Origin: Thioalkalivibrio sp. ALE14
GTDB taxonomy: Bacteria; Pseudomonadota; Gammaproteobacteria; Ectothiorhodospirales; Ectothiorhodospiraceae
DNA length: 64,000 nucleotides
Assembly (NCBI RefSeq): GCF_000376845.1
Contig: NZ_AQXY01000030.1
Coordinates: 186,001-250,000 of the forward strand
Direction of reading: 5' to 3'
A program made the translations under genes and the position numbers. Shown in pieces: positions 1 through 64,000 of this stretch; position 1 is the stretch's first letter, and every line of letters begins with the position of its first letter. The notes under the pieces are model-generated. The model saw only the letters and a list, made by a program, of their open reading frames with translations, ran no database searches and had not been told where the DNA came from.

Positions 1-1
1 G

Positions 2-394
2 CAGCGCCTACCGTGGCCGGGCAACGTCCGCCAGCTGGAGAACACCTGTCGCTGGCTCACGGTGATGGCCTCGGGCCGCGAGGTGCACCTGGATGATCTG
101 CCGGCCGAGCTGCACCAGCCCACCGAGACCCGCGTCGCGCCGGACGGTACCCCGGCCAGTGTGGTCGCCGGCCCGCGGGACTGGACCGCCGAGCTGGCCC
201 AGGTCGCCCGCCAGCACTGGCAGCGCGGCGATCACGACCTGCTGGGTTCGGTCCTGCCGCAGCTGGAGCGCACGGTGATCCGCGAGGCCCTCAACGCCAC
301 CGGCGGCCATCGCCAGCAGGCGGCCGCCCTGCTTGGATGGGGCCGCAACACCCTCACCCGCAAGATCCACGAACTCGGCCTCGACGACGACTAG
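2..394 (+). CDS. ntrC: Nitrogen regulation response regulator NtrC, C-terminal part (5' truncated)
   Basis: This is the last 130 codons of a sigma54-dependent activator; the start lies outside the window. The visible protein opens with WPGNVRQLEN, the conserved end of the AAA+ sigma54-interaction domain. A variable linker follows, then a Fis-type helix-turn-helix ending in AALLGWGRNTLTRKIHEL, which is nearly diagnostic of NtrC. NtrC is phosphorylated by NtrB and activates glnA and other nitrogen-limitation promoters together with RNA polymerase-sigma54. It ends 8 bp before a dispersed inverted repeat. Another NtrC-family activator is possible, but the GWGRNTLTRK signature favours NtrC itself. 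Confidence 0.88.
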   Translation, partial: QRLPWPGNVRQLENTCRWLTVMASGREVHLDDLPAELHQPTETRVAPDGTPASVVAGPRDWTAELAQVARQHWQRGDHDLLGSVLPQLERTVIREALNATGGHRQQAAALLGWGRNTLTRKIHELGLDDD

Positions 395-403
395 GGCTGA
401 CCT

Positions 404-640
404 ACCACAGAGTTCACAGAGGACACGGAGAAGGGCCAGGTCAAAAGCGATAAAGCATTAACAGGAAGATGGGGAGGACGGAAGAACACGGGAATGTTGA
501 CCCGGGACTGATCAACCCTCCGGGCAGGCCTCAGGACACGGGGCCAGAGGTCTTTACCCAAAAACCCTTCCCATCTTCCCTTCTTCCTGTGAACCGCTTT
601 TGATCTGGCCCTTCTCCGTGTCCTCTGTGAACTCTGTGGT
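404..640. repeat. Inverted-repeat element with 46-bp arms
   Basis: Two 46-nt arms, 404-449 and 595-640, are reverse complements of each other with a single mismatch. The arm begins ACCACAGAGTTCACAGAGGA. The inner flanks are also partly complementary: a GGAAGATGGGGAGGA-type purine tract on the left and TTCCCATCTTCCCTTCTTCC on the right. The unit could therefore fold into one long interrupted hairpin. It has no coding capacity and fills the ntrC-pyrD gap. Palindromic 'ACAGAG' repeats of this general look are dispersed in many bacterial genomes; copy number here is unknown. Confidence 0.8.
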
Positions 641-651
641 GAACAGGCGCT

Positions 652-1644
652 TCAGGTGGTTGGATCTTGAGGGGCGGGCGGGGCGCAGGCGGAGACGGCG
701 CCGTTCAGTTGCAGGGTGCCGGTCAGGTCGCGCACGTGGGTGTAGCCGTGGCGGTCCATGTAGTCGCTGATGCCGTGCAGGATCTTGGGCAGGCACAGCG
801 GGTCGTAGAACAGCCCAGTGCCTACGCCGACCGTGCTGGCGCCGGCGATCAGGAACTCCAGCGCGTCGGTGGCGTTCATCACGCCGCCCTGGCCAATGAT
901 CGGCACGTTGTGCGGAGCGGCCACCTGGTAGACCTGCTGCACCTTCAGAAGCGCGATCGGCTTGATCGCCGGGCCGGAAAGCCCGCCCTGGTTGTTGCCG
1001 ATCACCGCGCGCCGGTTTTCCACGTCCACCGCCATGCCCATCAGCGTATTGATGACCGCAAAGGCGTCGGTACCGGCCTCGATGCAGCGCCGGGCGTTCT
1101 CGGCGATGTCGGTCTGGTTGGGTGAGAGCTTGGTGATCAGTGGCTTGGAGGTGACCTGGCGGCAGGCCTCGACCACCCGGGCGGACATGTCCGGGTCATT
1201 GCCGAAGGCGACGCCGCCCTCCTTCACGTTGGGGCAGGAGATGTTGATCTCGATGGCGTCGATCGGCGAGTCGTCGAAGCGCCGGGTGACCTCGATGTAT
1301 TCCTCGATGGTGGAGCCCGAGACGTTGGCGAAGAAGCGCGTCTCGTCGAAGTCCAGCTGCGGCAGGGTGTGGTCCACCACGTGGTCGACCCCGGGGTTCT
1401 GCAGGCCGATGGCGTTCAGCATGCCGTCCGGCGTCTCGTAGACGCGGTGGGGCGCGTTGCCCAGGCGCGCGTTCCCGGTGGTGCCTTTCAGGCAGATCGC
1501 GCCGGCATCGCGGTTGGAGAACCCGGATACGCGGGTGTACTCCTCGCCGAAGCCGACGCAGCCGGACAGCAGCACCAGCGGCGTGTTCAAATGCAGCCCG
1601 CAGAAGTCCAGGGCCAGCCGCGGATCGGTGCGCGAATCACTCAT
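652..1644 (-). CDS. pyrD: Dihydroorotate dehydrogenase, class 1B-like catalytic subunit
   Basis: The 330-aa TIM-barrel flavoprotein is of the type that oxidises dihydroorotate to orotate in pyrimidine synthesis. The cytosolic class 1 signature [10 protein letters not shown] is at about 134-143 and places the catalytic base at Cys137, as expected for class 1 (class 2 quinone enzymes use Ser). FMN-site motifs include LKGTTG near 52 and the C-terminal GQGG. Class 1B enzymes usually need a PyrK iron-sulfur/FAD subunit, and none is in the window, so the electron acceptor cannot be read here. The start codon lies at 1642-1644 and overlaps by two bases the start of trmL on the other strand. Family assignment is firm; the 1B subclass is inferred. 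Confidence 0.88.
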
Positions 1645-2107
1645 GCTTCACATCGTCCTCTATGAACCGGAGATCCCGCCGAACACGGGCAATATCATTC
1701 GTCTGGCGGCCAATACCGGGGCAGCGCTGCACCTGATCCATCCGCTCGGCTTCGAGCTGGACAGTGCGCGGGCGCGCCGCGCCGGGCTCGACTATCACGA
1801 GCTGGCCCGGGTGCAAGAGTATGACAGCCTCGACCAGTGGCGGGAATCGGTCCAACCCGGCCGAGTCTTCGCCATCACCACGCGCGGGCAAGCCCGTTAC
1901 GATGCGCCGGCATTCCGCGACGGCGATGCCCTGGTGTTTGGTCCCGAGACCCGCGGTCTGCCGCAGCCGATGATGGACGCCCTCCCGCCGGAGCAGTGCC
2001 TGCGCCTCCCGATGCGCGCGGGCAGCCGCAGCCTCAACCTCTCCAATGCCGTGGCCGTGGTGATCTACGAGGCCTGGCGCCAACTGGGGTTCCCCGGCGG
2101 CACATGA
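1643..2107 (+). CDS. trmL: tRNA (cytidine/uridine-34-2'-O)-methyltransferase TrmL
   Basis: The 154-aa SPOUT-class methyltransferase modifies the wobble nucleotide of tRNA-Leu using S-adenosylmethionine. The N-terminus [18 protein letters not shown] is the TrmL family signature, so the ATG at 1643 is almost certainly the true start. The trefoil-knot SAM site appears as FGPETRGLP near 105-115 and as LPM...[14 protein letters not shown] near the C-terminus. Length is normal for the family. A longer reading frame extends upstream but runs antisense through pyrD and is not needed. The gene is head-to-head with pyrD with no room for separate promoters between the start codons, so each promoter must lie inside the other gene unless the messages are leaderless. 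Confidence 0.93.
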
Positions 2108-2223
2108 TCCCGGACTGGCGGGCAGGCACGGCCTGCGGGATTGCACTACCCTCGGAAGAAAGCAACCGCGCCGTCCGTCTTTCGAGGACGTCGCACCCGT
2201 TCGTCCACTATGAGAGGTTCCCG

Positions 2224-3096
2224 ATGCTTCCCGTGCTGCGCTCCTTCTGTCTGCTGGCCGCCACGGCCCTGATCTCCGCCCCGCTGACGGCCGATGAACC
2301 CACCGGTTCCGACAACTGGTGGTGGGACGACGACTGGTGGGAGGACGGCGTGATGTACGCCGATCTGGAAAACCACGAGGTCGCGGTCGAGCGCATCGAG
2401 TATCAGCGGGATGGCATCGACATCCCGGCGATGGTCGCCCGTCCCGCCGATGGCGAGTCCTATCCGGCGATCCTCTGGGCGCATGGCCGGCGCGGGCTGG
2501 ATGATCTCGCCGAGCTCCACGTGAAGCGTCTGGCAGCGCGTGGCTTCGTCGTGCTCGCCCCGGACATGTATACCGGCCGTTTCATGGAGAGCCACCCGCT
2601 GGACCATGATTACGAGCTGGAGGGCGATCTGAACAAGGGCCTGGACGTCCTGCTGGAGCGCGACGACATCATCGGGAATCGCGCCTGCCTGCTCTCGATC
2701 ACCCGCGGGGGGTACAAGACGCTCAAGGTGGCCGTCACCTTCGAACGCCAGGTCGAGGACGTCGCCTGCTGGGCCGGTTATTACCCCCACCTGCAGGACC
2801 CGAACCTGGGCGAGCCGCACCAGGTGTATCGTTACGCCAGCGAGGTCAACGAGCTCCGGATCCCGATGATGATCCTGATCGGCGACGAGGAGCAGTACCA
2901 GCGCCACCGGACCGCGCGCATGGCGGCCGATGGCCTCGAAAGCCGCGGCGGCGATGTCACCTGGATCGAATATCCGGGCGTGGGCCGTGGCTTCGACTTT
3001 CGCAATGGCAACAACCGCACCTTTGCCGACGACCTCGCCTCGCGCGACGCGATGATCCGCGTCACCCGCTTCGTCAACCGGCACCTGCGCGACTGA
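2224..3096 (+). CDS. Secreted dienelactone hydrolase-family protein with degenerate catalytic triad
   Basis: The 290-aa protein has an N-terminal signal peptide (about 1-22), then an unusual Trp/Asp-rich patch at 31-41 (NWWWDDDWWED), then an alpha/beta-hydrolase domain. The dienelactone hydrolase fold is indicated by ILWAHGRRG near 83-91, the FVVLAPDMYTG stretch near 108-118 and the C-terminal layout. The nucleophile elbow that should read G-x-C-x-G-G is S-I-T-R-G-G, giving Thr160. The catalytic His of the usual GxGHGF motif is Arg255 (GVGRGFDF). Asp221 is retained. The protein is therefore probably non-hydrolytic, or uses other residues. It is preceded by GAGAGG-like purines. Substrate and role are unknown. 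Confidence 0.7.
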   Translation: MLPVLRSFCLLAATALISAPLTADEPTGSDNWWWDDDWWEDGVMYADLENHEVAVERIEYQRDGIDIPAMVARPADGESYPAILWAHGRRGLDDLAELHVKRLAARGFVVLAPDMYTGRFMESHPLDHDYELEGDLNKGLDVLLERDDIIGNRACLLSITRGGYKTLKVAVTFERQVEDVACWAGYYPHLQDPNLGEPHQVYRYASEVNELRIPMMILIGDEEQYQRHRTARMAADGLESRGGDVTWIEYPGVGRGFDFRNGNNRTFADDLASRDAMIRVTRFVNRHLRD

Positions 3097-3335
3097 GTTC
3101 TTCCTCGGTCCCCCTCCCTCCTGGCTACAGGCCGACGCCAGCAGCCCCCGGGTTGGTGGCGTCGCTGCTTCCTTGTGCCTGCGCCTATAAATAAGTCTTT
3201 GATAATACAATTAAACGTTTCCGTGCGCAGAGTGCGGAATTTGCTATCTTCGGGCTTTACGTCATCGAGATGCCCCGGCCGTTGTGCGGTCGGTACCCGG
3301 TTTGTACGCACTCAAGTCGCAAAAGGAGGATGAAG

Positions 3336-4544
3336 ATGGCCAAGGTTCTGATCGCCCAGGGTGGAGGCCCCACGGCGGTAATCAATCAATCCATGGTGGG
3401 CGCGGTACTCGAGGCCCGGAAATTTACCGACGTCGAACTCGTCTACGGAGCCTTCCACGGGGTCCGCGGGATCATCGACGAGGAATTCCTGGACCTGACC
3501 CAGGAGACCACCCACAACCTGGAAATGGTCGCGCAGACGCCCTCGTCGGCTCTGGGTTCCACGCGTGACAAACCGGATCTCGACTATTGCAAGGAGATCT
3601 TCAAGGTCCTGAAGGCCCACGAGATCACCTACTTCTTCTATATCGGGGGCAACGACTCCTCCGACACCGTGCGCATCGTCAGCGAGGAGGCGCGCAAGGC
3701 GAACTACCCGATGCGCTGCGTGCACATCCCCAAGACGATCGACAATGACCTCGTGGAGAACGACCACACGCCGGGCTTCCCGTCGGCGGCGCGCTTTGTG
3801 GCGCAGGCCTTTATCGGTGCCAACCTCGATAACTACGCCCTGCCGGGTATTTATCTGGCTGTGGTCATGGGGCGTCATGCCGGTTTCCTCACGGCCGCCT
3901 CCGCGCTGGGCAAGAAGTTCCCGGACGACGGGCCGCATCTCATCTACGTCCCGGAGCGGGTGTTCGAGGTTGATCGTTTCCTGCAGGACGTGAAGGCGAC
4001 GATGGATCGCTATGGCCGCTGCGTGATTGCCGTCAGCGAAGGCATCCATGATGCGGAGGGCGAACCGATCGCCACCAAGCTGGCCAAGGACGTGGAAAAG
4101 GATGCGCACGGCAACGTCCAGCTCTCCGGTACCGGCGCGCTGGCCGATATGCTGTGCGGCGAGATCCGCGACAAGCTGGGCGTGAAGCGCGTACGCGGCG
4201 ACACCTTCGGTTACCTCCAGCGGGCGTTCATTGGCTGTGTCTCCGACGTCGACCAGCGCGAGGCGCGCGAGGTGGGCGAGAAGGCGGTGCAGTTCGCGAT
4301 GTGGGAAGGTCGCGACGGTTCGGTCGCGATCAAGCGCACCGGCTTTTACTCGGTGGATTACGAGTACGTCCCGCTGGAGGCCGTCGCGGGCAAGACCAAG
4401 GTCATGCCGGACGAGTTCATCGATGCCTCGGGCACCGATGTCACCGATGCCTTCCGCATGTACCTGCGTCCCCTGCTGGGTTCGCGCATGCCGGATGCCT
4501 ACCGGCTGCGGCAGAACAAGGTGACCAAGGTCCTGGGGCGCTAG
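3336..4544 (+). CDS. pfk: 6-phosphofructokinase, probably pyrophosphate-dependent
   Basis: The 402-aa enzyme phosphorylates fructose-6-phosphate. The start at 3336 is chosen because AGGAGG at 3324-3329 sits six bases upstream and the protein then begins MAKVLIAQGGGPT. The phosphoryl-donor loop carries GGND at 104-107 and PKTIDND at 132-138. The Lys of PKTIDND, where ATP enzymes have Gly, is the classic marker of PPi use. GGNDS is typical of the long, mixed-substrate/PPi group, although the textbook PPi form is GGDD. MGRHAG and a C-terminal YVPLEAV segment complete the fold. PPi use would make glycolysis/gluconeogenesis reversible and link it to pyrophosphate. Donor specificity is inferred from motifs only. 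Confidence 0.85.
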   Translation: MAKVLIAQGGGPTAVINQSMVGAVLEARKFTDVELVYGAFHGVRGIIDEEFLDLTQETTHNLEMVAQTPSSALGSTRDKPDLDYCKEIFKVLKAHEITYFFYIGGNDSSDTVRIVSEEARKANYPMRCVHIPKTIDNDLVENDHTPGFPSAARFVAQAFIGANLDNYALPGIYLAVVMGRHAGFLTAASALGKKFPDDGPHLIYVPERVFEVDRFLQDVKATMDRYGRCVIAVSEGIHDAEGEPIATKLAKDVEKDAHGNVQLSGTGALADMLCGEIRDKLGVKRVRGDTFGYLQRAFIGCVSDVDQREAREVGEKAVQFAMWEGRDGSVAIKRTGFYSVDYEYVPLEAVAGKTKVMPDEFIDASGTDVTDAFRMYLRPLLGSRMPDAYRLRQNKVTKVLGR

Positions 4545-4596
4545 TCGCGGCCAGGTCGGCAGGAGGGGGCTGGCCGGTTGGCGGGTCCCCGAATCG

Positions 4597-4631
4597 AAAA
4601 GGCCCGCCCGGTGTTCCGGGCGGGCCTTTTT
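4597..4631. terminator. Bidirectional rho-independent terminator between pfk and adk
   Basis: The stem GGCCCGCCCGG (4601-4611) pairs with CCGGGCGGGCC (4616-4626) across a TGTT loop. It is flanked by AAAA on the left and TTTTT on the right, so it works for both convergent genes. Confidence 0.92.
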
Positions 4632-4670
4632 ACCTCGTGGGAGGCAGTTTCCGGGCCTTCCGCGAGATCG

Positions 4671-5465
<795 letters not shown>

Positions 5466-5477
5466 TCATCGACCGTC

Positions 5478-6644
5478 ATGCAAGCCGGCCCCCGCGAGAT
5501 CACCACGCCGTTTCGCCCCATCCCTCTCGATATCCCGGAGGGCATGAAACCCAACGAGTTCTTCAACAGCACCGAGAACCTGGCCGATCTGGTCAACAAC
5601 AACGGCCTGCTGGTCAACCCGGAGAATCTCCTGCTCTATCGCAAGGCGCTGGGACACAGCAACGAATTCGATTGCTCCATCATCTACAACACCTCGCAGA
5701 CGATCCTGGACCCGATGGGGCGGCCGGTGCGCCGCACTCAGGTCCCGGAGCCGGTGCGGCATGTCTGGAACCGGATGAACGGGGTGATCATCGAGTACAT
5801 GCTGGAGCAGTACCCGGACCCGGCCGAGGCCCTGGTGCTGGCGGGGGAGGCGAGTCTGGATGCGACCTGGCCGCTGACCGCCCCGGGGGTGCCCAGCATC
5901 CGCATGCTGCACAACCATTTCATCGTCTTCCCGAAGTCGAAACTGGCCGATGCGCCGCTGGCGGACCCGGGTAATCCCAATCTGACCGACGGGGGGCAGC
6001 ACAGCCTCTTCCAGGCCTACATGCGCGAGGTATACCGAGCCTTCTTTACCCGGGCGCTGGATCTGCAGATCCTCCGTCCGGCGCCGGATCACGAAGCCCG
6101 CCTGGAATTGACCGGCTACCCGCATGGCCTCCCGAGCTGGGAGATCCAGGGCGGCGTCGAGGCGCTGAAGGACATCCGCTTCTGGCGTGAATACGACGCC
6201 GTCCTGCAGGGGTTCCTGGATTTCTACCGCACCTTCTTCTCGCAGGTCTCCACCCGCAATGCGCCGATGCCCGCTGGCGTGCATTTCCCGGATGCGGTGG
6301 AAGAGGTTCTTTTGTTCAACAACGACTTCCTGAAGACCGCGAAGAAGGTTCGCGACCGCTGCTTCACCGACGCCAAGTACGCCCACGCAATCCGCTGGCA
6401 GCCGGCATTCAAGCAGTTGATCTATCGCAATGACGAGGGCCGGCTGATTGTCACGATCAGCCAGAACTCGATCGGCAACGCGATCACCGAGTTACTGGGC
6501 GTGGTGGTAAACCGGGTGCCGGACGCGGAGGCTTACGAGTGCCACGAGCCGGCGCTGATCGAGAAACTGCTGGAGGTGCGCCGCCGTCTGGTGGAGGTGG
6601 ATCTGGGGCAGGGCATCGCGACCGAGGGATGGCCCGCCGCCTGA
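5478..6644 (+). CDS. Conserved-looking protein of unknown function (388 aa)
   Basis: I do not recognise this soluble-looking 388-aa protein. It has no signal peptide or membrane segment and no P-loop or Rossmann glycine motif. The most striking stretch is HNHFIVFP at about 144-151. It superficially resembles histidine-rich motifs of HIT/GalT-like nucleotidyltransferases but lacks their full H-x-H-x-H or H-P-H-x-Q pattern. The rest is acidic/hydrophobic with several aromatic clusters (FWREYDAVLQGFLDFYRTFF). The start at 5478 has AAGGAG about 12 bases upstream, rather far, so a nearby alternative cannot be excluded. It is divergent from adk and convergent with soe copy 1. Codon use matches its neighbours, so it is a real resident gene. 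Confidence 0.6.
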   Translation: MQAGPREITTPFRPIPLDIPEGMKPNEFFNSTENLADLVNNNGLLVNPENLLLYRKALGHSNEFDCSIIYNTSQTILDPMGRPVRRTQVPEPVRHVWNRMNGVIIEYMLEQYPDPAEALVLAGEASLDATWPLTAPGVPSIRMLHNHFIVFPKSKLADAPLADPGNPNLTDGGQHSLFQAYMREVYRAFFTRALDLQILRPAPDHEARLELTGYPHGLPSWEIQGGVEALKDIRFWREYDAVLQGFLDFYRTFFSQVSTRNAPMPAGVHFPDAVEEVLLFNNDFLKTAKKVRDRCFTDAKYAHAIRWQPAFKQLIYRNDEGRLIVTISQNSIGNAITELLGVVVNRVPDAEAYECHEPALIEKLLEVRRRLVEVDLGQGIATEGWPAA

Positions 6645-6681
6645 CGCGGAGGGTTCGATCCCCGCCCTGGGTGCGGAGGGG

Positions 6682-6710
6682 CCGAAGGGGTGGTGGTCCC
6701 ACCCCCTCGG
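6682..6710. terminator. Hairpin between convergent genes (possible terminator)
   Basis: CCGAAGGGGTGG (6682-6693) pairs with CCACCCCCTCGG (6699-6710) with one A-C mismatch. There is no T-tract on either side, so intrinsic termination is uncertain. Confidence 0.45.
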
Positions 6711-6715
6711 TGTGC

Positions 6716-7702
6716 TCAGGCGACTGACTGGTAATAGATGTTCTGCGGGTGGTTGGCCTGGGCGAAGAAGAACCACCGCTCCGCGATCAGCCCCAGGTAC
6801 TGGGTCACGAAGGCGGCAATCAGGACGCCGGTCGGATCCACGCGCGTGGCCAGAACGACCAGCAGCAGGATCGCCGGAATCACGAAGGCCGCCAGCAGGA
6901 ACACCCACTTCATCCCGCGCAGGAACGCCGCCGACACGTGGTGGAAAAACTCCCGCGTGTTGAATGAGCCCCCCATGAAGCCCTGGGACTTCTGCTGGAT
7001 CTTCGGGTGCTTGACCCCGATCGCGGTCTGCAGCGTGGACTTGGCCTTGATGCGCGAATTGCGAACCAGCGAGGCGGCCCGGGTGGCCAGCCCCAGGACG
7101 GTCAGCACGATGGCCACCGTTACCAGGAAGTTCACCAGCCCCGCGGCGCCGGCCCAGGCGGCATAGGCCGCCGCCAGGGTAAAGCCGGAGGCGGCTCCCA
7201 GCACGGTGTAGTTGACCACGGTCAGTGGCGAGTGCCATTCCTGCAGGAACTTGATGCAGGCGTAGATCATTGCGGTCGTTATATACAGCACGATCGCGAG
7301 CAACGCTCCGAGCGCCCCGAGCAATACGGTCGGGAGGACCGGATAGCCGCCGGCCAGCGTGCCCAGTGGCGGGTTGAAACCGAACCAGTGGGCGACACCG
7401 TAGAGGAACACCACCCCCATGAATGCCGGAAGCACGATCACCTCGCGCGAGAGCCACGAGGTGCGCCACTTGGTGGCCGTGCGCCAGGCACGCTCCGGGC
7501 GCCCCAGATGAAAGAACGATGCCACCAGGCCGAGCACCAGGAATATCAGCGCGATCAGCGACCCTAGCGCCAGGAACTCGGAGCCGGGTGCCGGGAGCAC
7601 GCCTAGCAGGCCCAGTGACTCGGCACCGAACAGGGCCAGGAAAAGGCCCTGGCCGGCGCCGATGAGGGTGGTGAGGAAGATGACCGAGAAGGCTGGATGC
7701 AT
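6716..7702 (-). CDS. soeC: SoeC-type membrane anchor (DmsC family), copy 1
   Basis: The 328-aa integral membrane protein is of the DmsC/NrfD-like anchor class, with about eight hydrophobic segments. It is the quinone-facing subunit that would hold the cytoplasmic SoeAB pair and pass electrons to the quinone pool. DmsC-family features are the MHPAFSVIFLTTLIGAGQGL opening, the loop after TM2 (HLGRPERAWRTATKWRTSWLSRE) and a conserved RW near the C-terminus. The start at 7702 was chosen over an upstream extension because MHPAFSV aligns with the start of copy 2 at 33199. It is the last gene of soeA-soeB-soeC on the minus strand, 17 bp after soeB. Confidence 0.85.
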   Translation of the reverse strand: MHPAFSVIFLTTLIGAGQGLFLALFGAESLGLLGVLPAPGSEFLALGSLIALIFLVLGLVASFFHLGRPERAWRTATKWRTSWLSREVIVLPAFMGVVFLYGVAHWFGFNPPLGTLAGGYPVLPTVLLGALGALLAIVLYITTAMIYACIKFLQEWHSPLTVVNYTVLGAASGFTLAAAYAAWAGAAGLVNFLVTVAIVLTVLGLATRAASLVRNSRIKAKSTLQTAIGVKHPKIQQKSQGFMGGSFNTREFFHHVSAAFLRGMKWVFLLAAFVIPAILLLVVLATRVDPTGVLIAAFVTQYLGLIAERWFFFAQANHPQNIYYQSVA

Positions 7703-7719
7703 AGTCTGTTCGTCCCTGT

Positions 7720-8451
7720 TTACCAGCTGGTGACATCGTCGAGGGAGGGTTCTTCCTGCCCGGGCTTGGGCAACTGGCTGTCGATCTTCAGCGGGTTGTC
7801 GGCGCGTTCCACCTCGTCCTCGCGGATGGTGACTTGCGTCTTGCGGCGCGGCAGGTAGTGGTTCGCCGGTTTGGTCCCCCACTCGGGCATCAGCTGATAG
7901 CCCCCGGCCTCGCGGATCGCCTTCGAGACCACCGATTCCGGATCATGAATGTCACCGTACAGGCGGGCATTGGTCGGACAGGCCCGCACGCAGGCCGGCT
8001 TGCGATCCCACTCGGGCAGTTCCTCGTTGTAGATGCGGTCCACGCACAGGGTGCACTTGGTCATCACCTTGCGTTCGGCATCCACCTCGCGCACGCCGTA
8101 GGGACAGGCCCAGGAGCAGTACTTGCAGCCGATGCACTTGTCGTAGTCGACCAGCACGATGCCGTCGGACTCGCGCTTGTAGGAAGCCCCGGTCGGGCAA
8201 ACCGGTACGCACGGGGGTTCCTCGCAATGCAGACAGGACTTGGGAAAGTGCACCGTCTCGGTGTTCGGATACTCGCCGACCTCGAAACTCTGTACGCGGT
8301 TGAAGAAGGTACCGGTGGGGTCCGCGTCGTAGGGGTTCTGGTCGACCAGTGGGCCGGCATCGCCGGAGGTGTTCCATTCCTTGCAGCTGGTCACGCAGGC
8401 GTGGCAGCCCACGCATACGTTGAGATCGATGACGAGGGCGAGTTGGGTCAT
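7720..8451 (-). CDS. soeB: SoeB-type [4Fe-4S] electron-transfer subunit, copy 1
   Basis: The 243-aa polyferredoxin (DmsB/PsrB type) has four Cys clusters. The first is CVGCHACVTSCKEWN near 13-27. The others are CLHCEEPPCVPVCPTGA, CIGCKYCSWACPYG and CTLCVDR...CVRACPTNA. It should carry four [4Fe-4S] centres linking the molybdenum subunit to the anchor. There is no Tat signal, consistent with a cytoplasmic complex. Its ATG overlaps the soeA stop by four bases (8448-8451), implying translational coupling. Confidence 0.9.
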   Translation of the reverse strand: MTQLALVIDLNVCVGCHACVTSCKEWNTSGDAGPLVDQNPYDADPTGTFFNRVQSFEVGEYPNTETVHFPKSCLHCEEPPCVPVCPTGASYKRESDGIVLVDYDKCIGCKYCSWACPYGVREVDAERKVMTKCTLCVDRIYNEELPEWDRKPACVRACPTNARLYGDIHDPESVVSKAIREAGGYQLMPEWGTKPANHYLPRRKTQVTIREDEVERADNPLKIDSQLPKPGQEEPSLDDVTSW

Positions 8452-11312
8452 TTCTTGCCTCCTAGGCCCGCAAAGAAGTTCAAAACACGTGCCCGCGTGG
8501 ACTGGCCGGGGTACGGTTTGAGGGGCTTGAACTGGGGTGAAGTCTCCTGCGGCTCCCCTTCTTCGGCCTTGTAGATACGTACGCGGACGTCATACCAGGC
8601 CGCCTGACCGGTCACCGGGTCGGAGTTGGAGATCGGGCCGTCGTCACTCGGCAGCTCCTCGGAGATCAGGTGGTTGAGCAGGAAGCCCTTGCGCGACTCG
8701 TTGGCGCGCGGGGTCAGGTTCCAGGCACCCGAGGCCTTGCCGATGGCATTCCAGGTCCAGACCGTACCGGGTTCCACCGCCTCGGAGTACTTGGCCATGC
8801 AGCGCACCCGGCCCCACTGGCTCTCCACCCAGATCCAGTCCTCGTCCTGTATCCCGGCGGCATGCGCGGTACGCGCGTTCACGTACAGCAGGTTGTGCGC
8901 GTGGATCTGACGCAGCCAGGCGTTCTGGGAGTCCCAGGAGTGGTACATCGCCATCGGACGCTGGGTGATGGCGGCCAGCGGGTAGGTGTGCTTGTTGGTG
9001 GACTGGTATTCCAGTGGGTCGTAGTAGAACGGCAGCGGATCGAAAAAGGTCTCGACACGCTTGGCCAGGTGTGCAGGTGCCTTGCGCGACGGGCCCTTGC
9101 CCTGGGCCGCCGCGCGGAACTTCATCAGCACCTCGGAGTAGAGGTGAATCAGGATCGGTTCGCCAAAGCGCGTAATGCGGTTGCGCTGCGACCACTCGAG
9201 ATAACCTTTGTTCCAGTTGCGCATGTACTGGTAGCTGCGTGGCAGTTCGTACTGGAACACGCAGTTGTTCTGGGCGTACATCTCCCACTGGTTGGGGTTG
9301 GGTTCGCCGCGCAGCGATTTCTCGCCGCCCTTGCCGCGCCAGCCGGCCAGGAAGCCGATGCCCGAGCCGGGCTCGGTTTCGTAGTTGACCACGAAGTCCG
9401 GGTAGTCGCGGTACTTGCGCTCGCCCTTGTCGTTCACGAATGCCGGCAGCTTCAGGCGCGACCCGAGTTCGATCAGCACCTCCTGGAACGGCTTGCACTC
9501 GCCCTTGGGCGGGACCACCGGGATGCGCACGGAGTCCACCGGGCCGTCGAATTCGGAGATCGGGCGGTCGAGCATGGACATCACGTCGTGGCGCTCGAGG
9601 TAGGTGGTGTCCGGCAGGATCAGGTCCGCAAATGCCGTCATCTCGGACTGGAAGGCGTCCGCCACGACCAGGAACGGGATCTTGTACTCCCCGTTGTCGT
9701 CCTTGTCGTTCAGCATCTTGCGGACCTCTTCCGTGTTCATGGTCGAGTTCCACGCCATGTTGGCCATGAAGATCAGCAGGGTGTCGATCGGGTAGGGATC
9801 GCCCCGCCAGGCGTTGGTGATGGCGTTGTGCATCATGCCGTGCACGGCCAGCGGGTATTCCCAGGAGAAGGCCTTGTCGAGTCGTACCGGCTCTCCCTTG
9901 TCGTCCACGAACAGGTCGTCCGGGTCCGCCGGCCAGCCGAGCACCATGCCGTCCAGCGGCTTTCCGGCCTGCACGCCTTCCGGCCCCTTCGGGGTGCGGG
10001 CGCAGGGCGGAATGGGACGCGGGAATGGCGCCTTGTGGCGGAAGCCGCCGGGCCGATCGATGGTGCCCAGCAGCGACATCAGGATCGACAGGGAGCGGAT
10101 CGTGTGGAACCCGTTCGAATGCGCCGCCAGGCCGCGCATGGCGTGGAAGGAGACCGGATTGCCGGTGACCGACTCGTGTTCTTCGCCCCAGGAGTCGGTC
10201 CAGGCGATGGGGAGCTCGATCCGCTGGTCGCGGGCGGTCACCCCCATCTCGTGGGCCAGGCGGCGGATGTCCTCGGCCGAGATGCCGGTGATCCGTTCCG
10301 CCCACTCGGGCGTGTATTCCGCGACCCGGTCCTGCAGCAGCTGGAATGCGGGCTTGGTACGGGTGCCGTCTTTCAGGGTGAATTCACCCAGCAGATACGG
10401 GTCCGCGCCCGGGGTGTGGGTCTGCACCGGGCGGCCCGTCTTGCGATCCCACCAGAGCTGGTCCTGTGCGTCGTAACACCCCTCTGCCGGGGGTGCGTCA
10501 GAGCGCAGGAACATCCCGAAGGCGTCGCTGTCCTCGTCCATGTTCACCAGCTGGCCGGCGTTGCTGTAGCGCACCAGGAAGTCGCGGTCGTACAGGCCCT
10601 TGCTCATGATCTCGTGGATCAGGGCGAGCAGCAGGGCACCGTCGGTGCCCGGGCGGATCGGCACCCATTCGTCGGCGATCGCGGAATAGCCCGTGCGCAC
10701 AGGGTTGATGGAGATGAACCGCCCGCCCTGGCGCTTGAACTTGGAGATCGCGACCTTGAGCGGATTGGAGTGGTGGTCCTCGGCGGTGCCGATCATCACG
10801 AACAGCTTGGAGCGCTCGAGATCGGGCCCGCCGAATTCCCAGAACGAGCCACCGATGGTGTAGATCATGCCGGCGGCCATGTTGACCGAGCAGAAGCCGC
10901 CGTGGGCCGCGTAGTTGGGCGTGCCGAACTGCTTGGCGAACAGCCCGGTCAGGGCCTGCATCTGGTCGCGCCCGGTAAACAGGGCAAAGCGCTTCGGGTC
11001 GGTCTCGCGAATGTGTCCGAGCCGTTCGGCAAGGATCTCGAAGGTCTCTTCCCAGGAGATCGGTTCGAACTCTCCGTCGCCCCGCTCGGCGCCGGCCTTG
11101 CGCCGCAGGGGCTGGGTCAGCCGCGCCGGCGAGTGCTGTTTCATGATCCCGGAGGCACCCTTGGCACAGATGACCCCCTCGTTGATAGGGTGCTCGGGGT
11201 TGCCGTCGATATAGCGCACCTCCCCGTCACGCAGGTGCACCCGAATGCCGCAACGGCAGGCGCACATGTAACAGGTGGTGTTCTTGATTTCCTGCGAGGG
11301 GGTCTGTGCCAT
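8448..11312 (-). CDS. soeA: SoeA-type molybdopterin sulfite dehydrogenase catalytic subunit, copy 1
   Basis: The 954-aa member of the DMSO-reductase superfamily would oxidise sulfite to sulfate at a Mo-bis-MGD centre in the cytoplasm. The N-terminal [4Fe-4S] motif is Cys14, Cys17, Cys21 and Cys49 (CYMCACRCG...ICAKG). A probable Mo-ligand region is HGGFCSVNMA, with Cys141, the ligand type seen in polysulfide/thiosulfate reductase relatives. There is no twin-arginine leader, which fits SoeA and argues against a periplasmic polysulfide reductase. It lies close to sat and apr genes and has a full paralogue at 29504. Sulfite as substrate is inferred from family and context; other inorganic sulfur substrates remain possible. 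Confidence 0.83.
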   Translation of the reverse strand: MAQTPSQEIKNTTCYMCACRCGIRVHLRDGEVRYIDGNPEHPINEGVICAKGASGIMKQHSPARLTQPLRRKAGAERGDGEFEPISWEETFEILAERLGHIRETDPKRFALFTGRDQMQALTGLFAKQFGTPNYAAHGGFCSVNMAAGMIYTIGGSFWEFGGPDLERSKLFVMIGTAEDHHSNPLKVAISKFKRQGGRFISINPVRTGYSAIADEWVPIRPGTDGALLLALIHEIMSKGLYDRDFLVRYSNAGQLVNMDEDSDAFGMFLRSDAPPAEGCYDAQDQLWWDRKTGRPVQTHTPGADPYLLGEFTLKDGTRTKPAFQLLQDRVAEYTPEWAERITGISAEDIRRLAHEMGVTARDQRIELPIAWTDSWGEEHESVTGNPVSFHAMRGLAAHSNGFHTIRSLSILMSLLGTIDRPGGFRHKAPFPRPIPPCARTPKGPEGVQAGKPLDGMVLGWPADPDDLFVDDKGEPVRLDKAFSWEYPLAVHGMMHNAITNAWRGDPYPIDTLLIFMANMAWNSTMNTEEVRKMLNDKDDNGEYKIPFLVVADAFQSEMTAFADLILPDTTYLERHDVMSMLDRPISEFDGPVDSVRIPVVPPKGECKPFQEVLIELGSRLKLPAFVNDKGERKYRDYPDFVVNYETEPGSGIGFLAGWRGKGGEKSLRGEPNPNQWEMYAQNNCVFQYELPRSYQYMRNWNKGYLEWSQRNRITRFGEPILIHLYSEVLMKFRAAAQGKGPSRKAPAHLAKRVETFFDPLPFYYDPLEYQSTNKHTYPLAAITQRPMAMYHSWDSQNAWLRQIHAHNLLYVNARTAHAAGIQDEDWIWVESQWGRVRCMAKYSEAVEPGTVWTWNAIGKASGAWNLTPRANESRKGFLLNHLISEELPSDDGPISNSDPVTGQAAWYDVRVRIYKAEEGEPQETSPQFKPLKPYPGQSTRARVLNFFAGLGGKK

Positions 11313-11539
11313 AAATCGTCAACGCCTTGTAAGTTAGACAATCGCGATATACTGCAATACCCCTTACTGCGATCGGGGTTACCCCCACTATGCAGTTCCG
11401 GGGTGCCCACCACAAGGCGTTTCGAGAGCGATCTTTGCGCCCGGGTTTTGCCGGCCCGGACACGACCGGGGCGCGGGGACGGGCGCCGCAGTGTTATGGT
11501 TCCGGGCCAGGAGCATGACAACAGAGGCCTGTGAATCCG

Positions 11540-12067
11540 ATGAAGGTATGCATTGTTTCCGACAGTCACGACCGCGGCCCGATGCTGGCCCGTGCGATCG
11601 AGGCCGGCATTGCCGAGGGCGCCGAGGCGGTTATTCACTGTGGCGACGTGATTGGCGGGAATACCCTGCGCGCTTCGCTGAAACTCGGGGTGCCGATCCA
11701 CGCGGTACATGGCAATAACCTCGGGGACCCCGTCGCGATTTCGCGCATTGCCCATCAGTCCAACGGCCTGCTCCATTACCACGGGCTGGATGCCACCATC
11801 ACCCTCGGCGACCGGCGTATCTTCGTTACGCACTATCCCCACTACGCCCATGCGATGGCCTGTACGGGCGACTACGACCTCGTCTGTTGCGGGCACAGTC
11901 ACGAAACCGAGATCCGCCAGCAGCCCCATGTGAAGGGTGGCTCCACCTGGCTCGTGAATCCCGGCACCGTGGCCGGTCTTGGCGCACCCGAGGCGACCTG
12001 GGCGCTGGGTGACCTGCGCAGCATGGACTTCCAGATCCGGTCGACGCCGGAGGAAACTGCGGCCTGA
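11540..12067 (+). CDS. YfcE/MJ0936-like calcineurin-type phosphodiesterase
   Basis: The 175-aa metallophosphatase carries the dinuclear-metal motifs D-x-H (VSDSHD), GD (HCGDVIGG), GN (VHGNN) and GHSH (CCGHSHE), followed by NPGT. Such enzymes hydrolyse phosphodiester bonds, often cyclic nucleotides in vitro; the natural substrate is unknown. Family members start right at the SDSH strand, so ATG 11540 (MKVCIVSDSH) is chosen. GTG 11531 in frame is an alternative with AGAGG just three bases upstream. It is divergent from soe copy 1. Confidence 0.85.
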   Translation: MKVCIVSDSHDRGPMLARAIEAGIAEGAEAVIHCGDVIGGNTLRASLKLGVPIHAVHGNNLGDPVAISRIAHQSNGLLHYHGLDATITLGDRRIFVTHYPHYAHAMACTGDYDLVCCGHSHETEIRQQPHVKGGSTWLVNPGTVAGLGAPEATWALGDLRSMDFQIRSTPEETAA

Positions 12068-12170
12068 GTCAGCGTTTCCCTGCGGGGGAGCGGCGGATCA
12101 ACGGACCGGCTTGTCAGCGAGTGCGTCTCAGGGCATCGTCTAGGTTCCCACCCTGGATGGAGAGAACGCG

Positions 12171-12773
12171 ATGACAGCAGAATTCCCGCACAAGCCCCTT
12201 CCGTCGAACAAGGCGGCGCCCGGAACCGGTCTCCAGCAGGTCTCGGAGGAGGATCCCCAGGTCACGCTGGCCTCGTCCGCGCTGTGTGTGATGACGGACT
12301 TTCGCCGGGTTCCGGTCGCGACCATCGGGCCGGAGGCGACGCTGAACCAGGCGACGGAGCAGATGATTGCCAAGGGTGTGCGGCTGTTGATCGTGGTCGA
12401 CTCGGAGCGCGTGCTCGGGCTGATCACCGCGCGTGACACCCAGGGTGAGCGTCCGATCCAGATGGTGAACGAACGCGGGATGCGGCACGAGGACTTGATG
12501 GTCCGTGACCTGATGGTTCCGGTAGATGACATTGACCTGCTGGACATGCAGCGGGTCATGCAGGCCGACGTGGCCGACATCGTCGCGACCCTGAAGGACT
12601 GGGGGCGCCAGCATGCACTGGTTGGACAGCGCGATCCGGAGACCGGGGAAACCCGCATCCGGGGCATGTTCTCGGCCACCCAGATTGGTCGCCAGCTGGG
12701 GATTCAGGTTCAGACGTTCGATGTCGCGCGGACCTTCGCGCAGATCCAGGCGACCCTGTCCAAGGCCTATTAG
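12171..12773 (+). CDS. CBS-domain protein next to ATP sulfurylase
   Basis: The 200-aa soluble protein has two CBS motifs, about 38-100 (VMTDFRRVPVATIGPEATLNQA...) and 108-175 (VRDLMVPVDDIDLLDM...). A short Ala/Pro-rich N-terminus precedes them. CBS pairs bind adenosine compounds such as AMP, ATP or SAM and usually regulate a partner. It lacks any catalytic or transport domain of its own. It is convergent with sat, so a role in sensing adenylate state or APS during sulfite oxidation is attractive but purely inferential. The start ATG is preceded by GGAGAGA. Confidence 0.8.
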   Translation: MTAEFPHKPLPSNKAAPGTGLQQVSEEDPQVTLASSALCVMTDFRRVPVATIGPEATLNQATEQMIAKGVRLLIVVDSERVLGLITARDTQGERPIQMVNERGMRHEDLMVRDLMVPVDDIDLLDMQRVMQADVADIVATLKDWGRQHALVGQRDPETGETRIRGMFSATQIGRQLGIQVQTFDVARTFAQIQATLSKAY

Positions 12774-12793
12774 TCGCGGATCAGGATGGGGTT

Positions 12794-12823
12794 GCTGCCG
12801 CGGCCGCGGAGTGCCGCGGCAGC
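12794..12823. terminator. GC hairpin between convergent CBS gene and sat
   Basis: GCTGCCGCGG (12794-12803) pairs perfectly with CCGCGGCAGC (12814-12823). No T-run follows on either strand, so it may terminate weakly or stabilise the 3' ends. Confidence 0.45.
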
Positions 12824-12872
12824 ATGGATCCACGCTCGCCCTAAGCCTGAGCCTTGAGCGGCGAGCGCCCTG

Positions 12873-14063
12873 CTACTTGTTTAACCCCTGATAATACTCC
12901 ATCAGGATCTTCGCCACTTCCGGGCGGGAGAACTCGACCGGGGGTGCCTCGCCGCGGCCCAGCATCTCGCGCACCTTGGTGCCGGACAGCAGCACGAAGT
13001 CCTCCTTCGTGTGGTCGGGTGCATCGCACATCATCACGACGCGGTCCAGCTTCTTCGAGTAGGCCGTGTGGTCGGCGCGGAAGATCTCGATCTCCAGGGC
13101 ATCGTCCGGCACCTCGGTATCGAAGATCGTCTGGGCGTCGAACGGTCCGTAGTAATCCCCGACCCCGGCATGGTCGCGCCCGATGATGAAGTGTGTCGCG
13201 CCCATGTTCTGCCGGAACAGCGCATGCAGGACCGCCTCGCGCGGACCCGCATACAGCATGTCGAAGCCATACCCGGTGATCATCACAGTGTTCGGAGGGA
13301 AGTAGATCTCGGCCATCTTGCGGATGGCAGCGTCCCGCACCGGCGCCGGGATATCGCCGGGCTTGAGTTTGCCCAGCAGCATGTGGATCACGATGCCGTC
13401 CGCATTCAGTTGTTCCATCGCCATGCGGCACAGTTCCTCGTGCGCGCGGTGCATCGGGTTGCGGGTCTGGAACGCGACCACGCGGTTCCAGCCTCGTTCG
13501 GCTATCTCGTTGCGAATCTCGACTGCAGTGCGGAAGGTGTCGGGGAAGTCGTCCTGGAAGTAGGAGAAGTGCAGGACCTGGATGGGCCCGGAGACGCAGA
13601 CGCGGCCGACGCTGTTGAACGCGGCAACCCCGGGGTGTTCCATGTCGGTCGTTCCGTAGACCTGCTGGGTCATGGTCTCCATCTGCTCGGGCGTGAATTC
13701 CTCGATCGCCTCGACCTCCTGAATGGCGATCACCGGGTTGCCTTCCATGTTGGGGTCGCGCAGGGCAATCCGCCCGACTCCGCGAATCGCGTCGGCGTCT
13801 TCCAGCAGGTTGACGACCGGGACCGGGAAAAAGAGGCCGCTGGTGGTCCTCATGTTCTCGGCGCAGCTCATGGCGTCCGCCATATTCATGAAGCCGGTCA
13901 GCGGCGTGAAGTAACCGCCCCCCATCATTACAGCGTTCCCGGCTGCCGCGGAGCTGATCACGACGGAGGGGAGGGTCTCGGCCTCCTGCAGCAAGGCGTG
14001 ATGTTGATCGGGGTCGTATACGAACAGGGGCTTCAGGGTGTCTGCACCGTGCGGTTTGATCAT
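12873..14063 (-). CDS. sat: Sulfate adenylyltransferase (dissimilatory ATP sulfurylase)
   Basis: The 396-aa homo-oligomeric enzyme is the form used by sulfur oxidisers to turn APS plus PPi into ATP plus sulfate. The active-site motif QTRNPMHRAH is at 199-208, and GRDHAG with a following Y-Y-G-P stretch is near 290-300. No APS-kinase domain is fused. The start at 14063 (MIKPHGAD) has GGCAGGAG shortly upstream; a much longer reading frame exists but its extra N-terminus is not family-like. It is alone on the minus strand, divergent from aprMBA, and shares with it a 509-bp intergenic region. PPi made elsewhere, or used by the PPi-type Pfk, ties into this reaction. Confidence 0.95.
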   Translation of the reverse strand: MIKPHGADTLKPLFVYDPDQHHALLQEAETLPSVVISSAAAGNAVMMGGGYFTPLTGFMNMADAMSCAENMRTTSGLFFPVPVVNLLEDADAIRGVGRIALRDPNMEGNPVIAIQEVEAIEEFTPEQMETMTQQVYGTTDMEHPGVAAFNSVGRVCVSGPIQVLHFSYFQDDFPDTFRTAVEIRNEIAERGWNRVVAFQTRNPMHRAHEELCRMAMEQLNADGIVIHMLLGKLKPGDIPAPVRDAAIRKMAEIYFPPNTVMITGYGFDMLYAGPREAVLHALFRQNMGATHFIIGRDHAGVGDYYGPFDAQTIFDTEVPDDALEIEIFRADHTAYSKKLDRVVMMCDAPDHTKEDFVLLSGTKVREMLGRGEAPPVEFSRPEVAKILMEYYQGLNK

Positions 14064-14572
14064 GGGGCTTTTTCTCCTGCCGACGCTGGATGTGGGCTGC
14101 TTGAATGGGGCGGCCTGGGCCGCCACGCGGAGTCCGGACCGCATTCGGCCGCCGTCCACGCGGGCGGCGGGTGGCGGCATCGGCCCTGAACGTAGCACAA
14201 GATAGTGCATAAAGCGCCGGGTTTCTTGACCGTAGATCCGAGCTCGAATGGCTGGTATCGCCCCGGTGGCTGCCGGATCAGGTTGTGTGCGGTGGCTGTC
14301 CGATTGGTCCGAAGCCCATCGGGATTGGCTCCACGGTCGCCGCAAGACCGCCGCCCTGTGCGCGTCCGGGCGACGATCCTGGCCTGCGAAACCATCGGGG
14401 ACTGCGTTGATACAGCCGTACTTCGCGCAGCCCTAGATTAGCGTTTCCATAAATAAGCATATGACCTAATAGAATCGACTGATGCGCGGGGAAGCAAGTT
14501 TGATTTGAAGCGCAAGATCGAGTTGGCACAGACTCGGTGTGCCAATTGGACACTCTGAGGAGGCCTGACGCC
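14064..14572. other. Divergent sat/aprM control region (509 bp, no gene seen)
   Basis: No convincing ORF is present. The sat-proximal half is GC-rich with several GGCGGCC/GCCGCC tracts. The aprM-proximal half (about 14430-14510) is distinctly AT-rich and holds TTTCCA (14444-14449) and TAATAG (14467-14472) at 17-bp spacing, a weak sigma70-like promoter for aprM. An inverted repeat just before the aprM ribosome-binding site is listed separately. Confidence 0.5.
14523..14545 (+). promoter_or_regulatory. Perfect inverted repeat upstream of aprM
   Basis: TTGGCACA (14523-14530) and TGTGCCAA (14538-14545) are exact reverse complements separated by seven bases. The repeat lies 12 bases before the GAGGAGG ribosome-binding site (14557-14563). 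It could be an operator for a dimeric regulator or a 5'-UTR hairpin. No known regulator is recognised. Confidence 0.55.
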
Positions 14573-15403
14573 GTGATCACTAGCAATCCCTTTGCCGAAC
14601 TGGCTGCGTTTATCCCACCAGCCGCTATGCAGGCGTATGTCGTGCTCATGGTCATCCTGGTGGCCGCCGGCACGATCCTCGACATGATGCACAAGAGGAG
14701 TGCCCAGTACTTCTTCGAGAACGCCAAGAAAGCCGAAAAGAGTGCGACCCGCAGCGTGAGCGGCGGCGAGAAATTCTCCCAGGCAGTGCAGACCCTGGGG
14801 AAAGAGGTCATCACCTCCGGCGAATTCAAGAACCCGAAGCGTCGCGCCTCGCACCTGTTCACGATGTGGGGCTTCGTCCTATTCGTGGTCTCCTCTGCCG
14901 TGCTGATCTTTGGCTACGCGACCGAGCCGGCCGCCGGTGTATGGCCGGTGCTGTGGCACCTGGGCGCCCTGTCGCTTGCCTTCGGTGGCTACTGGTTCTG
15001 GTTCTTTATCCGCGTGGATGTCTACTCCGAGGGGCGTCGCTGGTACCAGCTCGTCCGTGCCGACATCTTCATCGTGTCGCTGCTGGCGATGTCGACGTTC
15101 GCCATCCTCTGGTCGCTGACCCAGGGCACCGGCGCCCTTGGCTGGCTGTTCTTCGCGCTCTTCCTCGCGGCCACCACGACCCTGTTCGCGACGGTCTACT
15201 GGTCCAAGTTCGCGCACATGTTCTTCAAGCCGGCCGCGGCCTACCAGAAGCGGATGACACGTGCCGACGGCTCCGCCGAGAACCTTCCGACGCTTACGCG
15301 CGACGACCCCGAGCAACAGCAGCGCCATTCGATGGAACTGCTGCGCGACGCGCCGATGGAGATGGGGAAGGGCATCCAGCGTGAAGCCCCCCACCACTAC
15401 TGA
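14573..15403 (+). CDS. aprM: AprM, putative membrane partner of APS reductase
   Basis: The 276-aa membrane protein has about five hydrophobic segments (near 15-35, 100-120, 130-150, 165-185 and 195-215) and a hydrophilic Gln/Arg-rich C-terminus. Sulfur oxidisers that lack QmoABC typically carry AprM directly upstream of aprBA, where it is proposed to anchor the enzyme and collect its electrons. The position here fits exactly. The start is GTG 14573, with GAGGAGG nine bases upstream; the in-frame upstream GTG at 14537 would bury the ribosome-binding site. Its biochemical role is proposed, not proven. Confidence 0.87.
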   Translation: MITSNPFAELAAFIPPAAMQAYVVLMVILVAAGTILDMMHKRSAQYFFENAKKAEKSATRSVSGGEKFSQAVQTLGKEVITSGEFKNPKRRASHLFTMWGFVLFVVSSAVLIFGYATEPAAGVWPVLWHLGALSLAFGGYWFWFFIRVDVYSEGRRWYQLVRADIFIVSLLAMSTFAILWSLTQGTGALGWLFFALFLAATTTLFATVYWSKFAHMFFKPAAAYQKRMTRADGSAENLPTLTRDDPEQQQRHSMELLRDAPMEMGKGIQREAPHHY

Positions 15404-15441
15404 GCCCCTTATCCAAACACCAGCATCGATCGAGGACTACC

Positions 15442-15921
15442 ATGCCAACTTTTGTATACATGACCCGTTGCGATGGCTGTGGATACTGCGTGGATATCTG
15501 CCCGTCAGACATCATGCATATCGACCCCACCACGCGTCGCGCCTACAACATCGAACCCAACATGTGCTGGGAGTGTTTCTCCTGCGTGAAGGCCTGCCCG
15601 CACCACGCCATTGATGTGCGTGGCTACGCGGACTTCGCGCCGCTGGGGCACAGCGTGCGCGTTGACCGTGACGAGGAACGGGGCACCATCGCCTGGAAGA
15701 TCAAGTTCCGCGATGGCCGCGAAAAGGATTTCCTGTCACCGATTACTACCAAGCCCTGGGGCAAGCACATCCCGCAGCTGGCCGACGTCCCCGCACCGGA
15801 CAAGTCCATGCGCGACAGCCAGCTGCTGTTCAACGAGCCCAAGTACATCCGCATGGATGAGGGGGATCTGCACACGCTTGAGGCCGCCGGTCTCAAACTG
15901 AAAGAAGGGGTGTACTACTGA
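15442..15921 (+). CDS. aprB: Adenylylsulfate (APS) reductase beta subunit
   Basis: The 159-aa ferredoxin-like subunit has two [4Fe-4S] motifs, Cys10/13/16/20 (CDGCGYCVDICP) and Cys42/45/48/52 (CWECFSCVKACP). A C-terminal tail wraps around AprA. In this direction it accepts electrons from AprA as sulfite and AMP are joined to APS. GAGGA sits seven bases before the ATG. The stop and the aprA start share one base (TGATG at 15919-15923), so translation is coupled. Confidence 0.96.
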   Translation: MPTFVYMTRCDGCGYCVDICPSDIMHIDPTTRRAYNIEPNMCWECFSCVKACPHHAIDVRGYADFAPLGHSVRVDRDEERGTIAWKIKFRDGREKDFLSPITTKPWGKHIPQLADVPAPDKSMRDSQLLFNEPKYIRMDEGDLHTLEAAGLKLKEGVYY

Positions 15922-17822
15922 TGGCCTACAAGACAATCGTCGAAGACAACATCGACATCCTGGTCTGTGGCGCGGGGCTTGGTGGCACGGGTGCCGCCTG
16001 GGAAGCCCGCTTCTGGGGCCAGGACAAGAAGGTCGTGATTGCCGAAAAGGCCAACATCGACCGTTCCGGCGCGGTCGCCCAGGGCCTGTATGCGATCAAC
16101 TGCTACATGGGGACCCGCTGGGGCGAGAACAATCCCGAAGACCACGTGCGCTACGCCCGTATCGACCTGATGGGCATGGTGCGCGAGGACCTGCTGTTCG
16201 ACATGGCCCGCCACGTGGACTCCACCGTGCACCAGTTCGAGGAGTGGGGGCTGCCGCTGATGCGTGACCCGAAGACGGGTGCATACCAGCGTGAAGGCCG
16301 CTGGCAGATCATGATCCACGGCGAGTCTTACAAGCCGATCGTGGCCGAGGCCGCCAAGAAGTCCGCCGACACCATCTACAACCGCATTTGTGTCACCCAC
16401 CTCCTGATGGACGAGTCCAAGGAGAACCGGGTGGCCGGCGCGGTGGGCTTCAACGTGCGCACCGGCAACTACCACGTCTTCAAGTCGAAGTCGGTGGTCG
16501 TCGCCGCCGGCGGCGCCTCCATGATCTTCAAGCCGCGTTCCGTGGGCGAAGGCGCGGGTCGCGTCTGGTACGCCCCGTGGTCGTCCGGCTCGGCCTATGG
16601 CCTGCTGATCAACGCCGGGGCCAAGATGACGCAGATGGAAAACCGCATCGTGCTGGCCCGCTTCAAGGATGGCTACGGTCCGGTCGGTGCGTACTTCCTG
16701 CACCTGAAGACCCGCACGCAGAACTGCAACGGCGAAGAGTACGAGTCCAAGTGGTGGCCGCAGCTGCAGGAGATGGTCGGCAAGGAATACCTGGACCCGG
16801 AGGTCTCCCACCGAACCCATCGGCCGATCCCGACCTGCCTGCGCAACCATGCATTCCTGAACGAAGTGAATGCCGGCCGTGGCCCGATCCACATGGTCAC
16901 CATGGAGGCCTTCCAGGACCCGCATCTTGAAGAGGTGGGCTGGGAAAACTTCCTCGGCATGACCGTCGGTCAGGCGGTGTTGTGGGCCGCGACCGACGTC
17001 GACCCCAAGAACGAGAACCCCGAACTGACCACCTCGGAGCCCTACGTGATGGGCTCGCACGCCACGGGCTGTGGCGCCTGGTGCTCTGGGCCGGAGGATG
17101 TCTCCCCGCCCGAGTATTTCTGGGGCTACAACCGCATGACCAGCGTCGAGGGTCTGTTTGGTGCGGGCGACGCCGTGGGCGGAACGCCGCATGCATTCTC
17201 CTCCGGTTCGTTCACCGAGGGCCGCCTGGCCGCGAAGGCCGCCTGCAAGTACATCGACGACGGCAAGGCCGACGGCATTCGTGTCTCCGATAAGCAGATC
17301 AACAAGCTGAAAGAGGAGATCTACAAGCCGCTGGAGCACTACAAGGTCTACAGCAACGAGGTGGTGGCCGGTTCGGTCAATCCGAACTTCATCAACCCGC
17401 GCCAGGGTCTCGACCGCCTGCAGAAGCTGATGGACGAATACTGCGGTGGCGTGACGGTCAGCTACATGACCAACGAGAAGCTGCTCAATATCGGCCTGAA
17501 GAAGATGAAGATCCTCGAAGAGGACTTGGAGAAGCTGGCCGCGGAGGACATCCACGAGCTGCTGCGCGCCTGGGAGCTGAAGCACCGCGTGCGCACGGCC
17601 GAAAGCGTCTTCCACCACACCCTGTTCCGCAAGGAAACCCGCTGGCCGGGTTACTACTACCGCGGCGACTACATGAAACTCGACGATCAGAACTGGCATC
17701 ACCTGACCGTATCCCGTCGTGACCCGAAGACGGGCGAGTACACCATGGAAAAGGCGCCGTGCTATCACCTGGTCGACAAGGACGAGGCCCCGGCGAAGGA
17801 AGCCGAGAAAGAGGAAGCCTAG
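15921..17822 (+). CDS. aprA: Adenylylsulfate (APS) reductase alpha subunit
   Basis: The 633-aa FAD subunit is of fumarate-reductase-like fold. FAD site GAGLGGTGAAWEA is near 15-27, with IDRSGAVAQGLYAIN following. The substrate region includes SHATGCGAWCSGPEDVSPP and the FAD-closing GLFGAGDAVGGTPHAFSSGS. In a sulfur oxidiser it runs sulfite + AMP to APS. The C-terminus ends in a Lys/Glu-rich tail. Length and motifs are those of the sulfur-oxidiser lineage. It forms an operon with aprM and aprB and probably with the three small genes that follow. Confidence 0.97.
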   Translation: MAYKTIVEDNIDILVCGAGLGGTGAAWEARFWGQDKKVVIAEKANIDRSGAVAQGLYAINCYMGTRWGENNPEDHVRYARIDLMGMVREDLLFDMARHVDSTVHQFEEWGLPLMRDPKTGAYQREGRWQIMIHGESYKPIVAEAAKKSADTIYNRICVTHLLMDESKENRVAGAVGFNVRTGNYHVFKSKSVVVAAGGASMIFKPRSVGEGAGRVWYAPWSSGSAYGLLINAGAKMTQMENRIVLARFKDGYGPVGAYFLHLKTRTQNCNGEEYESKWWPQLQEMVGKEYLDPEVSHRTHRPIPTCLRNHAFLNEVNAGRGPIHMVTMEAFQDPHLEEVGWENFLGMTVGQAVLWAATDVDPKNENPELTTSEPYVMGSHATGCGAWCSGPEDVSPPEYFWGYNRMTSVEGLFGAGDAVGGTPHAFSSGSFTEGRLAAKAACKYIDDGKADGIRVSDKQINKLKEEIYKPLEHYKVYSNEVVAGSVNPNFINPRQGLDRLQKLMDEYCGGVTVSYMTNEKLLNIGLKKMKILEEDLEKLAAEDIHELLRAWELKHRVRTAESVFHHTLFRKETRWPGYYYRGDYMKLDDQNWHHLTVSRRDPKTGEYTMEKAPCYHLVDKDEAPAKEAEKEEA

Positions 17823-17834
17823 GGTGCTAACGTG

Positions 17835-17856
17835 GCGGGGTCGGTCACGACCCCGC
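17835..17856 (+). other. Intercistronic hairpin after aprA
   Basis: GCGGGGTCG (17835-17843) pairs perfectly with CGACCCCGC (17848-17856) over a GTCA loop. No T-tract follows, so it more likely protects the aprMBA message or lowers read-through into the small downstream genes than fully terminates. Confidence 0.55.
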
Positions 17857-17935
17857 TGCCTCGCACGGAAGCCCGACGGCCGGCGCGTTCACGCGCAGGC
17901 CCTCTCTTTCAACCGCTACACCTGAGGGTTTCAAC

Positions 17936-18328
17936 ATGACCAGCGCAGCTGAAGCACAAAGCTTGCCGGAGACTTCGATGAATATCATCGATCACTCCGA
18001 CGAGGAGATCGTGGAGATCGCCCACCCCATGTGGGCCGATCTGGTCAAGTATTCGAACAAGGGTCAGTACGGCAAGTTTGTCCGTCGCTTCTCGTATCAC
18101 CTGCTGTTCGGGCTCAACGAGGTCGAAGTCGGCAAGCAGTTCGCCCAGAGCGAATTGACCCGCAACCTGAGCGCGGACTGGGACTTCCTCGGCATTATCC
18201 GTCGGGGCGAGCACGTCACGGTCCTCTACCGGGTGCGCAGCACGAAGAAAGAGGGCGAATGGCTCGGTCGCATGGTCCTCGGGTACGAGGAAGGCGAGGT
18301 GCGTATCTTCGGTGCGTCCATTTTCTGA
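17936..18328 (+). CDS. Small conserved-looking protein of the apr cluster (130 aa)
   Basis: This is an unrecognised soluble 130-aa protein with no signal peptide, Cys motif or membrane segment. The N-terminus is Ser/Ala/Glu-rich, then an acidic helix (IDHSDEEIVEIAHPMW), an RRFSYHLLFGL stretch at about 50-60 and a beta-rich C-terminus (VTVLYRVRSTKKEGEWLGRMVL). The shape suggests a cystatin/NTF2-like or steroid-delta-isomerase-like cone, but no catalytic residues are identifiable. GAGGG lies eight bases before the ATG. Its place between aprA and an FKBP-like gene suggests an assembly or accessory role for APS reductase, by context only. Confidence 0.7.
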   Translation: MTSAAEAQSLPETSMNIIDHSDEEIVEIAHPMWADLVKYSNKGQYGKFVRRFSYHLLFGLNEVEVGKQFAQSELTRNLSADWDFLGIIRRGEHVTVLYRVRSTKKEGEWLGRMVLGYEEGEVRIFGASIF

Positions 18329-18344
18329 GACTGCGGGACTTTGA

Positions 18345-18857
18345 ATGACAGATGTAATCCAGGACAACAAGTACGTCGAACTGAACTACCAGGTGATCGA
18401 CGAGAAATCCGGCCAGGTCCTGACCGAGGTCGAGTTCCCGCTGGGTTATGTGCACGGCGTGAACGAGGTCCTTTCACCCCAGGTGATGGGCGAGCTGGAA
18501 GGCAAGGCCCAGGGCGAGACCATCGAGGTTCCGATCGACTGCAACGCCCTGTACGGGCCGCGTGACGAGTCCCTCGTGATCACCGAAGCGATCGAGAACG
18601 TGCCCGAGGAGTACCGCGAGGTGGGCACCGCCATCCTGATGGAAAACGACCGCGGCCAGACCAAGAGCTTCCTGGTGACCCGGATGGACGACCAGACCAT
18701 CACCATCGACGGCAACAACCCGCTGTGTGGTCGGCAGGTGGTCTTCAAGCTGAACATCCTGCTGGTGCGGGATGCCAGCGCAGAAGAAATCGAGCATGGC
18801 GGCAAGGTGGAGACGGGGCCGGAGATCGACAGCGGGAGAGCGGTCCCCATCGAGTGA
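18345..18857 (+). CDS. SlyD-like FKBP-type peptidyl-prolyl isomerase of the apr cluster
   Basis: The 170-aa protein has the SlyD layout. An N-terminal FKBP strand set (YVELNYQVIDEKSGQVL) comes first, then an insert-in-flap domain and the family-typical DGNNPLCGRQVVFKLNILLVR end. The segment that normally reads LIPGLE is LSPQVMG, so the isomerase pocket looks altered. It has no His-rich metal-binding tail, unlike E. coli SlyD. It starts 16 bp after the 130-aa gene. A chaperone role for a co-expressed metalloprotein, here AprBA, is a reasonable inference. The fold is well supported, the activity is not. Confidence 0.82.
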   Translation: MTDVIQDNKYVELNYQVIDEKSGQVLTEVEFPLGYVHGVNEVLSPQVMGELEGKAQGETIEVPIDCNALYGPRDESLVITEAIENVPEEYREVGTAILMENDRGQTKSFLVTRMDDQTITIDGNNPLCGRQVVFKLNILLVRDASAEEIEHGGKVETGPEIDSGRAVPIE

Positions 18858-18950
18858 TAGAGCACCTTCGCCCGGTTTTGTCAGTGAGTCGGGGGCGAGA
18901 CGGCGTTTCTTCCGTCCCCTCTTTTTTCATCGAAGCGAGGTGAATGCACC

Positions 18951-19115
18951 ATGAGTCAGCAATCCGACAAGAAGCACCCGGAAGTTCCGGACGGCAAGTC
19001 ACGCTTTCTGGTGACCCGTCAGATGAAGCCGAACGAAAAGGGCTTCGTCGGCTACGAGACCATCTGGGAACCCTTCCAGAAAGAGGCGGAATACCAGACC
19101 CCCAAGCGTCCCTGA
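18951..19115 (+). CDS. 54-aa small protein at the end of the apr cluster
   Basis: The short ORF runs from ATG 18951 to TGA 19113-19115, with GAGGTG eight bases upstream of the start. The product is hydrophilic and highly charged: it starts MSQQSDKKHPEVPDGKS, then RFLVTRQMKPNEKG, and ends in an acidic/aromatic segment and PKRP. No Cys, membrane segment or known motif is seen. The strong ribosome-binding site, tight placement after the FKBP gene and biased codon use argue that it is translated. The function is unknown; its fixed place behind aprA makes it a candidate accessory factor. Confidence 0.68.
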   Translation: MSQQSDKKHPEVPDGKSRFLVTRQMKPNEKGFVGYETIWEPFQKEAEYQTPKRP

Positions 19116-19324
19116 GGCTATCGCCGGCCGCGCATCTGCTGCGCAGGCGCGCGGCCGTGTCGGCCCCTAATCGGTGACGACCAACCCCTTCCGATCGGTC
19201 GGTAACGGGATCTCGGCCTGCACCTGTCGCACTGTGACCAGCCTCTACCTGTATGCCCCACTTCTCGAGAGTCCCGGTGTCACAACGTAAGTGCGCCGCC
19301 GGCGCTTCGCGAATCACAGAAAAA

Positions 19325-19354
19325 AGCCCCGCCGGGGCGTAGTCCGGCGGGGCT
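19325..19354 (-). terminator. Rho-independent terminator of the porin gene
   Basis: AGCCCCGCCGG (19325-19335) pairs with CCGGCGGGGCT (19344-19354). The minus-strand transcript ends in a U-run from AAAAA at 19321-19325 read on the other strand. It sits in the 287-bp gap between the apr cluster and the porin. Confidence 0.88.
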
Positions 19355-19402
19355 CGGAAAACGGGGACGGCGGTCCTGGCCGCCGGCCCCGGCATTGCTC
19401 GG

Positions 19403-20422
19403 TCAGAAGTCGTAACGCATGCCGATCGAGAGGGCGGTAGCGTTCTCGCCACCCACGCCCGGCTGGCTGACACTCTTGGCGGCATTCCACGGCGCCAGGG
19501 CCGAGTTGTCGTCGTTGTCGACCATGGCGATGTTGCCGTAGAAGCGCAGATCGCTATCCAGGCGGTATTCGAGACCCAGGGCATACATGGTGGCGTCGGC
19601 ATCGTCCAGGTCGGAATCCAGCTGGAAGACGTGACCGTTCAGGTACATGCTCGGGGTCAGGCGGAACTGCCCGCCAAGGCCGTACACATCCGCCTCGTCG
19701 CCACTGGTGGTTTCGGAGTTCTGGTAGAAGGCGCCCATGCGGAAGGCCGGCGTGATGCGATAGCCGACGGCAAGACGCCAGGCGTCCGGGTTCACGTCGC
19801 CGTCTTCCTGCTTCTCGTAGGCCAGCGCGCCGGTCAGGTCGCCCATGCTCAGGATCAGAGATGTGGAATAGGCCTTGTTGGGGGCCCCGTCACCGGTGGT
19901 GGCGCCGTCCGTCTCGTTCGAGTACTGGATGTTCCAGGTCAGGCCGCCGAAGCTCGGCGTCTGGTAGTGGATACTGTTGTTGAAGCGCTCGTCGAAGCGG
20001 CCGGTCTGCGCGGCGGAACGGGTCAGGTTGCGCATGTCGCCGACCTGGTCGCCGAAGAAGTTGGCCGGGCCACGGGCGCGCTTGAACGGGGTGTCGAACT
20101 TGCCGATGCGGAGCATGCCCCACTCGGAACCCTTCAGGCCCACAAAGGTGTCGCGGGTGGCGAAGTTTGTGCCGTTGGTGTCGAAGTCGATCTGTTGTTC
20201 GATCTGGAACATGCCGACCAGCTGTTCGCGGAACTCGCGCTCGCCCTTGAAGCCCAGGCGGCTGGAATTGCTCGAGACATTGAACTCGTTGTAGTCGGCG
20301 CCGTCGTCGAGGACATCGGCGGACAGGTGGGCGCGTCCGTACAGCGTCCAGTCGGCAGTGGCCAGGGCTGGTACGACCAGACCGGCCGCGATCAGGCTGG
20401 TCAGCAGGTGTTTGCGATTCAT
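19403..20422 (-). CDS. Outer-membrane porin (general Gram-negative type)
   Basis: The 339-aa precursor has a clear signal peptide (about 1-23, cleaved after ALATA). The mature part has alternating-residue beta strands, an Asp/Asn-rich loop pattern (DDGADYNEFN) and the C-terminal Phe-ending signature SIGMRYDF needed for BAM assembly. The segment SNSSRLGFKGEREF...LVGMFQIEQQID is the classic trimeric porin strand pattern, and RDTFVGLKG...LRIGKFDTPFKRA precedes the constriction loop. It is strongly acidic, which suits a saline or alkaline habitat. The start at 20422 has GAGGGGAG upstream. The gene appears monocistronic. Confidence 0.9.
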   Translation of the reverse strand: MNRKHLLTSLIAAGLVVPALATADWTLYGRAHLSADVLDDGADYNEFNVSSNSSRLGFKGEREFREQLVGMFQIEQQIDFDTNGTNFATRDTFVGLKGSEWGMLRIGKFDTPFKRARGPANFFGDQVGDMRNLTRSAAQTGRFDERFNNSIHYQTPSFGGLTWNIQYSNETDGATTGDGAPNKAYSTSLILSMGDLTGALAYEKQEDGDVNPDAWRLAVGYRITPAFRMGAFYQNSETTSGDEADVYGLGGQFRLTPSMYLNGHVFQLDSDLDDADATMYALGLEYRLDSDLRFYGNIAMVDNDDNSALAPWNAAKSVSQPGVGGENATALSIGMRYDF

Positions 20423-20542
20423 GGGATTCTCCCCTCTTTGCGTTTGAACATTGGCGAGACGCGAGTGCCTCTCGACAGGGCGCAAGCATGAGGAGGCCGG
20501 GTGACGCCCCGGTTAAGCTGCGATGAAGATCGCGTTAAAAGG

Positions 20543-20553
20543 CAACACTGTTG
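20543..20553. promoter_or_regulatory. Short palindrome in the porin / periplasmic-protein intergenic region
   Basis: CAACACTGTTG is an odd-centred 11-bp palindrome in the 240-bp gap between two divergent genes. It could be an operator half, but it matches no regulator I know and may be chance. Confidence 0.25.
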
Positions 20554-20662
20554 TGTAGACGCAACGGCTATCCGGGGGAACCGGTCGAAGCGTGCCCGGT
20601 CTGCTCAGACATGGGCGACACGATCTGCCCGAATGTCGAACACACATCAGGGGAAGAAGAGC

Positions 20663-22078
20663 ATGACGACATCCGTAAAGGCGCTGACCGCGGTCATGGC
20701 GTTCACAGTGGCGGGTATGGCGAACGTCCAGGCCACCCCGGTGGCTGTGGCGCAGGGGCTGGATGCGGAAGAGCGGGTCCTGGTGCATGTCGAGGACATG
20801 GCCGCCGAGGATGCCTTCATGGCGCTGGGGGCGCTGACCGTGAAGGGCCGGTTGATGCGCGACAGCGAGCTGGGTCACGAGGGTTACCGGCCCGAGCTAA
20901 CCGGGGACCCGATGCGGGCGGTCGGCGAGACCTGGCTGGAACTGCTGAACGTGGTGCACGGCCGGCTGGTGGACGATGGCCGCATCCGTGCGCACGCCGG
21001 CGGTGATGTCGAGGCGTCACCGGCGGCCTACGCGGATGCCGCGTATCTCTATCACATGCATCACAGTGCCGGACGGTTCGAACACCTCGGGCTCTACGAC
21101 GAACTGACCCATACACCCTCGCCGCTGATTTCCATCCTGACCAGCCATCTCGTCAATGAGCGCTATGCCGATGGTGCGGTGCATGCCGCGAACGATTCCC
21201 AGGCCGATGGCTTCGCGTATGGCCTGGATGCGCTGCATGCGGCGGTCTATGCATGGGTGCGGCAGGACAAGCCCGGCGGTGCGGAGGATATGGGCCAGAT
21301 GGACCGGGCCGCGCTGTCGGGTTGGCTGGGCCATTCCCGCGAGGATCTGGTGGTCATCGCTCGAGCGCTTGCCGAACGTGCCGAGGCCGCCTGGGATGCG
21401 GACGCCGGCATTTACGTGTTCGACCAGGGCGCGGAATGGTCGCTGGACCAGCTCGGCGCGATGCTGCGCGGCCACAAGGCGCTCTACGAGATGCTGTATT
21501 TGTACGGGGACTCCGACGATGCAGCGCGCGCTGAAACCCTGGCGGATCGCGCTGCCGCCATTACCGAAGCGGTCGTGGCCGGGCATGGTGCGATGCGTGA
21601 CTGGGGATTGCCGGCTCGACTGACGTTCGAGGGGGGCAAGGCCCGGGCCGCCTCCGATCGCGTCGATACCGCGGCGCAGTGGCGCTTCGTGCACCAGTTG
21701 ACCGGCGGCTTCTCCCTGTTCCGGGAGCGCGAGGGGACCTCCGGGCTAATCGGTGAGCGCGCGCCGGAACTGGAAGGCCTGGTGGGGCGCGCGGTCGACC
21801 GCCTGCTCCTCGGTGCGCTGGATTACCAGCTGGGCGACGGGATGATCCCTGCCGCCCTGAGTTACTCTGACGGCCGCGTGATTGATCCGCGTGTGACTAC
21901 GCGCTCGGTCGCGGCCTTCGTCCAGGCCGTCGGAAATGGGTACCGGGTTGGCGAGGCGTTCGACCGTCCCGGCGCCTGGGAAGAGGGCTCGCGACTGGCC
22001 GAACGCAGCCGCACCCTGTACGACGCCTTTCTCGCCCATGGCGAGCTGTTGACCGAGCGCCTGATCCTGCGGGAGTAA
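20663..22078 (+). CDS. Periplasmic protein of unknown function, paired with TonB receptor
   Basis: The 471-aa exported protein has a signal peptide at about 1-24 (ends NVQATP). The rest is almost wholly helical and Ala-rich, with repeated Y/W-containing helices, suggesting an alpha/alpha-toroid-like shell. A His-rich patch (LYHMHHS...FEH) near 125-138 could bind metal. No catalytic motif is recognised. It lies just 7 bp before the TonB-dependent receptor, so the pair is very likely one operon and may share a ligand. Candidates are a metal chelate or an oligosaccharide; the sequence does not decide. The start at 20663 follows a GGGGAAGAAGAGC purine tract. Confidence 0.72.
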   Translation: MTTSVKALTAVMAFTVAGMANVQATPVAVAQGLDAEERVLVHVEDMAAEDAFMALGALTVKGRLMRDSELGHEGYRPELTGDPMRAVGETWLELLNVVHGRLVDDGRIRAHAGGDVEASPAAYADAAYLYHMHHSAGRFEHLGLYDELTHTPSPLISILTSHLVNERYADGAVHAANDSQADGFAYGLDALHAAVYAWVRQDKPGGAEDMGQMDRAALSGWLGHSREDLVVIARALAERAEAAWDADAGIYVFDQGAEWSLDQLGAMLRGHKALYEMLYLYGDSDDAARAETLADRAAAITEAVVAGHGAMRDWGLPARLTFEGGKARAASDRVDTAAQWRFVHQLTGGFSLFREREGTSGLIGERAPELEGLVGRAVDRLLLGALDYQLGDGMIPAALSYSDGRVIDPRVTTRSVAAFVQAVGNGYRVGEAFDRPGAWEEGSRLAERSRTLYDAFLAHGELLTERLILRE

Positions 22079-22085
22079 GGGCGCC

Positions 22086-24224
22086 GTGGTGCGGGCGGTA
22101 TCGGTGCCGGAGACCGCGGCGGCAACCGCCGTCCGCGGTCTCCTCGTGCTTGGCCTGCCGCTTCTCTGGGTGCCGGCAAGCTCGGTCTGGGCGGAAGACG
22201 CGCCGCCCCCGGTCCTCGACCCGGTAGAAGTCACGGTGACCGCGCCGCGCCTGGCGACCCCGTTGGCGGATCTGCCGGCGGCGGTCAGCCGGGTCGACGA
22301 GCGCCAGGCCACCGAGGGGCGCCAGGGCCTGCAGCTGGACGAGGCGCTCAACCGTGTGCCTGGACTGTTCGCGCAGAACCGCTACAACTTTGCCCAGGAT
22401 GCGCGAATCTCGATCCGCGGTTTCGGTTCACGCGCCCCGTTCGGGGTGCGTGGACTGCGCATCCTCCAGGACGGGATCCCCGAGACCACGCCGGACGGGC
22501 AGTCGCAGGTGGATGCCATCGATCTGCTGAATCTGCGCGACATCGAGGTCCTGCGCGGGCCCAGCGCGGCGTTGTACGGCAATGCCTCCGGCGGCGTGAT
22601 CGCTGCGCGCACCCGCGACGGGCGGGATCCGCGCGGCTTCGGTGGCGGCGTGCTGATGGGCAGCTACGGTTATCGTCGCGCCGAAGCGGTGGCGGAGCAG
22701 GACCATGGGACCCACCGCTATTCCCTGACCGCACATGATTTCGCCATCGACGGCTACCGCGAACAGTCCACTGCCGAGAAGCGCTATCTGCGCCTGCATA
22801 CTGCCTCGCAACTGGATGCCGGCACGCTCAACTTTCACCTGCGCTACCTGGATGCGCCACGCACTGACGATCCCGGCGGGTTGACCCGCGAGGAGATGCG
22901 CGAGGATCGGCGTGCCGCCGCGCCGCTGGCCACGGCGCTGGACAGTACCCAGTCCGCCGAACAGCTGACCACGGGCCTGCAATGGGAGCAGCCCCTGGCC
23001 GGGGGCGAGCTGCGCCTGGGCGGATTCTGGACCCAGCGCGATTATGCGCAGCAGCTGCCGTTCCCCGGTGATTCCCGTGTTGCCTACGAGCGCGATTTCT
23101 TTGGAGTTAATGCCCAGTACGAGCGCGACGTTGGGGCGACCCGTGTGCTCACCGGCATCGACCTGGAAGAACAGCGCGATGACCGCACACGGCGCTGTTC
23201 TGCTGGCCGGCTTTTCGATCGCGACGGCGGCGAGTGTTCCGCGGACCCGGTTGATCCCATGAGCGACTTGGCGCTCGACCAGCGGGAGCGTGCCCGCTCG
23301 CGCGGTGTGTTCGTGCAGACCGATACCGCACTCGGGTCGGACTGGAACCTGGTGGCCGGCGCCCGTCACGATCGTATTCGCATGTCCATCGACGATCACT
23401 TCGTCGAGCGGTTTGACGACGGTAATGACGTCACGGACCGATCGGGTCGACGGACCTTTGACGAGACCAGCGGCATGGCCGGCTTGATCTGGCATTTTCG
23501 ACCCGAATATCGCGCCTACGTGAATGTGGCGACCAACTTCGAGACCCCGACCTTCACCGAGTTTGCCAATCCGGAGGGCGGAGGCGGCTTCAATCCCGAG
23601 GTCGACCCACAACGGGCGCGCAGTATCGAGGTCGGTATCCGGCGCGAGAATCCGCAGCTCTCCTGGGAGGCCTCGGTCTATGCCACGCGGGTTCGAGACG
23701 AGATCGTCGTGGATGACGAGGGGGATTTCCGCGATTTCTACGAGAATGCGGGGCGTACGGCACGAGAAGGGGTGGAGTTTGGCGCCGAATGGAGGGCGTC
23801 GGAGGCCTGGACCTTGAGTAGTGCGCTGAGTCTGAGCCGATTTCAGTTTCGGGAGTATGCCGATGCCGGGGGCGACCGCTTTGACGGCAACCGCATGCCG
23901 GGATTGCCGCGCGAACAGTTGTTCGTCGAGGCCGACTGGCGCGACGGGCCCTGGTTCGTAACCGTGGATGCGCTGCATGTGGGATCGCGTTACGCGGACA
24001 ACGCGAACACGGAAAAGGTGGGGCCGCAGACGACGCTGAACCTGCGCGCTGGCCGATTCTGGCAGCAGGGCGGCACCCGCGCCGAGGCCTTCGTTGCCGC
24101 CAGCAACCTGCTAGACGCCGATAACGTCGACAACATCCGTATCAATGCGGCGGGCGGCCGCTACTACGAGCCCGCGCCCGGCCTTACGCTGATGGCGGGG
24201 GTGCGCATGACTTTCGGTCGTTAG
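22086..24224 (+). CDS. TonB-dependent outer-membrane receptor
   Basis: The 712-aa receptor has a signal peptide ending near SSVWA (about 35), then a TonB-box-like PVEVTVTAPR. The plug domain follows (LDEALNRVPGLF, ISIRGFGSRAPFGVRGL, IEVLRGPSAALYGNASGG), then a 22-strand barrel ending in an aromatic/charged C-terminus. The plug resembles FecA/ferric-siderophore and related receptors. No Fur box is visible in front of the operon, so iron control is not evident. The start is GTG at 22086. The upstream partner is a His-patch periplasmic protein. Ligand unknown. Confidence 0.9.
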   Translation: MVRAVSVPETAAATAVRGLLVLGLPLLWVPASSVWAEDAPPPVLDPVEVTVTAPRLATPLADLPAAVSRVDERQATEGRQGLQLDEALNRVPGLFAQNRYNFAQDARISIRGFGSRAPFGVRGLRILQDGIPETTPDGQSQVDAIDLLNLRDIEVLRGPSAALYGNASGGVIAARTRDGRDPRGFGGGVLMGSYGYRRAEAVAEQDHGTHRYSLTAHDFAIDGYREQSTAEKRYLRLHTASQLDAGTLNFHLRYLDAPRTDDPGGLTREEMREDRRAAAPLATALDSTQSAEQLTTGLQWEQPLAGGELRLGGFWTQRDYAQQLPFPGDSRVAYERDFFGVNAQYERDVGATRVLTGIDLEEQRDDRTRRCSAGRLFDRDGGECSADPVDPMSDLALDQRERARSRGVFVQTDTALGSDWNLVAGARHDRIRMSIDDHFVERFDDGNDVTDRSGRRTFDETSGMAGLIWHFRPEYRAYVNVATNFETPTFTEFANPEGGGGFNPEVDPQRARSIEVGIRRENPQLSWEASVYATRVRDEIVVDDEGDFRDFYENAGRTAREGVEFGAEWRASEAWTLSSALSLSRFQFREYADAGGDRFDGNRMPGLPREQLFVEADWRDGPWFVTVDALHVGSRYADNANTEKVGPQTTLNLRAGRFWQQGGTRAEAFVAASNLLDADNVDNIRINAAGGRYYEPAPGLTLMAGVRMTFGR

Positions 24225-24255
24225 GTTGGCCCGCGGCGTCGCAGCACCGGGCGGC

Positions 24256-24417
24256 GTCATTGCGAGGAGGCGAAGCCGACGTGGCACAAAGGCGCGAAGC
24301 GCGTTGAACGGCCGCAGGCCGGCCCGAAGGGCGAGCGCAGCGAGTAATCTCCGAACTCTGGCAACGCGGTGCTTCCGGAAGGAGGTTGCTTCGTCGGCTT
24401 CGCCTCCTCGCAATGAC
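24256..24417 (+). mobile_element. MITE-like repeat element A with perfect 25-bp terminal inverted repeats
   Basis: The left end (24256-24280, starting GTCATTGCGAGGAGGCGAAG) and right end (24393-24417, ending CTCCTCGCAATGAC) are perfect 25-bp reverse complements. The 112-bp interior has no gene and carries GCGCGAAGCGCGTTGAAC and a GGCCGGCCCGAAGGGCGAG tract. An inverted relative, element B, lies at 25295-25464, beyond the rhomboid gene. GTCATTGCGAGGA-type elements are common dispersed repeats in proteobacteria. No transposase is encoded, so it would be non-autonomous. Confidence 0.82.
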
Positions 24418-24497
24418 GGTGCCAGGAAGAGGGGCCGTCGCCGCTACGTCGCGGGATGCACCGATCGCCGCGAACTGCATCCAGGAAGGGTGTCCGA

Positions 24498-25226
24498 CTA
24501 GTCGCGCCGCCCGGGCCCCTCCGGCGGTTCTTTCGGCTCGATCTCGTCGAGCCGGCCCTGCTCGATCTTGCGCAGGGTCTCGGGGTCGGTGGGGTCGTCG
24601 TCCTCCCAGTCATGCCGGCGGTAGACCGGGAATGGATCTCGGCGATAGAGCACCCAGCCGCAGACCGCACCCACGACCGCGCCGAACAGGTGCGCCTCGA
24701 ACGAGACCTTGGGGCCGCTGGGAAAGACGCCCCAGAGCATGCTGCCATAGAGGAACAGGATGATGATGGCCACCGCGATGGACAGCGCATCGCGCCGGCG
24801 GATCCCGATCACCACGGCAAAGAACATCAGCCCGTGGGTCAGGCCCGAGGCGCCGATGTGCAGCCCCTCGCGGGCGAACAGCCAGACCCCCAGCCCGCCC
24901 ATCAGCCAGATCAGCGGGACCGCAACGCGCGTGGCCCGCGGGAAGCCGTAGAGCGTGAGCATGCCGAGCACCCACAGGGTCGGTACATTGGCGAGCAGGT
25001 GACCCCAGGAGCCATGGATCAGCGGCGAGGTGATGATGCCCAGCGCCCCGACCGCGTCGCGCGGCAGGATGCCCAGCCGCGACCAGTCCCCGCCCAGCAG
25101 GTCGTGCAGGGCGTGGATCACGATCAGGATGGCAGCCCCCAGCATGGGCCAGAGCAGCGCGCGCCGAATTCGCTCGCGCTCGGCCCGGGGGTCGGCCGGG
25201 GCTGCCGGCCGGCGAAGGTTCATCAT
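24498..25226 (-). CDS. Rhomboid-family intramembrane serine protease
   Basis: The 242-aa protein has about six transmembrane helices. The catalytic Ser lies in GASGLTHG near 126-129 and the catalytic His in AHLFGAVVG near 181, the standard Ser-His dyad. The HGSWGHLLANVPTLWVLG stretch supplies the conserved HxxxN of rhomboids. The C-terminus from about 205 is a cytoplasmic tail, charged and Pro/Glu-rich. Substrates cannot be inferred. The gene is alone, bracketed by inverted MITE-like copies A and B. ATG 25223 is an equally possible start one codon in. Confidence 0.88.
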   Translation of the reverse strand: MMNLRRPAAPADPRAERERIRRALLWPMLGAAILIVIHALHDLLGGDWSRLGILPRDAVGALGIITSPLIHGSWGHLLANVPTLWVLGMLTLYGFPRATRVAVPLIWLMGGLGVWLFAREGLHIGASGLTHGLMFFAVVIGIRRRDALSIAVAIIILFLYGSMLWGVFPSGPKVSFEAHLFGAVVGAVCGWVLYRRDPFPVYRRHDWEDDDPTDPETLRKIEQGRLDEIEPKEPPEGPGRRD

Positions 25227-25294
25227 GCGCCTAGCCTGCCACGCCCCGGCGCGCGGTCCAATTTCTCCGATACCCCGGGGCTGCCACGGGGGAC

Positions 25295-25464
25295 GTCGTT
25301 GCGAGGAGTGCAGCGACGAAGCAACCTCCTTCCGGGACCCTCGGACCCCGACGCTGCGCCAGCTTCAGGAGGTTACTCGCTGCGCTCGCCCTTCGGGCCG
25401 GCCTGCGGCTGTTCAACGCGCTTCGCGCTTTTGTGCCGCGGCCCCTGCGGGGCCTCGCAATGAC
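25295..25464 (-). mobile_element. MITE-like repeat element B (inverted relative of A)
   Basis: Ends GTCGTTGCGAGG (25295-25306) and CCTCGCAATGAC (25453-25464) form 12-bp terminal inverted repeats with one difference. Read on the minus strand, the interior repeats that of element A: GCGCGAAGCGCGTTGAAC, then GCCGGCCCGAAGGGCGAGCG, then GGAAGGAGGTTGCTTCGTCG. A and B therefore face each other across the rhomboid gene. Confidence 0.8.
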
Positions 25465-25490
25465 TGTGCGAGTCAGAAGTCGCGCGGGGG

Positions 25491-26996
25491 TCAGTGCCCG
25501 CCCGGTCCCAGGTCGGCGCCCTTGTCGTGCTGCGCGAGCTTGTCGTGGAGTTCGCCGCTTTCGCCGCGCGGCGCCTTTACCTCGACCTCCATGCCGTTGC
25601 GGCGGAACTTGCCGACGACCTTGTCGATCGCGGCTACCGCCGAGCTGTCCCACAGCGAGGCGCGGGTCAGGTCGATCTCGACGTTGTGGATGCGTTCGCG
25701 GTAGTCGAAGCTGTCGATGAACTTGTCCACGGCGACGAAGAAAAGCTGGCCGCGAACGGTATAGATGCGGGTCTTGCCGTCCTCCGACAGGTCGCTTTTC
25801 ACTTCCACCGCCTTGACCATCTTGCGTGCGAAGAAGATCGCCGAGAGCAGCACGCCGGCGAACACGCCCATCGACAGGTCGTGGGTGATCACGGTGACCG
25901 CTACGGTCACGATCAGCACCACGGCGTCGGTGCGCGGCAGCTTGTGCAGGGTGGTCAGGGAGCCCCAGTCGAAGGTGGCGATGGAGACCATGATCATCAC
26001 CGCGACCAGTGCGGCCATCGGGATGATGGAGACCAGATCGCCCAGCACCAGGATGAAGAACAGCAGGAACAGGCCGGCTGACAGGGTCGACAGCCGACCG
26101 AGACCGCCGGACTTGATGTTGATGACCGACTGGCCAATCATCGCGCAGCCGGCCATGCCGCCGAAGAAGCCGGTGACGATATTGGCGATACCCTGTCCCT
26201 GGGCCTCGCGGTTCTTGCCGGAGGGGGTGTCGGTCAGGTCATCGAGGATCGAGGCTGTCAGCAGCGACTCCAGCAGACCAACGATCGCCAGCGCGAACGC
26301 GGTCGGGAAGATGATCTGCAGGGTCTCCAAGTTCCACGGGATGTCGGGGAACAGGAACACCGGCAGACCGGAGGGCAGGTCGCCCATGTCGCCGACTTCC
26401 AGCGTGGGCATGCCCATGTAGTAGACGACGGCGGTTAGCGCGATGATCGCGACCAGCGGTGGCGGCAGGAGCTTCGGGTAGCCGGGGATCATCGGCAGGC
26501 CGTAGAGGATGATCAGGCCGGCCGCGACCAGTGCCCACATGGTGGTGTCGCCATCCACCAGGTACGGCACCTGGGACAGGAAGATCAGGATGGCCAGCGC
26601 GTTGACGAAGCCGACCAGCACCGTTCGGGGGATGAACATCATGTAGCGCGCGAGCTTGGCCCACGAGAACAGGAGCTGGATGATCCCGGTCAGGATCGTG
26701 GCCGCCAGTAGGTACTGCAGCCCGTGCTCGGCCACCAGCGTGACCGTGAGCAGGGCCATCGCCCCGGTTGCCGCCGAGATCATTCCGGGGCGCCCGCCGG
26801 CGAAGGCGATCACCACGGCCATCGTGAACGAGGCGTACAGGCCCACGCTCGGATCCACGCCGGCAATGATGGAGAAGGCGATCGCTTCCGGGATCAGGGC
26901 CAGTGCGACCACGATCCCGGCGATCAGGTCGCCGCGGACGTTGAAGAACCAGACCTTGCGCTGGCGGGACAGGAAGTCTTGTATGGTCTGCTGCAC
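25491..26996 (-). CDS. SulP-family anion transporter with STAS domain
   Basis: The 501-aa protein has 10-12 hydrophobic segments. The SulP N-terminal signature is [25 protein letters not shown] (about 34-58), and a C-terminal STAS domain runs from about 400 to 490 ([20 protein letters not shown]). The family exchanges sulfate, bicarbonate or other anions; the compact form and short N-terminus recall Na+-driven bicarbonate carriers of the BicA type. For an autotrophic sulfur oxidiser, bicarbonate uptake or sulfate export are both sensible; the sequence alone does not decide. It is divergent from a UspA protein, and some SulP systems work with Usp-like partners. Confidence 0.87.
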
Positions 26997-27305
26997 GTTG
27001 CGTTCCCCAATACCGGTGCGCGCCGAAGCCGACCAGGGTCGGGATCAACGGGTGAACGAACAGGTACCAGAGACTTTGGGAGACGCCGATCCACGCGAAG
27101 GGTTGGATCGGTGCTTCCCCGGGAAGTAGCCGGGCCCGGTTGCCACCAGTGGATGGCGCGGTTGCAAGCGGTTCGTTGCCAGTACAGACTGAGAACCGCT
27201 CAGGAAAGGCGCGAAATTGTACCACTCCATTAGTCGGTTCTGAAATTTTCATGACCCCGAGCGGATGCGCCGGGTCGGTTTCATGCGATCACAAAGGGTA
27301 TCCCC
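26997..27305. other. Divergent intergenic region between sulP and uspA (309 bp)
   Basis: No ORF is supported. The uspA-proximal part holds a 7-bp inverted repeat, AGAACCG (27192-27198) and CGGTTCT (27235-27241), flanking an AT-rich stretch (GAAATTGTACCACTCC). Both promoters must lie here, but no clear -35/-10 pair stands out. Confidence 0.4.
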
Positions 27306-27794
27306 ATGCTGCAGCGCGTCATCATCGCCATCGACTTCTCGCCCGCCTCGGCCGCGGCCCTGGCGGTCGCCCGCCAGCACTGCACAGGGGCGAAGAAGCG
27401 GTTGCTCTACGTGATGAAGCCATCGGAAGTGGCCGGTCCCAGCTCCGCCGGTGCGTTCAGTGGTGCGGGGTCTTCGCCGCTGAACGCGAAGGCAATGCGC
27501 AACTCGGCGGAAGAGAAGGTGCGTGCGCAGCTGCAGGAATGGGCGGAGGCAGACGACGATGTCGCCATCGCCGTGGGCAGCGCGCCGGAAGAGATCTCGC
27601 GCCACGCCGAGGAGTGGGGCGCGGACATGATCGTGATGGGGACCCGCGGGCGCAGTCAGATCGCCAACATGCTCTCCGGCTCCGCGACTGAGTGGCTGGT
27701 TCGCAATGCGCGCCTGCCGGTGCTGGTGGTGCACGACGTGCCGCTGTCCGACTCGATGAAGGAAAAGCTGCCTCCAGAAGGCGCCGTCGACTGA
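27306..27794 (+). CDS. Universal stress protein (UspA family)
   Basis: The 162-aa single-domain Usp opens with VIIAIDFSPAS. The ATP-binding motif is G-x2-G-x9-G-S/T: MGTRGRSQIANMLSGSATEW (about 117-136). The internal segment from about 45 to 60 is an unusual Ser/Gly/Ala-rich loop (PSSAGAFSGAGSS). It probably binds ATP and acts as a stress or energy-state partner. It is divergent from the SulP transporter, which hints at regulation of that transporter by inference. Confidence 0.9.
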   Translation: MLQRVIIAIDFSPASAAALAVARQHCTGAKKRLLYVMKPSEVAGPSSAGAFSGAGSSPLNAKAMRNSAEEKVRAQLQEWAEADDDVAIAVGSAPEEISRHAEEWGADMIVMGTRGRSQIANMLSGSATEWLVRNARLPVLVVHDVPLSDSMKEKLPPEGAVD

Positions 27795-27818
27795 GCCGGC
27801 TCGCAGTTCTCCGACACG

Positions 27819-27848
27819 CAGAAGGCCCGCTTTCCAGCGGGCCTTCTG
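27819..27848 (+). terminator. Rho-independent terminator after uspA
   Basis: CAGAAGGCCCGCT (27819-27831) pairs perfectly with AGCGGGCCTTCTG (27836-27848) across TTCC, followed by CTTT. Confidence 0.85.
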
Positions 27849-27895
27849 CTTTGCGCGGCCCTTTGCGGTGTCGAGGATCCGGACATGCAGGAGGC

Positions 27896-27945
27896 CAGCC
27901 TCTGGCCGATGGGGCGTTGATCAAGCCCCATCGCTCAGAGGGCTG
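27896..27945. repeat. REP-like palindromic hairpin
   Basis: This is a two-tier inverted repeat. The outer arms are CAGCCTCTG (27896-27904) and CAGAGGGCTG (27936-27945), complementary apart from one extra base. The inner arms are CGATGGGGC (27907-27915) and GCCCCATCG (27925-27933), with GTTGATCAA as loop. It is followed by GAGCTCCTACGGG, a flank often seen with gammaproteobacterial REP sequences. Copy number elsewhere is unknown. Confidence 0.6.
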
Positions 27946-28010
27946 AGCTCCTACGGGTTCGAGGCCCCGCCCACAGGGAGGGGCGAGTCACCGGTGTTGT
28001 GCGGGGCACC

Positions 28011-28110
28011 GTCATCGCGAGGCGCGCAGCGTCGTGGCGATCTTCTGACGCAACCGTCGCCCCGACCAGGTGTGCAAACGTCAGGGGGGTACAGGCTTCC
28101 TCGCCATGAC
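28011..28110. mobile_element. MITE-like repeat element C1
   Basis: The ends GTCATCGCGAGG (28011-28022) and CCTCGCCATGAC (28099-28110) are 12-bp terminal inverted repeats with one mismatch, the same end motif as elements A and B. The interior is a different 76-bp sequence. No coding capacity. Confidence 0.65.
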
Positions 28111-28126
28111 GTCGCTTTCGATCCCC

Positions 28127-28243
28127 GTCATGGCGAGGCCCGCGAGGGCCGTGGCCATCTCTGGATGCAGCCCGGGGCGCTGGCTCCGACGGGTAACGGG
28201 CAGGAGCTCGAGATCGCCACGGCGCTTCGCGCCTTGCGATGAC
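28127..28243. mobile_element. MITE-like repeat element C2
   Basis: The ends GTCATGGCGAGG (28127-28138) and CCTTGCGATGAC (28232-28243) are imperfect terminal inverted repeats of the GTCATNGCGAGG family. It starts 16 bp after C1, so two elements lie in tandem. Together with the terminator and the REP-like hairpin they fill the 477-bp gap between uspA and moaA; no gene is seen there. Confidence 0.62.
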
Positions 28244-28271
28244 GAGCCGGTGGGCGGGCCTCGCCGTGACG

Positions 28272-29315
28272 TCAGCCGCCGGTCATGGACATGAAGCGCA
28301 TGACTTTTTCCGGGCGCTCGGAGAATTCGTGGCGTTCCGGTTTCAGGTTGATGGCCTGGACCACCAGGTCCTCCAGCTCGGAATCGGTGCAGCCCTCGCG
28401 CAGGTAGGGGCGCAGGTTCAGGCTGTGGTCGTTGCCCAGGCAGGTGTAGATGGTGCCGTCCACCGACAGGCGCACGCGGTTGCAGGTGTCGCAGAAGTGC
28501 TGCGAGATCGGGGTGATGAAGCCGATGCGCACGTCGGTATCCGGGATCTGCATGTAGCGTGCCGGGCCACCCCCGGGCATCACCCCGGGCACCAGGTTGT
28601 AGCGTTCCTCCAGGCGGGCGCGTACGTCCTGGAGGTTCACGTAATGGCCTTCTTTCGCCTCACGCCCGGTGTCGCCCATCGGCATGGTCTCGATGAAGCG
28701 CAGGGTGAACCCGTGTTCGATGCAGAAGTCGACCATGTCCTCGACCTCCGGCTCGTTGATACCACCCATCACGACCATGTTGATCTTGATCGGGTCGAGC
28801 CCCGCGGCCTTGGAGGCCATCAGCCCGTTCAGCACCTTCTCCAGCTTGCCGCCGGTGATCTCCTTGAAGACCTCGGGCTTGAGCGAGTCGAGACTGACAT
28901 TGATGCGGCCCACGCCGGCGTCCTTGAGCTCCTGCGCGTGGCGTGCCATGCGCGTGGCGTTGGTGGACAGCGAGATGTCGTCGATGCCGGGCAGGGCGTG
29001 CAGGCGTGCGGCCAGGTCCGGGAGGTTCTTGCGTACGAGCGGCTCGCCGCCGGTCAGGCGCACGCGCCGGGTGCCCAGGCGACCGAAGGCCCCCATCACG
29101 CGTTCGATCTCCTCGAAACTGAGCCAGTGATCCGGCTCCTCGAAGTCGCGAAAGCCCTTGGGCATGCAGTAGAAGCAGCGCAGGTCGCAGCGGTCCGTGA
29201 CCGACAGCCGGACGTACTCGATTCGGCGTCCGAAGGCGTCTACCAGGGCGTTCTCGTCCTTGAAGGGGCGTTCCATGGGGCGATCCGTGCTGTCGATGGG
29301 GGCGATATGTTTCAT
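28272..29315 (-). CDS. moaA: GTP 3',8-cyclase (molybdenum cofactor synthesis)
   Basis: The 347-aa radical-SAM enzyme performs the first step of molybdopterin synthesis, GTP to 3',8-cyclo-7,8-dihydro-GTP. The N-terminal cluster is Cys43/47/50 (CDLRCFYC). The second C-terminal cluster is FCDTCNRVRLSVDGTIYTC. The protein ends in the double glycine (MTGG) needed for catalysis. Three Met codons lie near the start; 29315 (MKHIAP) is used, without a clear ribosome-binding site. It is divergent from soe copy 2, whose catalytic subunit needs this cofactor. Confidence 0.95.
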   Translation of the reverse strand: MKHIAPIDSTDRPMERPFKDENALVDAFGRRIEYVRLSVTDRCDLRCFYCMPKGFRDFEEPDHWLSFEEIERVMGAFGRLGTRRVRLTGGEPLVRKNLPDLAARLHALPGIDDISLSTNATRMARHAQELKDAGVGRINVSLDSLKPEVFKEITGGKLEKVLNGLMASKAAGLDPIKINMVVMGGINEPEVEDMVDFCIEHGFTLRFIETMPMGDTGREAKEGHYVNLQDVRARLEERYNLVPGVMPGGGPARYMQIPDTDVRIGFITPISQHFCDTCNRVRLSVDGTIYTCLGNDHSLNLRPYLREGCTDSELEDLVVQAINLKPERHEFSERPEKVMRFMSMTGG

Positions 29316-29402
29316 CACACACATCGTAGACCACTTTTCCGGGAACGCAACAACAATGCCCCAGGCCGGATGTGGCAATAAACAAAATCTCTCACAGATA
29401 GA

Positions 29403-29481
29403 GTTTGCTTATTTCAAGATAAGAACTTTTCGTTGGTCAAAAGCCCTGTTAATGGCCAGTATGTCGCCTGAATAAGCAAAC
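29403..29481 (+). promoter_or_regulatory. Spaced inverted repeat in the moaA / soeA2 promoter region
   Basis: GTTTGCTTATT (29403-29413) and AATAAGCAAAC (29471-29481) are perfect 11-bp reverse complements 57 bp apart. The second arm ends 22 bases before the soeA2 start. The region is AT-rich against a GC-rich background. The arms could be two sites for one regulator, or a long-range hairpin in the leader. No known regulator consensus is matched. Confidence 0.5.
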
Positions 29482-29503
29482 CGTGATCTATGGGGTCGTC
29501 TGA

Positions 29504-32410
29504 ATGAGTGCGTTGCCCGAATTCGAGAACCACAGCGAGCAGGAAATCAAGTACACCACCTGCTATATGTGTGCCTGCCGCTGCGGCATCAAGGTTACCG
29601 TCCAGAACAACAAGGTCCGCTATATCCAGGGGAACCGGCACCACCCGATCAACAAGGGTGTGCTCTGTGCCAAGGGTAACGCGGGGATCATGAAGCAGCA
29701 GTCCCCCGCGCGCCTGCAGCAGCCGATGCGCCGCAAGCCGGGCACCGAGCGCGGTGCCGGCGAGTTCGAGCCGATCTCCTGGGACGAGGCCATCGACACC
29801 CTGTCCGAACGTCTGCAGAAGATCCGCGAGACCGACCCGCGCAAGCTGGCGTTCTTTACCGGCCGTGACCAGATGCAGGCCCTGACCGGCCTGTGGGCGA
29901 CCCAGTTCGGCACCTACAACTGGGCAGCCCATGGCGGCTTCTGCTCGGTGAACATGGCGACCGGTGGCCTGTATACCACCGGCTTCGCCTTCTGGGAATT
30001 CGGCGACCCCGACTGGGACCGCACCAAGTACCACATGCTCTGGGGCGTGGCGGAAGACCATGCCTCCAACCCGATCAAGATCGGTCTGGAAAAGCTCAAG
30101 CGCAGTGGCGGCAAGTTCGTGGCCATCAACCCGGTGCGCACCGGCTACCAGGCGATCGCCGACGAGTGGGTGGGCATCAAGCCCGGTACCGACGGCCTGT
30201 TCGCGCTGTCGATGCTGCACGTGCTGCTGAAGAACGACCAGTTCGACTGGGACTTCCTGGTGCGCTACACCAACGCCACCCAGCTCGTGGTGCAGACCCC
30301 GGGGCAGAAGGGCGACGGCCTGATCCTGCGTGACGACGATGGCAACCCGCTGGTGTGGGAACTGGAGCAGGAGGCCTTCGTCGACGGCAGCCAGGTGGAT
30401 ATCAAGCCGGCTTTGTTCGGCGAATACACCGCCCCGGACGGCCGCCCGGTCAAGACCGTCATGACCCTGCTGGCCGAGCGCTACCTGTCGGACGAGTATT
30501 CCCCGGAGAACACCGAAGAAGTCACCGGTGTGCCGGCCAAGCAGACCGAGCGCCTGGCGCTGGAGATGGCCCACGTCGCCTTCAAGGAGACCATCGAGCT
30601 CGATATCGAGTGGACCGACTCCTGGGGCCGCAAGCACGACAAGGTGTTCGGGCGTCCGGTGTCCATGCATGCGATGCGCGGCATCTCCGCGCACTCCAAC
30701 GGCTTCCAGACCTGCCGCGCGATCCACCTGCTGCAGATCATGCTCGGCTCGGTGGACTGCCCCGGTGGCCACCTGGCCAAGCCGCCGTATCCGAAGCATG
30801 TCCCGCCGGGCATCAAGCCGGCCAAGGAATGCGCGCCGAACACCCCGCTGAAGAGCCCGCCGCTCGGTTTCCCGACCGCGCCGGAGGACCTGGTCATCGA
30901 TGACGACGGCAACCCGCTGCGCATCGACAAGGCCTTCTCCTGGGATGCGCCGATCTCCAACCATGGCCTGATGCACATGGTGGTGACCAACGCGGTCAAC
31001 GGCGATCCCTATCCGATCGACACGCTCATCTTCTTCATGGCGAACATGTCGTGGAACTCCTCCATGAACACCGCCGAAGTGATGGACATGCTGCGGGCGA
31101 AGGACGAGAACGGCGAGTACAAGATCCCGTTCCTCGTCGTCTCGGATGCGTTCCACTCGGAGACGGTCAACTTCGCCGACCTGGTGCTGCCGGATACCAC
31201 CTATCTGGAGCGCTACGACACCATCTCCATGCTGGACCGCCCGATCTCCGAGCCGGCCGCGGCGGCGGATTCCATCCGTCACCCGATCCTCGAAGTCGAC
31301 CGCAACGTGCGTCCGTGGCAGGAGGTTATGGTCGAGCTGGCCGGGCGTCTGAAGTTCCCGGCGTTCACCAAGGACGACGGCAGCCGCAAGTTCGCCGACT
31401 ACAAGGACTTCATCGTCAATTACGAGAAGGAGCCGGGCATCGGCTTCCTGTCCGGTTACCGCGGCAAGGATGGCAAGACCCATCTGCGTGGCGAGCCGAA
31501 CCCGAAGCAGTGGGAGGCGTACATCGAGAACCAGGGGTTCTTCGTCCATCACCTGGCGCCGAACCAGCAGTTCTACCGCTTCGCCAACAAGGACTACCTG
31601 GAGCTGGCCAAGCACGCCGGCTGGGTGGGCAAGACCGATCCGATCACGATCGAGCTCTACTCCGAGACCCAGCAGCGCTTCAAGCTGGCCGGCCAGGGGC
31701 TTTACGACGGCCCGCAGCCGACCAAGCAGGAACACAAGGATCGTCTGACGCAGTTCTTCGATCCGCTGCCGATTTGGCACAAGCCACTGGAGCAGACCCG
31801 TATCGACGAGGACGAGTACCCGTTCTACGCGGTCAACCAGCGTCCGATGTTCATGTACCACTCCTGGGATTCGCAGAACGCCTGGCTGCGCCAGATCTGC
31901 GCCCAGAACTACCTGTACATGAACCGTGGCAAGGCGCAGTCGATGGGCATCGAGGACATGTCCTGGGTCTGGCTCGAGTCGCACAACGGCAAGATCCGTG
32001 TGCAGGTCAAGCTGATCGAGGGTTGCGAGCCGAATACCGTCTGGACCTGGAATGCGATCGGCAAGCAGAAGGGCGCCTGGGGCCTGAAGCCGGAGGCGAA
32101 CGAGTCCAACAAGGGCTTCCTGATGAACCACCTGATCAGCGAACTGCTGCCGAAGAAGGGCGATCCGGTGGACAACATCACCAACTCCGACCCGGTGACC
32201 GGCCAGGCCGCGTGGTACGACCTGAAGGTCAGGATCACGCCGGCGGATCCGGACGAGGCCAGCACCTGGCCCGATTTCGACACGATCAAGCCGGCCCCCG
32301 GCATGTCCGAGGCCCCGGACCAGCTGCGCTACGCGGCGCACAAGCCGGTGCACCTGAATCGCTCCATCCGCGACGTGCTGACCCGCGGTTCGCTGGACGA
32401 AGACAAGTAA
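29504..32410 (+). CDS. soeA: SoeA-type molybdopterin sulfite dehydrogenase catalytic subunit, copy 2
   Basis: The 968-aa paralogue of the 8448-11312 product is collinear with it throughout. The [4Fe-4S] ligands are Cys20/23/27/55 and the HGGFCSVNMA motif places Cys147 as probable Mo ligand. Shared blocks include FTGRDQMQALTGL, EFEPISW and SDPVTGQAAWYD, near the C-terminus. There is no Tat signal, so the enzyme is cytoplasmic. Unlike copy 1, it has a basic C-terminal extension (VHLNRSIRDVLTRG). It heads the operon soeA-soeB-soeC and is divergent from moaA. Which copy is the main sulfite dehydrogenase, and whether the other takes a different sulfur substrate, is open. Confidence 0.84.
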   Translation: MSALPEFENHSEQEIKYTTCYMCACRCGIKVTVQNNKVRYIQGNRHHPINKGVLCAKGNAGIMKQQSPARLQQPMRRKPGTERGAGEFEPISWDEAIDTLSERLQKIRETDPRKLAFFTGRDQMQALTGLWATQFGTYNWAAHGGFCSVNMATGGLYTTGFAFWEFGDPDWDRTKYHMLWGVAEDHASNPIKIGLEKLKRSGGKFVAINPVRTGYQAIADEWVGIKPGTDGLFALSMLHVLLKNDQFDWDFLVRYTNATQLVVQTPGQKGDGLILRDDDGNPLVWELEQEAFVDGSQVDIKPALFGEYTAPDGRPVKTVMTLLAERYLSDEYSPENTEEVTGVPAKQTERLALEMAHVAFKETIELDIEWTDSWGRKHDKVFGRPVSMHAMRGISAHSNGFQTCRAIHLLQIMLGSVDCPGGHLAKPPYPKHVPPGIKPAKECAPNTPLKSPPLGFPTAPEDLVIDDDGNPLRIDKAFSWDAPISNHGLMHMVVTNAVNGDPYPIDTLIFFMANMSWNSSMNTAEVMDMLRAKDENGEYKIPFLVVSDAFHSETVNFADLVLPDTTYLERYDTISMLDRPISEPAAAADSIRHPILEVDRNVRPWQEVMVELAGRLKFPAFTKDDGSRKFADYKDFIVNYEKEPGIGFLSGYRGKDGKTHLRGEPNPKQWEAYIENQGFFVHHLAPNQQFYRFANKDYLELAKHAGWVGKTDPITIELYSETQQRFKLAGQGLYDGPQPTKQEHKDRLTQFFDPLPIWHKPLEQTRIDEDEYPFYAVNQRPMFMYHSWDSQNAWLRQICAQNYLYMNRGKAQSMGIEDMSWVWLESHNGKIRVQVKLIEGCEPNTVWTWNAIGKQKGAWGLKPEANESNKGFLMNHLISELLPKKGDPVDNITNSDPVTGQAAWYDLKVRITPADPDEASTWPDFDTIKPAPGMSEAPDQLRYAAHKPVHLNRSIRDVLTRGSLDEDK

Positions 32411-32430
32411 ACGCCACGAACCCGGGACAT

Positions 32431-32452
32431 GCCGCCGGCAGCGACCGGCGGC
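32431..32452 (+). other. Intercistronic hairpin between soeA2 and soeB2
   Basis: GCCGCCGG (32431-32438) pairs with CCGGCGGC (32445-32452), loop CAGCGA. Copy 1 has overlapping soeA/soeB genes and no such gap, so relative subunit expression may differ between the two operons. Confidence 0.5.
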
Positions 32453-32477
32453 TCGAGAGAATTTGAGGAGTAGCTGT

Positions 32478-33173
32478 ATGCGACTTGGACTCGTAATCGA
32501 TATGGACACCTGCGTGGGCTGCCACGCCTGCGCGGTGGCCTGCAAGCAGTGGAACACCAGCGGCACCACCGGCGCGCTGACCGACTATCGCCCGTACGGC
32601 GAGGACCCCAGCGGCGTGTGGTTCAACCGCATTCGCCACTACGAAGTCGGGGATTACCCCAACAACAAGACCGTGAACATCCCGATGTCCTGCATGCACT
32701 GCCAGCATGCCGACTGCGTGAATGTCTGCCCGACCGGTGCCTCCTACAAGCGTCCGGAAGACGGCATCGTGCTGGTCGACCAGGACAAGTGCATGGGCTG
32801 CAACTACTGCGCCTGGGCCTGCCCCTACGGCGCGCGCGAGCTGGACCGCGAAGACGGCGTGATGAAGAAGTGCACGTTGTGCGTGGACCGCATCTACGAC
32901 GAGCAGCTGCCGCCGGAAGAGCGCCAGCCCGCCTGCGTGATCACCTGCCCGGCGCATGCCCGGTTCTTCGGTGATTTCGACGATGCCGACTCCGAAGTCA
33001 GCCGCCTGGTGCGCGAACGCGGCGGTGTGAAGCAGATGCCGGAGCTGGGCTACAAGCCGGTGAACACCTATCTGCCCCCGCGTATCACCCGCCCCATTCC
33101 CACCGACGACGTGCGGGCCAACAAGCTGGTCAGCTCGGTGAAGGACTGGGTCAACAAGATGGTCGCGCGCTAA
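32478..33173 (+). CDS. soeB: SoeB-type [4Fe-4S] electron-transfer subunit, copy 2
   Basis: The 231-aa four-cluster polyferredoxin opens MRLGLVIDMDTCVGCHACAV. Cys groups follow the same order as copy 1: CMHCQHADCVNVCPTGA, CMGCNYCAWACPYG and CTLCVDR...CVITCPAHA. It is 12 residues shorter than copy 1 and lacks the acidic C-terminal extension. The start at 32478 has GAGGAG seven bases upstream; the in-frame TTG at 32463 is rejected. It sits between soeA2 and soeC2. Confidence 0.9.
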   Translation: MRLGLVIDMDTCVGCHACAVACKQWNTSGTTGALTDYRPYGEDPSGVWFNRIRHYEVGDYPNNKTVNIPMSCMHCQHADCVNVCPTGASYKRPEDGIVLVDQDKCMGCNYCAWACPYGARELDREDGVMKKCTLCVDRIYDEQLPPEERQPACVITCPAHARFFGDFDDADSEVSRLVRERGGVKQMPELGYKPVNTYLPPRITRPIPTDDVRANKLVSSVKDWVNKMVAR

Positions 33174-33198
33174 GCGCGGCCCGAACGGGAGAATTCAT

Positions 33199-34248
33199 AT
33201 GCATCCGGCATTTTCCGTCATCCTGTTTACCGTCATCTCGGGTGCGGGCTACGGCCTGTTCATCCTGCTGGCGGCCTTCCACCTCGCGGGCATCGGCCCG
33301 GCGATGAGTCATGGCGAGCTGCTCGCGCACGGCTTCGCATCGCTGGGCATGATCACCCTGGGGCTGATCCTCTCCACCGGGCACCTGGCAAACAAGAAGA
33401 ACGCCTGGCGTTCCTTCATGCGCTTCAAGACCTCCTGGCTGTCCCGCGAGGCCGTGTTCGCAGTGCTGTTCTATCCGTTCGCCGGGATCTATGGCCTGGG
33501 CGTGCTGCTGCAGGGTTCGGCCATCGGGCCGCTGCCGGCGGTGGCCGGCTCGATCGCCGCGGTACTGGCCGTGGTGACCCTGTTCTCCACGGGCATGATC
33601 TACGGCTGTCTGAAGACCATCCGTCAGTGGAACACCGCGCTGACCCCGGCGAACTACATCATGCTGGGCATTGCCACCGGTTCCGCACTGTTTGCCGCCA
33701 TTGCCGCGGCGTTCGGCAATGCCACCACGATGCATGCCGGCGTGGCGATGGTCGCGCTGGTCGCGGCGGCGGTGCTGAAAGGCATCTACTACTTCTGGAT
33801 TTCGCGGGTCAACGGCCCGACCATCAACACCGCGACCACCTTCAACCGGGCCACCGTCCGGCTGCTGGATACCGGCCACACCGCCGGCACCTTCCTGACC
33901 GACGAATTCGGCTACGACCCGCGCAAGGACACCATCGACAACATCAAGATGGGCGTCTTCCTGCTCGGCTTTATCGCCCCGGTACTGGTCTTCGCTTCGA
34001 TCCTCTCCGGTGCACCCGCTGGCATCGCCTGGCTGGCGGCGGTCTCGAGTCTGGTCGGGATCGGCATGGAGCGCTGGCTGTTCTTCGCCGAGGCCAAGCA
34101 TGTGGTGCGTCTCTACCACGGTGCCCAGACCTGCACCGACTCCCTGGCCGAGCCGAGCCGTGTCGGCCCGGAAGTGGCCGCGGATACCCGCCGCGGCGAC
34201 GCGCCCCGCGGCGAGCTGGGCGATACGCCCGGGGGGTCCGGCTCCTGA
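33199..34248 (+). CDS. soeC: SoeC-type membrane anchor (DmsC family), copy 2
   Basis: The 349-aa anchor has about eight membrane helices. The opening MHPAFSVILFTVISGAGYGL and the loop SFMRFKTSWLSREAVF match copy 1 closely. A hydrophilic C-terminal tail of about 30 residues (ADTRRGDAPRGELGDTPGG) is absent from copy 1. The start ATG is preceded by GGGAGA. It delivers electrons from sulfite oxidation to quinone. A terminator follows 68 bp downstream. Confidence 0.87.
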   Translation: MHPAFSVILFTVISGAGYGLFILLAAFHLAGIGPAMSHGELLAHGFASLGMITLGLILSTGHLANKKNAWRSFMRFKTSWLSREAVFAVLFYPFAGIYGLGVLLQGSAIGPLPAVAGSIAAVLAVVTLFSTGMIYGCLKTIRQWNTALTPANYIMLGIATGSALFAAIAAAFGNATTMHAGVAMVALVAAAVLKGIYYFWISRVNGPTINTATTFNRATVRLLDTGHTAGTFLTDEFGYDPRKDTIDNIKMGVFLLGFIAPVLVFASILSGAPAGIAWLAAVSSLVGIGMERWLFFAEAKHVVRLYHGAQTCTDSLAEPSRVGPEVAADTRRGDAPRGELGDTPGGSGS

Positions 34249-34315
34249 TGCAGGCCCCGCGGGCTGTCCGGCTTGTCCGGCCGCCCGCGGGGGCTTCGAG
34301 CGACACAAAAGAACA

Positions 34316-34352
34316 GGCCAGGGCGGAGGTCATCCGATACCCTGGCCTTTTT
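34316..34352 (+). terminator. Rho-independent terminator of the soeABC copy 2 operon
   Basis: GGCCAGGG (34316-34323) pairs with CCCTGGCC (34340-34347) over a 16-base loop and is followed by TTTTT (34348-34352). Confidence 0.82.
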
Positions 34353-34388
34353 ATGTATGGGCGGGCCCCGGCAGCAGCTGGAGGCGTG

Positions 34389-34523
34389 TTACCGGCCCTT
34401 GTCGTTCTCGTGCATGCCGTGAACGATGAAATACCCGACGTAAGCGAAGAAGGCCACGATGCCGGCCAGGGTCAGAATCGTCAGGATCCCGATGGGCGAC
34501 TGAAACATGATTTCCATCAGCAT
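34389..34523 (-). CDS. 44-aa single-pass membrane protein (DUF3149-like)
   Basis: The short ORF reads from ATG 34523 to TAA 34389-34391, with GGAGGA six bases before the start. The product opens MLMEIMFQSPIGILTILTLA, has one hydrophobic helix at about 11-34 and ends in a short hydrophilic tail (HGMHENDKGR). The F-x-S-P-x-G-[IL]-L opening, one TM helix and about 45-aa length match my recollection of the DUF3149 family of tiny membrane proteins; this is from memory. It points at the soe copy 2 terminator, tail to tail, so it has its own promoter. Its role is unknown. Confidence 0.68.
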   Translation of the reverse strand: MLMEIMFQSPIGILTILTLAGIVAFFAYVGYFIVHGMHENDKGR

Positions 34524-34737
34524 GATCTTTCCTCCAGTTGGGTCCATGCACTCTCGACGCTAGCGCCCGAGCCCGGCTTCGGAATTGATCCAGATCACGC
34601 TCGCATTCGATCCGGCGAAGAATTCAATGCGGCCCTGTAACGGCCGTCTGGCCACCGCCCCTTGCGCGCGCATATCATTCGGGGCATCACATGGTTGATG
34701 TCGCGCCGGCGAACGGCCGAAGGCGCACGAGGTCCGC

Positions 34738-35244
34738 TTGAAACACTGGTACACCGTCCACTGCAAACCCCGCGAGGAGGCCCGCGCAGAGGCCAATCTG
34801 GCCCGGCAGGGCTATCACACGTTCCGACCGCTGATCCGCCGTGCCGCGCGTCGTGGTGGACGGCGTACCACGGTGACCGAATCCCTGTTTCCGCGGTATC
34901 TCTTCACGGAACTGTGCGACAGCCACGAAAACTGGGCGCCGATCCGCTCTACCCGCGGCGTCCTTGGCCTTGTCCGCTTTGGTCAGGCCCCGGTCCCGGT
35001 ACCCGGACCCGTGATCGAGGCAATCCGCCTGCGGCTCGATCCGGAGAGCGGCTGCCTGGACCTGACGCGTGCCGGTGATTTCGCCGCCCGCCAGCCGGTC
35101 ACGATAACCGACGGTCCCTTCCAGGGTCATGAGGGGCTATTCCTCGCCCGAACCGGCGACGAGCGCGTCATGGTTCTCATGCAGATCATGAACCAGAGTC
35201 AGGAGGTCGAACTGCCGGCCGCGGCAGTGGGGCCCGCGGCCTGA
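34738..35244 (+). CDS. rfaH: RfaH-type transcription antitermination factor (NusG paralogue)
   Basis: The 168-aa NusG-family protein has an N-terminal NGN domain (KHWYTVHCKPREEARAEANL, then TESLFPRYLF) and a C-terminal KOW domain (PVTITDGPFQGHEGLFL). The RfaH subgroup is suggested by the WY.VHCKP start and by the location away from the rplK/secE cluster where nusG itself lives. The start codon is TTG (34738), giving MKHW, with CGAGG upstream; no in-frame ATG fits. RfaH paralogues load at ops sites onto long operons such as polysaccharide or secretion loci. No target operon or ops element is evident nearby. Confidence 0.85.
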   Translation: MKHWYTVHCKPREEARAEANLARQGYHTFRPLIRRAARRGGRRTTVTESLFPRYLFTELCDSHENWAPIRSTRGVLGLVRFGQAPVPVPGPVIEAIRLRLDPESGCLDLTRAGDFAARQPVTITDGPFQGHEGLFLARTGDERVMVLMQIMNQSQEVELPAAAVGPAA

Positions 35245-35314
35245 GGCGAGCGCGGAGGTCCCGGGGGGGCGCGGTCGGACTCCGGCGTGTTCGGGCGGTG
35301 CGCCCGAGAGGATA

Positions 35315-35357
35315 GCTGCGCCGCCTTTGGCGGCTCGGCCCTTCGGGCCGGCGCAGC
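35315..35357. repeat. Cruciform-like nested inverted repeat
   Basis: Outer arms GCTGCGCC (35315-35322) and GGCGCAGC (35350-35357) enclose two adjacent small hairpins: GCC-TTT-GGC near 35323-35331, and GGCCC (35337-35341) with GGGCC (35345-35349). This three-way-junction design lies in the 235-bp gap between rfaH and the tRNA terminator. It may be a dispersed palindromic repeat. Confidence 0.45.
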
Positions 35358-35442
35358 CGCTGGCTGTACCGCGATGTCGGCCCGCTGCGCGGGCCTCGGC
35401 TCGAACGGAGGTTCGAATCGGGCCCTCGGGGCACACCCCCAT

Positions 35443-35476
35443 AAAGAAGAAGGGCCCCTGAGGGCCCTTCTTCTTT
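35443..35476 (-). terminator. Terminator of tRNA-Arg
   Basis: A perfect 15-bp stem, AAAGAAGAAGGGCCC (35443-35457) with GGGCCCTTCTTCTTT (35462-35476), loop CTGA, starts five bases past the CCA end of the tRNA. The pyrimidine-rich arm ends in TTCTTCTTT. Confidence 0.8.
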
Positions 35477-35480
35477 ATGA

Positions 35481-35557
<77 letters not shown>

Positions 35558-35741
35558 AAGACCCATAATCATACGGGCGGGGCCTCTATTGCGTCCAGCC
35601 ATATTTGACCGCCCTGCTTGGTTTGTGGTCGCGCCCGGCATGATGCCCTATACTCTGCGCCCGATTTGCGCGTACCGCGCGAGCGCTTTCGAAAGAGCAC
35701 ACCACAAGGCCACGCACGGCCAGGATCTCGGAGGGAGAGAA

Positions 35742-36602
35742 GTGGGAAATCAACCGATCAAGATGGACACCGGGAACAAGGTGTTGCTGTTTATCGCGTC
35801 GCTGGCGCTGCTGGCCACGGTCCTGTTTCTGGTGTCGCAGCTTGCGGGCTGGATTGCGGGGATGACGGGGTCCCAGGCCGAGGCCGTGAGTGAGGAGCGT
35901 ATTGCCCAGCGGATCGCCCCCATCGGTCAGGTGGTCTCCGGCGAGGTGGATACGGCGGCCGAGCCGGCCGACCTCAGCGCAGGCGATATCTATTCCAACG
36001 TCTGTGCCGCCTGCCACGACGCCGGTGTTTCCGGTGCCCCCATCAAGGATGACACCGATGCGTGGGCGAACCGCCTGAACGACAAGGGTCTGGACACGCT
36101 GTTCGACAACTCCATCAACGGCATCGGCGCCATGCCGGCACGCGGCGGTGACTCCAGCCTGACCGACGAACAGATGCGGGATGTCGTGGCCTACATGCTG
36201 GACCAGGCCGGCGTCGATCACGACTACGAGGGCAGCGGTAACGGCAATGGTAACGGCGACGCCGCGGGCGAAGACCCGGTGGCGACCACCGAGACCGGTG
36301 AAGCGGCGGCCGAGGAAGAAGCCGACGCCGTTGCGGCCATCGCGCTCGAAGAGGGTGACGCGGAGCGCGGCCAGTCCCGCTACAACACCTGTGTTGCCTG
36401 CCACGGCGCGCAGGGTCAGGGCACCCCGGTGTTCCCGAAGCTGGCCGGCCGTGATGCCGAGTACATCGCCGACAAGCTGGTGCGCTACCGCGCCGGCGAG
36501 ACCGTTGGTGACCAGACGGCCCTGATGGCGCCGAACGCCGCGAACCTGTCCGATCAGGACATCGCCGATCTGGCCGTGTACGTCGCGACTTTCGAAGACT
36601 GA
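35742..36602 (+). CDS. Membrane-anchored dihaem cytochrome c (class I, c4/c5-like)
   Basis: The 286-aa protein has an N-terminal hydrophobic anchor at about 13-40 and two cytochrome domains. Haem motifs are CAACH at 88-92 and CVACH at 217-221; Met ligands probably lie in the IGAMPARGG and TALMAPN stretches. The domains are joined by a low-complexity linker with alternating Gly/Asn (GSGNGNGNG) and then Ala/Glu-rich sequence. The start is GTG 35742, chosen for GAGGGAGAG upstream; a longer frame runs upstream into non-coding DNA. Such cytochromes shuttle electrons in the periplasm, plausibly to the cbb3 oxidase. A TATACT hexamer at 35649-35654 may be its -10. Confidence 0.88.
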   Translation: MGNQPIKMDTGNKVLLFIASLALLATVLFLVSQLAGWIAGMTGSQAEAVSEERIAQRIAPIGQVVSGEVDTAAEPADLSAGDIYSNVCAACHDAGVSGAPIKDDTDAWANRLNDKGLDTLFDNSINGIGAMPARGGDSSLTDEQMRDVVAYMLDQAGVDHDYEGSGNGNGNGDAAGEDPVATTETGEAAAEEEADAVAAIALEEGDAERGQSRYNTCVACHGAQGQGTPVFPKLAGRDAEYIADKLVRYRAGETVGDQTALMAPNAANLSDQDIADLAVYVATFED

Positions 36603-36625
36603 TCGCGCGGTCGCACTGCGACCTC

Positions 36626-36660
36626 AAGGCCCCGCCCGGGCTTCCCGGCGGGGCCTTTTT
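36626..36660 (+). terminator. Terminator after the dihaem cytochrome gene
   Basis: AAGGCCCCGCC (36626-36636) pairs with GGCGGGGCCTT (36647-36657), ending in a T-run to 36660. The A/T symmetry could also serve comM on the other strand weakly. Confidence 0.88.
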
Positions 36661-36669
36661 GTTGCCGGG

Positions 36670-38175
36670 CTACTGGGTGCGCCAGTGGTCAAGGGCACGA
36701 TAGCTGAGCGCCTCGGTCAGGTGCGGCGTTGCGATCTGTTCCACGCCGCCCAGATCCGCGATGCTGCGTGCCACCCGCAAGATGCGGTGATAGGCCCGCG
36801 CGGATAACCGGAAGCGCTCGGCCGCCTTGTCCAGCAGTCGCCGATCCCCTTCCGCCAGGGCGGCGTGGCGCTTGAGCCCCGCGCCATCCAGTCCGCTGTT
36901 CAGTCCGTCCTGGCGGGCCTTCTGCACTGCGCGTGCTCGTGCCACCCGCTCGGCGACGCAGGCCGAGGTCTCCGCAGGCTCGCGGGTGTCGGTCAGTTCG
37001 GCCGGCGGGATGCGCGGGACCTCGATGGCGAGGTCGATGCGGTCCAGCAGGGGGGCGGACAGGCGCTTGCGGTGCCGCGCCCGTTGTTCCGGGGTGCATT
37101 CGCAACGCTCGGCCAGGTCGCAGTCGAAGCCCTGCGGGCAGGGGTTCATCGCCCCGACCAGCTGGAACCGCGCCGGGAACTCGGCCTGACGGGCAGCGCG
37201 CGAGATGTGGATGACGCCGGTCTCCAGCGGCTCGCGCAGCACGTCCAGCACCGAACGGTCGAACTCCGTCAGTTCGTCCAGGAACAGCACGCCCTGGTGC
37301 GCCAGCGAGATCTCGCCGGGGCGGGGCGTGCTGCCGCCGCCCACCAGGGCGACGCCCGAAGCGGTGTGATGCGGCGAGCGGAAGGGGCGAGCCCGCCAGT
37401 CGCCGCGCAGGTGAGTACTGCCGCGCAGACTGTGGATGGCTGCGGTCTCCAGTGCCTCCGCCTCCTCCATGGGCGGCAGGATGCCGGGAATGCGGGCGGC
37501 GAGCATGGACTTCCCGCTGCCGGGTGGGCCGACCATCAGCAGGTGGTGGCCGCCGGCCGCAGCGATCTCCAGGGCGCGCCGGGCCTGGTGCTGGCCGCGC
37601 ACGTCCGCGAGGTCCGGGTGCGTGGGTGGCGCGGGTTCGGGCGGCTGGGCGGGCGTCAGCCCGTCGCGTCCCGACAGGGCGGCGCATACGGCGGTCAGGT
37701 GGGAGCCGGTGAGGACCCGGGCGCGACTGGCGAGGGCGGCCTCCGCGCCATCCTCCGGATTGACCACCAGGGCCCGTTCTGCCTGCGCCGCCGCGATCCC
37801 GGCCGCGAGGGTGCCGCCCACCGGTCGAAGTTGCCCGTCCAGCCCGAGTTCGCCGAGAAATTCGTGGCGTTCCAGTGCCTCCGCGGGAATCTGCTGGCTG
37901 GCGGCCAGGATCCCCAGGGCAATCCCGAGATCGAAGCGGCCGCCGTCCTTGGGCAGGTCCGCCGGGGCCAGGTTGACGGTGATGCGGCGGCGCGGGAATT
38001 CGAAGCCGCTGGTCTGGATCGCCGCGCGCACGCGGTCGCGGCTTTCGCGCACGGCCGCCTCGGGGAGGCCGACGATGTGGAAGGCGGGCAGCCCGTTGGC
38101 CAGGTGGGTCTCGATGGTCACCAGCGGGCCATGAATGCCGTCGATGGCGCGGGCGTAGGCAATGGTGACGGGCAT
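36670..38175 (-). CDS. comM: ComM/YifB-family AAA+ protein (magnesium-chelatase-like)
   Basis: The 501-aa protein has an N-terminal Lon-like fold without catalytic dyad (about 1-180). The AAA+ Mg-chelatase module follows: Walker A GPPGSGKSML near 217-226, Walker B GVLFLDELTEF and a C-terminal helical lid. In naturally transformable bacteria ComM is a hexameric helicase that drives branch migration of incoming DNA into the chromosome. It is widespread and not proof of competence here. It has an ATG start with little ribosome-binding site, and ubiK follows upstream on the same strand, 60 bp away. Confidence 0.93.
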   Translation of the reverse strand: MPVTIAYARAIDGIHGPLVTIETHLANGLPAFHIVGLPEAAVRESRDRVRAAIQTSGFEFPRRRITVNLAPADLPKDGGRFDLGIALGILAASQQIPAEALERHEFLGELGLDGQLRPVGGTLAAGIAAAQAERALVVNPEDGAEAALASRARVLTGSHLTAVCAALSGRDGLTPAQPPEPAPPTHPDLADVRGQHQARRALEIAAAGGHHLLMVGPPGSGKSMLAARIPGILPPMEEAEALETAAIHSLRGSTHLRGDWRARPFRSPHHTASGVALVGGGSTPRPGEISLAHQGVLFLDELTEFDRSVLDVLREPLETGVIHISRAARQAEFPARFQLVGAMNPCPQGFDCDLAERCECTPEQRARHRKRLSAPLLDRIDLAIEVPRIPPAELTDTREPAETSACVAERVARARAVQKARQDGLNSGLDGAGLKRHAALAEGDRRLLDKAAERFRLSARAYHRILRVARSIADLGGVEQIATPHLTEALSYRALDHWRTQ

Positions 38176-38235
38176 CCGTGCCCCCTCCGTTCGGTCGCCG
38201 GACGTCCGTGCCCGGCAGGTGGTTTTATCGAGTCG

Positions 38236-38496
38236 TTACTGCCCGGATTCGTCGCTCGGGCGGCCTTCCAGCGCGGCCACGCGTGCCTCCAGCTCGGCCA
38301 GGCGCTCGCGGGTGCGTTCCAGCAGGGCAACCTGGATGTCGAAGTCCTCGCGGGTCACCAGGTCCATGCGTTCGAAGCCGCTTTGCAGCGACGAGCGGAC
38401 CTGACGCTGCACGTCCTCCTGCACGTGGCGCACCGACTCCGGCAGGCTCTCCGTGATCCGGCGGGCAAGGTCGTCGAAGCGTTTGGAATCGATCAT
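38236..38496 (-). CDS. ubiK: UbiK/YqiC accessory factor
   Basis: The 86-aa protein of the BMFP family is an amphipathic N-terminal helix followed by a coiled-coil C-terminus (ALLERTRERLAELEARVAALE). It trimerises and helps the ubiquinone biosynthesis metabolon, probably by binding UbiJ and lipid. The MIDSKRFDDLARRI opening is typical. Confidence 0.9.
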   Translation of the reverse strand: MIDSKRFDDLARRITESLPESVRHVQEDVQRQVRSSLQSGFERMDLVTREDFDIQVALLERTRERLAELEARVAALEGRPSDESGQ

Positions 38497-38560
38497 GCGG
38501 TGGTCTCCTGACGCGTGTAGTGGGTTGCTCCCAGTGTAGCGCGGCTGCCCGGGGCCGCGG

Positions 38561-39310
38561 CTACTGCGATGCCGAACGCCCGCCGTCCACCGGGATCACC
38601 TGTCCGGTAATGTAGGGCGCGTCCAGCAACAGGAAGCGCACGGTGCGCGCGATATCCTCGGGGCTGCCCTCTCGCTTGAGGGCGGTGCGTTCGATCATGG
38701 CCTCGTGGGTCCCGGTGTTCTCCGCGTCCTCGGGGGCGAGGATCGCCCCGGGGGCCACGCCGTTGACCCGCACGCCCGGTCCCAGTTCGCGGGCGTAGGC
38801 CTGGGTCAGGGCCCAGAGGCCGGCCTTGGCCGCCGAATACACCGGGTAGCCCTTCAGCGGCCGCAGGGCGTGGATGTCGACGATGTTCACGACCGCGCCC
38901 TGCGCCCGCTGTAGCGCCGGATTGCAGGCCTGGGTCAGAAAGGTCGGGGCCTTCAGGTTGGAGCCGACCAGGTCATCCCAGTCCTGCTGCGTGATCTCGC
39001 CCACCGCAGTCGGGTAGAAGGTCGAGGCGTTGTTGACCAGAAAATCCAGGCGGCCCCACGCATCCTCGGCCTCGCGGGCCAGGCGTTCGATGCCGCCCGG
39101 GTCGAGCAGATCGGCCTGCAGGGTGAGGGCGCTGTCGGGGCGTTGCGCATTCAGTTCGGTGGCGAGGGCCTCGGCATCCGCTTCCGAACCGCGGTAATGA
39201 ATCAGCACCCGCAGCCCGGCCGCGTGCAGCGTGCGGGCAATGGTCGCGCCCACCCGCCGCGCGGCACCGGTAATCAGCACCACCCGTGCCGGGCCGGATG
39301 TCCGGTTCAT
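38561..39310 (-). CDS. Pteridine reductase / FolM-like short-chain dehydrogenase
   Basis: The 249-aa SDR has the cofactor motif TGAARRVG (16-23), whose Arg pair signals NADPH. It also has NNAS near 96-99 and the catalytic Tyr-x3-Lys in YSAAKAG. The C-terminus ITGQVIPVDGGRS is family-typical. The TGAARRVGATIARTLH pattern is that of PTR1/FolM pteridine reductases, which reduce dihydrobiopterin/dihydrofolate. The start at 39310 (MNRTSGPARV) is chosen; an upstream Met at 39367 would run into the divergent gene's start. Confidence 0.85.
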   Translation of the reverse strand: MNRTSGPARVVLITGAARRVGATIARTLHAAGLRVLIHYRGSEADAEALATELNAQRPDSALTLQADLLDPGGIERLAREAEDAWGRLDFLVNNASTFYPTAVGEITQQDWDDLVGSNLKAPTFLTQACNPALQRAQGAVVNIVDIHALRPLKGYPVYSAAKAGLWALTQAYARELGPGVRVNGVAPGAILAPEDAENTGTHEAMIERTALKREGSPEDIARTVRFLLLDAPYITGQVIPVDGGRSASQ

Positions 39311-39365
39311 GCTGTCGGCTTGCCCCTGCGCCACGTCTGTCCCCGGGTTGGTACCATTCGCTGCC

Positions 39366-40574
39366 ATGATGCCGCCGAAACCTAGCACAAATACCACGGA
39401 CGCCACGGACGATCGGGTTGCCCGGGAGATCGCCGCGCGCCTGCGCACCTACCTGCAACAGAGTATTGCCGCGGGCGAGGGGTTCCTTCCGTTCGTCGAT
39501 TACATGCAGGCCGCGCTGTATGCGCCGCGCCTGGGGTATTACGTCAACGGCGCGCACAAGCTGGGCGAGGGCGGGGACTTCGTTACGGCGCCCGAGCTCT
39601 CGCCGCTGTTCGGCGAGACCCTGGCCACCTGGCTGGCCCCGGTTCTGCGGGACGACCTCGATGGCAGCGGCACGCTGCTCGAGTTCGGTGCCGGCAGTGG
39701 CCGCCTGGCGGCGGACGTGATCACGACCCTGCGTGAGCTGGGGGTCGCCTGGGCCCGCTACTGGATCATCGAGGTGAGCCCGGACCTGCGGGCCCGGCAG
39801 CAGGCGCACCTGGAGTCGGTGCTTGCGCCCGAGGAGTACGCCCGGGTGGCCTGGCTGGACGCCTTGCCCGGCACCCCCGTTCGCGGCGTGGTGCTCGCCA
39901 ACGAGGTACTCGATGCCCTGCCGGTGGAGCTGTTCCGCTGGCGCGAGGGCCGGGTGTGGCAGGTCGGGGTCACGAGCGACGCGGGAGGGGCCCTGACCCT
40001 GGCCGAACGCGAGGCACCGTCCGCCCTGGCCGAACCGGTCGCGCATCTGCAGGCCGAGCATGGCCCGTGGCCCGAAGGTTATCTGTCCGAGTGGCGCCCG
40101 GCGCAGGCGGCGTGGGTGAGCGCGCTGGCCGGGGTGCTGGAGCAGGGGGTGGCCGTGCTCGTCGACTACGGCTTCCCGCGGGCCGCCTACTACGCCCCGG
40201 AGCGTCACCAGGGGACGCTGGTTGGCTATTACCGTCAGCAGCTGATCCAGGATCCGCTGGCTCACCCGGGGCTGATGGACTTGACCGCGAGCGTCGATTT
40301 TACCGGGGTAGCCGAGGCTGCGGACGCCGCGGGCCTGGACGTCCTGGCCTATGCCGGCCAGGGCGAGTTCCTGCTGGGGGCGGGGCTGCCGGAACGCTTC
40401 GAGGCGCGCGTGGGGAGCGGCGAGGACGCCCGTGTGACCATGCAGGCGGCGCAGGCCGTGCGTATGCTGACGCTGCCGGGCGAGATGGGCGAGCGCTTTC
40501 AGGTCATGGCCCTGGGGCGAGGCTGTACGCATCTGCCGCTCCAGGGGTTTCCGGATCGGCGGGGGCGCCTGTGA
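39366..40574 (+). CDS. MidA/NDUFAF7-family SAM-dependent methyltransferase
   Basis: The 402-aa protein belongs to the COG1565 methyltransferase family, whose mitochondrial member methylates an Arg of complex I. The SAM site is [16 protein letters not shown] near 112-127, and [12 protein letters not shown] follows. The family motif [27 protein letters not shown] appears as two parts near 64-90, and [14 protein letters not shown] near 185. A complex I-assembly role in bacteria is unproven. It is divergent from the pteridine reductase and reads toward tsaD. The start ATGATG at 39366 is preceded by TGCC only; ribosome-binding site weak. Confidence 0.87.
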
Positions 40575-40650
40575 GAACCGGCTTCCACCCAATGGCGCGG
40601 CCGTTCAGGGGCTGTTTGGTACGGTCCTCGAAACCGGGCATGCTGCCATC

Positions 40651-41673
40651 ATGAAAGTACTGGGGATCGAGACCTCCTGCGACGAGACGGGCGTGGCCCT
40701 GATCGATGCCGAAAAAGGCCTGCTCGCGCACCGGCTGTACAGCCAGACAGACCTGCACGCGGTCTACGGTGGCGTGGTGCCCGAGCTGGCCTCGCGCGAC
40801 CACATCCGGCGGCTCCTGCCGCTGGTGCGCACGGTACTGGAGGAGGCGGGCGTGGATGGGCGCGACCTGGATGCGGTTGCCTACACCGGCGGGCCCGGGC
40901 TGTTGGGGGCGCTGCTGACCGGGGCCTCGGTCGCGCGCTCCCTGGCCTGGGGCTGGGGCATCCCCGCGCTGGCGGTGCACCATCTGGAGGGGCACCTGCT
41001 GGCGCCGTTCCTGGAGGACACCGGGCTCGATTTCCCGTTTCTGGTGCTGCAGGTCTCTGGCGGACATACCCAGCTGATCCATGCACGGGCCCTGGGCGAC
41101 TATGACCTGATCGGCGAGAGCATCGACGACGCCGCCGGCGAGGCCTTCGACAAGACGGCCAAGCTGCTGGGGCTGGGCTATCCGGGCGGTCCGGCGCTGG
41201 CACGCCTGGCCGAACGCGGGGCGCCGGGCGCCCTGCGGCTGCCGCGCCCGATGCTGGATCGACCGGGCCTGGACATGAGCTTCTCCGGGCTGAAGACCGC
41301 AGTCCTGACCGCGTTGAAGAAGCAGGCCTGGCGCCCGGAGGATGTCGCCCGCGCCTTCGAGGAGGCGGTCACCGACACCCTGGTGGAAAAGACCCGGCGT
41401 GGCCTGGAGCAAAGCGGGGCCCCTGGACTGGTGGTGGCGGGTGGAGTAGCCGCCAACACCACGCTGCGCGCCGGGCTGAAGGCCATGGCGCAACGTCAGG
41501 GGGTGCCCGTGTACTTCCCGCGTCCGGAGTTCTGTACCGACAACGGGGCGATGATCGCGCTGGCCGGCCTGCGCCGGCTGCAGGCCGGCGCCCTGGGGGA
41601 TACCGGGGCGCCGGTTGTGGCGGCGCGGGCGCGCTGGCCCCTGGCGGAACTGGGGGCCCCGGTTCCGGCCTGA
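40651..41673 (+). CDS. tsaD: tRNA N6-adenosine threonylcarbamoyltransferase TsaD
   Basis: The 340-aa ASKHA-fold enzyme transfers threonylcarbamoyl to A37 of ANN-decoding tRNAs with TsaB and TsaE. The start [17 protein letters not shown] is canonical. Metal ligands are in [10 protein letters not shown] (near 111-120), and nucleotide-site motifs are GGHTQL and [13 protein letters not shown]. Length is normal. It is not beside rpsU/rpoD here, the commoner gammaproteobacterial neighbourhood. Confidence 0.96.
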
Positions 41674-41720
41674 CCGGTCCGGAGCCGGGTTGCCCGGGCG
41701 GTCGCCCGAATCGTCGGCGT

Positions 41721-42338
41721 TCAGTCCCCGGAGCCGGCAGTACGGTCTTTCTTCTGGCCGATCCGCGATTCCTCGCCGCGCATCAGGCGGCGGATGTTGC
41801 TGTCGTGGCGGATGAACAGGATCACGCTCATCAGCGCCACCGCGGCACTGATCCAGTGGTCCATGCCCAGGAGCACGGTGTAGACCGGGGCCATGCCGGC
41901 GGCCACCAGCGCGGCCAGGGACGAATAGCGCCAGATGGCGGCGACCACCAGCCAGGTGAGCAGGACCAGCCCGCCGGCCAGGGGGCTGATTCCCAGAATC
42001 ACGCCGAGCGCGGTGGCCACGCCCTTGCCGCCCTGGAAGCGGTAGTAGACCGGGAACACGTGTCCGAGGAAGGCCGCCAGACCGATCAGGCCGATCGCCC
42101 AGCCGGGGAACAGGTCCAGCTGCAGGGCGACGAACACGGGCAGCCAGCCCTTGCCGACGTCCCCGATGAGCGTGATGATGGCCGCCTTCTTGCCGCCCGA
42201 GCGCAGGACATTCGTGGCGCCGGGGTTCTTCGAGCCGGTGGTACGCGGGTCCGGCAGGCGCAGCAGTTTGCTGACCAGAATGGCCGTGGAAAGCGATCCC
42301 AGCAGATACGCGATGATGATGCCGATTGTAATTGCCAT
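41721..42338 (-). CDS. plsY: Acyl-phosphate:glycerol-3-phosphate acyltransferase
   Basis: The 205-aa protein has five predicted membrane helices. PlsY motifs are GSxxxA (LLGSLSTAILVSKL), SKNPGATNVLR and GGKGVAT, with GHVFPVYYRFQ between. It makes lysophosphatidate for phospholipid synthesis. It is convergent with tsaD, its usual syntenic partner. Confidence 0.95.
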   Translation of the reverse strand: MAITIGIIIAYLLGSLSTAILVSKLLRLPDPRTTGSKNPGATNVLRSGGKKAAIITLIGDVGKGWLPVFVALQLDLFPGWAIGLIGLAAFLGHVFPVYYRFQGGKGVATALGVILGISPLAGGLVLLTWLVVAAIWRYSSLAALVAAGMAPVYTVLLGMDHWISAAVALMSVILFIRHDSNIRRLMRGEESRIGQKKDRTAGSGD

Positions 42339-42373
42339 GTACGGTCAGCCTGCCTGCGCGGATGGGCGAGTGA

Positions 42374-43210
42374 ATGCGAGCGCACATGATACGCAAGCCG
42401 ATGGCTGCCGTTCAGGGCGCTGACATGGGGGGCGCGGATTCGCGGGCGCGTGCCCCGACGCTGGTGCTGCTGCATGGCTGGGGCTTCTCTGGCGCGGTCT
42501 GGGCGCCGCTGCGGGCCGAATTGCCGGCGGCGACGCGGGTGCTGGCGCCGGATCTGCCCGGGCACGGGGCCGCGGGCGAGGGCGGACGGCTGGCGGATGC
42601 CGAGGACGCCGCCGCGGCGCTGATCGCCGCGCTGCCCGCCGATGTCGAGTACCCAGTATGGGCTGGATGGTCCCTGGGCGGGCTGGTCGCGCTCGCGGCC
42701 GCACGGCAATGGTCCGGGCCCCAGGGGCTCATGCTGATCGGTGCGACGCCACGCTTTGTCCGTGGCGACGATTGGCCGGCCGCCCTGCCACCGGCCGAGC
42801 TGGAGGATTTCCGTGCCGCCCTGGGGGGCGACCGTCGCCGGCTGGGGCGGCGCCTGGCCATGCTCTGTGCCCGCGGCAGTCCCGACGCGGCCTCGCTGGC
42901 GCGTGAACTGGTCGCAGAGATGCAGGCGGCTCCGGCCTCGCCGGAAGGCCTTGCGGCCGGTCTTGACCTGTTGCAGGGCGCGGACCTGCGCGCCGCGTGG
43001 GCCGGACTGCGGGCGCCGGCGGCGTTCTGGCTGGAGCCGGAGGACGCGCTGGTGCCCGCCGCAGTGGAGGCCGAGTTGCGAACCCTGCGGCCCGACTGCC
43101 GGGTGGGGCAGGGTGCGGGCGGCCACGCGGAGTGGTTTGCGCGGCCGGAGCCACTGGCCCTTTTTGTTTCCGAGTTCCTGGATCACTGCAGTGCAGGGGA
43201 GTCCGCATGA
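42374..43210 (+). CDS. bioH: Pimeloyl-ACP methyl ester carboxylesterase BioH
   Basis: The 278-aa alpha/beta hydrolase has the oxyanion HGWGFSG near 35-41, nucleophile Ser in AGWSLGG near 96-102, and the C-terminal His in GGHAEWF. The GWGF and GWSLGG motifs and direct overlap with bioC (ATGA at 43207-43210) identify it as BioH. It frees pimeloyl-ACP for biotin synthesis. Several in-frame Met codons (42374, 42386, 42401, 42425) leave the exact start unsettled. Confidence 0.88.
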   Translation: MRAHMIRKPMAAVQGADMGGADSRARAPTLVLLHGWGFSGAVWAPLRAELPAATRVLAPDLPGHGAAGEGGRLADAEDAAAALIAALPADVEYPVWAGWSLGGLVALAAARQWSGPQGLMLIGATPRFVRGDDWPAALPPAELEDFRAALGGDRRRLGRRLAMLCARGSPDAASLARELVAEMQAAPASPEGLAAGLDLLQGADLRAAWAGLRAPAAFWLEPEDALVPAAVEAELRTLRPDCRVGQGAGGHAEWFARPEPLALFVSEFLDHCSAGESA

Positions 43211-44079
43211 GCCGACCCGACAGCTTCGATCTCGACAAGGCGCAGGTCCGTGAGGCCTTCGCGCGGGCGGCGGCCACCTACGAGGAACATGCGGTCCTGC
43301 AGCGCGAGGTGCAGGAGCGGATGCTGGGGCGGCTGGACTGGATCCGGATGGAGCCGGAACGGGTCGTCGACCTGGGCTGCGGCATCGGCGAGGCTCTGGA
43401 CCACCTGAGCCGCCGCTACCGCGGGGCACGCCTGACCGGCGTGGACTTTGCCCCGGAGATGGTGGCCCGGGCGCGCCGCCGCGGCCGCTGGCTGCGCCGG
43501 CCGCAAGTGGTATGTGGCGATCTCGAGGCCCTGCCGCTGGCGGAGCAGTCCTTCGACCTGGCGGTCTCCAGCTCGGCCCTGCAGTGGTGCAGCGACCTCG
43601 ACCAGGCGTTTGCCGAGGTCCGACGCATCCTGCGACCCGAGGGGCTGTGGATGTTCACCACCTTCGGTCCGGATACCCTGCGCGAGCTGCGCGCCGCCTT
43701 CGCGGCGGTGGATGGCGGTGCCGGGGCGCACGTCAACGCGTTCATGGATATGCACGATATCGGCGATGCCCTGGTCCGGGCCGGTTTCGCGGATCCGGTC
43801 ATGGACCAGGAGGCCCTGACTCTCACCTACCCGGATCTGACCGGACTGATCCGCGATCTGCGCGGGGTCGGGGTGCGCAATGCCCTGTCGGGCCGGTCGT
43901 CGGGCCTGTTCGGGCCGCGCCGCCTGATCGCGGTAGCCGAGGCCTATGCGCGCGAATTTGGCGTGGAGGGACGCCTGCCCGCGACCTGGGAGGTGGTGTA
44001 CGGCCATGCGTGGGTGCCGGATGCCCCACCCCCGTCGCGGCCAGAGGGACGTGTAATCCCCGTCCAGCCGGTTCGTTGA
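43207..44079 (+). CDS. bioC: Malonyl-ACP O-methyltransferase BioC
   Basis: The 290-aa SAM methyltransferase masks malonyl-ACP to start pimelate synthesis. The SAM site is VVDLGCGIGEALDHL near 58-72, and FDLAVSSSALQWCSDLDQ fits the BioC pattern. The N-terminus has the FARAAATYEEHAVLQ motif of BioC. It is translationally coupled to bioH. Its stop codon lies inside the FNR-type palindrome that probably controls ccoN. Confidence 0.93.
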   Translation: MSRPDSFDLDKAQVREAFARAAATYEEHAVLQREVQERMLGRLDWIRMEPERVVDLGCGIGEALDHLSRRYRGARLTGVDFAPEMVARARRRGRWLRRPQVVCGDLEALPLAEQSFDLAVSSSALQWCSDLDQAFAEVRRILRPEGLWMFTTFGPDTLRELRAAFAAVDGGAGAHVNAFMDMHDIGDALVRAGFADPVMDQEALTLTYPDLTGLIRDLRGVGVRNALSGRSSGLFGPRRLIAVAEAYAREFGVEGRLPATWEVVYGHAWVPDAPPPSRPEGRVIPVQPVR

Positions 44080-44089
44080 TTTGGATCAA
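44076..44089 (+). promoter_or_regulatory. FNR/ANR-type operator upstream of ccoN
   Basis: TTGAT-TTGG-ATCAA is a perfect match to the TTGAT-N4-ATCAA consensus bound by FNR/ANR. It lies 195 bp before the ccoN start and overlaps the bioC stop codon. It predicts activation of the cbb3 operon under low oxygen. A TATTCT hexamer at 44135-44140 would place the site near -64, a class I position; the promoter itself is tentative. Confidence 0.82.
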
Positions 44090-44284
44090 CGAATTCGCGC
44101 CTTGCGCCCCTCGCGGGCGAGTGAGTCGAGGATGTATTCTTGTGAGGTACAAAAGTTTCGCCGATCGCGCTCAATATCCGAGTGACACAGGCGGTATTGG
44201 TTTTTTGTGGGCCCGGAATGGGGTAGAGTTCACGCCCCCGAACCATCGGGACATCCGTGTTCCCCGCAGCAAGGTGGAAAAGTC

Positions 44285-45769
44285 ATGTCACAAGCAGCCA
44301 CTACGGCGGGTGCCGCACCCGCAGCGTCAGTCGCGACTTCCGAGCAGTACAACTACGCGATTATCAAACGGTTCGCCGTTGCCGCCGTCCTCTGGGGCGT
44401 GTTCGGGATGGCCGCGGGCGTCTGGATCGCCTCGCAGCTGGCGTTTCCGTTCCTGAACTTCGATATCGCGCAGATTACCTTCGGGCGCTTCCGCCCGGTC
44501 CACACCACGGCCGTGATCTTCGGTTTCGGGGGTAACGCGCTGTTCGCCACCTCGTATTACGTGGTGCAGCGGACCTGTCAGGCGCGGCTGTGGAGCGACT
44601 CCATGGCGAGCTTCACCTTCTACGGGTGGAACCTGGCGCTGATCCTGGGCGTGATCACCTACATGATGGGGATTACTCAGGGTCGCGAATACGCCGAGTT
44701 CAACTGGCAGATCGACCTGATCATCCTGGTCGTCTGGGTGGCCTACTTCATGGTCTACCTGATGACCCTGCTGCGCCGTAACCAGCCGCACATCTACGTC
44801 GCGAACTGGTTCTTTATGGCCTTCATTTTGGCCACCGCGCTGCTGCACATCTTCAACAACATCCAGGTCCCGGTGGGGCTGTTCCACCCGCATTCCTACT
44901 CCATCTTCTCCGGGGTGCAGGATGCGATGACCCAGTGGTGGTACGGTCATAACGCGGTGGGCTTCTTCCTGACCGCGGCCTTCCTCGGGATGATGTACTA
45001 CTTCGTACCGAAGCAGGCCGGCCGTCCGATCTACTCGTACAAGCTGTCCATCATCCACTTCTGGGCGCTGGTCTTCCTGTACATGTGGGTGGGTGCGCAC
45101 CACCTGCACTGGACCGCCCTGCCGGACTGGGTCTCCACCCTGGCGGCGACCTTCTCCATCCTGCTGCTGCTGCCCTCCTGGGGCGGTATGATCAACGGCA
45201 TCATGACCCTGTCGGGCGCCTGGGATAAGCTGCGCACCGACCCGATCATGCTGTTCCTGATCACCGCGCTGGCGTTCTACGGCATGTCGACCTTCGAGGG
45301 CCCGATGATGTCCCTGAAGAGCGTGAACGCGCTGTCGCACTACACCGACTGGACCGTGGGCCACGTGCACTCCGGCGCCCTCGGCTGGGTGGCGATGATC
45401 TCCTTCGGCTCGCTGTATCACCTGATCCCGCGGCTGTGGAACGTCAACCTGTACAGCCTGAAGCTGGTGTATGTGCACTTCTTCCTGGCGACCATCGGGA
45501 TCGTGCTGTACATCACCGCGATGTGGGTGGCCGGTATCGGTCAGGGCCTGATGCTGCGTGCCTTTGACCAGTACGGGAACCTGGCCTACACCTTCACCGA
45601 GTCGGTGGTGTTCCTGCACAAGCCGTACGTGGTGCGCGCCATCGGTGGCGGGTTCTTCCTCGCCGGCATGCTGATCATGGCATTCAATATCGCGATGACC
45701 GTTCGCTCGGGCATCAAGGCCGAGGCCCGCGAGGCCCAGGCCGCGTCCGCTGAAGCCCGCACGGCCTGA
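44285..45769 (+). CDS. ccoN: cbb3-type cytochrome c oxidase subunit I
   Basis: The 494-aa haem-copper oxidase core has twelve predicted helices. Haem/Cu ligands are visible in [40 protein letters not shown] and [11 protein letters not shown]. It reduces O2 with high affinity and pumps protons. ATG 44285 follows AAGGTGGAAA; an upstream in-frame extension is not conserved. It is the first gene of ccoNOQP. The N-terminus has an extra Ala/Thr-rich cytoplasmic leader. Confidence 0.97.
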
Positions 45770-45788
45770 TTAGGGAGAGAATAGATCC

Positions 45789-46523
45789 ATGAAGCATGAA
45801 AGCGTTGAAACCAATGCCGGCCTGCTGATCATCCTCACCCTGGCGGTGATCAGCGTCGGAGGCCTGGTCGAGATTGTGCCGCTGTTCTACATCGACGACA
45901 CGATCGAGGAAGTGGACGGCGTGCGCCCGTACACGCCCCTGGAACAGCGCGGGCGTGACATCTACGTCCGCGAGGGCTGCTACACCTGCCACTCGCAGAT
46001 GGTGCGTCCGTTCCGTGACGAGATGCTGCGCTACGGCCACTACTCGCTGGCGGCCGAGTCGCAGTACGACCATCCGTTCCAGTGGGGCTCCAAGCGTACC
46101 GGTCCGGACCTGGCCCGCGTGGGGGGCAAGTACTCCAACGAATGGCAGGTTCAGCACCTGATCGATCCGCAGTCGCTGGTGCCGGAGTCGATTATGCCGG
46201 GCTACCCCTGGCTGGCGACGACCCCGCTCGACTATTCCGACATCGATCGCCGGATGGTCGCGCTGAAGCGTGTGGGTGTGCCGTACTCGCTCACCGACGA
46301 GGAATATCAGGCCAACGTCGAGAAGTTCGGTGAAGAACACGCCCGGATGTTCGATATCCGTGACGCCGAGGACAACCTGGTGGCCCAGGCGCAGGCTGAG
46401 AACTTCGACGGCAACCCCGGGACGATCACCGAGATGGATGCCCTCGTGGCCTATCTCCAGGTCCTCGGGACGATGGTCGACTTCAGTGAATACGACGACG
46501 GGCACTTTGCCGAATTCCGGTAA
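45789..46523 (+). CDS. ccoO: cbb3-type cytochrome c oxidase subunit II (monohaem)
   Basis: The 244-aa membrane-anchored cytochrome c has one haem motif, CYTCH near 71-75, with QMVRPF directly after it, and a Met ligand likely in [10 protein letters not shown]. It passes electrons from CcoP to CcoN. The N-terminal helix at about 10-35 is the anchor. Confidence 0.97.
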
Positions 46524-46541
46524 GGAGGAGCGGGCGCCAGC

Positions 46542-46760
46542 ATGATGGGACTGTGGGAGTGGATCACCGACATGGGCAACAGCAAGATCGTCGCGCTGTT
46601 GCTGTTCATGGGCACCTTTATCGGGGTCGTGATCTTCCTGTTTTCCAATCGTCGGCGCGCCCAGAAGTTCGAGACGTATCGCTACATTCCTCTGGACGAC
46701 GATGATTCACACCGGGAGCCCGTGGCCCGGCGTGACAAAACCAAGAGTGACGAGCAATGA
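46542..46760 (+). CDS. ccoQ: cbb3-type oxidase subunit CcoQ
   Basis: The 72-aa small subunit has one transmembrane helix (about 16-35) and a cytoplasmic tail containing FETYRYIPLDDDD. It stabilises the complex. It overlaps ccoP by four bases. Two Met codons (46542, 46545) compete for the start. Confidence 0.9.
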   Translation: MMGLWEWITDMGNSKIVALLLFMGTFIGVVIFLFSNRRRAQKFETYRYIPLDDDDSHREPVARRDKTKSDEQ

Positions 46761-47686
46761 GCACACAGGACAACCGTGAAAAGGACCCGAACCAGGTCGA
46801 GACCACTGGGCACGTCTGGGACGGTAACCTTCAGGAATACAACAACCCGCTCCCGCGCTGGTGGCTGTGGGGCTTCTACGCGACGATCGTGTTCGCGGTG
46901 GTGTACTGGCTGATCTACCCGGCGTGGCCGATCGGCGACAGCTTCACCAAGGGCTTCAATACCATCACCTTCGAGCAGGGCGGCGAAGAGCGGACGATGC
47001 ACTGGAATACCCGTGCGTTGCTCGCCAAGGACATGCAGACCGGCACCTACGCGGTGCGTCAGCGTGAAATGCTCGAGCAGGTTGCCGCTCAGGACTATGA
47101 AACGATCCTGGCCGACGCCGAGAGCATGAGCTTCGTCAACGCCTACGCCCAGGGCTCTTTCGGCACCTGGTGTGCCGCGTGCCATCAGGTCGGAGGCGCG
47201 GGGGTGGTCGGTCAGTACCCGAACCTGCGCAATGACCACTGGAAGTGGGGCGGTACCGTGGAGCAGATTGAGGAAACCCTGCACCAGGGTCGCCTGGGCT
47301 ACATGCCTGGCTACCGCGACACCCTGAGCGGCGAACAGCTGAACCAGGTCGCTGCCTACGTGCTGTCGCTGAACGACTACAGCGTTGACCAGGACGCCGC
47401 CGATGCCGGCGCCCGAATCTTCACTGGCTCGGACGGCGGCTGCTTCCAGTGCCACGGCATGGATGCACAGGGGCTGACCTCGCAGGGGGCGCCCAATCTG
47501 ACCAATGATCTCTGGGGTCTGATCGACGTGCGCGGCGCAGAAAGCGACAGCGAGCGCCAGCGCCTGGTCGCGAACTTCATTCGGGATGGCGCCCAGCGCG
47601 AGATGCCCGGTTTCGCGGATCGTTTGTCGGACGCGGAGATCAAGATGCTTACCGCCTACGTCCACTCCCTCGGCGGGGGTCAGTAG
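46757..47686 (+). CDS. ccoP: cbb3-type cytochrome c oxidase subunit III (dihaem)
   Basis: The 309-aa protein has a conserved N-terminal anchor region (WDGNLQEYNNPLPRWWLWGFY, then one helix) and two cytochrome domains with CAACH (about 138) and CFQCH (about 230). Met ligands fit in LGYMPGYRD and REMPGF. It takes electrons from soluble or anchored cytochromes c, plausibly including the dihaem protein at 35742. It is followed by two strong hairpins before ccoG. Confidence 0.97.
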   Translation: MSTQDNREKDPNQVETTGHVWDGNLQEYNNPLPRWWLWGFYATIVFAVVYWLIYPAWPIGDSFTKGFNTITFEQGGEERTMHWNTRALLAKDMQTGTYAVRQREMLEQVAAQDYETILADAESMSFVNAYAQGSFGTWCAACHQVGGAGVVGQYPNLRNDHWKWGGTVEQIEETLHQGRLGYMPGYRDTLSGEQLNQVAAYVLSLNDYSVDQDAADAGARIFTGSDGGCFQCHGMDAQGLTSQGAPNLTNDLWGLIDVRGAESDSERQRLVANFIRDGAQREMPGFADRLSDAEIKMLTAYVHSLGGGQ

Positions 47687-47702
47687 CCTGGCACTGCATC
47701 AT

Positions 47703-47732
47703 CTGTCGACCGCCGGGGCTGGCGGTCGACAG
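47703..47732 (+). other. Perfect 12-bp hairpin after ccoP
   Basis: CTGTCGACCGCC (47703-47714) pairs with GGCGGTCGACAG (47721-47732) over GGGGCT. No T-run follows immediately; probably an mRNA 3' stabiliser or part of a double terminator with the next hairpin. Confidence 0.65.
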
Positions 47733-47744
47733 AACCGCTTTTCC

Positions 47745-47796
47745 ACAGGGGTGCCCGCCGGGTTTCTTGACGCCCGAGGGCACCCCTGTTTGTTTG
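47745..47796 (+). terminator. Terminator-like hairpin between ccoNOQP and ccoG
   Basis: ACAGGGGTGCCC (47745-47756) pairs with GGGCACCCCTGT (47778-47789) across a 21-base loop, followed by TTGTTTGG. It would separate the structural operon from the assembly genes, perhaps incompletely. Confidence 0.65.
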
Positions 47797-47870
47797 GCTT
47801 GAAGAGTACCCGCGGGTAGCCCGGCGATGCCGCCGGCGCCCCTCTGCCGGATAGCCTCCGGGAGGTTTCG

Positions 47871-49271
47871 ATGTCCCAGGCCCAGCCGTTGTACGAAGCG
47901 CGTATCCCGATCCATCCGCGATCGGTCAAGGGCCGTTTCCGTAACCTCAAGACCGGGATCCTCCTGGTGGCCTACGGTGTGTTCTTCGGACTGCCGTGGC
48001 TGCGCTGGGAGCGGGAGTACGGGCCCAACCAGGCTGTGCTCTTCGATATTCCGGGCCGCCAGTTTCACATCTTCGACCTGGTGGTCTATCCCCAGGATAT
48101 CTTCTGGCTGGCGGGGTTCCTGGTGCTGGCCGCCTTGCTCCTGTTCTTCGTCACCGGTGTGGCGGGGCGTGTGTTTTGTGGCTACTTCTGCTTCCAGACG
48201 CTGTGGACCGATGTCTTCATGTGGCTGGAGCGCAAGATCCAGGGCGAGCGGCCCGCGCGGCTGCGCCTGGCCAAGCAGCCGTGGACCGGCGATAAGCTCT
48301 TCAAGTACGGGCTGACCCACGCTTCCTGGCTGGTGGTTGCGTTCGCGACCGGGCTGGGTTTCGTCCTCTACTGGGGTAACGCGCCGTCCATCGTGGCCGA
48401 CTTCTTTACCGGGCAGGCGGTCTACGCCGCCTATGTCACTGCCGGAATCCTCACGGCCACCACCTATACCTTCGCGGGCCTGGCGCGCGAGCAGGTCTGC
48501 ACCTTCATGTGCCCCTATGCGCGCTTCCAGAGCGTGATGTTCGACCGCGACACGATGATCGTGTCATACGACGAGGCGCGGGGCGAAGGCACGGCTGGCC
48601 GGGCGAAAGTCACGGCCGGCCTGAAGACCCGCGAGGAGCGCCAGGCGGCCGGCGTGGGCGACTGCATTGACTGCGGGTACTGCGTCCAGGTCTGTCCGAC
48701 CGGGATCGATATCCGCGACGGGCTGCAGTTCCAGTGCATCCACTGTGCGCTTTGCATCGATGCCTGCAATACCATCATGGACAAGCAGGGCTGGCCGCGC
48801 GGGTTGATTGGCTACACCTCGGAACGCGAGCAGGAGGGGGGGAAGACCCGTGTCCTGAGGGGCAAGACCCTTGGCTACGGGGCCGCGGTCGTCATCGTGA
48901 TCGTGGCGCTGGCAGCCAGCATCCTCGGCCGCCCCCCGGTCGACGCCAACGTCAACCAGGTGCGTCAGCCCCTGTACGTTCAGATGTCCGATGGGCGGAT
49001 CCAGAACGGCTACGAGATCCGCCTGAACAACACCGCCGACCGCGAACTGGACTTCGAGATCGGGCTCGCGGGACTCGAGGGCGCCGAGCTCGATCTCGGC
49101 CAGGTGGAACGCATCCGCCTGGAGCCCGGGGAGCGACTGACCGTGGTCGCGCGGGTGCGCCACGAGGTACCCGCGGGGGCGCCGTCGCCACAGCCTTTCC
49201 GGTTTGTCATCACGGACCGTGAGGGCCATATCGAGCCGCTCGAGGTGACCTCGCAGTTCAGTCATCGCTAG
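47871..49271 (+). CDS. ccoG: Cytochrome c oxidase accessory protein CcoG (cupric reductase)
   Basis: The 466-aa membrane ferredoxin has four or five helices, and REQVCTFMCPYARFQ is the family signature. Two [4Fe-4S] motifs near 260-300 read CIDCGYCVQVCPTGID and CIHCALCIDACN. A C-terminal FixG-type immunoglobulin-like domain runs from about 350. It reduces Cu2+ to Cu+ for the cbb3 copper site. The start ATG has GGGAGG upstream. Confidence 0.95.
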   Translation: MSQAQPLYEARIPIHPRSVKGRFRNLKTGILLVAYGVFFGLPWLRWEREYGPNQAVLFDIPGRQFHIFDLVVYPQDIFWLAGFLVLAALLLFFVTGVAGRVFCGYFCFQTLWTDVFMWLERKIQGERPARLRLAKQPWTGDKLFKYGLTHASWLVVAFATGLGFVLYWGNAPSIVADFFTGQAVYAAYVTAGILTATTYTFAGLAREQVCTFMCPYARFQSVMFDRDTMIVSYDEARGEGTAGRAKVTAGLKTREERQAAGVGDCIDCGYCVQVCPTGIDIRDGLQFQCIHCALCIDACNTIMDKQGWPRGLIGYTSEREQEGGKTRVLRGKTLGYGAAVVIVIVALAASILGRPPVDANVNQVRQPLYVQMSDGRIQNGYEIRLNNTADRELDFEIGLAGLEGAELDLGQVERIRLEPGERLTVVARVRHEVPAGAPSPQPFRFVITDREGHIEPLEVTSQFSHR

Positions 49272-49385
49272 CCGCCCTCCGCCGCGAGCGGCGGACGGGC
49301 GAGAAACAGTAATCCGGCTGCCGGAAATCGCGCAGCTCAACGCAAGCGCCTAGCTTGCGACAACGCAGGAAACGAAGAAACCGTC

Positions 49386-50219
49386 ATGAGCAATCTCGTC
49401 ATTACCCTCGGCATCGGCAGTGCGGCCCTGGCCATCCTGTTCGCCCTGATCTATCGCTTCACGCGGTTGAAGGCCTACAGCACCGCAGCGGTGGTGGTCG
49501 CGATCATGCTGTTCCTGTTTATCCCCTATTCGATCCTCACCTGGCAGGGGGCGGATGTATTCGCCATCCATCTTGCGCTGTACATCATCGTGCCCTATGG
49601 CCTGGGGATCGTCTTCACCCAGAAAGAGGCCGAGGCCGAGAACGGTGGCAAGGCCAAGATGGGCCGCTTGCACTGGGCGCCGCTGGTGCTCGTCGGGTTC
49701 TTCACCATCGTCGCGTCCGTTCAAGCCGTCCTGATCACGCTGGCCCATAACGGGATGCCGCAGCAGTTCATCGGCTCGATCCTGCCCGAACCCGAGAACC
49801 GGGCGGAGCAGGTAACCTCGGCCTTCCCGGGCACCGTGGCTGGCATGGAGAGCCGCAAACAGGCGCTCGCCGTCCATCGCGTCTCGGAGCTCCAGGCCCA
49901 GCGCGAGAAGGGCTGGCAGGTTCGCCAGGGCTGGGTCGAGCGCCCCACGGAAGGCGAGACCGCCACGCTGCAGGTCGAGGTGCGGGATGCCGACGGCGCA
50001 CCGATCGACGATGCCAGCATCCGCGGCCTGTTCATGTGGCTTGCCGACGAGCGCCGCGACCAGGGCTTCGAAATGCAGCACATGGGGGATGGCCTCTACC
50101 AGGTCGAGGTTGCGCTTCCGGCCCCGGGACGCTGGGATCTGCGTTTCCAGATCCAGCGCGATGGCCAGTTGCTGGAGCAGCAGGCGCGGACCCGCGTGCG
50201 TAGCGCCCAGTCCGGCTAG
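49386..50219 (+). CDS. FixH-family protein with extra N-terminal membrane domain
   Basis: The 277-aa protein has three hydrophobic segments near 5-25, 35-55 and 60-80 plus a fourth near 98-120. A periplasmic part follows with the FixH-like pattern (GWQVRQGWVER near 178-188, then TLQVEVRDADGAPI...). Ordinary FixH/CcoH is about 150-180 aa with a single N-terminal helix, so this one looks fused to, or extended by, a multi-helix domain. CcoH assists cbb3 assembly with the copper ATPase CcoI. Its position between ccoG and ccoI supports the call; the N-terminal domain is unrecognised. Confidence 0.72.
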   Translation: MSNLVITLGIGSAALAILFALIYRFTRLKAYSTAAVVVAIMLFLFIPYSILTWQGADVFAIHLALYIIVPYGLGIVFTQKEAEAENGGKAKMGRLHWAPLVLVGFFTIVASVQAVLITLAHNGMPQQFIGSILPEPENRAEQVTSAFPGTVAGMESRKQALAVHRVSELQAQREKGWQVRQGWVERPTEGETATLQVEVRDADGAPIDDASIRGLFMWLADERRDQGFEMQHMGDGLYQVEVALPAPGRWDLRFQIQRDGQLLEQQARTRVRSAQSG

Positions 50220-50236
50220 CCCCCTCCTTCTTCGCC

Positions 50237-52783
50237 GTGGCGCTCGCGTCCGACTCGCAGGCCCCGGCAGCGCCCGAGGGTCCGACCCGCTGCTTCCACT
50301 GCGGGCTGGATGTCCCTGCGGGTGCGCATTACCCCGTCACCTTTGAAGGGCGAGAAGAACCCACCTGCTGTCCCGGCTGCCAGGCCGTAGCCGGTGCGAT
50401 CATCGAGCGCGGCCTGGGGGCCTACTACCATCACCGTGATGCCCCGCCGGCGGAAAGCGGCAGTCCCCTGATACCCGAGGAGCTCCGCGAGCTCGAGTTG
50501 TTTGATCACCCCGGCGTGCAGCAGCAGTTCGTCGTGGCCGCAGGTGATGGCGGTGAGCGCCGGGAAGCCGCCCTGATGCTCGAGGGCATCACCTGTGCCG
50601 CCTGTGTCTGGCTGAACGAACGCCATGTCCAGGCCCTCCCGGGCGTGGTGAGCTTCCGCGTGAACTATTCCACCCGCCGCGCTCAGGTGGTGTGGGACCC
50701 CGAGCGAATCGTCCTGTCGGATATCCTCAAGGCCATCCGCGACATCGGCTATCACGCCCATCCCTACGATCCCGGTACCCGGGAGCAGGCGATCGCACGC
50801 GAGCGTGGCCTGGCGCTGCGACGCATCGCCGTGGCCGCCCTGGGGATGATGCAGGTCATGATGCTGGCCGTGGCCCTGTGGCTGGGCGCGGAGGACACCG
50901 AACACGAGGACCTCCTCCAGTTCATGCGCTGGGTGGCGGCAGCCCTTACGACCCCGGTCGTGCTGTATTCCGCGATCCCGTTCTACCAGAGCGCCTGGCG
51001 CGACCTGCGCCACTGGCAGCTCGGCATGGATGTCCCCGTCAGCCTGGCCATCATCGTCACCTACCTGGCCAGCCTCTACGCCGTGATCCTCGGGACCGGC
51101 GAGCACGTTTATTTCGAATCGGTGGTGATGTTCGTCTTCTTCCTGCTCACTAGCCGCTACCTGGAGCTGATCGCACGCCAGCGCGCCAGCCATGCCATCG
51201 ACCGCCTGGACCGCCTGGTCCCCGCCATCGCCAACCGCGAGGATGCCAACGGTCAGTTAGAAGCCGTCCCGGTCGGCGAGCTGGTGCCGGGCGATCGCGT
51301 GCGCGTGCGCCCCGGCGAGGCCATTCCCACGGACGGCGTGGTGTACGCGGGCGAATCCACGGTCAACCGGGCCCTGCTGACCGGCGAGCCCGAGCCCCAC
51401 CCGGCGCGGGCCGGCGATGCGGTCACCGGCGGCACCGTGAATGTGGACGGGCCCCTGGTGATCGAGGTCCGGCGTGTCGGCGCCGAGACGACCCTGGCGG
51501 CGATCCAGCGCCTGCTGGACCGCGCCCAGACCGAGAAGCCGCGTATGGCCCGAATCGCGGAGGCCGGCACTGGCTGGTTCGTAGGCGCCGTCCTGATTCT
51601 CACAGCCCTGGCCGGCCTGGTCTGGTATGCCTGGATCGATCCGGCGCGGGCGTTGTGGGTCATGGTTGCGATGCTGGTCGCCACCTGCCCCTGCGCCTTG
51701 GCGCTCGCCACGCCGGTCGCGCTGACCGCGACCACCGGCGCCCTGTCCCGTCTCGGCCTGCTGGTGACCCGTGGCAGCGCCCTGGAGACCCTGCCCCGGG
51801 TCGACATGGTCTGCCTCGACAAGACCGGTACGTTGACCGTCGGACTGCCGCGCCTGGTCGACCGGACGGACCTTCAGCCCGCGCCCGAGGGCGGCGACTG
51901 GCTGGCCTGGGCAGCCGCCCTGGAGGCCCACTCCGAACACCCGCTGGCGCGCGCCCTGGTCGAACCGGCCGGGCCTTCTCCCCTCCGCGCGACCGGGATC
52001 CGCAATCGCCCGGGCCAGGGTCTCCAGGGGCATATCGAGGGACATCGCGTCGCCATCGGCGGGGCCTCCATGCTCCCGGCGGGCGGGGACATGACCCCGG
52101 AGGCCCCGGCCGGACATCCCCTGGCCACGCCCGTCTGGCTGGTCGTCGATGATCAGCCCGTCGCCTTGTTCTGGCTGGCGGATACCCCGCGTCCGGAGGC
52201 GCGCGACGTCATCCAGGACCTGCGCGCGCGGGGACTGCAGGTCGTGCTGCTCACCGGCGACCGGCCCGAGGCGGCGCGGGCGTTCGCGGCTCAAATGGAC
52301 ATCGCCAGCGCCGAGGGTGGCCTGAGCCCCGAGGACAAGCTGGCCTACGTGCGGGCGCGCCAGGCCGAGGGTCACGTGGTCCTGATGGCGGGCGAGGGGA
52401 TCAACGATGCCCCGGTGCTGGCGGGGGCCGATGTCTCGCTGGCGATGGGTGGCGGCACTCGGCTGGCCCAGACCCAGGCGGATTTGGTCCTGCTCTCGGA
52501 CCGGCTGGAGCATTTGCCGCGGGCACTGGACCAAGCTCGCCATACCCGGCGCGTGATTCGCCAGAACATTGCCTGGGCGATCGGCTACAACGTGGTCGCC
52601 CTGCCGGTGGCGGCCGCCGGCTTGCTGACCCCCTGGCTGGCGGCCCTGGGCATGTCGCTCAGCTCCCTGCTGGTGGTCGGGAACGCGCTGCGGCTGCGGC
52701 CCACGCGTGACGACGAGCGCGTGGGCGAACCCGTCGGCGAGGCCGCCACGCACCGGCGGCCGTCGGGGGCGCCGCCGGTTTAA
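50237..52783 (+). CDS. ccoI: Copper-exporting P1B-type ATPase CcoI/FixI
   Basis: The 848-aa ATPase supplies copper to the cbb3 oxidase. The N-terminal CFHCG motif (Cys19, Cys22) and a second CCPGC stretch form the CcoI-type metal domain, followed by an HMA-like GITCAACVW. The transmembrane CPC is at about 484-486, the phosphorylated Asp in DKTGT at about 528, and TGDRPEAA near 675. The hinge motif usually written GDGxND is GEGIND (Glu720), a conservative but unusual change. The start is GTG 50237 without a clear ribosome-binding site. It is followed by ccoS. Confidence 0.94.
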   Translation: MALASDSQAPAAPEGPTRCFHCGLDVPAGAHYPVTFEGREEPTCCPGCQAVAGAIIERGLGAYYHHRDAPPAESGSPLIPEELRELELFDHPGVQQQFVVAAGDGGERREAALMLEGITCAACVWLNERHVQALPGVVSFRVNYSTRRAQVVWDPERIVLSDILKAIRDIGYHAHPYDPGTREQAIARERGLALRRIAVAALGMMQVMMLAVALWLGAEDTEHEDLLQFMRWVAAALTTPVVLYSAIPFYQSAWRDLRHWQLGMDVPVSLAIIVTYLASLYAVILGTGEHVYFESVVMFVFFLLTSRYLELIARQRASHAIDRLDRLVPAIANREDANGQLEAVPVGELVPGDRVRVRPGEAIPTDGVVYAGESTVNRALLTGEPEPHPARAGDAVTGGTVNVDGPLVIEVRRVGAETTLAAIQRLLDRAQTEKPRMARIAEAGTGWFVGAVLILTALAGLVWYAWIDPARALWVMVAMLVATCPCALALATPVALTATTGALSRLGLLVTRGSALETLPRVDMVCLDKTGTLTVGLPRLVDRTDLQPAPEGGDWLAWAAALEAHSEHPLARALVEPAGPSPLRATGIRNRPGQGLQGHIEGHRVAIGGASMLPAGGDMTPEAPAGHPLATPVWLVVDDQPVALFWLADTPRPEARDVIQDLRARGLQVVLLTGDRPEAARAFAAQMDIASAEGGLSPEDKLAYVRARQAEGHVVLMAGEGINDAPVLAGADVSLAMGGGTRLAQTQADLVLLSDRLEHLPRALDQARHTRRVIRQNIAWAIGYNVVALPVAAAGLLTPWLAALGMSLSSLLVVGNALRLRPTRDDERVGEPVGEAATHRRPSGAPPV

Positions 52784-52813
52784 GCCTGCCGCGGGGCGGG
52801 GTACACTGAAGTC

Positions 52814-53035
52814 ATGACCATCCTCTACCTCCTGATCCCCCTGGCGATGCTGTTTGCCCTGGTGGTGGGGCTGGTGCTCTTCTGGGCTATCCGTTCGGGG
52901 CAGTACGACGATCTTCAGGGGCCGGCCCACCGCATCCTCATGGACGACGACGACCCGCGCATCCCCACCGGCTCGGGCGACGATCGGCCGGAGCAGGATG
53001 AAGCCCCGCGCGAGCGGGACAATCCCGAGCGCTGA
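52814..53035 (+). CDS. ccoS: cbb3 oxidase maturation protein CcoS
   Basis: The 73-aa protein has one N-terminal helix (ILYLLIPLAMLFALVVGLVL as core) and the CcoS signature FWAIRSGQYDDLQGPAHRIL. An acidic tail follows (MDDDDPRIP). It is needed for haem/Cu incorporation into CcoN. It comes 30 bp after ccoI. Confidence 0.94.
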   Translation: MTILYLLIPLAMLFALVVGLVLFWAIRSGQYDDLQGPAHRILMDDDDPRIPTGSGDDRPEQDEAPRERDNPER

Positions 53036-53112
53036 CGTCGGGCGAACTTGCGCCGCGCTGCGGCGCCGCTTACCCTTCGCTCATCTGGTTGGAACATTTC
53101 GAGGATTGCGAC

Positions 53113-53214
53113 ATGCGCGACTGGTTTACCTTTGACAACTTTCCGCTGACCTTCACGGCCGGCCTGATCATCTGGTCCTGGATCAGCTTCTTTTCGGTGA
53201 TCCTGTTCGGCTGA
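53113..53214 (+). CDS. 33-aa single-pass membrane peptide ending the cbb3 assembly cluster
   Basis: The micro-ORF runs from ATG 53113 to TGA 53212-53214, with GAGGA (53101-53105) seven bases upstream. The peptide begins MRDWFTFDNFPLTF, then forms one very hydrophobic, aromatic helix containing WSWISFFSVILF, and ends at Gly. It lies 77 bp after ccoS and 55 bp before a perfect terminator. Single-helix micro-subunits (CcoQ, and CcoM in Pseudomonas stutzeri) are known in cbb3 oxidases, so a structural or assembly role is plausible. I do not recognise this sequence itself. Confidence 0.66.
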   Translation: MRDWFTFDNFPLTFTAGLIIWSWISFFSVILFG

Positions 53215-53269
53215 TCGTAAGTGACAGCGGCCGGGTGGGCGGGGCAGGGCTCCGGCTGCTCCCGGCAAC

Positions 53270-53301
53270 AAAAAGGCCCCGGCTCGTGCCGGGGCCTTTT
53301 T
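53270..53301 (+). terminator. Strong terminator closing the cbb3 assembly cluster
   Basis: AAAAAGGCCCCGGC (53270-53283) pairs perfectly with GCCGGGGCCTTTTT (53288-53301) over TCGT. The A/T symmetry makes it bidirectional, so it also serves rpoH. Confidence 0.93.
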
Positions 53302-53334
53302 CGTTCGGGGTATCCCGCCGGGGGAACCGGACGA

Positions 53335-54201
53335 TCAGTCCTCGAAGGCGGCGCGGATGCGCTTGATCGCGTTGTTCTCGATCTGGCGGATGCGTTCGGC
53401 CGAGACGCCGTATTCCGCGGCCAGCTCGTGCAGCGTCGCCTTCTGGTCCGCCATGTAGCGGCGCATCAGGATGGTCCGGGCGCGCTCGTCGAGCTCGCCC
53501 AGGGTCTGGCTCAGGCGTTCCTGGTAGTGGCGGTCCCAGTCCTCGTCCTCGGTCACGTGCGCCGGGTCGTCGCTCAGGTCCTCCAGGCTCAGGCGCTCGG
53601 ACGGGGCCTGATAGCCCTGCTCGTCGTCGGCCTCCGGGCCCGGATCGAAGCTCGCGTCCTGGCTCGACAGGCGACGCTCCATCTCCCAGACGTCCTTCTC
53701 CGAGACGCCCAGGTCCTGCGCGACGGCGGAGACCTCGGCGTTCGACAGCCAGCCCAGGCGCTGCTTGGCGCTGCGCAGGTTGAAGAACAGCTTGCGCTGG
53801 GCCTTCGTGGTCGCGACCTTCACGATGCGCCAGTTGCGCAGGATGAATTCGTGGATCTCGGCGCGGATCCAGTGCACCGCGAAGGACACCAGGCGCACGC
53901 CCTGATTCGGGTCAAAGCGACGCACGGCCTTCATCAGGCCCACGTTGCCCTCCTGGATCAGGTCGCCCAGCGGCAGGCCATAGCCCTGATAGCCACGCGC
54001 GACGTGGATCACGAAGCGCAGGTTATGCAGGATCAGCTGGCGCGCGGCGTCCAGGTCCTGGCGCTCGTGCAGCGCCACGGCCAGTTCGCGTTCCTGTTCG
54101 ACGTCGAGTACCTCGATGCGGCCAACGGCCTGCATGTAGTGATCGAGGTCGCCCACCGGTACGGGCATGTCGACGCGCGGGGTGGTCAGGGCCTGGGTCA
54201 T
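53335..54201 (-). CDS. rpoH: RNA polymerase sigma-32 (heat-shock) factor
   Basis: The 288-aa sigma70-family factor has region 2 LILHNLRFVIHVARGYQGYGLPLGDLIQEGN split across about 62-92, then GLMKAVRRFDP. The RpoH box QRKLFFNLRSAKQRL is near 125-139, and region 4 ends in SAERIRQIENNAIKRIR. The start is set at 54201 because GGAGG lies 11 bases upstream; the in-frame ATG at 54225 would place that site inside the coding sequence. A near-perfect CIRCE element lies 33 bp upstream of the start. It is downstream of ftsYEX, the classic gammaproteobacterial arrangement. Confidence 0.96.
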   Translation of the reverse strand: MTQALTTPRVDMPVPVGDLDHYMQAVGRIEVLDVEQERELAVALHERQDLDAARQLILHNLRFVIHVARGYQGYGLPLGDLIQEGNVGLMKAVRRFDPNQGVRLVSFAVHWIRAEIHEFILRNWRIVKVATTKAQRKLFFNLRSAKQRLGWLSNAEVSAVAQDLGVSEKDVWEMERRLSSQDASFDPGPEADDEQGYQAPSERLSLEDLSDDPAHVTEDEDWDRHYQERLSQTLGELDERARTILMRRYMADQKATLHELAAEYGVSAERIRQIENNAIKRIRAAFED

Positions 54202-54234
54202 GCGTGGTGATACCTCCGGATTCATTACTCTAGG

Positions 54235-54261
54235 TTAGCAGTCTATTGATAGGAGTGCTAA
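54235..54261 (-). promoter_or_regulatory. CIRCE element (HrcA operator) in front of rpoH
   Basis: On the rpoH strand the sequence reads TTAGCACTC, nine bases (CTATCAATA), then GACTGCTAA. The CIRCE consensus is TTAGCACTC-N9-GAGTGCTAA, so 17 of 18 arm bases match. It lies in the 102-bp ftsX-rpoH gap. HrcA bound here would repress rpoH until heat or unfolding stress titrates GroEL away from HrcA. Confidence 0.85.
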
Positions 54262-54303
54262 ACCCTGTAAAAGTTCCGGCCGTTTTTGCCAACCCGTGCC
54301 TCT

Positions 54304-55233
54304 TTACGGCGCATCGCGCAGGGCATGGCCGCTGCCCAGGCGGGCCCCCAGCCAGCCGAGGAGGAGCCCGGCCAGCAGCAGGGTCAGGAGGTGGGCGCCC
54401 CCGGGTAGCGCCAGCCCGAATTCGAGGTCGAATGCGGCGGCCGCCTGTTCCAGGGGCGCCCGACTGAGCCCGATCCCGATCAGGAGCAGGATGCCGGCGA
54501 AGATCCCCCCGCCCAGGCCGGTGATCAGGCCGCCATAAAGCGACGGGCGGCGCAGAAAGCCGTGGGTCGCACCGCTGATCCGCGAGATGGCGATCTCCTC
54601 GCGTCGCTCGCGCAGTTCCGAGGCGGTTGCCAGGGCCAGGATCAGCAGTGCGCCCAGGCCCAGCAGCCCGCCGACCACCGCCAGAATGCGCAGCCCCAGC
54701 TGATGCAGGCTGTTCAGTTGGCGCACCCATTCATCGTCGCTGACAACGGTTGCTCCGGGCGCACTGGCCGCGAGCGCCTCGCGCAGCGCCGCCACCGTCT
54801 CCGGGTCGGCCGTGGCGGGCACTACGTCCACCACGTCCGGCAGCGGGTTGTCGTCCAGCCAGTCCAGCAGGCCCGGGTCACGGAGGCCGTCGCGGTAGGT
54901 GGCCAGGGCCTCGTCGGCATCGATCCAGGTCCAGCGCTCTACCCGCGCATCGGTCTCCAGATGGCGTTCGAGATCCGCGACCGCGCCCGCCTCGACCTCG
55001 TCGAGGTAGAGGGCGATGCGCGGGTCGTGGTCGACATGCGCGGACAACGCCCGGGCATTGTCCAGCAGGACCCACAGGTAGGCCGGGAGGGCGAGGATGA
55101 AGCCCAGCACGGCGATACTGATCAGGCTCAGGACCGGGGCCTGCAGGCGGCGCTGGAGGCTGCGCCGGGCGGCATCCCGGTGGGCCTCCAGCCAGGCCGG
55201 GACGACATCCTGCAGGCGGCGCGCCGACTTCAT
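54304..55233 (-). CDS. ftsX: Cell-division protein FtsX
   Basis: The 309-aa permease-like protein has four helices. The first is near 38-58, then a periplasmic PLD domain of about 110 residues with DPRIALYLDEVEAGAVADLE, then three helices from about 185 and LRERREEIAISRISGAT at the coupling loop. With FtsE it links the Z-ring to septal murein hydrolase control. It overlaps ftsE by four bases. Confidence 0.95.
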   Translation of the reverse strand: MKSARRLQDVVPAWLEAHRDAARRSLQRRLQAPVLSLISIAVLGFILALPAYLWVLLDNARALSAHVDHDPRIALYLDEVEAGAVADLERHLETDARVERWTWIDADEALATYRDGLRDPGLLDWLDDNPLPDVVDVVPATADPETVAALREALAASAPGATVVSDDEWVRQLNSLHQLGLRILAVVGGLLGLGALLILALATASELRERREEIAISRISGATHGFLRRPSLYGGLITGLGGGIFAGILLLIGIGLSRAPLEQAAAAFDLEFGLALPGGAHLLTLLLAGLLLGWLGARLGSGHALRDAP

Positions 55234-55907
55234 GCCGAAGGCGCCCCGGCCGCCCGCGCCTCAATGCGCCCGTCCTCCAGGTGCAGAATGGGCTTGCCCA
55301 TCCGCTCGACCAGTCCGAGGTCGTGGCTGGCGATCAGTGCGGTCATGCCGACCCGGTTGAAGTCGTCGAACAGCTGCAGGATCTCGCGCGACAGCGCCGG
55401 GTCGAGGTTGCCGGTGGGCTCGTCCGCCAGCAGCAGGACCGGGCGGTGGACGATCGCGCGGGCAATCCCGACGCGCTGCTGCTCGCCCGCGGACAGCGTG
55501 CGCGGGTTCACGGTCTCCTTGTGCAGCAGGCCGACCTTGTCCAGCGCGGCGCGTACGCGCTTGCGCATCTCCGGGCGGCGGTAGGCGAGGATCTCCAGGG
55601 GCAGGGCGACGTTGTCGAACACCGGGCGGTCGAACAGCAGGCGGTGGTCCTGGAACACCAGGCCAATGCTGCGACGAAAGCCGGGGATGGCGCGGTTGGA
55701 GAGCCGATCGAGATCGTGGCCGTTCACGCGGATGCGGCCGCGGGTGGGACGTTCCAGCCCGGCGATCAGGCGCAGCAGGGTGCTCTTGCCGGCCCCCGAG
55801 GGACCGGTGATGAAGGCCATCGCTCCGGGGTCCACGCGCAGGCTCACGTTGCTGAGCGCCTCTGCCGCGCTGCCGAACCGCTTGGTGACGCGTTGCAGGT
55901 GGATCAT
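55230..55907 (-). CDS. ftsE: Cell-division ATP-binding protein FtsE
   Basis: The 225-aa ABC ATPase has Walker A GPSGAGKST near 36-44, signature LSAGEQQRVGIARA, Walker B VLLLADEPTGNLD and H-loop ASHD. MIHLQRVTKRF and the Q-loop VFQDHRLLFDRPV are FtsE-like. It is the partner of FtsX. Confidence 0.97.
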   Translation of the reverse strand: MIHLQRVTKRFGSAAEALSNVSLRVDPGAMAFITGPSGAGKSTLLRLIAGLERPTRGRIRVNGHDLDRLSNRAIPGFRRSIGLVFQDHRLLFDRPVFDNVALPLEILAYRRPEMRKRVRAALDKVGLLHKETVNPRTLSAGEQQRVGIARAIVHRPVLLLADEPTGNLDPALSREILQLFDDFNRVGMTALIASHDLGLVERMGKPILHLEDGRIEARAAGAPSA

Positions 55908-55917
55908 TCGGGATGCG

Positions 55918-56925
55918 TCAGTCGCTGTCGCGGCCGAGCAGGGCGCGCACGAAGGCGCGGGCGTCGAAGGCCTGCAGGTCTTCGGCCTTTTCCCCGACCC
56001 CGATGAAGCGCACCGGCACCCCCAGCTGTTCGGCCAGCGCGAACAGCACCCCGCCCTTGGCGGTGCCGTCCAGCTTGGTCACCACGATCCCGGTTAGGCC
56101 CAGAGCCTCGTGGAACTGGCGCGCCTGGTTCAGGGCGTTCTGCCCGGTGCCGCCATCCACCACCAGCAGGACCTCGTCCGGGGCCTGCTCGTCCAGCCGG
56201 CCCATCACGCGCTTTACCTTGCGCACCTCGTCCATCAGGTTGGTCTGGGTGTGCAGGCGCCCGGCAGTGTCGGCGATCATCACGTCGATCCCGCGCGCCT
56301 TTGCCGCCTGCAGGCCGTCGTAGACGACCGACGCGGAATCGGCCCCGGTGCCCTGGGCGATCACCGGGGCGCCGTTGCGCTCGCCCCAGGTCTGCAGCTG
56401 TTCCACGGCCGCGGCGCGGAAGGTGTCGCCGGCGGCCAGCAGGACCGAGCGCCCGTCCGCCTGCAGGTGATGGGCCAGCTTGCCGATGGTGGTGGTCTTG
56501 CCGGCGCCGTTGATGCCGACCACGAGGATGGAGAACGGGCGCTCGGACTCCGGGATCTCCAGCGGGCGCGAGACCGGTTCGAGGATTTCGGTCATGGCCG
56601 CCTCCAGGGCATCCATCAGGGCCTCGGCGTCGCTCAGCTGTCCGCGTTTTACCTCGCGGGTGATACGATCCATGATCCGCTGGGTCGCATCGAGGCCCAC
56701 GTCCGCGAGGAGCAGGCGTTCCTCCAGCTCCTCGAACAGCTCGTCGTCGATCTTGCGCCGGAACAGCGACCCCAGGTCGCCACCCAGGGCCTGCCCGGTC
56801 TTGGACAGGCCCTGGCGCAGGCGCTGGAACCAGCCCCCGCGGGCGGGCTTCTCCGGCTCCTGGCCGGTGGACTCCGGGGCGGGGCCGGCAGGCTCTTCGG
56901 ACTTCTTCTTGCGGAAACCGAACAT
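55918..56925 (-). CDS. ftsY: Signal recognition particle receptor FtsY
   Basis: The 335-aa SRP-receptor GTPase has a short acidic/basic A domain (to about 45), N-domain helices, and then GTPase motifs: GINGAGKTTTIGKL near 129-142, DTFRAAA, DTAGRLHTQ, TKLDGTAKGG and GVGEKAEDL. The A domain is much shorter than in E. coli. ATG 56925 (MFGFRKKK) is used; an in-frame TTG five codons upstream is less likely. It is first gene of ftsY-ftsE-ftsX. Confidence 0.96.
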   Translation of the reverse strand: MFGFRKKKSEEPAGPAPESTGQEPEKPARGGWFQRLRQGLSKTGQALGGDLGSLFRRKIDDELFEELEERLLLADVGLDATQRIMDRITREVKRGQLSDAEALMDALEAAMTEILEPVSRPLEIPESERPFSILVVGINGAGKTTTIGKLAHHLQADGRSVLLAAGDTFRAAAVEQLQTWGERNGAPVIAQGTGADSASVVYDGLQAAKARGIDVMIADTAGRLHTQTNLMDEVRKVKRVMGRLDEQAPDEVLLVVDGGTGQNALNQARQFHEALGLTGIVVTKLDGTAKGGVLFALAEQLGVPVRFIGVGEKAEDLQAFDARAFVRALLGRDSD

Positions 56926-56980
56926 GCTCGATGTGGTCAAGTAGAGAGTTCGCCAATGCTAGCACGAGGATTCATGAATC

Positions 56981-58390
56981 ATGCGCGGTAAAAACCTGGT
57001 AGCAGTGCTCGTCACGGCGCTTGCGTTCGCCTGGCCCGTTGCGGTCCCGGCGGCGCCGGAGATCGAATCGGACGTGGTCGAGGCGACGCTCGACAATGGC
57101 CTGACGGTGCTGGTGCTGGAGGACCGGCGCGCCCCCGTGGTGGCCAACATGGTCTGGTACCGGGTGGGTTCGGCCGACGAGCACAGCGGCGTCACCGGCA
57201 TCTCGCACATGCTGGAGCACATGATGTTCCGCGGCTCCGAGCAGTACGAGCCCGGCGAATTCTCGCGCATCGTCTCGCGCCTGGGCGGGCGCGAGAACGC
57301 CTTTACCGGTCGTGACTACACCGGCTACTTCCAGGTCATCGGCCGTGATCACTGGGAGACGGTGATGGCGATGGAGGCGGAACGCATGCAGCACCTCAGG
57401 TTGCAGGAAGACGAGTTCCGCCCGGAGCTGAACGTGGTCAAGGAGGAGCGCCGCCTGCGGGTCGAGGATCAGCCGAACTCCCTGCTGCGCGAGCACGTGA
57501 TGGCCACGGCCTTCTTCAACCACCCCTATGGCAACCCGGTGATCGGCTGGATGAGCGACATCGAGGCCTACACCCTGGAGGACAACCAGGCGTGGTACGA
57601 CCGCTACTACCACCCCAATAATGCGGTCGTGGTGGTGGTGGGCGATGTCGATGCCGAGCGGGTGATCGACGCGGCCCGCGAGCACTTCGGCGACATCCCC
57701 GCCGGAGAACTAGCAGACGCCAAGCCGCGAGCCGAGACCCCGCAGAAGGGCGAGCGCCGCATTACCGTGGAGGCGCCGGCGGAACTGCCCTACCTGATGA
57801 TGGGCTGGAAGGCGCCGGTGCTGAACAGCGTGGCCGATCCGGTGGATGCCTATGCCCTGATGGTGGCCGCCGGGATTCTCGATTCCGGCGAGGCCTCGCG
57901 CTTCGCCCGAGAGATCGTGCGCGGCGAGGAGCTGGCCGGCGCGACGTCGGCTCGCTACAGCCCGTTCAGCCGCCTGGACGACCTGTTCCTGATCGCGGCC
58001 GTGCCCACGGCGGATACCGACGTGGGCACGCTGGAGGCAGCGCTGCTGGAGCAGGTGGAGCGCCTGAAGGACGAGCCGGTCAGCGACCGCGAGCTGGAGC
58101 GGGTGCAGGCACGGGTGATCGCCTCCGAGGTGTACCAGCGCGATTCGGTGCGCTCGCAGGCCTTCCAGCTGGGCATGCTGCAGACCATCGGGGTCGGCTG
58201 GCAGGAAGGCGAGCGTTTCGTAGAGCGCGTGCGGGCGGTCACCGCCGAGGACGTGCAGCGCGTGGTCCGCGAATACCTGGTGCCGCAGCGGCGCACGGTC
58301 GGCATCCTCGATCCCCAGCCCCTGGATAGCGAAGCCCCGCCCGATCCGGGCGCGGTTCAACCCTATGGCGACACCGCGGGGGGCGTGTGA
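56981..58390 (+). CDS. Periplasmic M16 zinc metallopeptidase (catalytic partner)
   Basis: The 469-aa protein has a signal peptide (about 1-25). The inverted zinc motif HMLEH is at 76-80, and the third ligand is Glu in VVKEERRLR near 155. The C-terminal M16 domain binds substrate. It is coupled to a second, non-catalytic M16 gene, as usual for the bacterial two-subunit form. It probably degrades peptides in the periplasm. The divergent start region with ftsY is only 55 bp. Confidence 0.93.
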   Translation: MRGKNLVAVLVTALAFAWPVAVPAAPEIESDVVEATLDNGLTVLVLEDRRAPVVANMVWYRVGSADEHSGVTGISHMLEHMMFRGSEQYEPGEFSRIVSRLGGRENAFTGRDYTGYFQVIGRDHWETVMAMEAERMQHLRLQEDEFRPELNVVKEERRLRVEDQPNSLLREHVMATAFFNHPYGNPVIGWMSDIEAYTLEDNQAWYDRYYHPNNAVVVVVGDVDAERVIDAAREHFGDIPAGELADAKPRAETPQKGERRITVEAPAELPYLMMGWKAPVLNSVADPVDAYALMVAAGILDSGEASRFAREIVRGEELAGATSARYSPFSRLDDLFLIAAVPTADTDVGTLEAALLEQVERLKDEPVSDRELERVQARVIASEVYQRDSVRSQAFQLGMLQTIGVGWQEGERFVERVRAVTAEDVQRVVREYLVPQRRTVGILDPQPLDSEAPPDPGAVQPYGDTAGGV

Positions 58391-58404
58391 TGACGGGAGG
58401 CAAA

Positions 58405-59709
58405 ATGATGCGTGCGGGATGGTTGACGGCCCTGGTGTGGCTGCTGGCGCTGGCGCTGCCGGCCCAGGCGGTCGAGATCGAGGAATGGGAGACCGACGAG
58501 GGCCTGCGGGTGCTGTACGTGGCGGCGCCGGACCTGCCGATGTTCGATCTGCGTCTCACGTTTGATGGCGGTGCCTCGCGCGACGGCGACCAGGGTGGCC
58601 TGGCCTCGCTGACCAGCAGCGCCCTGCGCCACGGCACGGCGGAGATGGATTCGGACCAACTCGCCGAGCGCTTCGAGTCGGTGGGGGCCCAGTTCAGCAC
58701 CAACTCGTTGCGCGACATGGCGATCGTGAGCCTGCGCAGCCTGACCGAACCGGACTGGATGGACGCGGCGCTGGAGACCCTGACCACGGTCCTGGGAGCG
58801 CCCGCCTTCCCGGAGGCCGACTTCGACCGGGCCCGGCGCCAGGCCCTGCAGGGCCTGCAGCGCGAGCGCCAGGACCCGGGCAGCGTCGCCACCCGGCGCT
58901 TCTACGAGCTGATGTATGGCGATCACCCCTACGGCAACTGGCCAGGGGGCGAGCGGGAGACCCTGGAGGCCCTGGAACCCGCGAATGCCCGTGCGTTCTA
59001 CGAGCGCTTCTACACCACCGGCAACGGTGCCCTGGCGATCACGGGCGGGCTGAGCCGCGAGGAGGCCGAGGCGGTTGCCGCGCGCATCTCCGCGGCCCTG
59101 CCACAGGGTCCGGCGGCGGAGCCGCTGCCCGCGGTCGAGCTGCCCGGGGAGCTGGTGGAGGAGCGCGTCGACTTTCCCTCCGAGCAGGCGCATATCCATA
59201 TGGGGGCCCCGACCCTGCGGCGCGGCGACGCGGATCATTACGCCCTGACGCTTGCCAATCACGCCTTCGGGGGCGGCGGCTTTACCTCGCGGCTGTTCCA
59301 GGAGATCCGCAGTGCGCGCGGCCTGGCCTATTCGGTGAGCAGCCGCCTGCAGCCGATGGCGGTCGAGGGTCCGTTCCGGATCGGGATGCAGACCGCGGTG
59401 GATCAGGCGGACGACGCGGTCGCCGCGCTGCGCGAGGAGCTGGCGCGCTGGCACGCCGAGGGGATCGATGCCGACGAGCTCGAGGCCTCGCGCGAGAACG
59501 TGGTCAACAGCTTCCCGCTGTCGCTGGCCTCGAACAGCGATATCGTCGGGCTGCTGAGCATGATCGCCTTCTACGATCTGTCGCTGGACTATCTGGAACG
59601 CTATATCGAGCGCATGGAGGCGGTGGAGCTGGATGACCTGAATGCCCGGCTGCGCGAGCGCATCAACCCGGATGCGATGGTCACGGTGATCGTGGGTGGG
59701 CAGGAGTAG
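58405..59709 (+). CDS. Periplasmic M16 peptidase-like protein lacking the zinc motif (partner)
   Basis: The 434-aa protein has a signal peptide ending LPAQA and two M16 domains. The HxxEH position reads LASLTSSALRHG, so zinc ligands are absent. The C-terminal IRSARGLAYSVSSRL motif, with Arg/Tyr pair for substrate, is intact. This is the standard inactive partner of the preceding protease. GGGAGG at 58395-58400 favours ATG 58405 or 58408 over the GTG at 58387. Confidence 0.9.
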   Translation: MMRAGWLTALVWLLALALPAQAVEIEEWETDEGLRVLYVAAPDLPMFDLRLTFDGGASRDGDQGGLASLTSSALRHGTAEMDSDQLAERFESVGAQFSTNSLRDMAIVSLRSLTEPDWMDAALETLTTVLGAPAFPEADFDRARRQALQGLQRERQDPGSVATRRFYELMYGDHPYGNWPGGERETLEALEPANARAFYERFYTTGNGALAITGGLSREEAEAVAARISAALPQGPAAEPLPAVELPGELVEERVDFPSEQAHIHMGAPTLRRGDADHYALTLANHAFGGGGFTSRLFQEIRSARGLAYSVSSRLQPMAVEGPFRIGMQTAVDQADDAVAALREELARWHAEGIDADELEASRENVVNSFPLSLASNSDIVGLLSMIAFYDLSLDYLERYIERMEAVELDDLNARLRERINPDAMVTVIVGGQE

Positions 59710-60307
59710 GCGCGCCCCCGCCGGGCGTCCGGCGCGCATCCGCATCATCGGCGGGGCCTGGCGGCGGCGCTGGCTGCCGGTCCCCGCGGTGGGCGGGCTG
59801 CGACCGACCGCGGATGCCCTGCGCGAGACGCTGTTCAACTGGTTGCAACCCCGCTTGCCGGGGGCGCGGGTGCTGGACCTGTTCGCCGGCACCGGGGCCC
59901 TGGGGCTGGAGGCGGCCTCGCGCGGGGCCGGCGCGGTGCTGCTGGTCGAGCGCGATGCGCGCGCCGCGGCGCAGCTCCAGGCCAACTGCGAGACCCTGGG
60001 CGCCGGGCAGGTCAGCGTGCGCCGGGATGACGCTCGACGCTTTCTGGCCGGCCCGCCTCCCGAGGACCTTGCCTACGATCTCGTGCTGGTGGATCCACCG
60101 TTCGGGCAGGGGTATGTGCCGCCAGTGCTGGAGGCCCTTCTCGCGCAGGGATGGCTGCACGCCGACAGTCGAGTCTATGTGGAGATCGAGTCCGAGGCGG
60201 ATCTCGCCTTCCTCGCGGCGGGGGGGTGGCAGATCGAGCGCGAGCGCCAGGGCGGGCAGGCTCGGGCGTTGTTGTTGCACCGCGGGCCAGAGGCCACCGG
60301 GGCGTGA
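59696..60307 (+). CDS. rsmD: 16S rRNA (guanine-966-N2)-methyltransferase RsmD
   Basis: The 203-aa methyltransferase opens with a basic leader and RIIGGAWRRRWLPV. LRPTADALRETLFNWL is the family signature, the SAM motif is VLDLFAGTGALGLEAASRGA and the catalytic motif DPPFG. GTG 59696 overlaps the M16 stop by 14 bases. Its usual downstream neighbour coaD is absent. Confidence 0.94.
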   Translation: MGRSRRAPAGRPARIRIIGGAWRRRWLPVPAVGGLRPTADALRETLFNWLQPRLPGARVLDLFAGTGALGLEAASRGAGAVLLVERDARAAAQLQANCETLGAGQVSVRRDDARRFLAGPPPEDLAYDLVLVDPPFGQGYVPPVLEALLAQGWLHADSRVYVEIESEADLAFLAAGGWQIERERQGGQARALLLHRGPEATGA

Positions 60308-60486
60308 ATTCGCCTCGGCCATGAACCGTGTCTCGCTTTTGCAGTCAGATTGGTCTTTCGTTACGGTGGTTTTGTCCCACCTGTCGCGGCAACGCCTATC
60401 GGGCGTGATCCCGTGCGGCCTCCGGAGCCCTTCCGGAGACGTGCCGCCCGGGCTGCGCTCGCCACAAGAACACAAGGGGAAACCGA

Positions 60487-62109
60487 ATGGATGAGCAGTC
60501 CACCCCCGGTCTGACGCAAACCCGCCTCGGCGGCTTTGGCGTGATCTGCAGCCCGGTCTTCTATACCGCCAGCCTCGTAATTGCCGCTTTCGTGCTGTTC
60601 GGGGCGATCTTCCCGGAGCGCGCGGAGACGATCTTCAATCAGTTGCAAAGCGGCATCGGGGAGTATCTCGGCTGGTATTACATGCTGGTCGTGACGGTGT
60701 TCCTGGTCTTTTCCCTGTACCTGATGTTCAGCCGCTACGGCGGCGTGCGCCTGGGCGATCAGTTCGAGACCCCGCGTTTCAGCTACGCGGCGTGGTTTGC
60801 GATGCTGTTCTCCGCGGGCATGGGCATCGGGCTGCTGTTCTGGAGCATTGCCGAGCCGATGTTCCACTACCTGAGCCCGCCGCATGCGGAGGGAGAAAGT
60901 GTCGAAGCGGCCACCGAGGCCATGCGCTACACGTTCTTCCACTGGGGCCTGCATGCCTGGGCGATCTATATCGTCGTCGGCCTGTCGCTGGCCTACTACG
61001 CCTATCGTCACAACCTGCCGCTGCTGATCCGCTCGTCGCTGTACCCGTTCATCGGTGACCGGATCTACGGCCCGTGGGGGCATCTGGTCGACGTGGTGGC
61101 GCTGTTCGGCACCATGTTCGGCGTGGCGACCTCGCTGGGCCTCGGCGTCATGCAGATCAACTCGGGCCTGAACTTCGTGTTCGGGATCGAGGAATCCACC
61201 GCCATGCAGATCATCCTGGTGGCGATCATCACCATGATCGCCGTGGTCTCGGTCGCCCTCGGCGTCGACAAGGGCATCAAGCGCCTGTCGAACTTCAATA
61301 TCGGACTGGCCGCGATCCTGATCGCCCTGATGCTGGTGATGGGTCCGACCCTGTTCATCCTGCGCATCCTGGTGGAAAGCACCGGCGTCTACGTGCAGTT
61401 CCTGCCCGAGATGAGCCTGTGGGCCGACACCATCGAGGATTCCGGCTGGGCGACCTCCTGGACCATCTTCTACTGGGGCTGGTGGATCTCCTGGGCCCCG
61501 TACGTCGGCATGTTCATCGCGCGCGTCTCGCGCGGGCGGACCATTCGCGAGTTCGTCGCCGGGGTGCTGCTGGCCCCGACCGCCGCGGCCTTCGTCTGGC
61601 TGGCCGTGTTCGGCGGTACCGCGATGAGCTACGAGCTCGACGGCGTGGCGGACCTGTCCAGCGCGGTGTCGGAGAACGTGTCCACCGCGCTGTTCGTGAC
61701 CCTTCAGGCCCTGCCGCTCTTTGACTGGCTGTCCGTGGTGGTAATGGCGGCAGCGACAGTGCTGATCGTCACCTTCTTCGTGACCTCCTCGGACTCCGGC
61801 TCGCTGGTGATCGACACCCTGGCCTCCGGTGACGTGCGCAACCCGACCGTCACCCAGCGCGTGTACTGGGCCATCATCGAGGGGGTGGTCGCCTCCATTC
61901 TGCTGCTGGCGGGCGGTCTTGCCGCGCTTCAGGCGGCCGCGATCAGTGTCGGGCTGCCCTTCTCGGTCATCATGCTGATCATGGTGTTCGGCCTGTGGCG
62001 AAGCCTGCACCAGACCGAGGCGGTCACGCCGAGCAAGTACCAGAAAGAGGCCCCGCCGCCGCATACCCTGTTCGGGTATACGGACGATCTGGATGACAAG
62101 ATCAAGTAG
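60487..62109 (+). CDS. BCCT-family betaine/choline transporter
   Basis: The 540-aa protein has twelve helices. The family motif GMGIGLLFWSIAEPMFHY is near 111-128, and the Trp-rich substrate region IFYWGWWISWAPYVGMFIARVSRGRTIREFV is split near 325-355. Retained Gly-Met-Gly-Ile-Gly suggests Na+-coupled uptake as in BetP. It would import glycine betaine or a similar osmolyte, fitting a saline habitat. No choline-oxidation genes are near. The 179-bp leader has no recognised element. Confidence 0.93.
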   Translation: MDEQSTPGLTQTRLGGFGVICSPVFYTASLVIAAFVLFGAIFPERAETIFNQLQSGIGEYLGWYYMLVVTVFLVFSLYLMFSRYGGVRLGDQFETPRFSYAAWFAMLFSAGMGIGLLFWSIAEPMFHYLSPPHAEGESVEAATEAMRYTFFHWGLHAWAIYIVVGLSLAYYAYRHNLPLLIRSSLYPFIGDRIYGPWGHLVDVVALFGTMFGVATSLGLGVMQINSGLNFVFGIEESTAMQIILVAIITMIAVVSVALGVDKGIKRLSNFNIGLAAILIALMLVMGPTLFILRILVESTGVYVQFLPEMSLWADTIEDSGWATSWTIFYWGWWISWAPYVGMFIARVSRGRTIREFVAGVLLAPTAAAFVWLAVFGGTAMSYELDGVADLSSAVSENVSTALFVTLQALPLFDWLSVVVMAAATVLIVTFFVTSSDSGSLVIDTLASGDVRNPTVTQRVYWAIIEGVVASILLLAGGLAALQAAAISVGLPFSVIMLIMVFGLWRSLHQTEAVTPSKYQKEAPPPHTLFGYTDDLDDKIK

Positions 62110-62118
62110 GGGGTAACT

Positions 62119-63000
62119 ATGGCTGCGTCCCGAGTGGCGCTGCTGGGATGCGGGCTCATGGGGCAACCCATGGGCCTGCGTCTTTTGCAGGCCGGATTTC
62201 CCGTTGTGGCCTACAACCGCACGCTCGCGCGCGCGAGCGATCTGGCGGCCGACGGGGTCACCGTCCATAGTGACCCCGCCGCGGCCGTCGCGGAGGCGGA
62301 CGTGCTGGTGCTGATGCTCAGCGACGCCGCCGCCATCGGCAGCGTGCTCGACGACCTGCCGGACGGGGCGCTGGATGGGCGCTGCGTGATCCAGATGGCG
62401 ACCATTCTGCCGGCTGAGAGCCGCGCCCTGGCACAGCGGGTGCGGGCCGCGGGGGCGTGCTATCTCGAGGCGCCGGTGCTGGGCTCCATCCCGGAGGCGC
62501 GCGACGGCCGGCTGCTGATCATGGCGGGAGCCGACAGCGAGGCCGATTTTGCCCGGGCCCGGCCGGTGCTGGCGGCCCTGGGCGACACGCCCCGGCATGT
62601 CGGAACCGTGGGTCAGGGCGCGGCCCTGAAGCTCGCCTTCAACCAGCTGATCGCCAGCCTGACCGCCGCGTTTTCTCTGAGTCTGGGGCTGGTTCGCCGC
62701 GAGGGGGTGGAGCTGGATACCTTCATGGGTATCCTGCGCGACAGCGCCCTGTATGCCCCGACCTTCGACAAGAAGCTGGACAAGATGGTCTCCGGGGACT
62801 TCGGGACCGCAAATTTTCCGGTCAAGCACCTGCTGAAGGATGTGCGCCTGACCGAGCAGGCGGTGGAGGATGCCCAGCTGGTGGGGCCGTGGCTGCCATT
62901 GCTGGCGGATCTCCTGGACCGGGTCCGCGAGCAGGGCCTGGCCGACGCCGATTACTCGGCCATCTATTCGGTGATTGCCCCGGAAACCCGGAGTTCATGA
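62119..63000 (+). CDS. 3-hydroxyisobutyrate dehydrogenase-family (beta-hydroxyacid) reductase
   Basis: The 293-aa NAD(P)-dependent enzyme has the Rossmann motif LLGCGLMGQPMGLRLLQAG near 8-26, where the second position is Cys in place of the usual Gly. Substrate motif YLEAPVLGSIPEAR is followed by catalytic Lys in GQGAALKLAFNQ, with FPVKHLLKD near the end. Family members include hydroxyisobutyrate, tartronate semialdehyde and succinic semialdehyde/glyoxylate reductases. The specificity is not determined. The gene is 9 bp after the BCCT gene. Confidence 0.87.
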   Translation: MAASRVALLGCGLMGQPMGLRLLQAGFPVVAYNRTLARASDLAADGVTVHSDPAAAVAEADVLVLMLSDAAAIGSVLDDLPDGALDGRCVIQMATILPAESRALAQRVRAAGACYLEAPVLGSIPEARDGRLLIMAGADSEADFARARPVLAALGDTPRHVGTVGQGAALKLAFNQLIASLTAAFSLSLGLVRREGVELDTFMGILRDSALYAPTFDKKLDKMVSGDFGTANFPVKHLLKDVRLTEQAVEDAQLVGPWLPLLADLLDRVREQGLADADYSAIYSVIAPETRSS

Positions 63001-63369
63001 GGCACATACGGCGGCCCTTATGCACAGCGCACGCCGATGCTCCGCAAGGCGTAGCCGCCCCGGCTGCGCCCTCGTGGTTTCGGATTTTCGGGCTTTTCGG
63101 CCTTTAAAAAACAATTACTTGAGCAGGGTTCCCGCGGGATATTGGCGTTCGCCCCTTGACCATTGGGGCGCGCCCTGTTCCGGGCGAGACAATTCGTCCA
63201 CAAAGTTATCCACAGGTTGTCCGGGCCACTAAAACCGCTTTCTTATTCAGGGGTTTGTCGCCCGGATTTCAAATGGCCTCCCCAGAAGGTCGCGTAACCC
63301 GGTCTTGCGCTCGAGCACCGGGCTCGGCTACCCTAACGGACTTTTCGCCAGAACCTGCGTGAGCCGACC
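63001..63369. other. Intergenic region before rpmE (369 bp)
   Basis: No gene is seen. It holds an A-rich tract (TTTAAAAAACAATTACTTG, about 63103-63121), the DnaA-box cluster listed separately, and a weak sigma70-like pair TTGCGC (63305-63310) and TACCCT (63329-63334), 18-bp spacing, that could serve rpmE. Confidence 0.45.
63195..63214. promoter_or_regulatory. DnaA-box-like pair
   Basis: A perfect DnaA box TTATCCACA is at 63206-63214. It is preceded by TCGTCCACA at 63195-63203, with two mismatches. It could be a DnaA regulatory site or chance; no replication-initiation gene is nearby. Confidence 0.4.
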
Positions 63370-63576
63370 ATGAAAGCCGACATCCATCCGAACTATCACA
63401 ACGTCAAGGTTATCTGCAGCTGCGGTACGCAGTTCGAGACCCGTTCCACCCTCTCGTCCGGCGACGAGATGCATGTGGACGTGTGCTCGCAGTGCCACCC
63501 GTTCTACACCGGCAAGCAGAAGATCGTTGATACCGCCGGCCAGGTCGACAAGTTCAACCGCCGCTTCGCATTCTGA
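63370..63576 (+). CDS. rpmE: 50S ribosomal protein L31, zinc-binding form
   Basis: The 68-aa L31 opens [19 protein letters not shown]. Cys16, Cys18, Cys39 and Cys42 form the zinc ribbon of the C+ type, which serves as a zinc reserve and is replaced by a Cys-free paralogue in zinc-poor cells. [20 protein letters not shown] is the family C-terminus. Confidence 0.97.
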
Positions 63577-63625
63577 AGCTGCGGCGCGCCGCCTGGCGCG
63601 CAACGTGACCGGACGCGGGACCGCG

Positions 63626-64000
63626 ATGGCGGGCCGTGTTCGACGCGACGAGGGCGTCCTGCGGGGCGCCCTCGTCTGCGTTGTGGGCCTGGTGCTCCTG
63701 TTGCTGGCGGGGGCGGGCGCGGCCGAGTGCCGGCTGGAAAATCAGGATCCGCGTGGTCTGCAGGAGGTGACGGTCGAGCGCGTTCTGGGCTTCGACGAAC
63801 TGCGACTGACCGACGGACGCGGCGTTCGCCTGATCGGCCTGGCCCCGGCTGCCCCGTTGCGGGAGGTCATGGCCCCGCTGCGCGACCTGCGCCTGCATGA
63901 AGGGTTGCGCGCCGCCCTCGAAGCCCGCCTGGACGAGACCGGCTATCGCCTGATCCTGCGCCCGGGGCGCCCTGCCCGGGATGCGCAGGGGCGGCCGCGC
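63626..64000 (+). CDS. Exported SNase-like (thermonuclease-fold) protein, 3' truncated
   Basis: 125 codons are visible and the gene runs off the window. An N-terminal hydrophobic signal (VCVVGLVLLLLAGAGAA) is followed by Cys and then a beta-barrel-like segment VERVLGFDELRLTDGRGVRLIGLAP. It resembles the first strands of staphylococcal-nuclease domains (usual V-x-DGDT-x-RLIGID). The usual Asp-Gly-Asp is FDE and the Asp after RLIG is missing, so nuclease activity is doubtful. A GTG seven codons upstream (63605) is an alternative start. The evidence is partial. Confidence 0.5.
   Translation, partial: MAGRVRRDEGVLRGALVCVVGLVLLLLAGAGAAECRLENQDPRGLQEVTVERVLGFDELRLTDGRGVRLIGLAPAAPLREVMAPLRDLRLHEGLRAALEARLDETGYRLILRPGRPARDAQGRPR

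Follow-up and report, generated by a model that had tools for sequence, protein, structure and literature searches.

A predicted HrcA operator interlocked with a putative sigmaE promoter upstream of rpoH in Thioalkalivibrio sp. ALE14 and other Gammaproteobacteria

The rpoH locus

The stretch of the Thioalkalivibrio sp. ALE14 genome that was analysed, hereafter called the window, comprises 64 kb. On its reverse strand it carries a gene whose product matches the model TIGR02392 above the cut-off, and which is beyond doubt the gene for sigma-32, rpoH (Table 1). Judged by RpoH, the closest named relative is Thioalkalivibrio sp. AKL19 (99 % identity). The genes upstream of rpoH are ftsX, ftsE and ftsY, with approximately 100 bp between ftsX and rpoH. 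The likely start codon of rpoH is the ATG with its A at 54201, which has GGAGG upstream of it. An alternative in-frame ATG farther upstream, at 54225, is missing in the aligned locus of a relative (L007), whereas the downstream ATG and the GGAGG do align there.

A palindrome, TTAGCAGTC-TATTGATAG-GAGTGCTAA in forward-strand reading, lies exactly at 54235-54261, upstream of rpoH. It agrees with the 9-N9-9 inverted repeat of CIRCE (TTAGCACTC/GAGTGCTAA), the operator of the repressor HrcA, at 17 of the 18 arm bases, and is separated by 33 bp from the preferred ATG. The initial annotation had described a CIRCE element here, and its position, arm match and distance from rpoH were all confirmed. This was the only site with at most three mismatches to CIRCE in the window, and no such site appeared in 100 dinucleotide shuffles of the window.

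Table 1 Features of the rpoH region, in window coordinates
Feature	Position	Strand	Remarks
ftsX, upstream neighbour of rpoH	54304..55233	-	TIGR00439 E 3e-61, under the model cut-off
sigmaE-type -35, GGAACTT	54271..54277	-	starts 16 bp upstream of the operator
CIRCE operator (predicted)	54235..54261	-	towards rpoH TTAGCACTC-CTATCAATA-GACTGCTAA; single mismatch, in the right arm
sigmaE-type -10, TCCTA (TCNNA)	54250..54254	-	formed by two bases at the end of the left arm and three of the spacer; N16 to the -35
Predicted sigmaE transcription start	54243..54244	-	placed by spacing only
Possible extended -10, TGC-TAACCT	54232..54240	-	overlaps the right arm; weak by consensus in the window
Ribosome-binding site, GGAGG	54213..54217	-	from the sequence; aligned in relatives
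rpoH, sigma-32	53335..54201	-	288 aa from the preferred start; TIGR02392 384 bits, NF005143 402 bits

HrcA, RpoE and further CIRCE sites in the genome

The 3.02-Mb genome contains three CIRCE-like sites with up to three mismatches, located at groES, rpoH and hrcA. The hrcA gene, whose absence would have spoken against the initial annotation, is present. A CIRCE with one mismatch lies 61 bp before groES. The HrcA product scored above the cut-off with both TIGR00331 and PF01628, and its DNA-binding and C-terminal domains were found. The site at hrcA (G000:C24:62417-62443), with its three mismatches, reaches to within about 6 bp of the start codon. It is probably a weak site, and because of these two features autoregulation of hrcA-grpE may be weak in ALE14.

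The genome also encodes RpoE, scoring above the cut-off, next to a protein with the N-terminal domain of RseA (an RseA-type anti-sigma factor). A full-form sigmaE motif was not seen upstream of rpoE in the ALE14 genome, so the sigmaE consensus applied here is a presumed one for ALE14.

Conservation of the predicted rpoH operator and its association with hrcA

The palindrome, which the initial annotation expected to recur in close relatives, was found upstream of 45 of 45 checkable rpoH genes of the family. Among 30 distinct family loci the arms were almost invariant, and the flanks and the greater part of the spacer varied freely.

A sample of 140 gammaproteobacterial genomes, approximately one per family, was searched for CIRCE with at most three mismatches within 400 bp upstream of rpoH. 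The site was present in 90 of 98 genomes with hrcA (approximately 92 %) and in 5 of 32 genomes without it. The association has a Fisher p of 5e-16, a value which serves as a guide only, since the families are related and p is overstated. Base-shuffled rpoH upstream regions from the same sample never came below four mismatches. Among named genomes the site was found in 32 of 33 with hrcA, compared with 2 of 17 without; the latter 17 include the Halomonas, Pseudomonas, Marinobacter, Chromohalobacter and Endozoicomonas genomes searched. The predicted operator at rpoH is the usual state in Gammaproteobacteria with hrcA and not peculiar to ALE14, and the class sample ruled out an oddity of one lineage.

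The exceptions ran in both directions. Eight of the 98 class-sample genomes with hrcA lack the site, and five of the 32 without hrcA keep it with 0-3 mismatches (G177, G213, G110, G206 and G161), three of these with 0-1 mismatch and a completeness of at least 97 %. In these five, hrcA may have been missed or recently lost, or another protein may read the palindrome. Such genomes are the one point in favour of regarding the palindrome as a chance occurrence or as the site of a different regulator, which we find barely credible: chance was ruled out by the shuffles of the window and of the class-sample upstream regions, all three sites in the ALE14 genome are at HrcA-type genes, and palindrome and hrcA strongly co-occur.

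Outside the Gammaproteobacteria but within the Pseudomonadota, 36 of 38 rpoH upstream regions had no site, the other two having a candidate with three and four mismatches, respectively. A spread of the rpoH operator through the remaining Pseudomonadota was not seen in these regions.

When 63 CIRCE sites were sorted by the gene downstream, 62 were found before groES, hrcA or rpoH, and one, at a contig end, was left without an assigned gene. On this distribution rpoH looks like a core, regular target of HrcA in the Gammaproteobacteria.

HrcA could bind at rpoH and still be of minor or redundant importance if the main promoter lay farther upstream, for example by read-through from ftsX, in which case the operator would have little effect on sigma32. 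The short distance from ftsX, the mismatch carried by the operator in the genus Thioalkalivibrio, and the control of sigma32 largely after transcription in E. coli all agree with this. We nevertheless regard it as unlikely, as both arms are strongly conserved while their surroundings diverge, and the operator is kept in approximately 92 % of the families with hrcA.

A predicted sigmaE-type promoter interlocked with the operator

The sequence GGAACTT-N16-TCCTA (54277-54250) is the only full match to GGAACTY-N15-17-TCNNA in the 64-kb window. A scan of the window with the sigma70 consensus called no promoter.

The same register recurs across the class, with GGAACTT or a similar sequence at an almost constant distance upstream of the rpoH CIRCE. 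Among the 90 rpoH sites from families with hrcA, 54 (60 %) have a sigmaE -35 in register (-17 to -14), where shuffles predict 0.4 sites, compared with 0 of 35 groES sites and 0 of 14 hrcA sites. A TCNNA -10 was present at 77 % of the rpoH sites versus 11-14 % of the groES and hrcA sites, and TAANNT, which together with the TGC before it is similar to an extended -10, at 81 % versus 9 % at groES and 50 % at hrcA. The commonest -10 at rpoH is TCTAA, that of the window being TCCTA. In the 30 family loci the conserved columns beyond the arms are GGAAC, spacer bases 2-3 and a T three positions past the right arm. The groES operator is arranged differently: it lies just downstream of a sigma32/sigma70-like promoter (CTTGACT-N13-CCCCTATTA), following its -10, whereas the rpoH operator contains the sigmaE-type -10. 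The CIRCE at rpoH thus appears to be interlocked with a predicted sigmaE promoter, and its right arm perhaps with a second, extended -10-like element.

The register also bears on whether the palindrome acts within the leader RNA of rpoH, as a hairpin or thermosensor, and not as a DNA operator. CIRCE sequences are able to form a stem-loop, and E. coli sigma32 is under the control of an mRNA thermosensor, both of which speak for such an element. Transcripts from both predicted promoters would, by the register, start within or after the palindrome and leave the left arm untranscribed. Furthermore, 59 of 63 arm changes are one-sided, 25 of these breaking a pair, with only four two-sided, and the presence of the palindrome tracks hrcA. 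An Rfam search at the locus gave no match that reached threshold. With most arm changes one-sided and many pair-breaking, an RNA leader element was rejected and is considered very improbable.

In three loci from genomes without hrcA (L187, L142 and L084) the palindrome has decayed and the sigmaE-type promoter or its GAACTT is still in place, which fits loss of the repressor first and of the operator later.

A search for the composite pattern in 397 Pseudomonadota genomes returned 14 matches, 11 at rpoH, two at groES and one at clpB; the sample seems to hold many groups that lack the operator, which limited the value of the search. The clpB match is in genome G158 (L381 1500-1660), where a sigmaE-type/CIRCE composite with perfect arms precedes clpB and the site is missing at rpoH, an apparent move of the target from rpoH to clpB.

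Proposed regulation of rpoH

We consider it very likely that 54235-54261 is an HrcA operator within the rpoH promoter, through which HrcA would repress rpoH until GroEL is titrated. RNA polymerase with sigmaE would use GGAACTT-N16-TCCTA, the -10 of which spans the left operator arm and the spacer, and a housekeeping extended -10 promoter perhaps overlaps the right arm. With HrcA on CIRCE, the -10 of the sigmaE promoter and that of the possible housekeeping promoter would both be covered and rpoH kept low. Once GroEL is taken up by unfolded protein, HrcA would become inactive, and groESL and rpoH would be released together. Sigma32 would then drive the chaperone genes, and newly free GroEL would restore HrcA. 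The dependence of HrcA on GroEL is established in Bacillus subtilis; for ALE14 we infer this dependence, together with HrcA binding, the use of the promoters and the transcription start.

The initial annotation had proposed that HrcA control of rpoH joins two heat-shock circuits. The HrcA operator at rpoH is upheld by its sequence features and by its tracking of hrcA. The number of circuits is not: since the operator forms part of a sigmaE-type promoter, three would meet at the site, namely HrcA/GroEL, sigma32 and sigmaE.

A broader reading, to which we give an even chance, takes the rpoH control region of hrcA-bearing gammaproteobacteria for an ancient composite switch, a single HrcA operator being interlocked with sigmaE and housekeeping -10s. 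Two things would then be required for sigma32 synthesis, a promoter signal (envelope stress or growth) and the loss of spare GroEL, and the loss of hrcA in lineages like those of E. coli and Pseudomonas would have removed the gate, leaving control after transcription.

Textbooks, following E. coli, describe sigma32 as regulated chiefly at the post-transcriptional level and HrcA as acting in parallel on groESL and dnaK. From the arrangement described here, the two heat-shock systems usually called parallel look wired in series, with envelope stress feeding the same switch. Should the operator function in the way its anatomy implies, a GroEL-sensing repressor governs sigma32 synthesis, on a sigmaE promoter, in most of the gammaproteobacterial families that have hrcA. 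E. coli would then be a derived case, and the circuit would combine a feed-forward loop and two feedbacks (HrcA on rpoH and groESL, sigma32 on groESL, GroEL on HrcA). A two-base change of the operator would also make chaperone homeostasis directly testable.

Relation to known systems

The predicted system shares its operator, its repressor and presumably the GroEL feedback with HrcA/CIRCE at groESL, as in Bacillus, Agrobacterium, Caulobacter and many others, from which it differs in that the target in ALE14 is a sigma factor gene. Promoter P3 of E. coli rpoH is sigmaE-dependent and Pseudomonas rpoH is under AlgU, the motif being of the GAACTT-N16-TCTGA type. Transcription of rpoH from a sigmaE promoter, predicted in ALE14, is common to all of these; in E. 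coli, which served as control, and in the named Pseudomonas genomes searched, however, both HrcA and the operator are absent.

Ueki and Lovley (2007) reportedly studied RpoH of Geobacter sulfurreducens, and earlier comparative-genomics work is said to have addressed the same question and may already name rpoH as a CIRCE-bearing gene in some gamma- or beta-proteobacteria. For G. sulfurreducens, Rodionov et al. (2004, PMC545781) predicted a CIRCE upstream of rpoH, at 51 bp from the start codon, and other sites at groESL and hrcA-grpE-dnaKJ. According to the sections of that paper used here, a single genome of their set had the rpoH site. Operator and target gene are the same as in ALE14, but G. 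sulfurreducens belongs to another phylum, its site has perfect arms, and those sections of the paper (PMC545781) describe no interlock with a sigmaE promoter. In a study of Xylella, HrcA and rpoH were discussed as separate inputs to groESL (PMC3224663). Within the full-text literature covered, which did not extend to Permina and Gelfand (2003) or Ueki and Lovley (2007), no description was found of an rpoH CIRCE in Gammaproteobacteria, of a class-wide rule or of the interlocked promoter. The new part seems to be the interlock of operator and promoter, in an arrangement that is ordinary within the class and seems little recognised.

Variation of the operator arms

In the phylum sample, two more gammaproteobacterial families (L322 and L329) have GGAACTT followed by CIRCE at rpoH, and in L322 both CIRCE arms are altered symmetrically (TTAGCAGTC...GACTGCTAA). 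The right-arm change from GAGTGCTAA to GACTGCTAA (54241 in the window) is shared by the rpoH sites of many relatives and of distant families. The groES sites of the genus Thioalkalivibrio have GGGTGCTAA or GGCTGCTAA, compared with GACTGCTAA at rpoH. The half-site preference of HrcA may have drifted.
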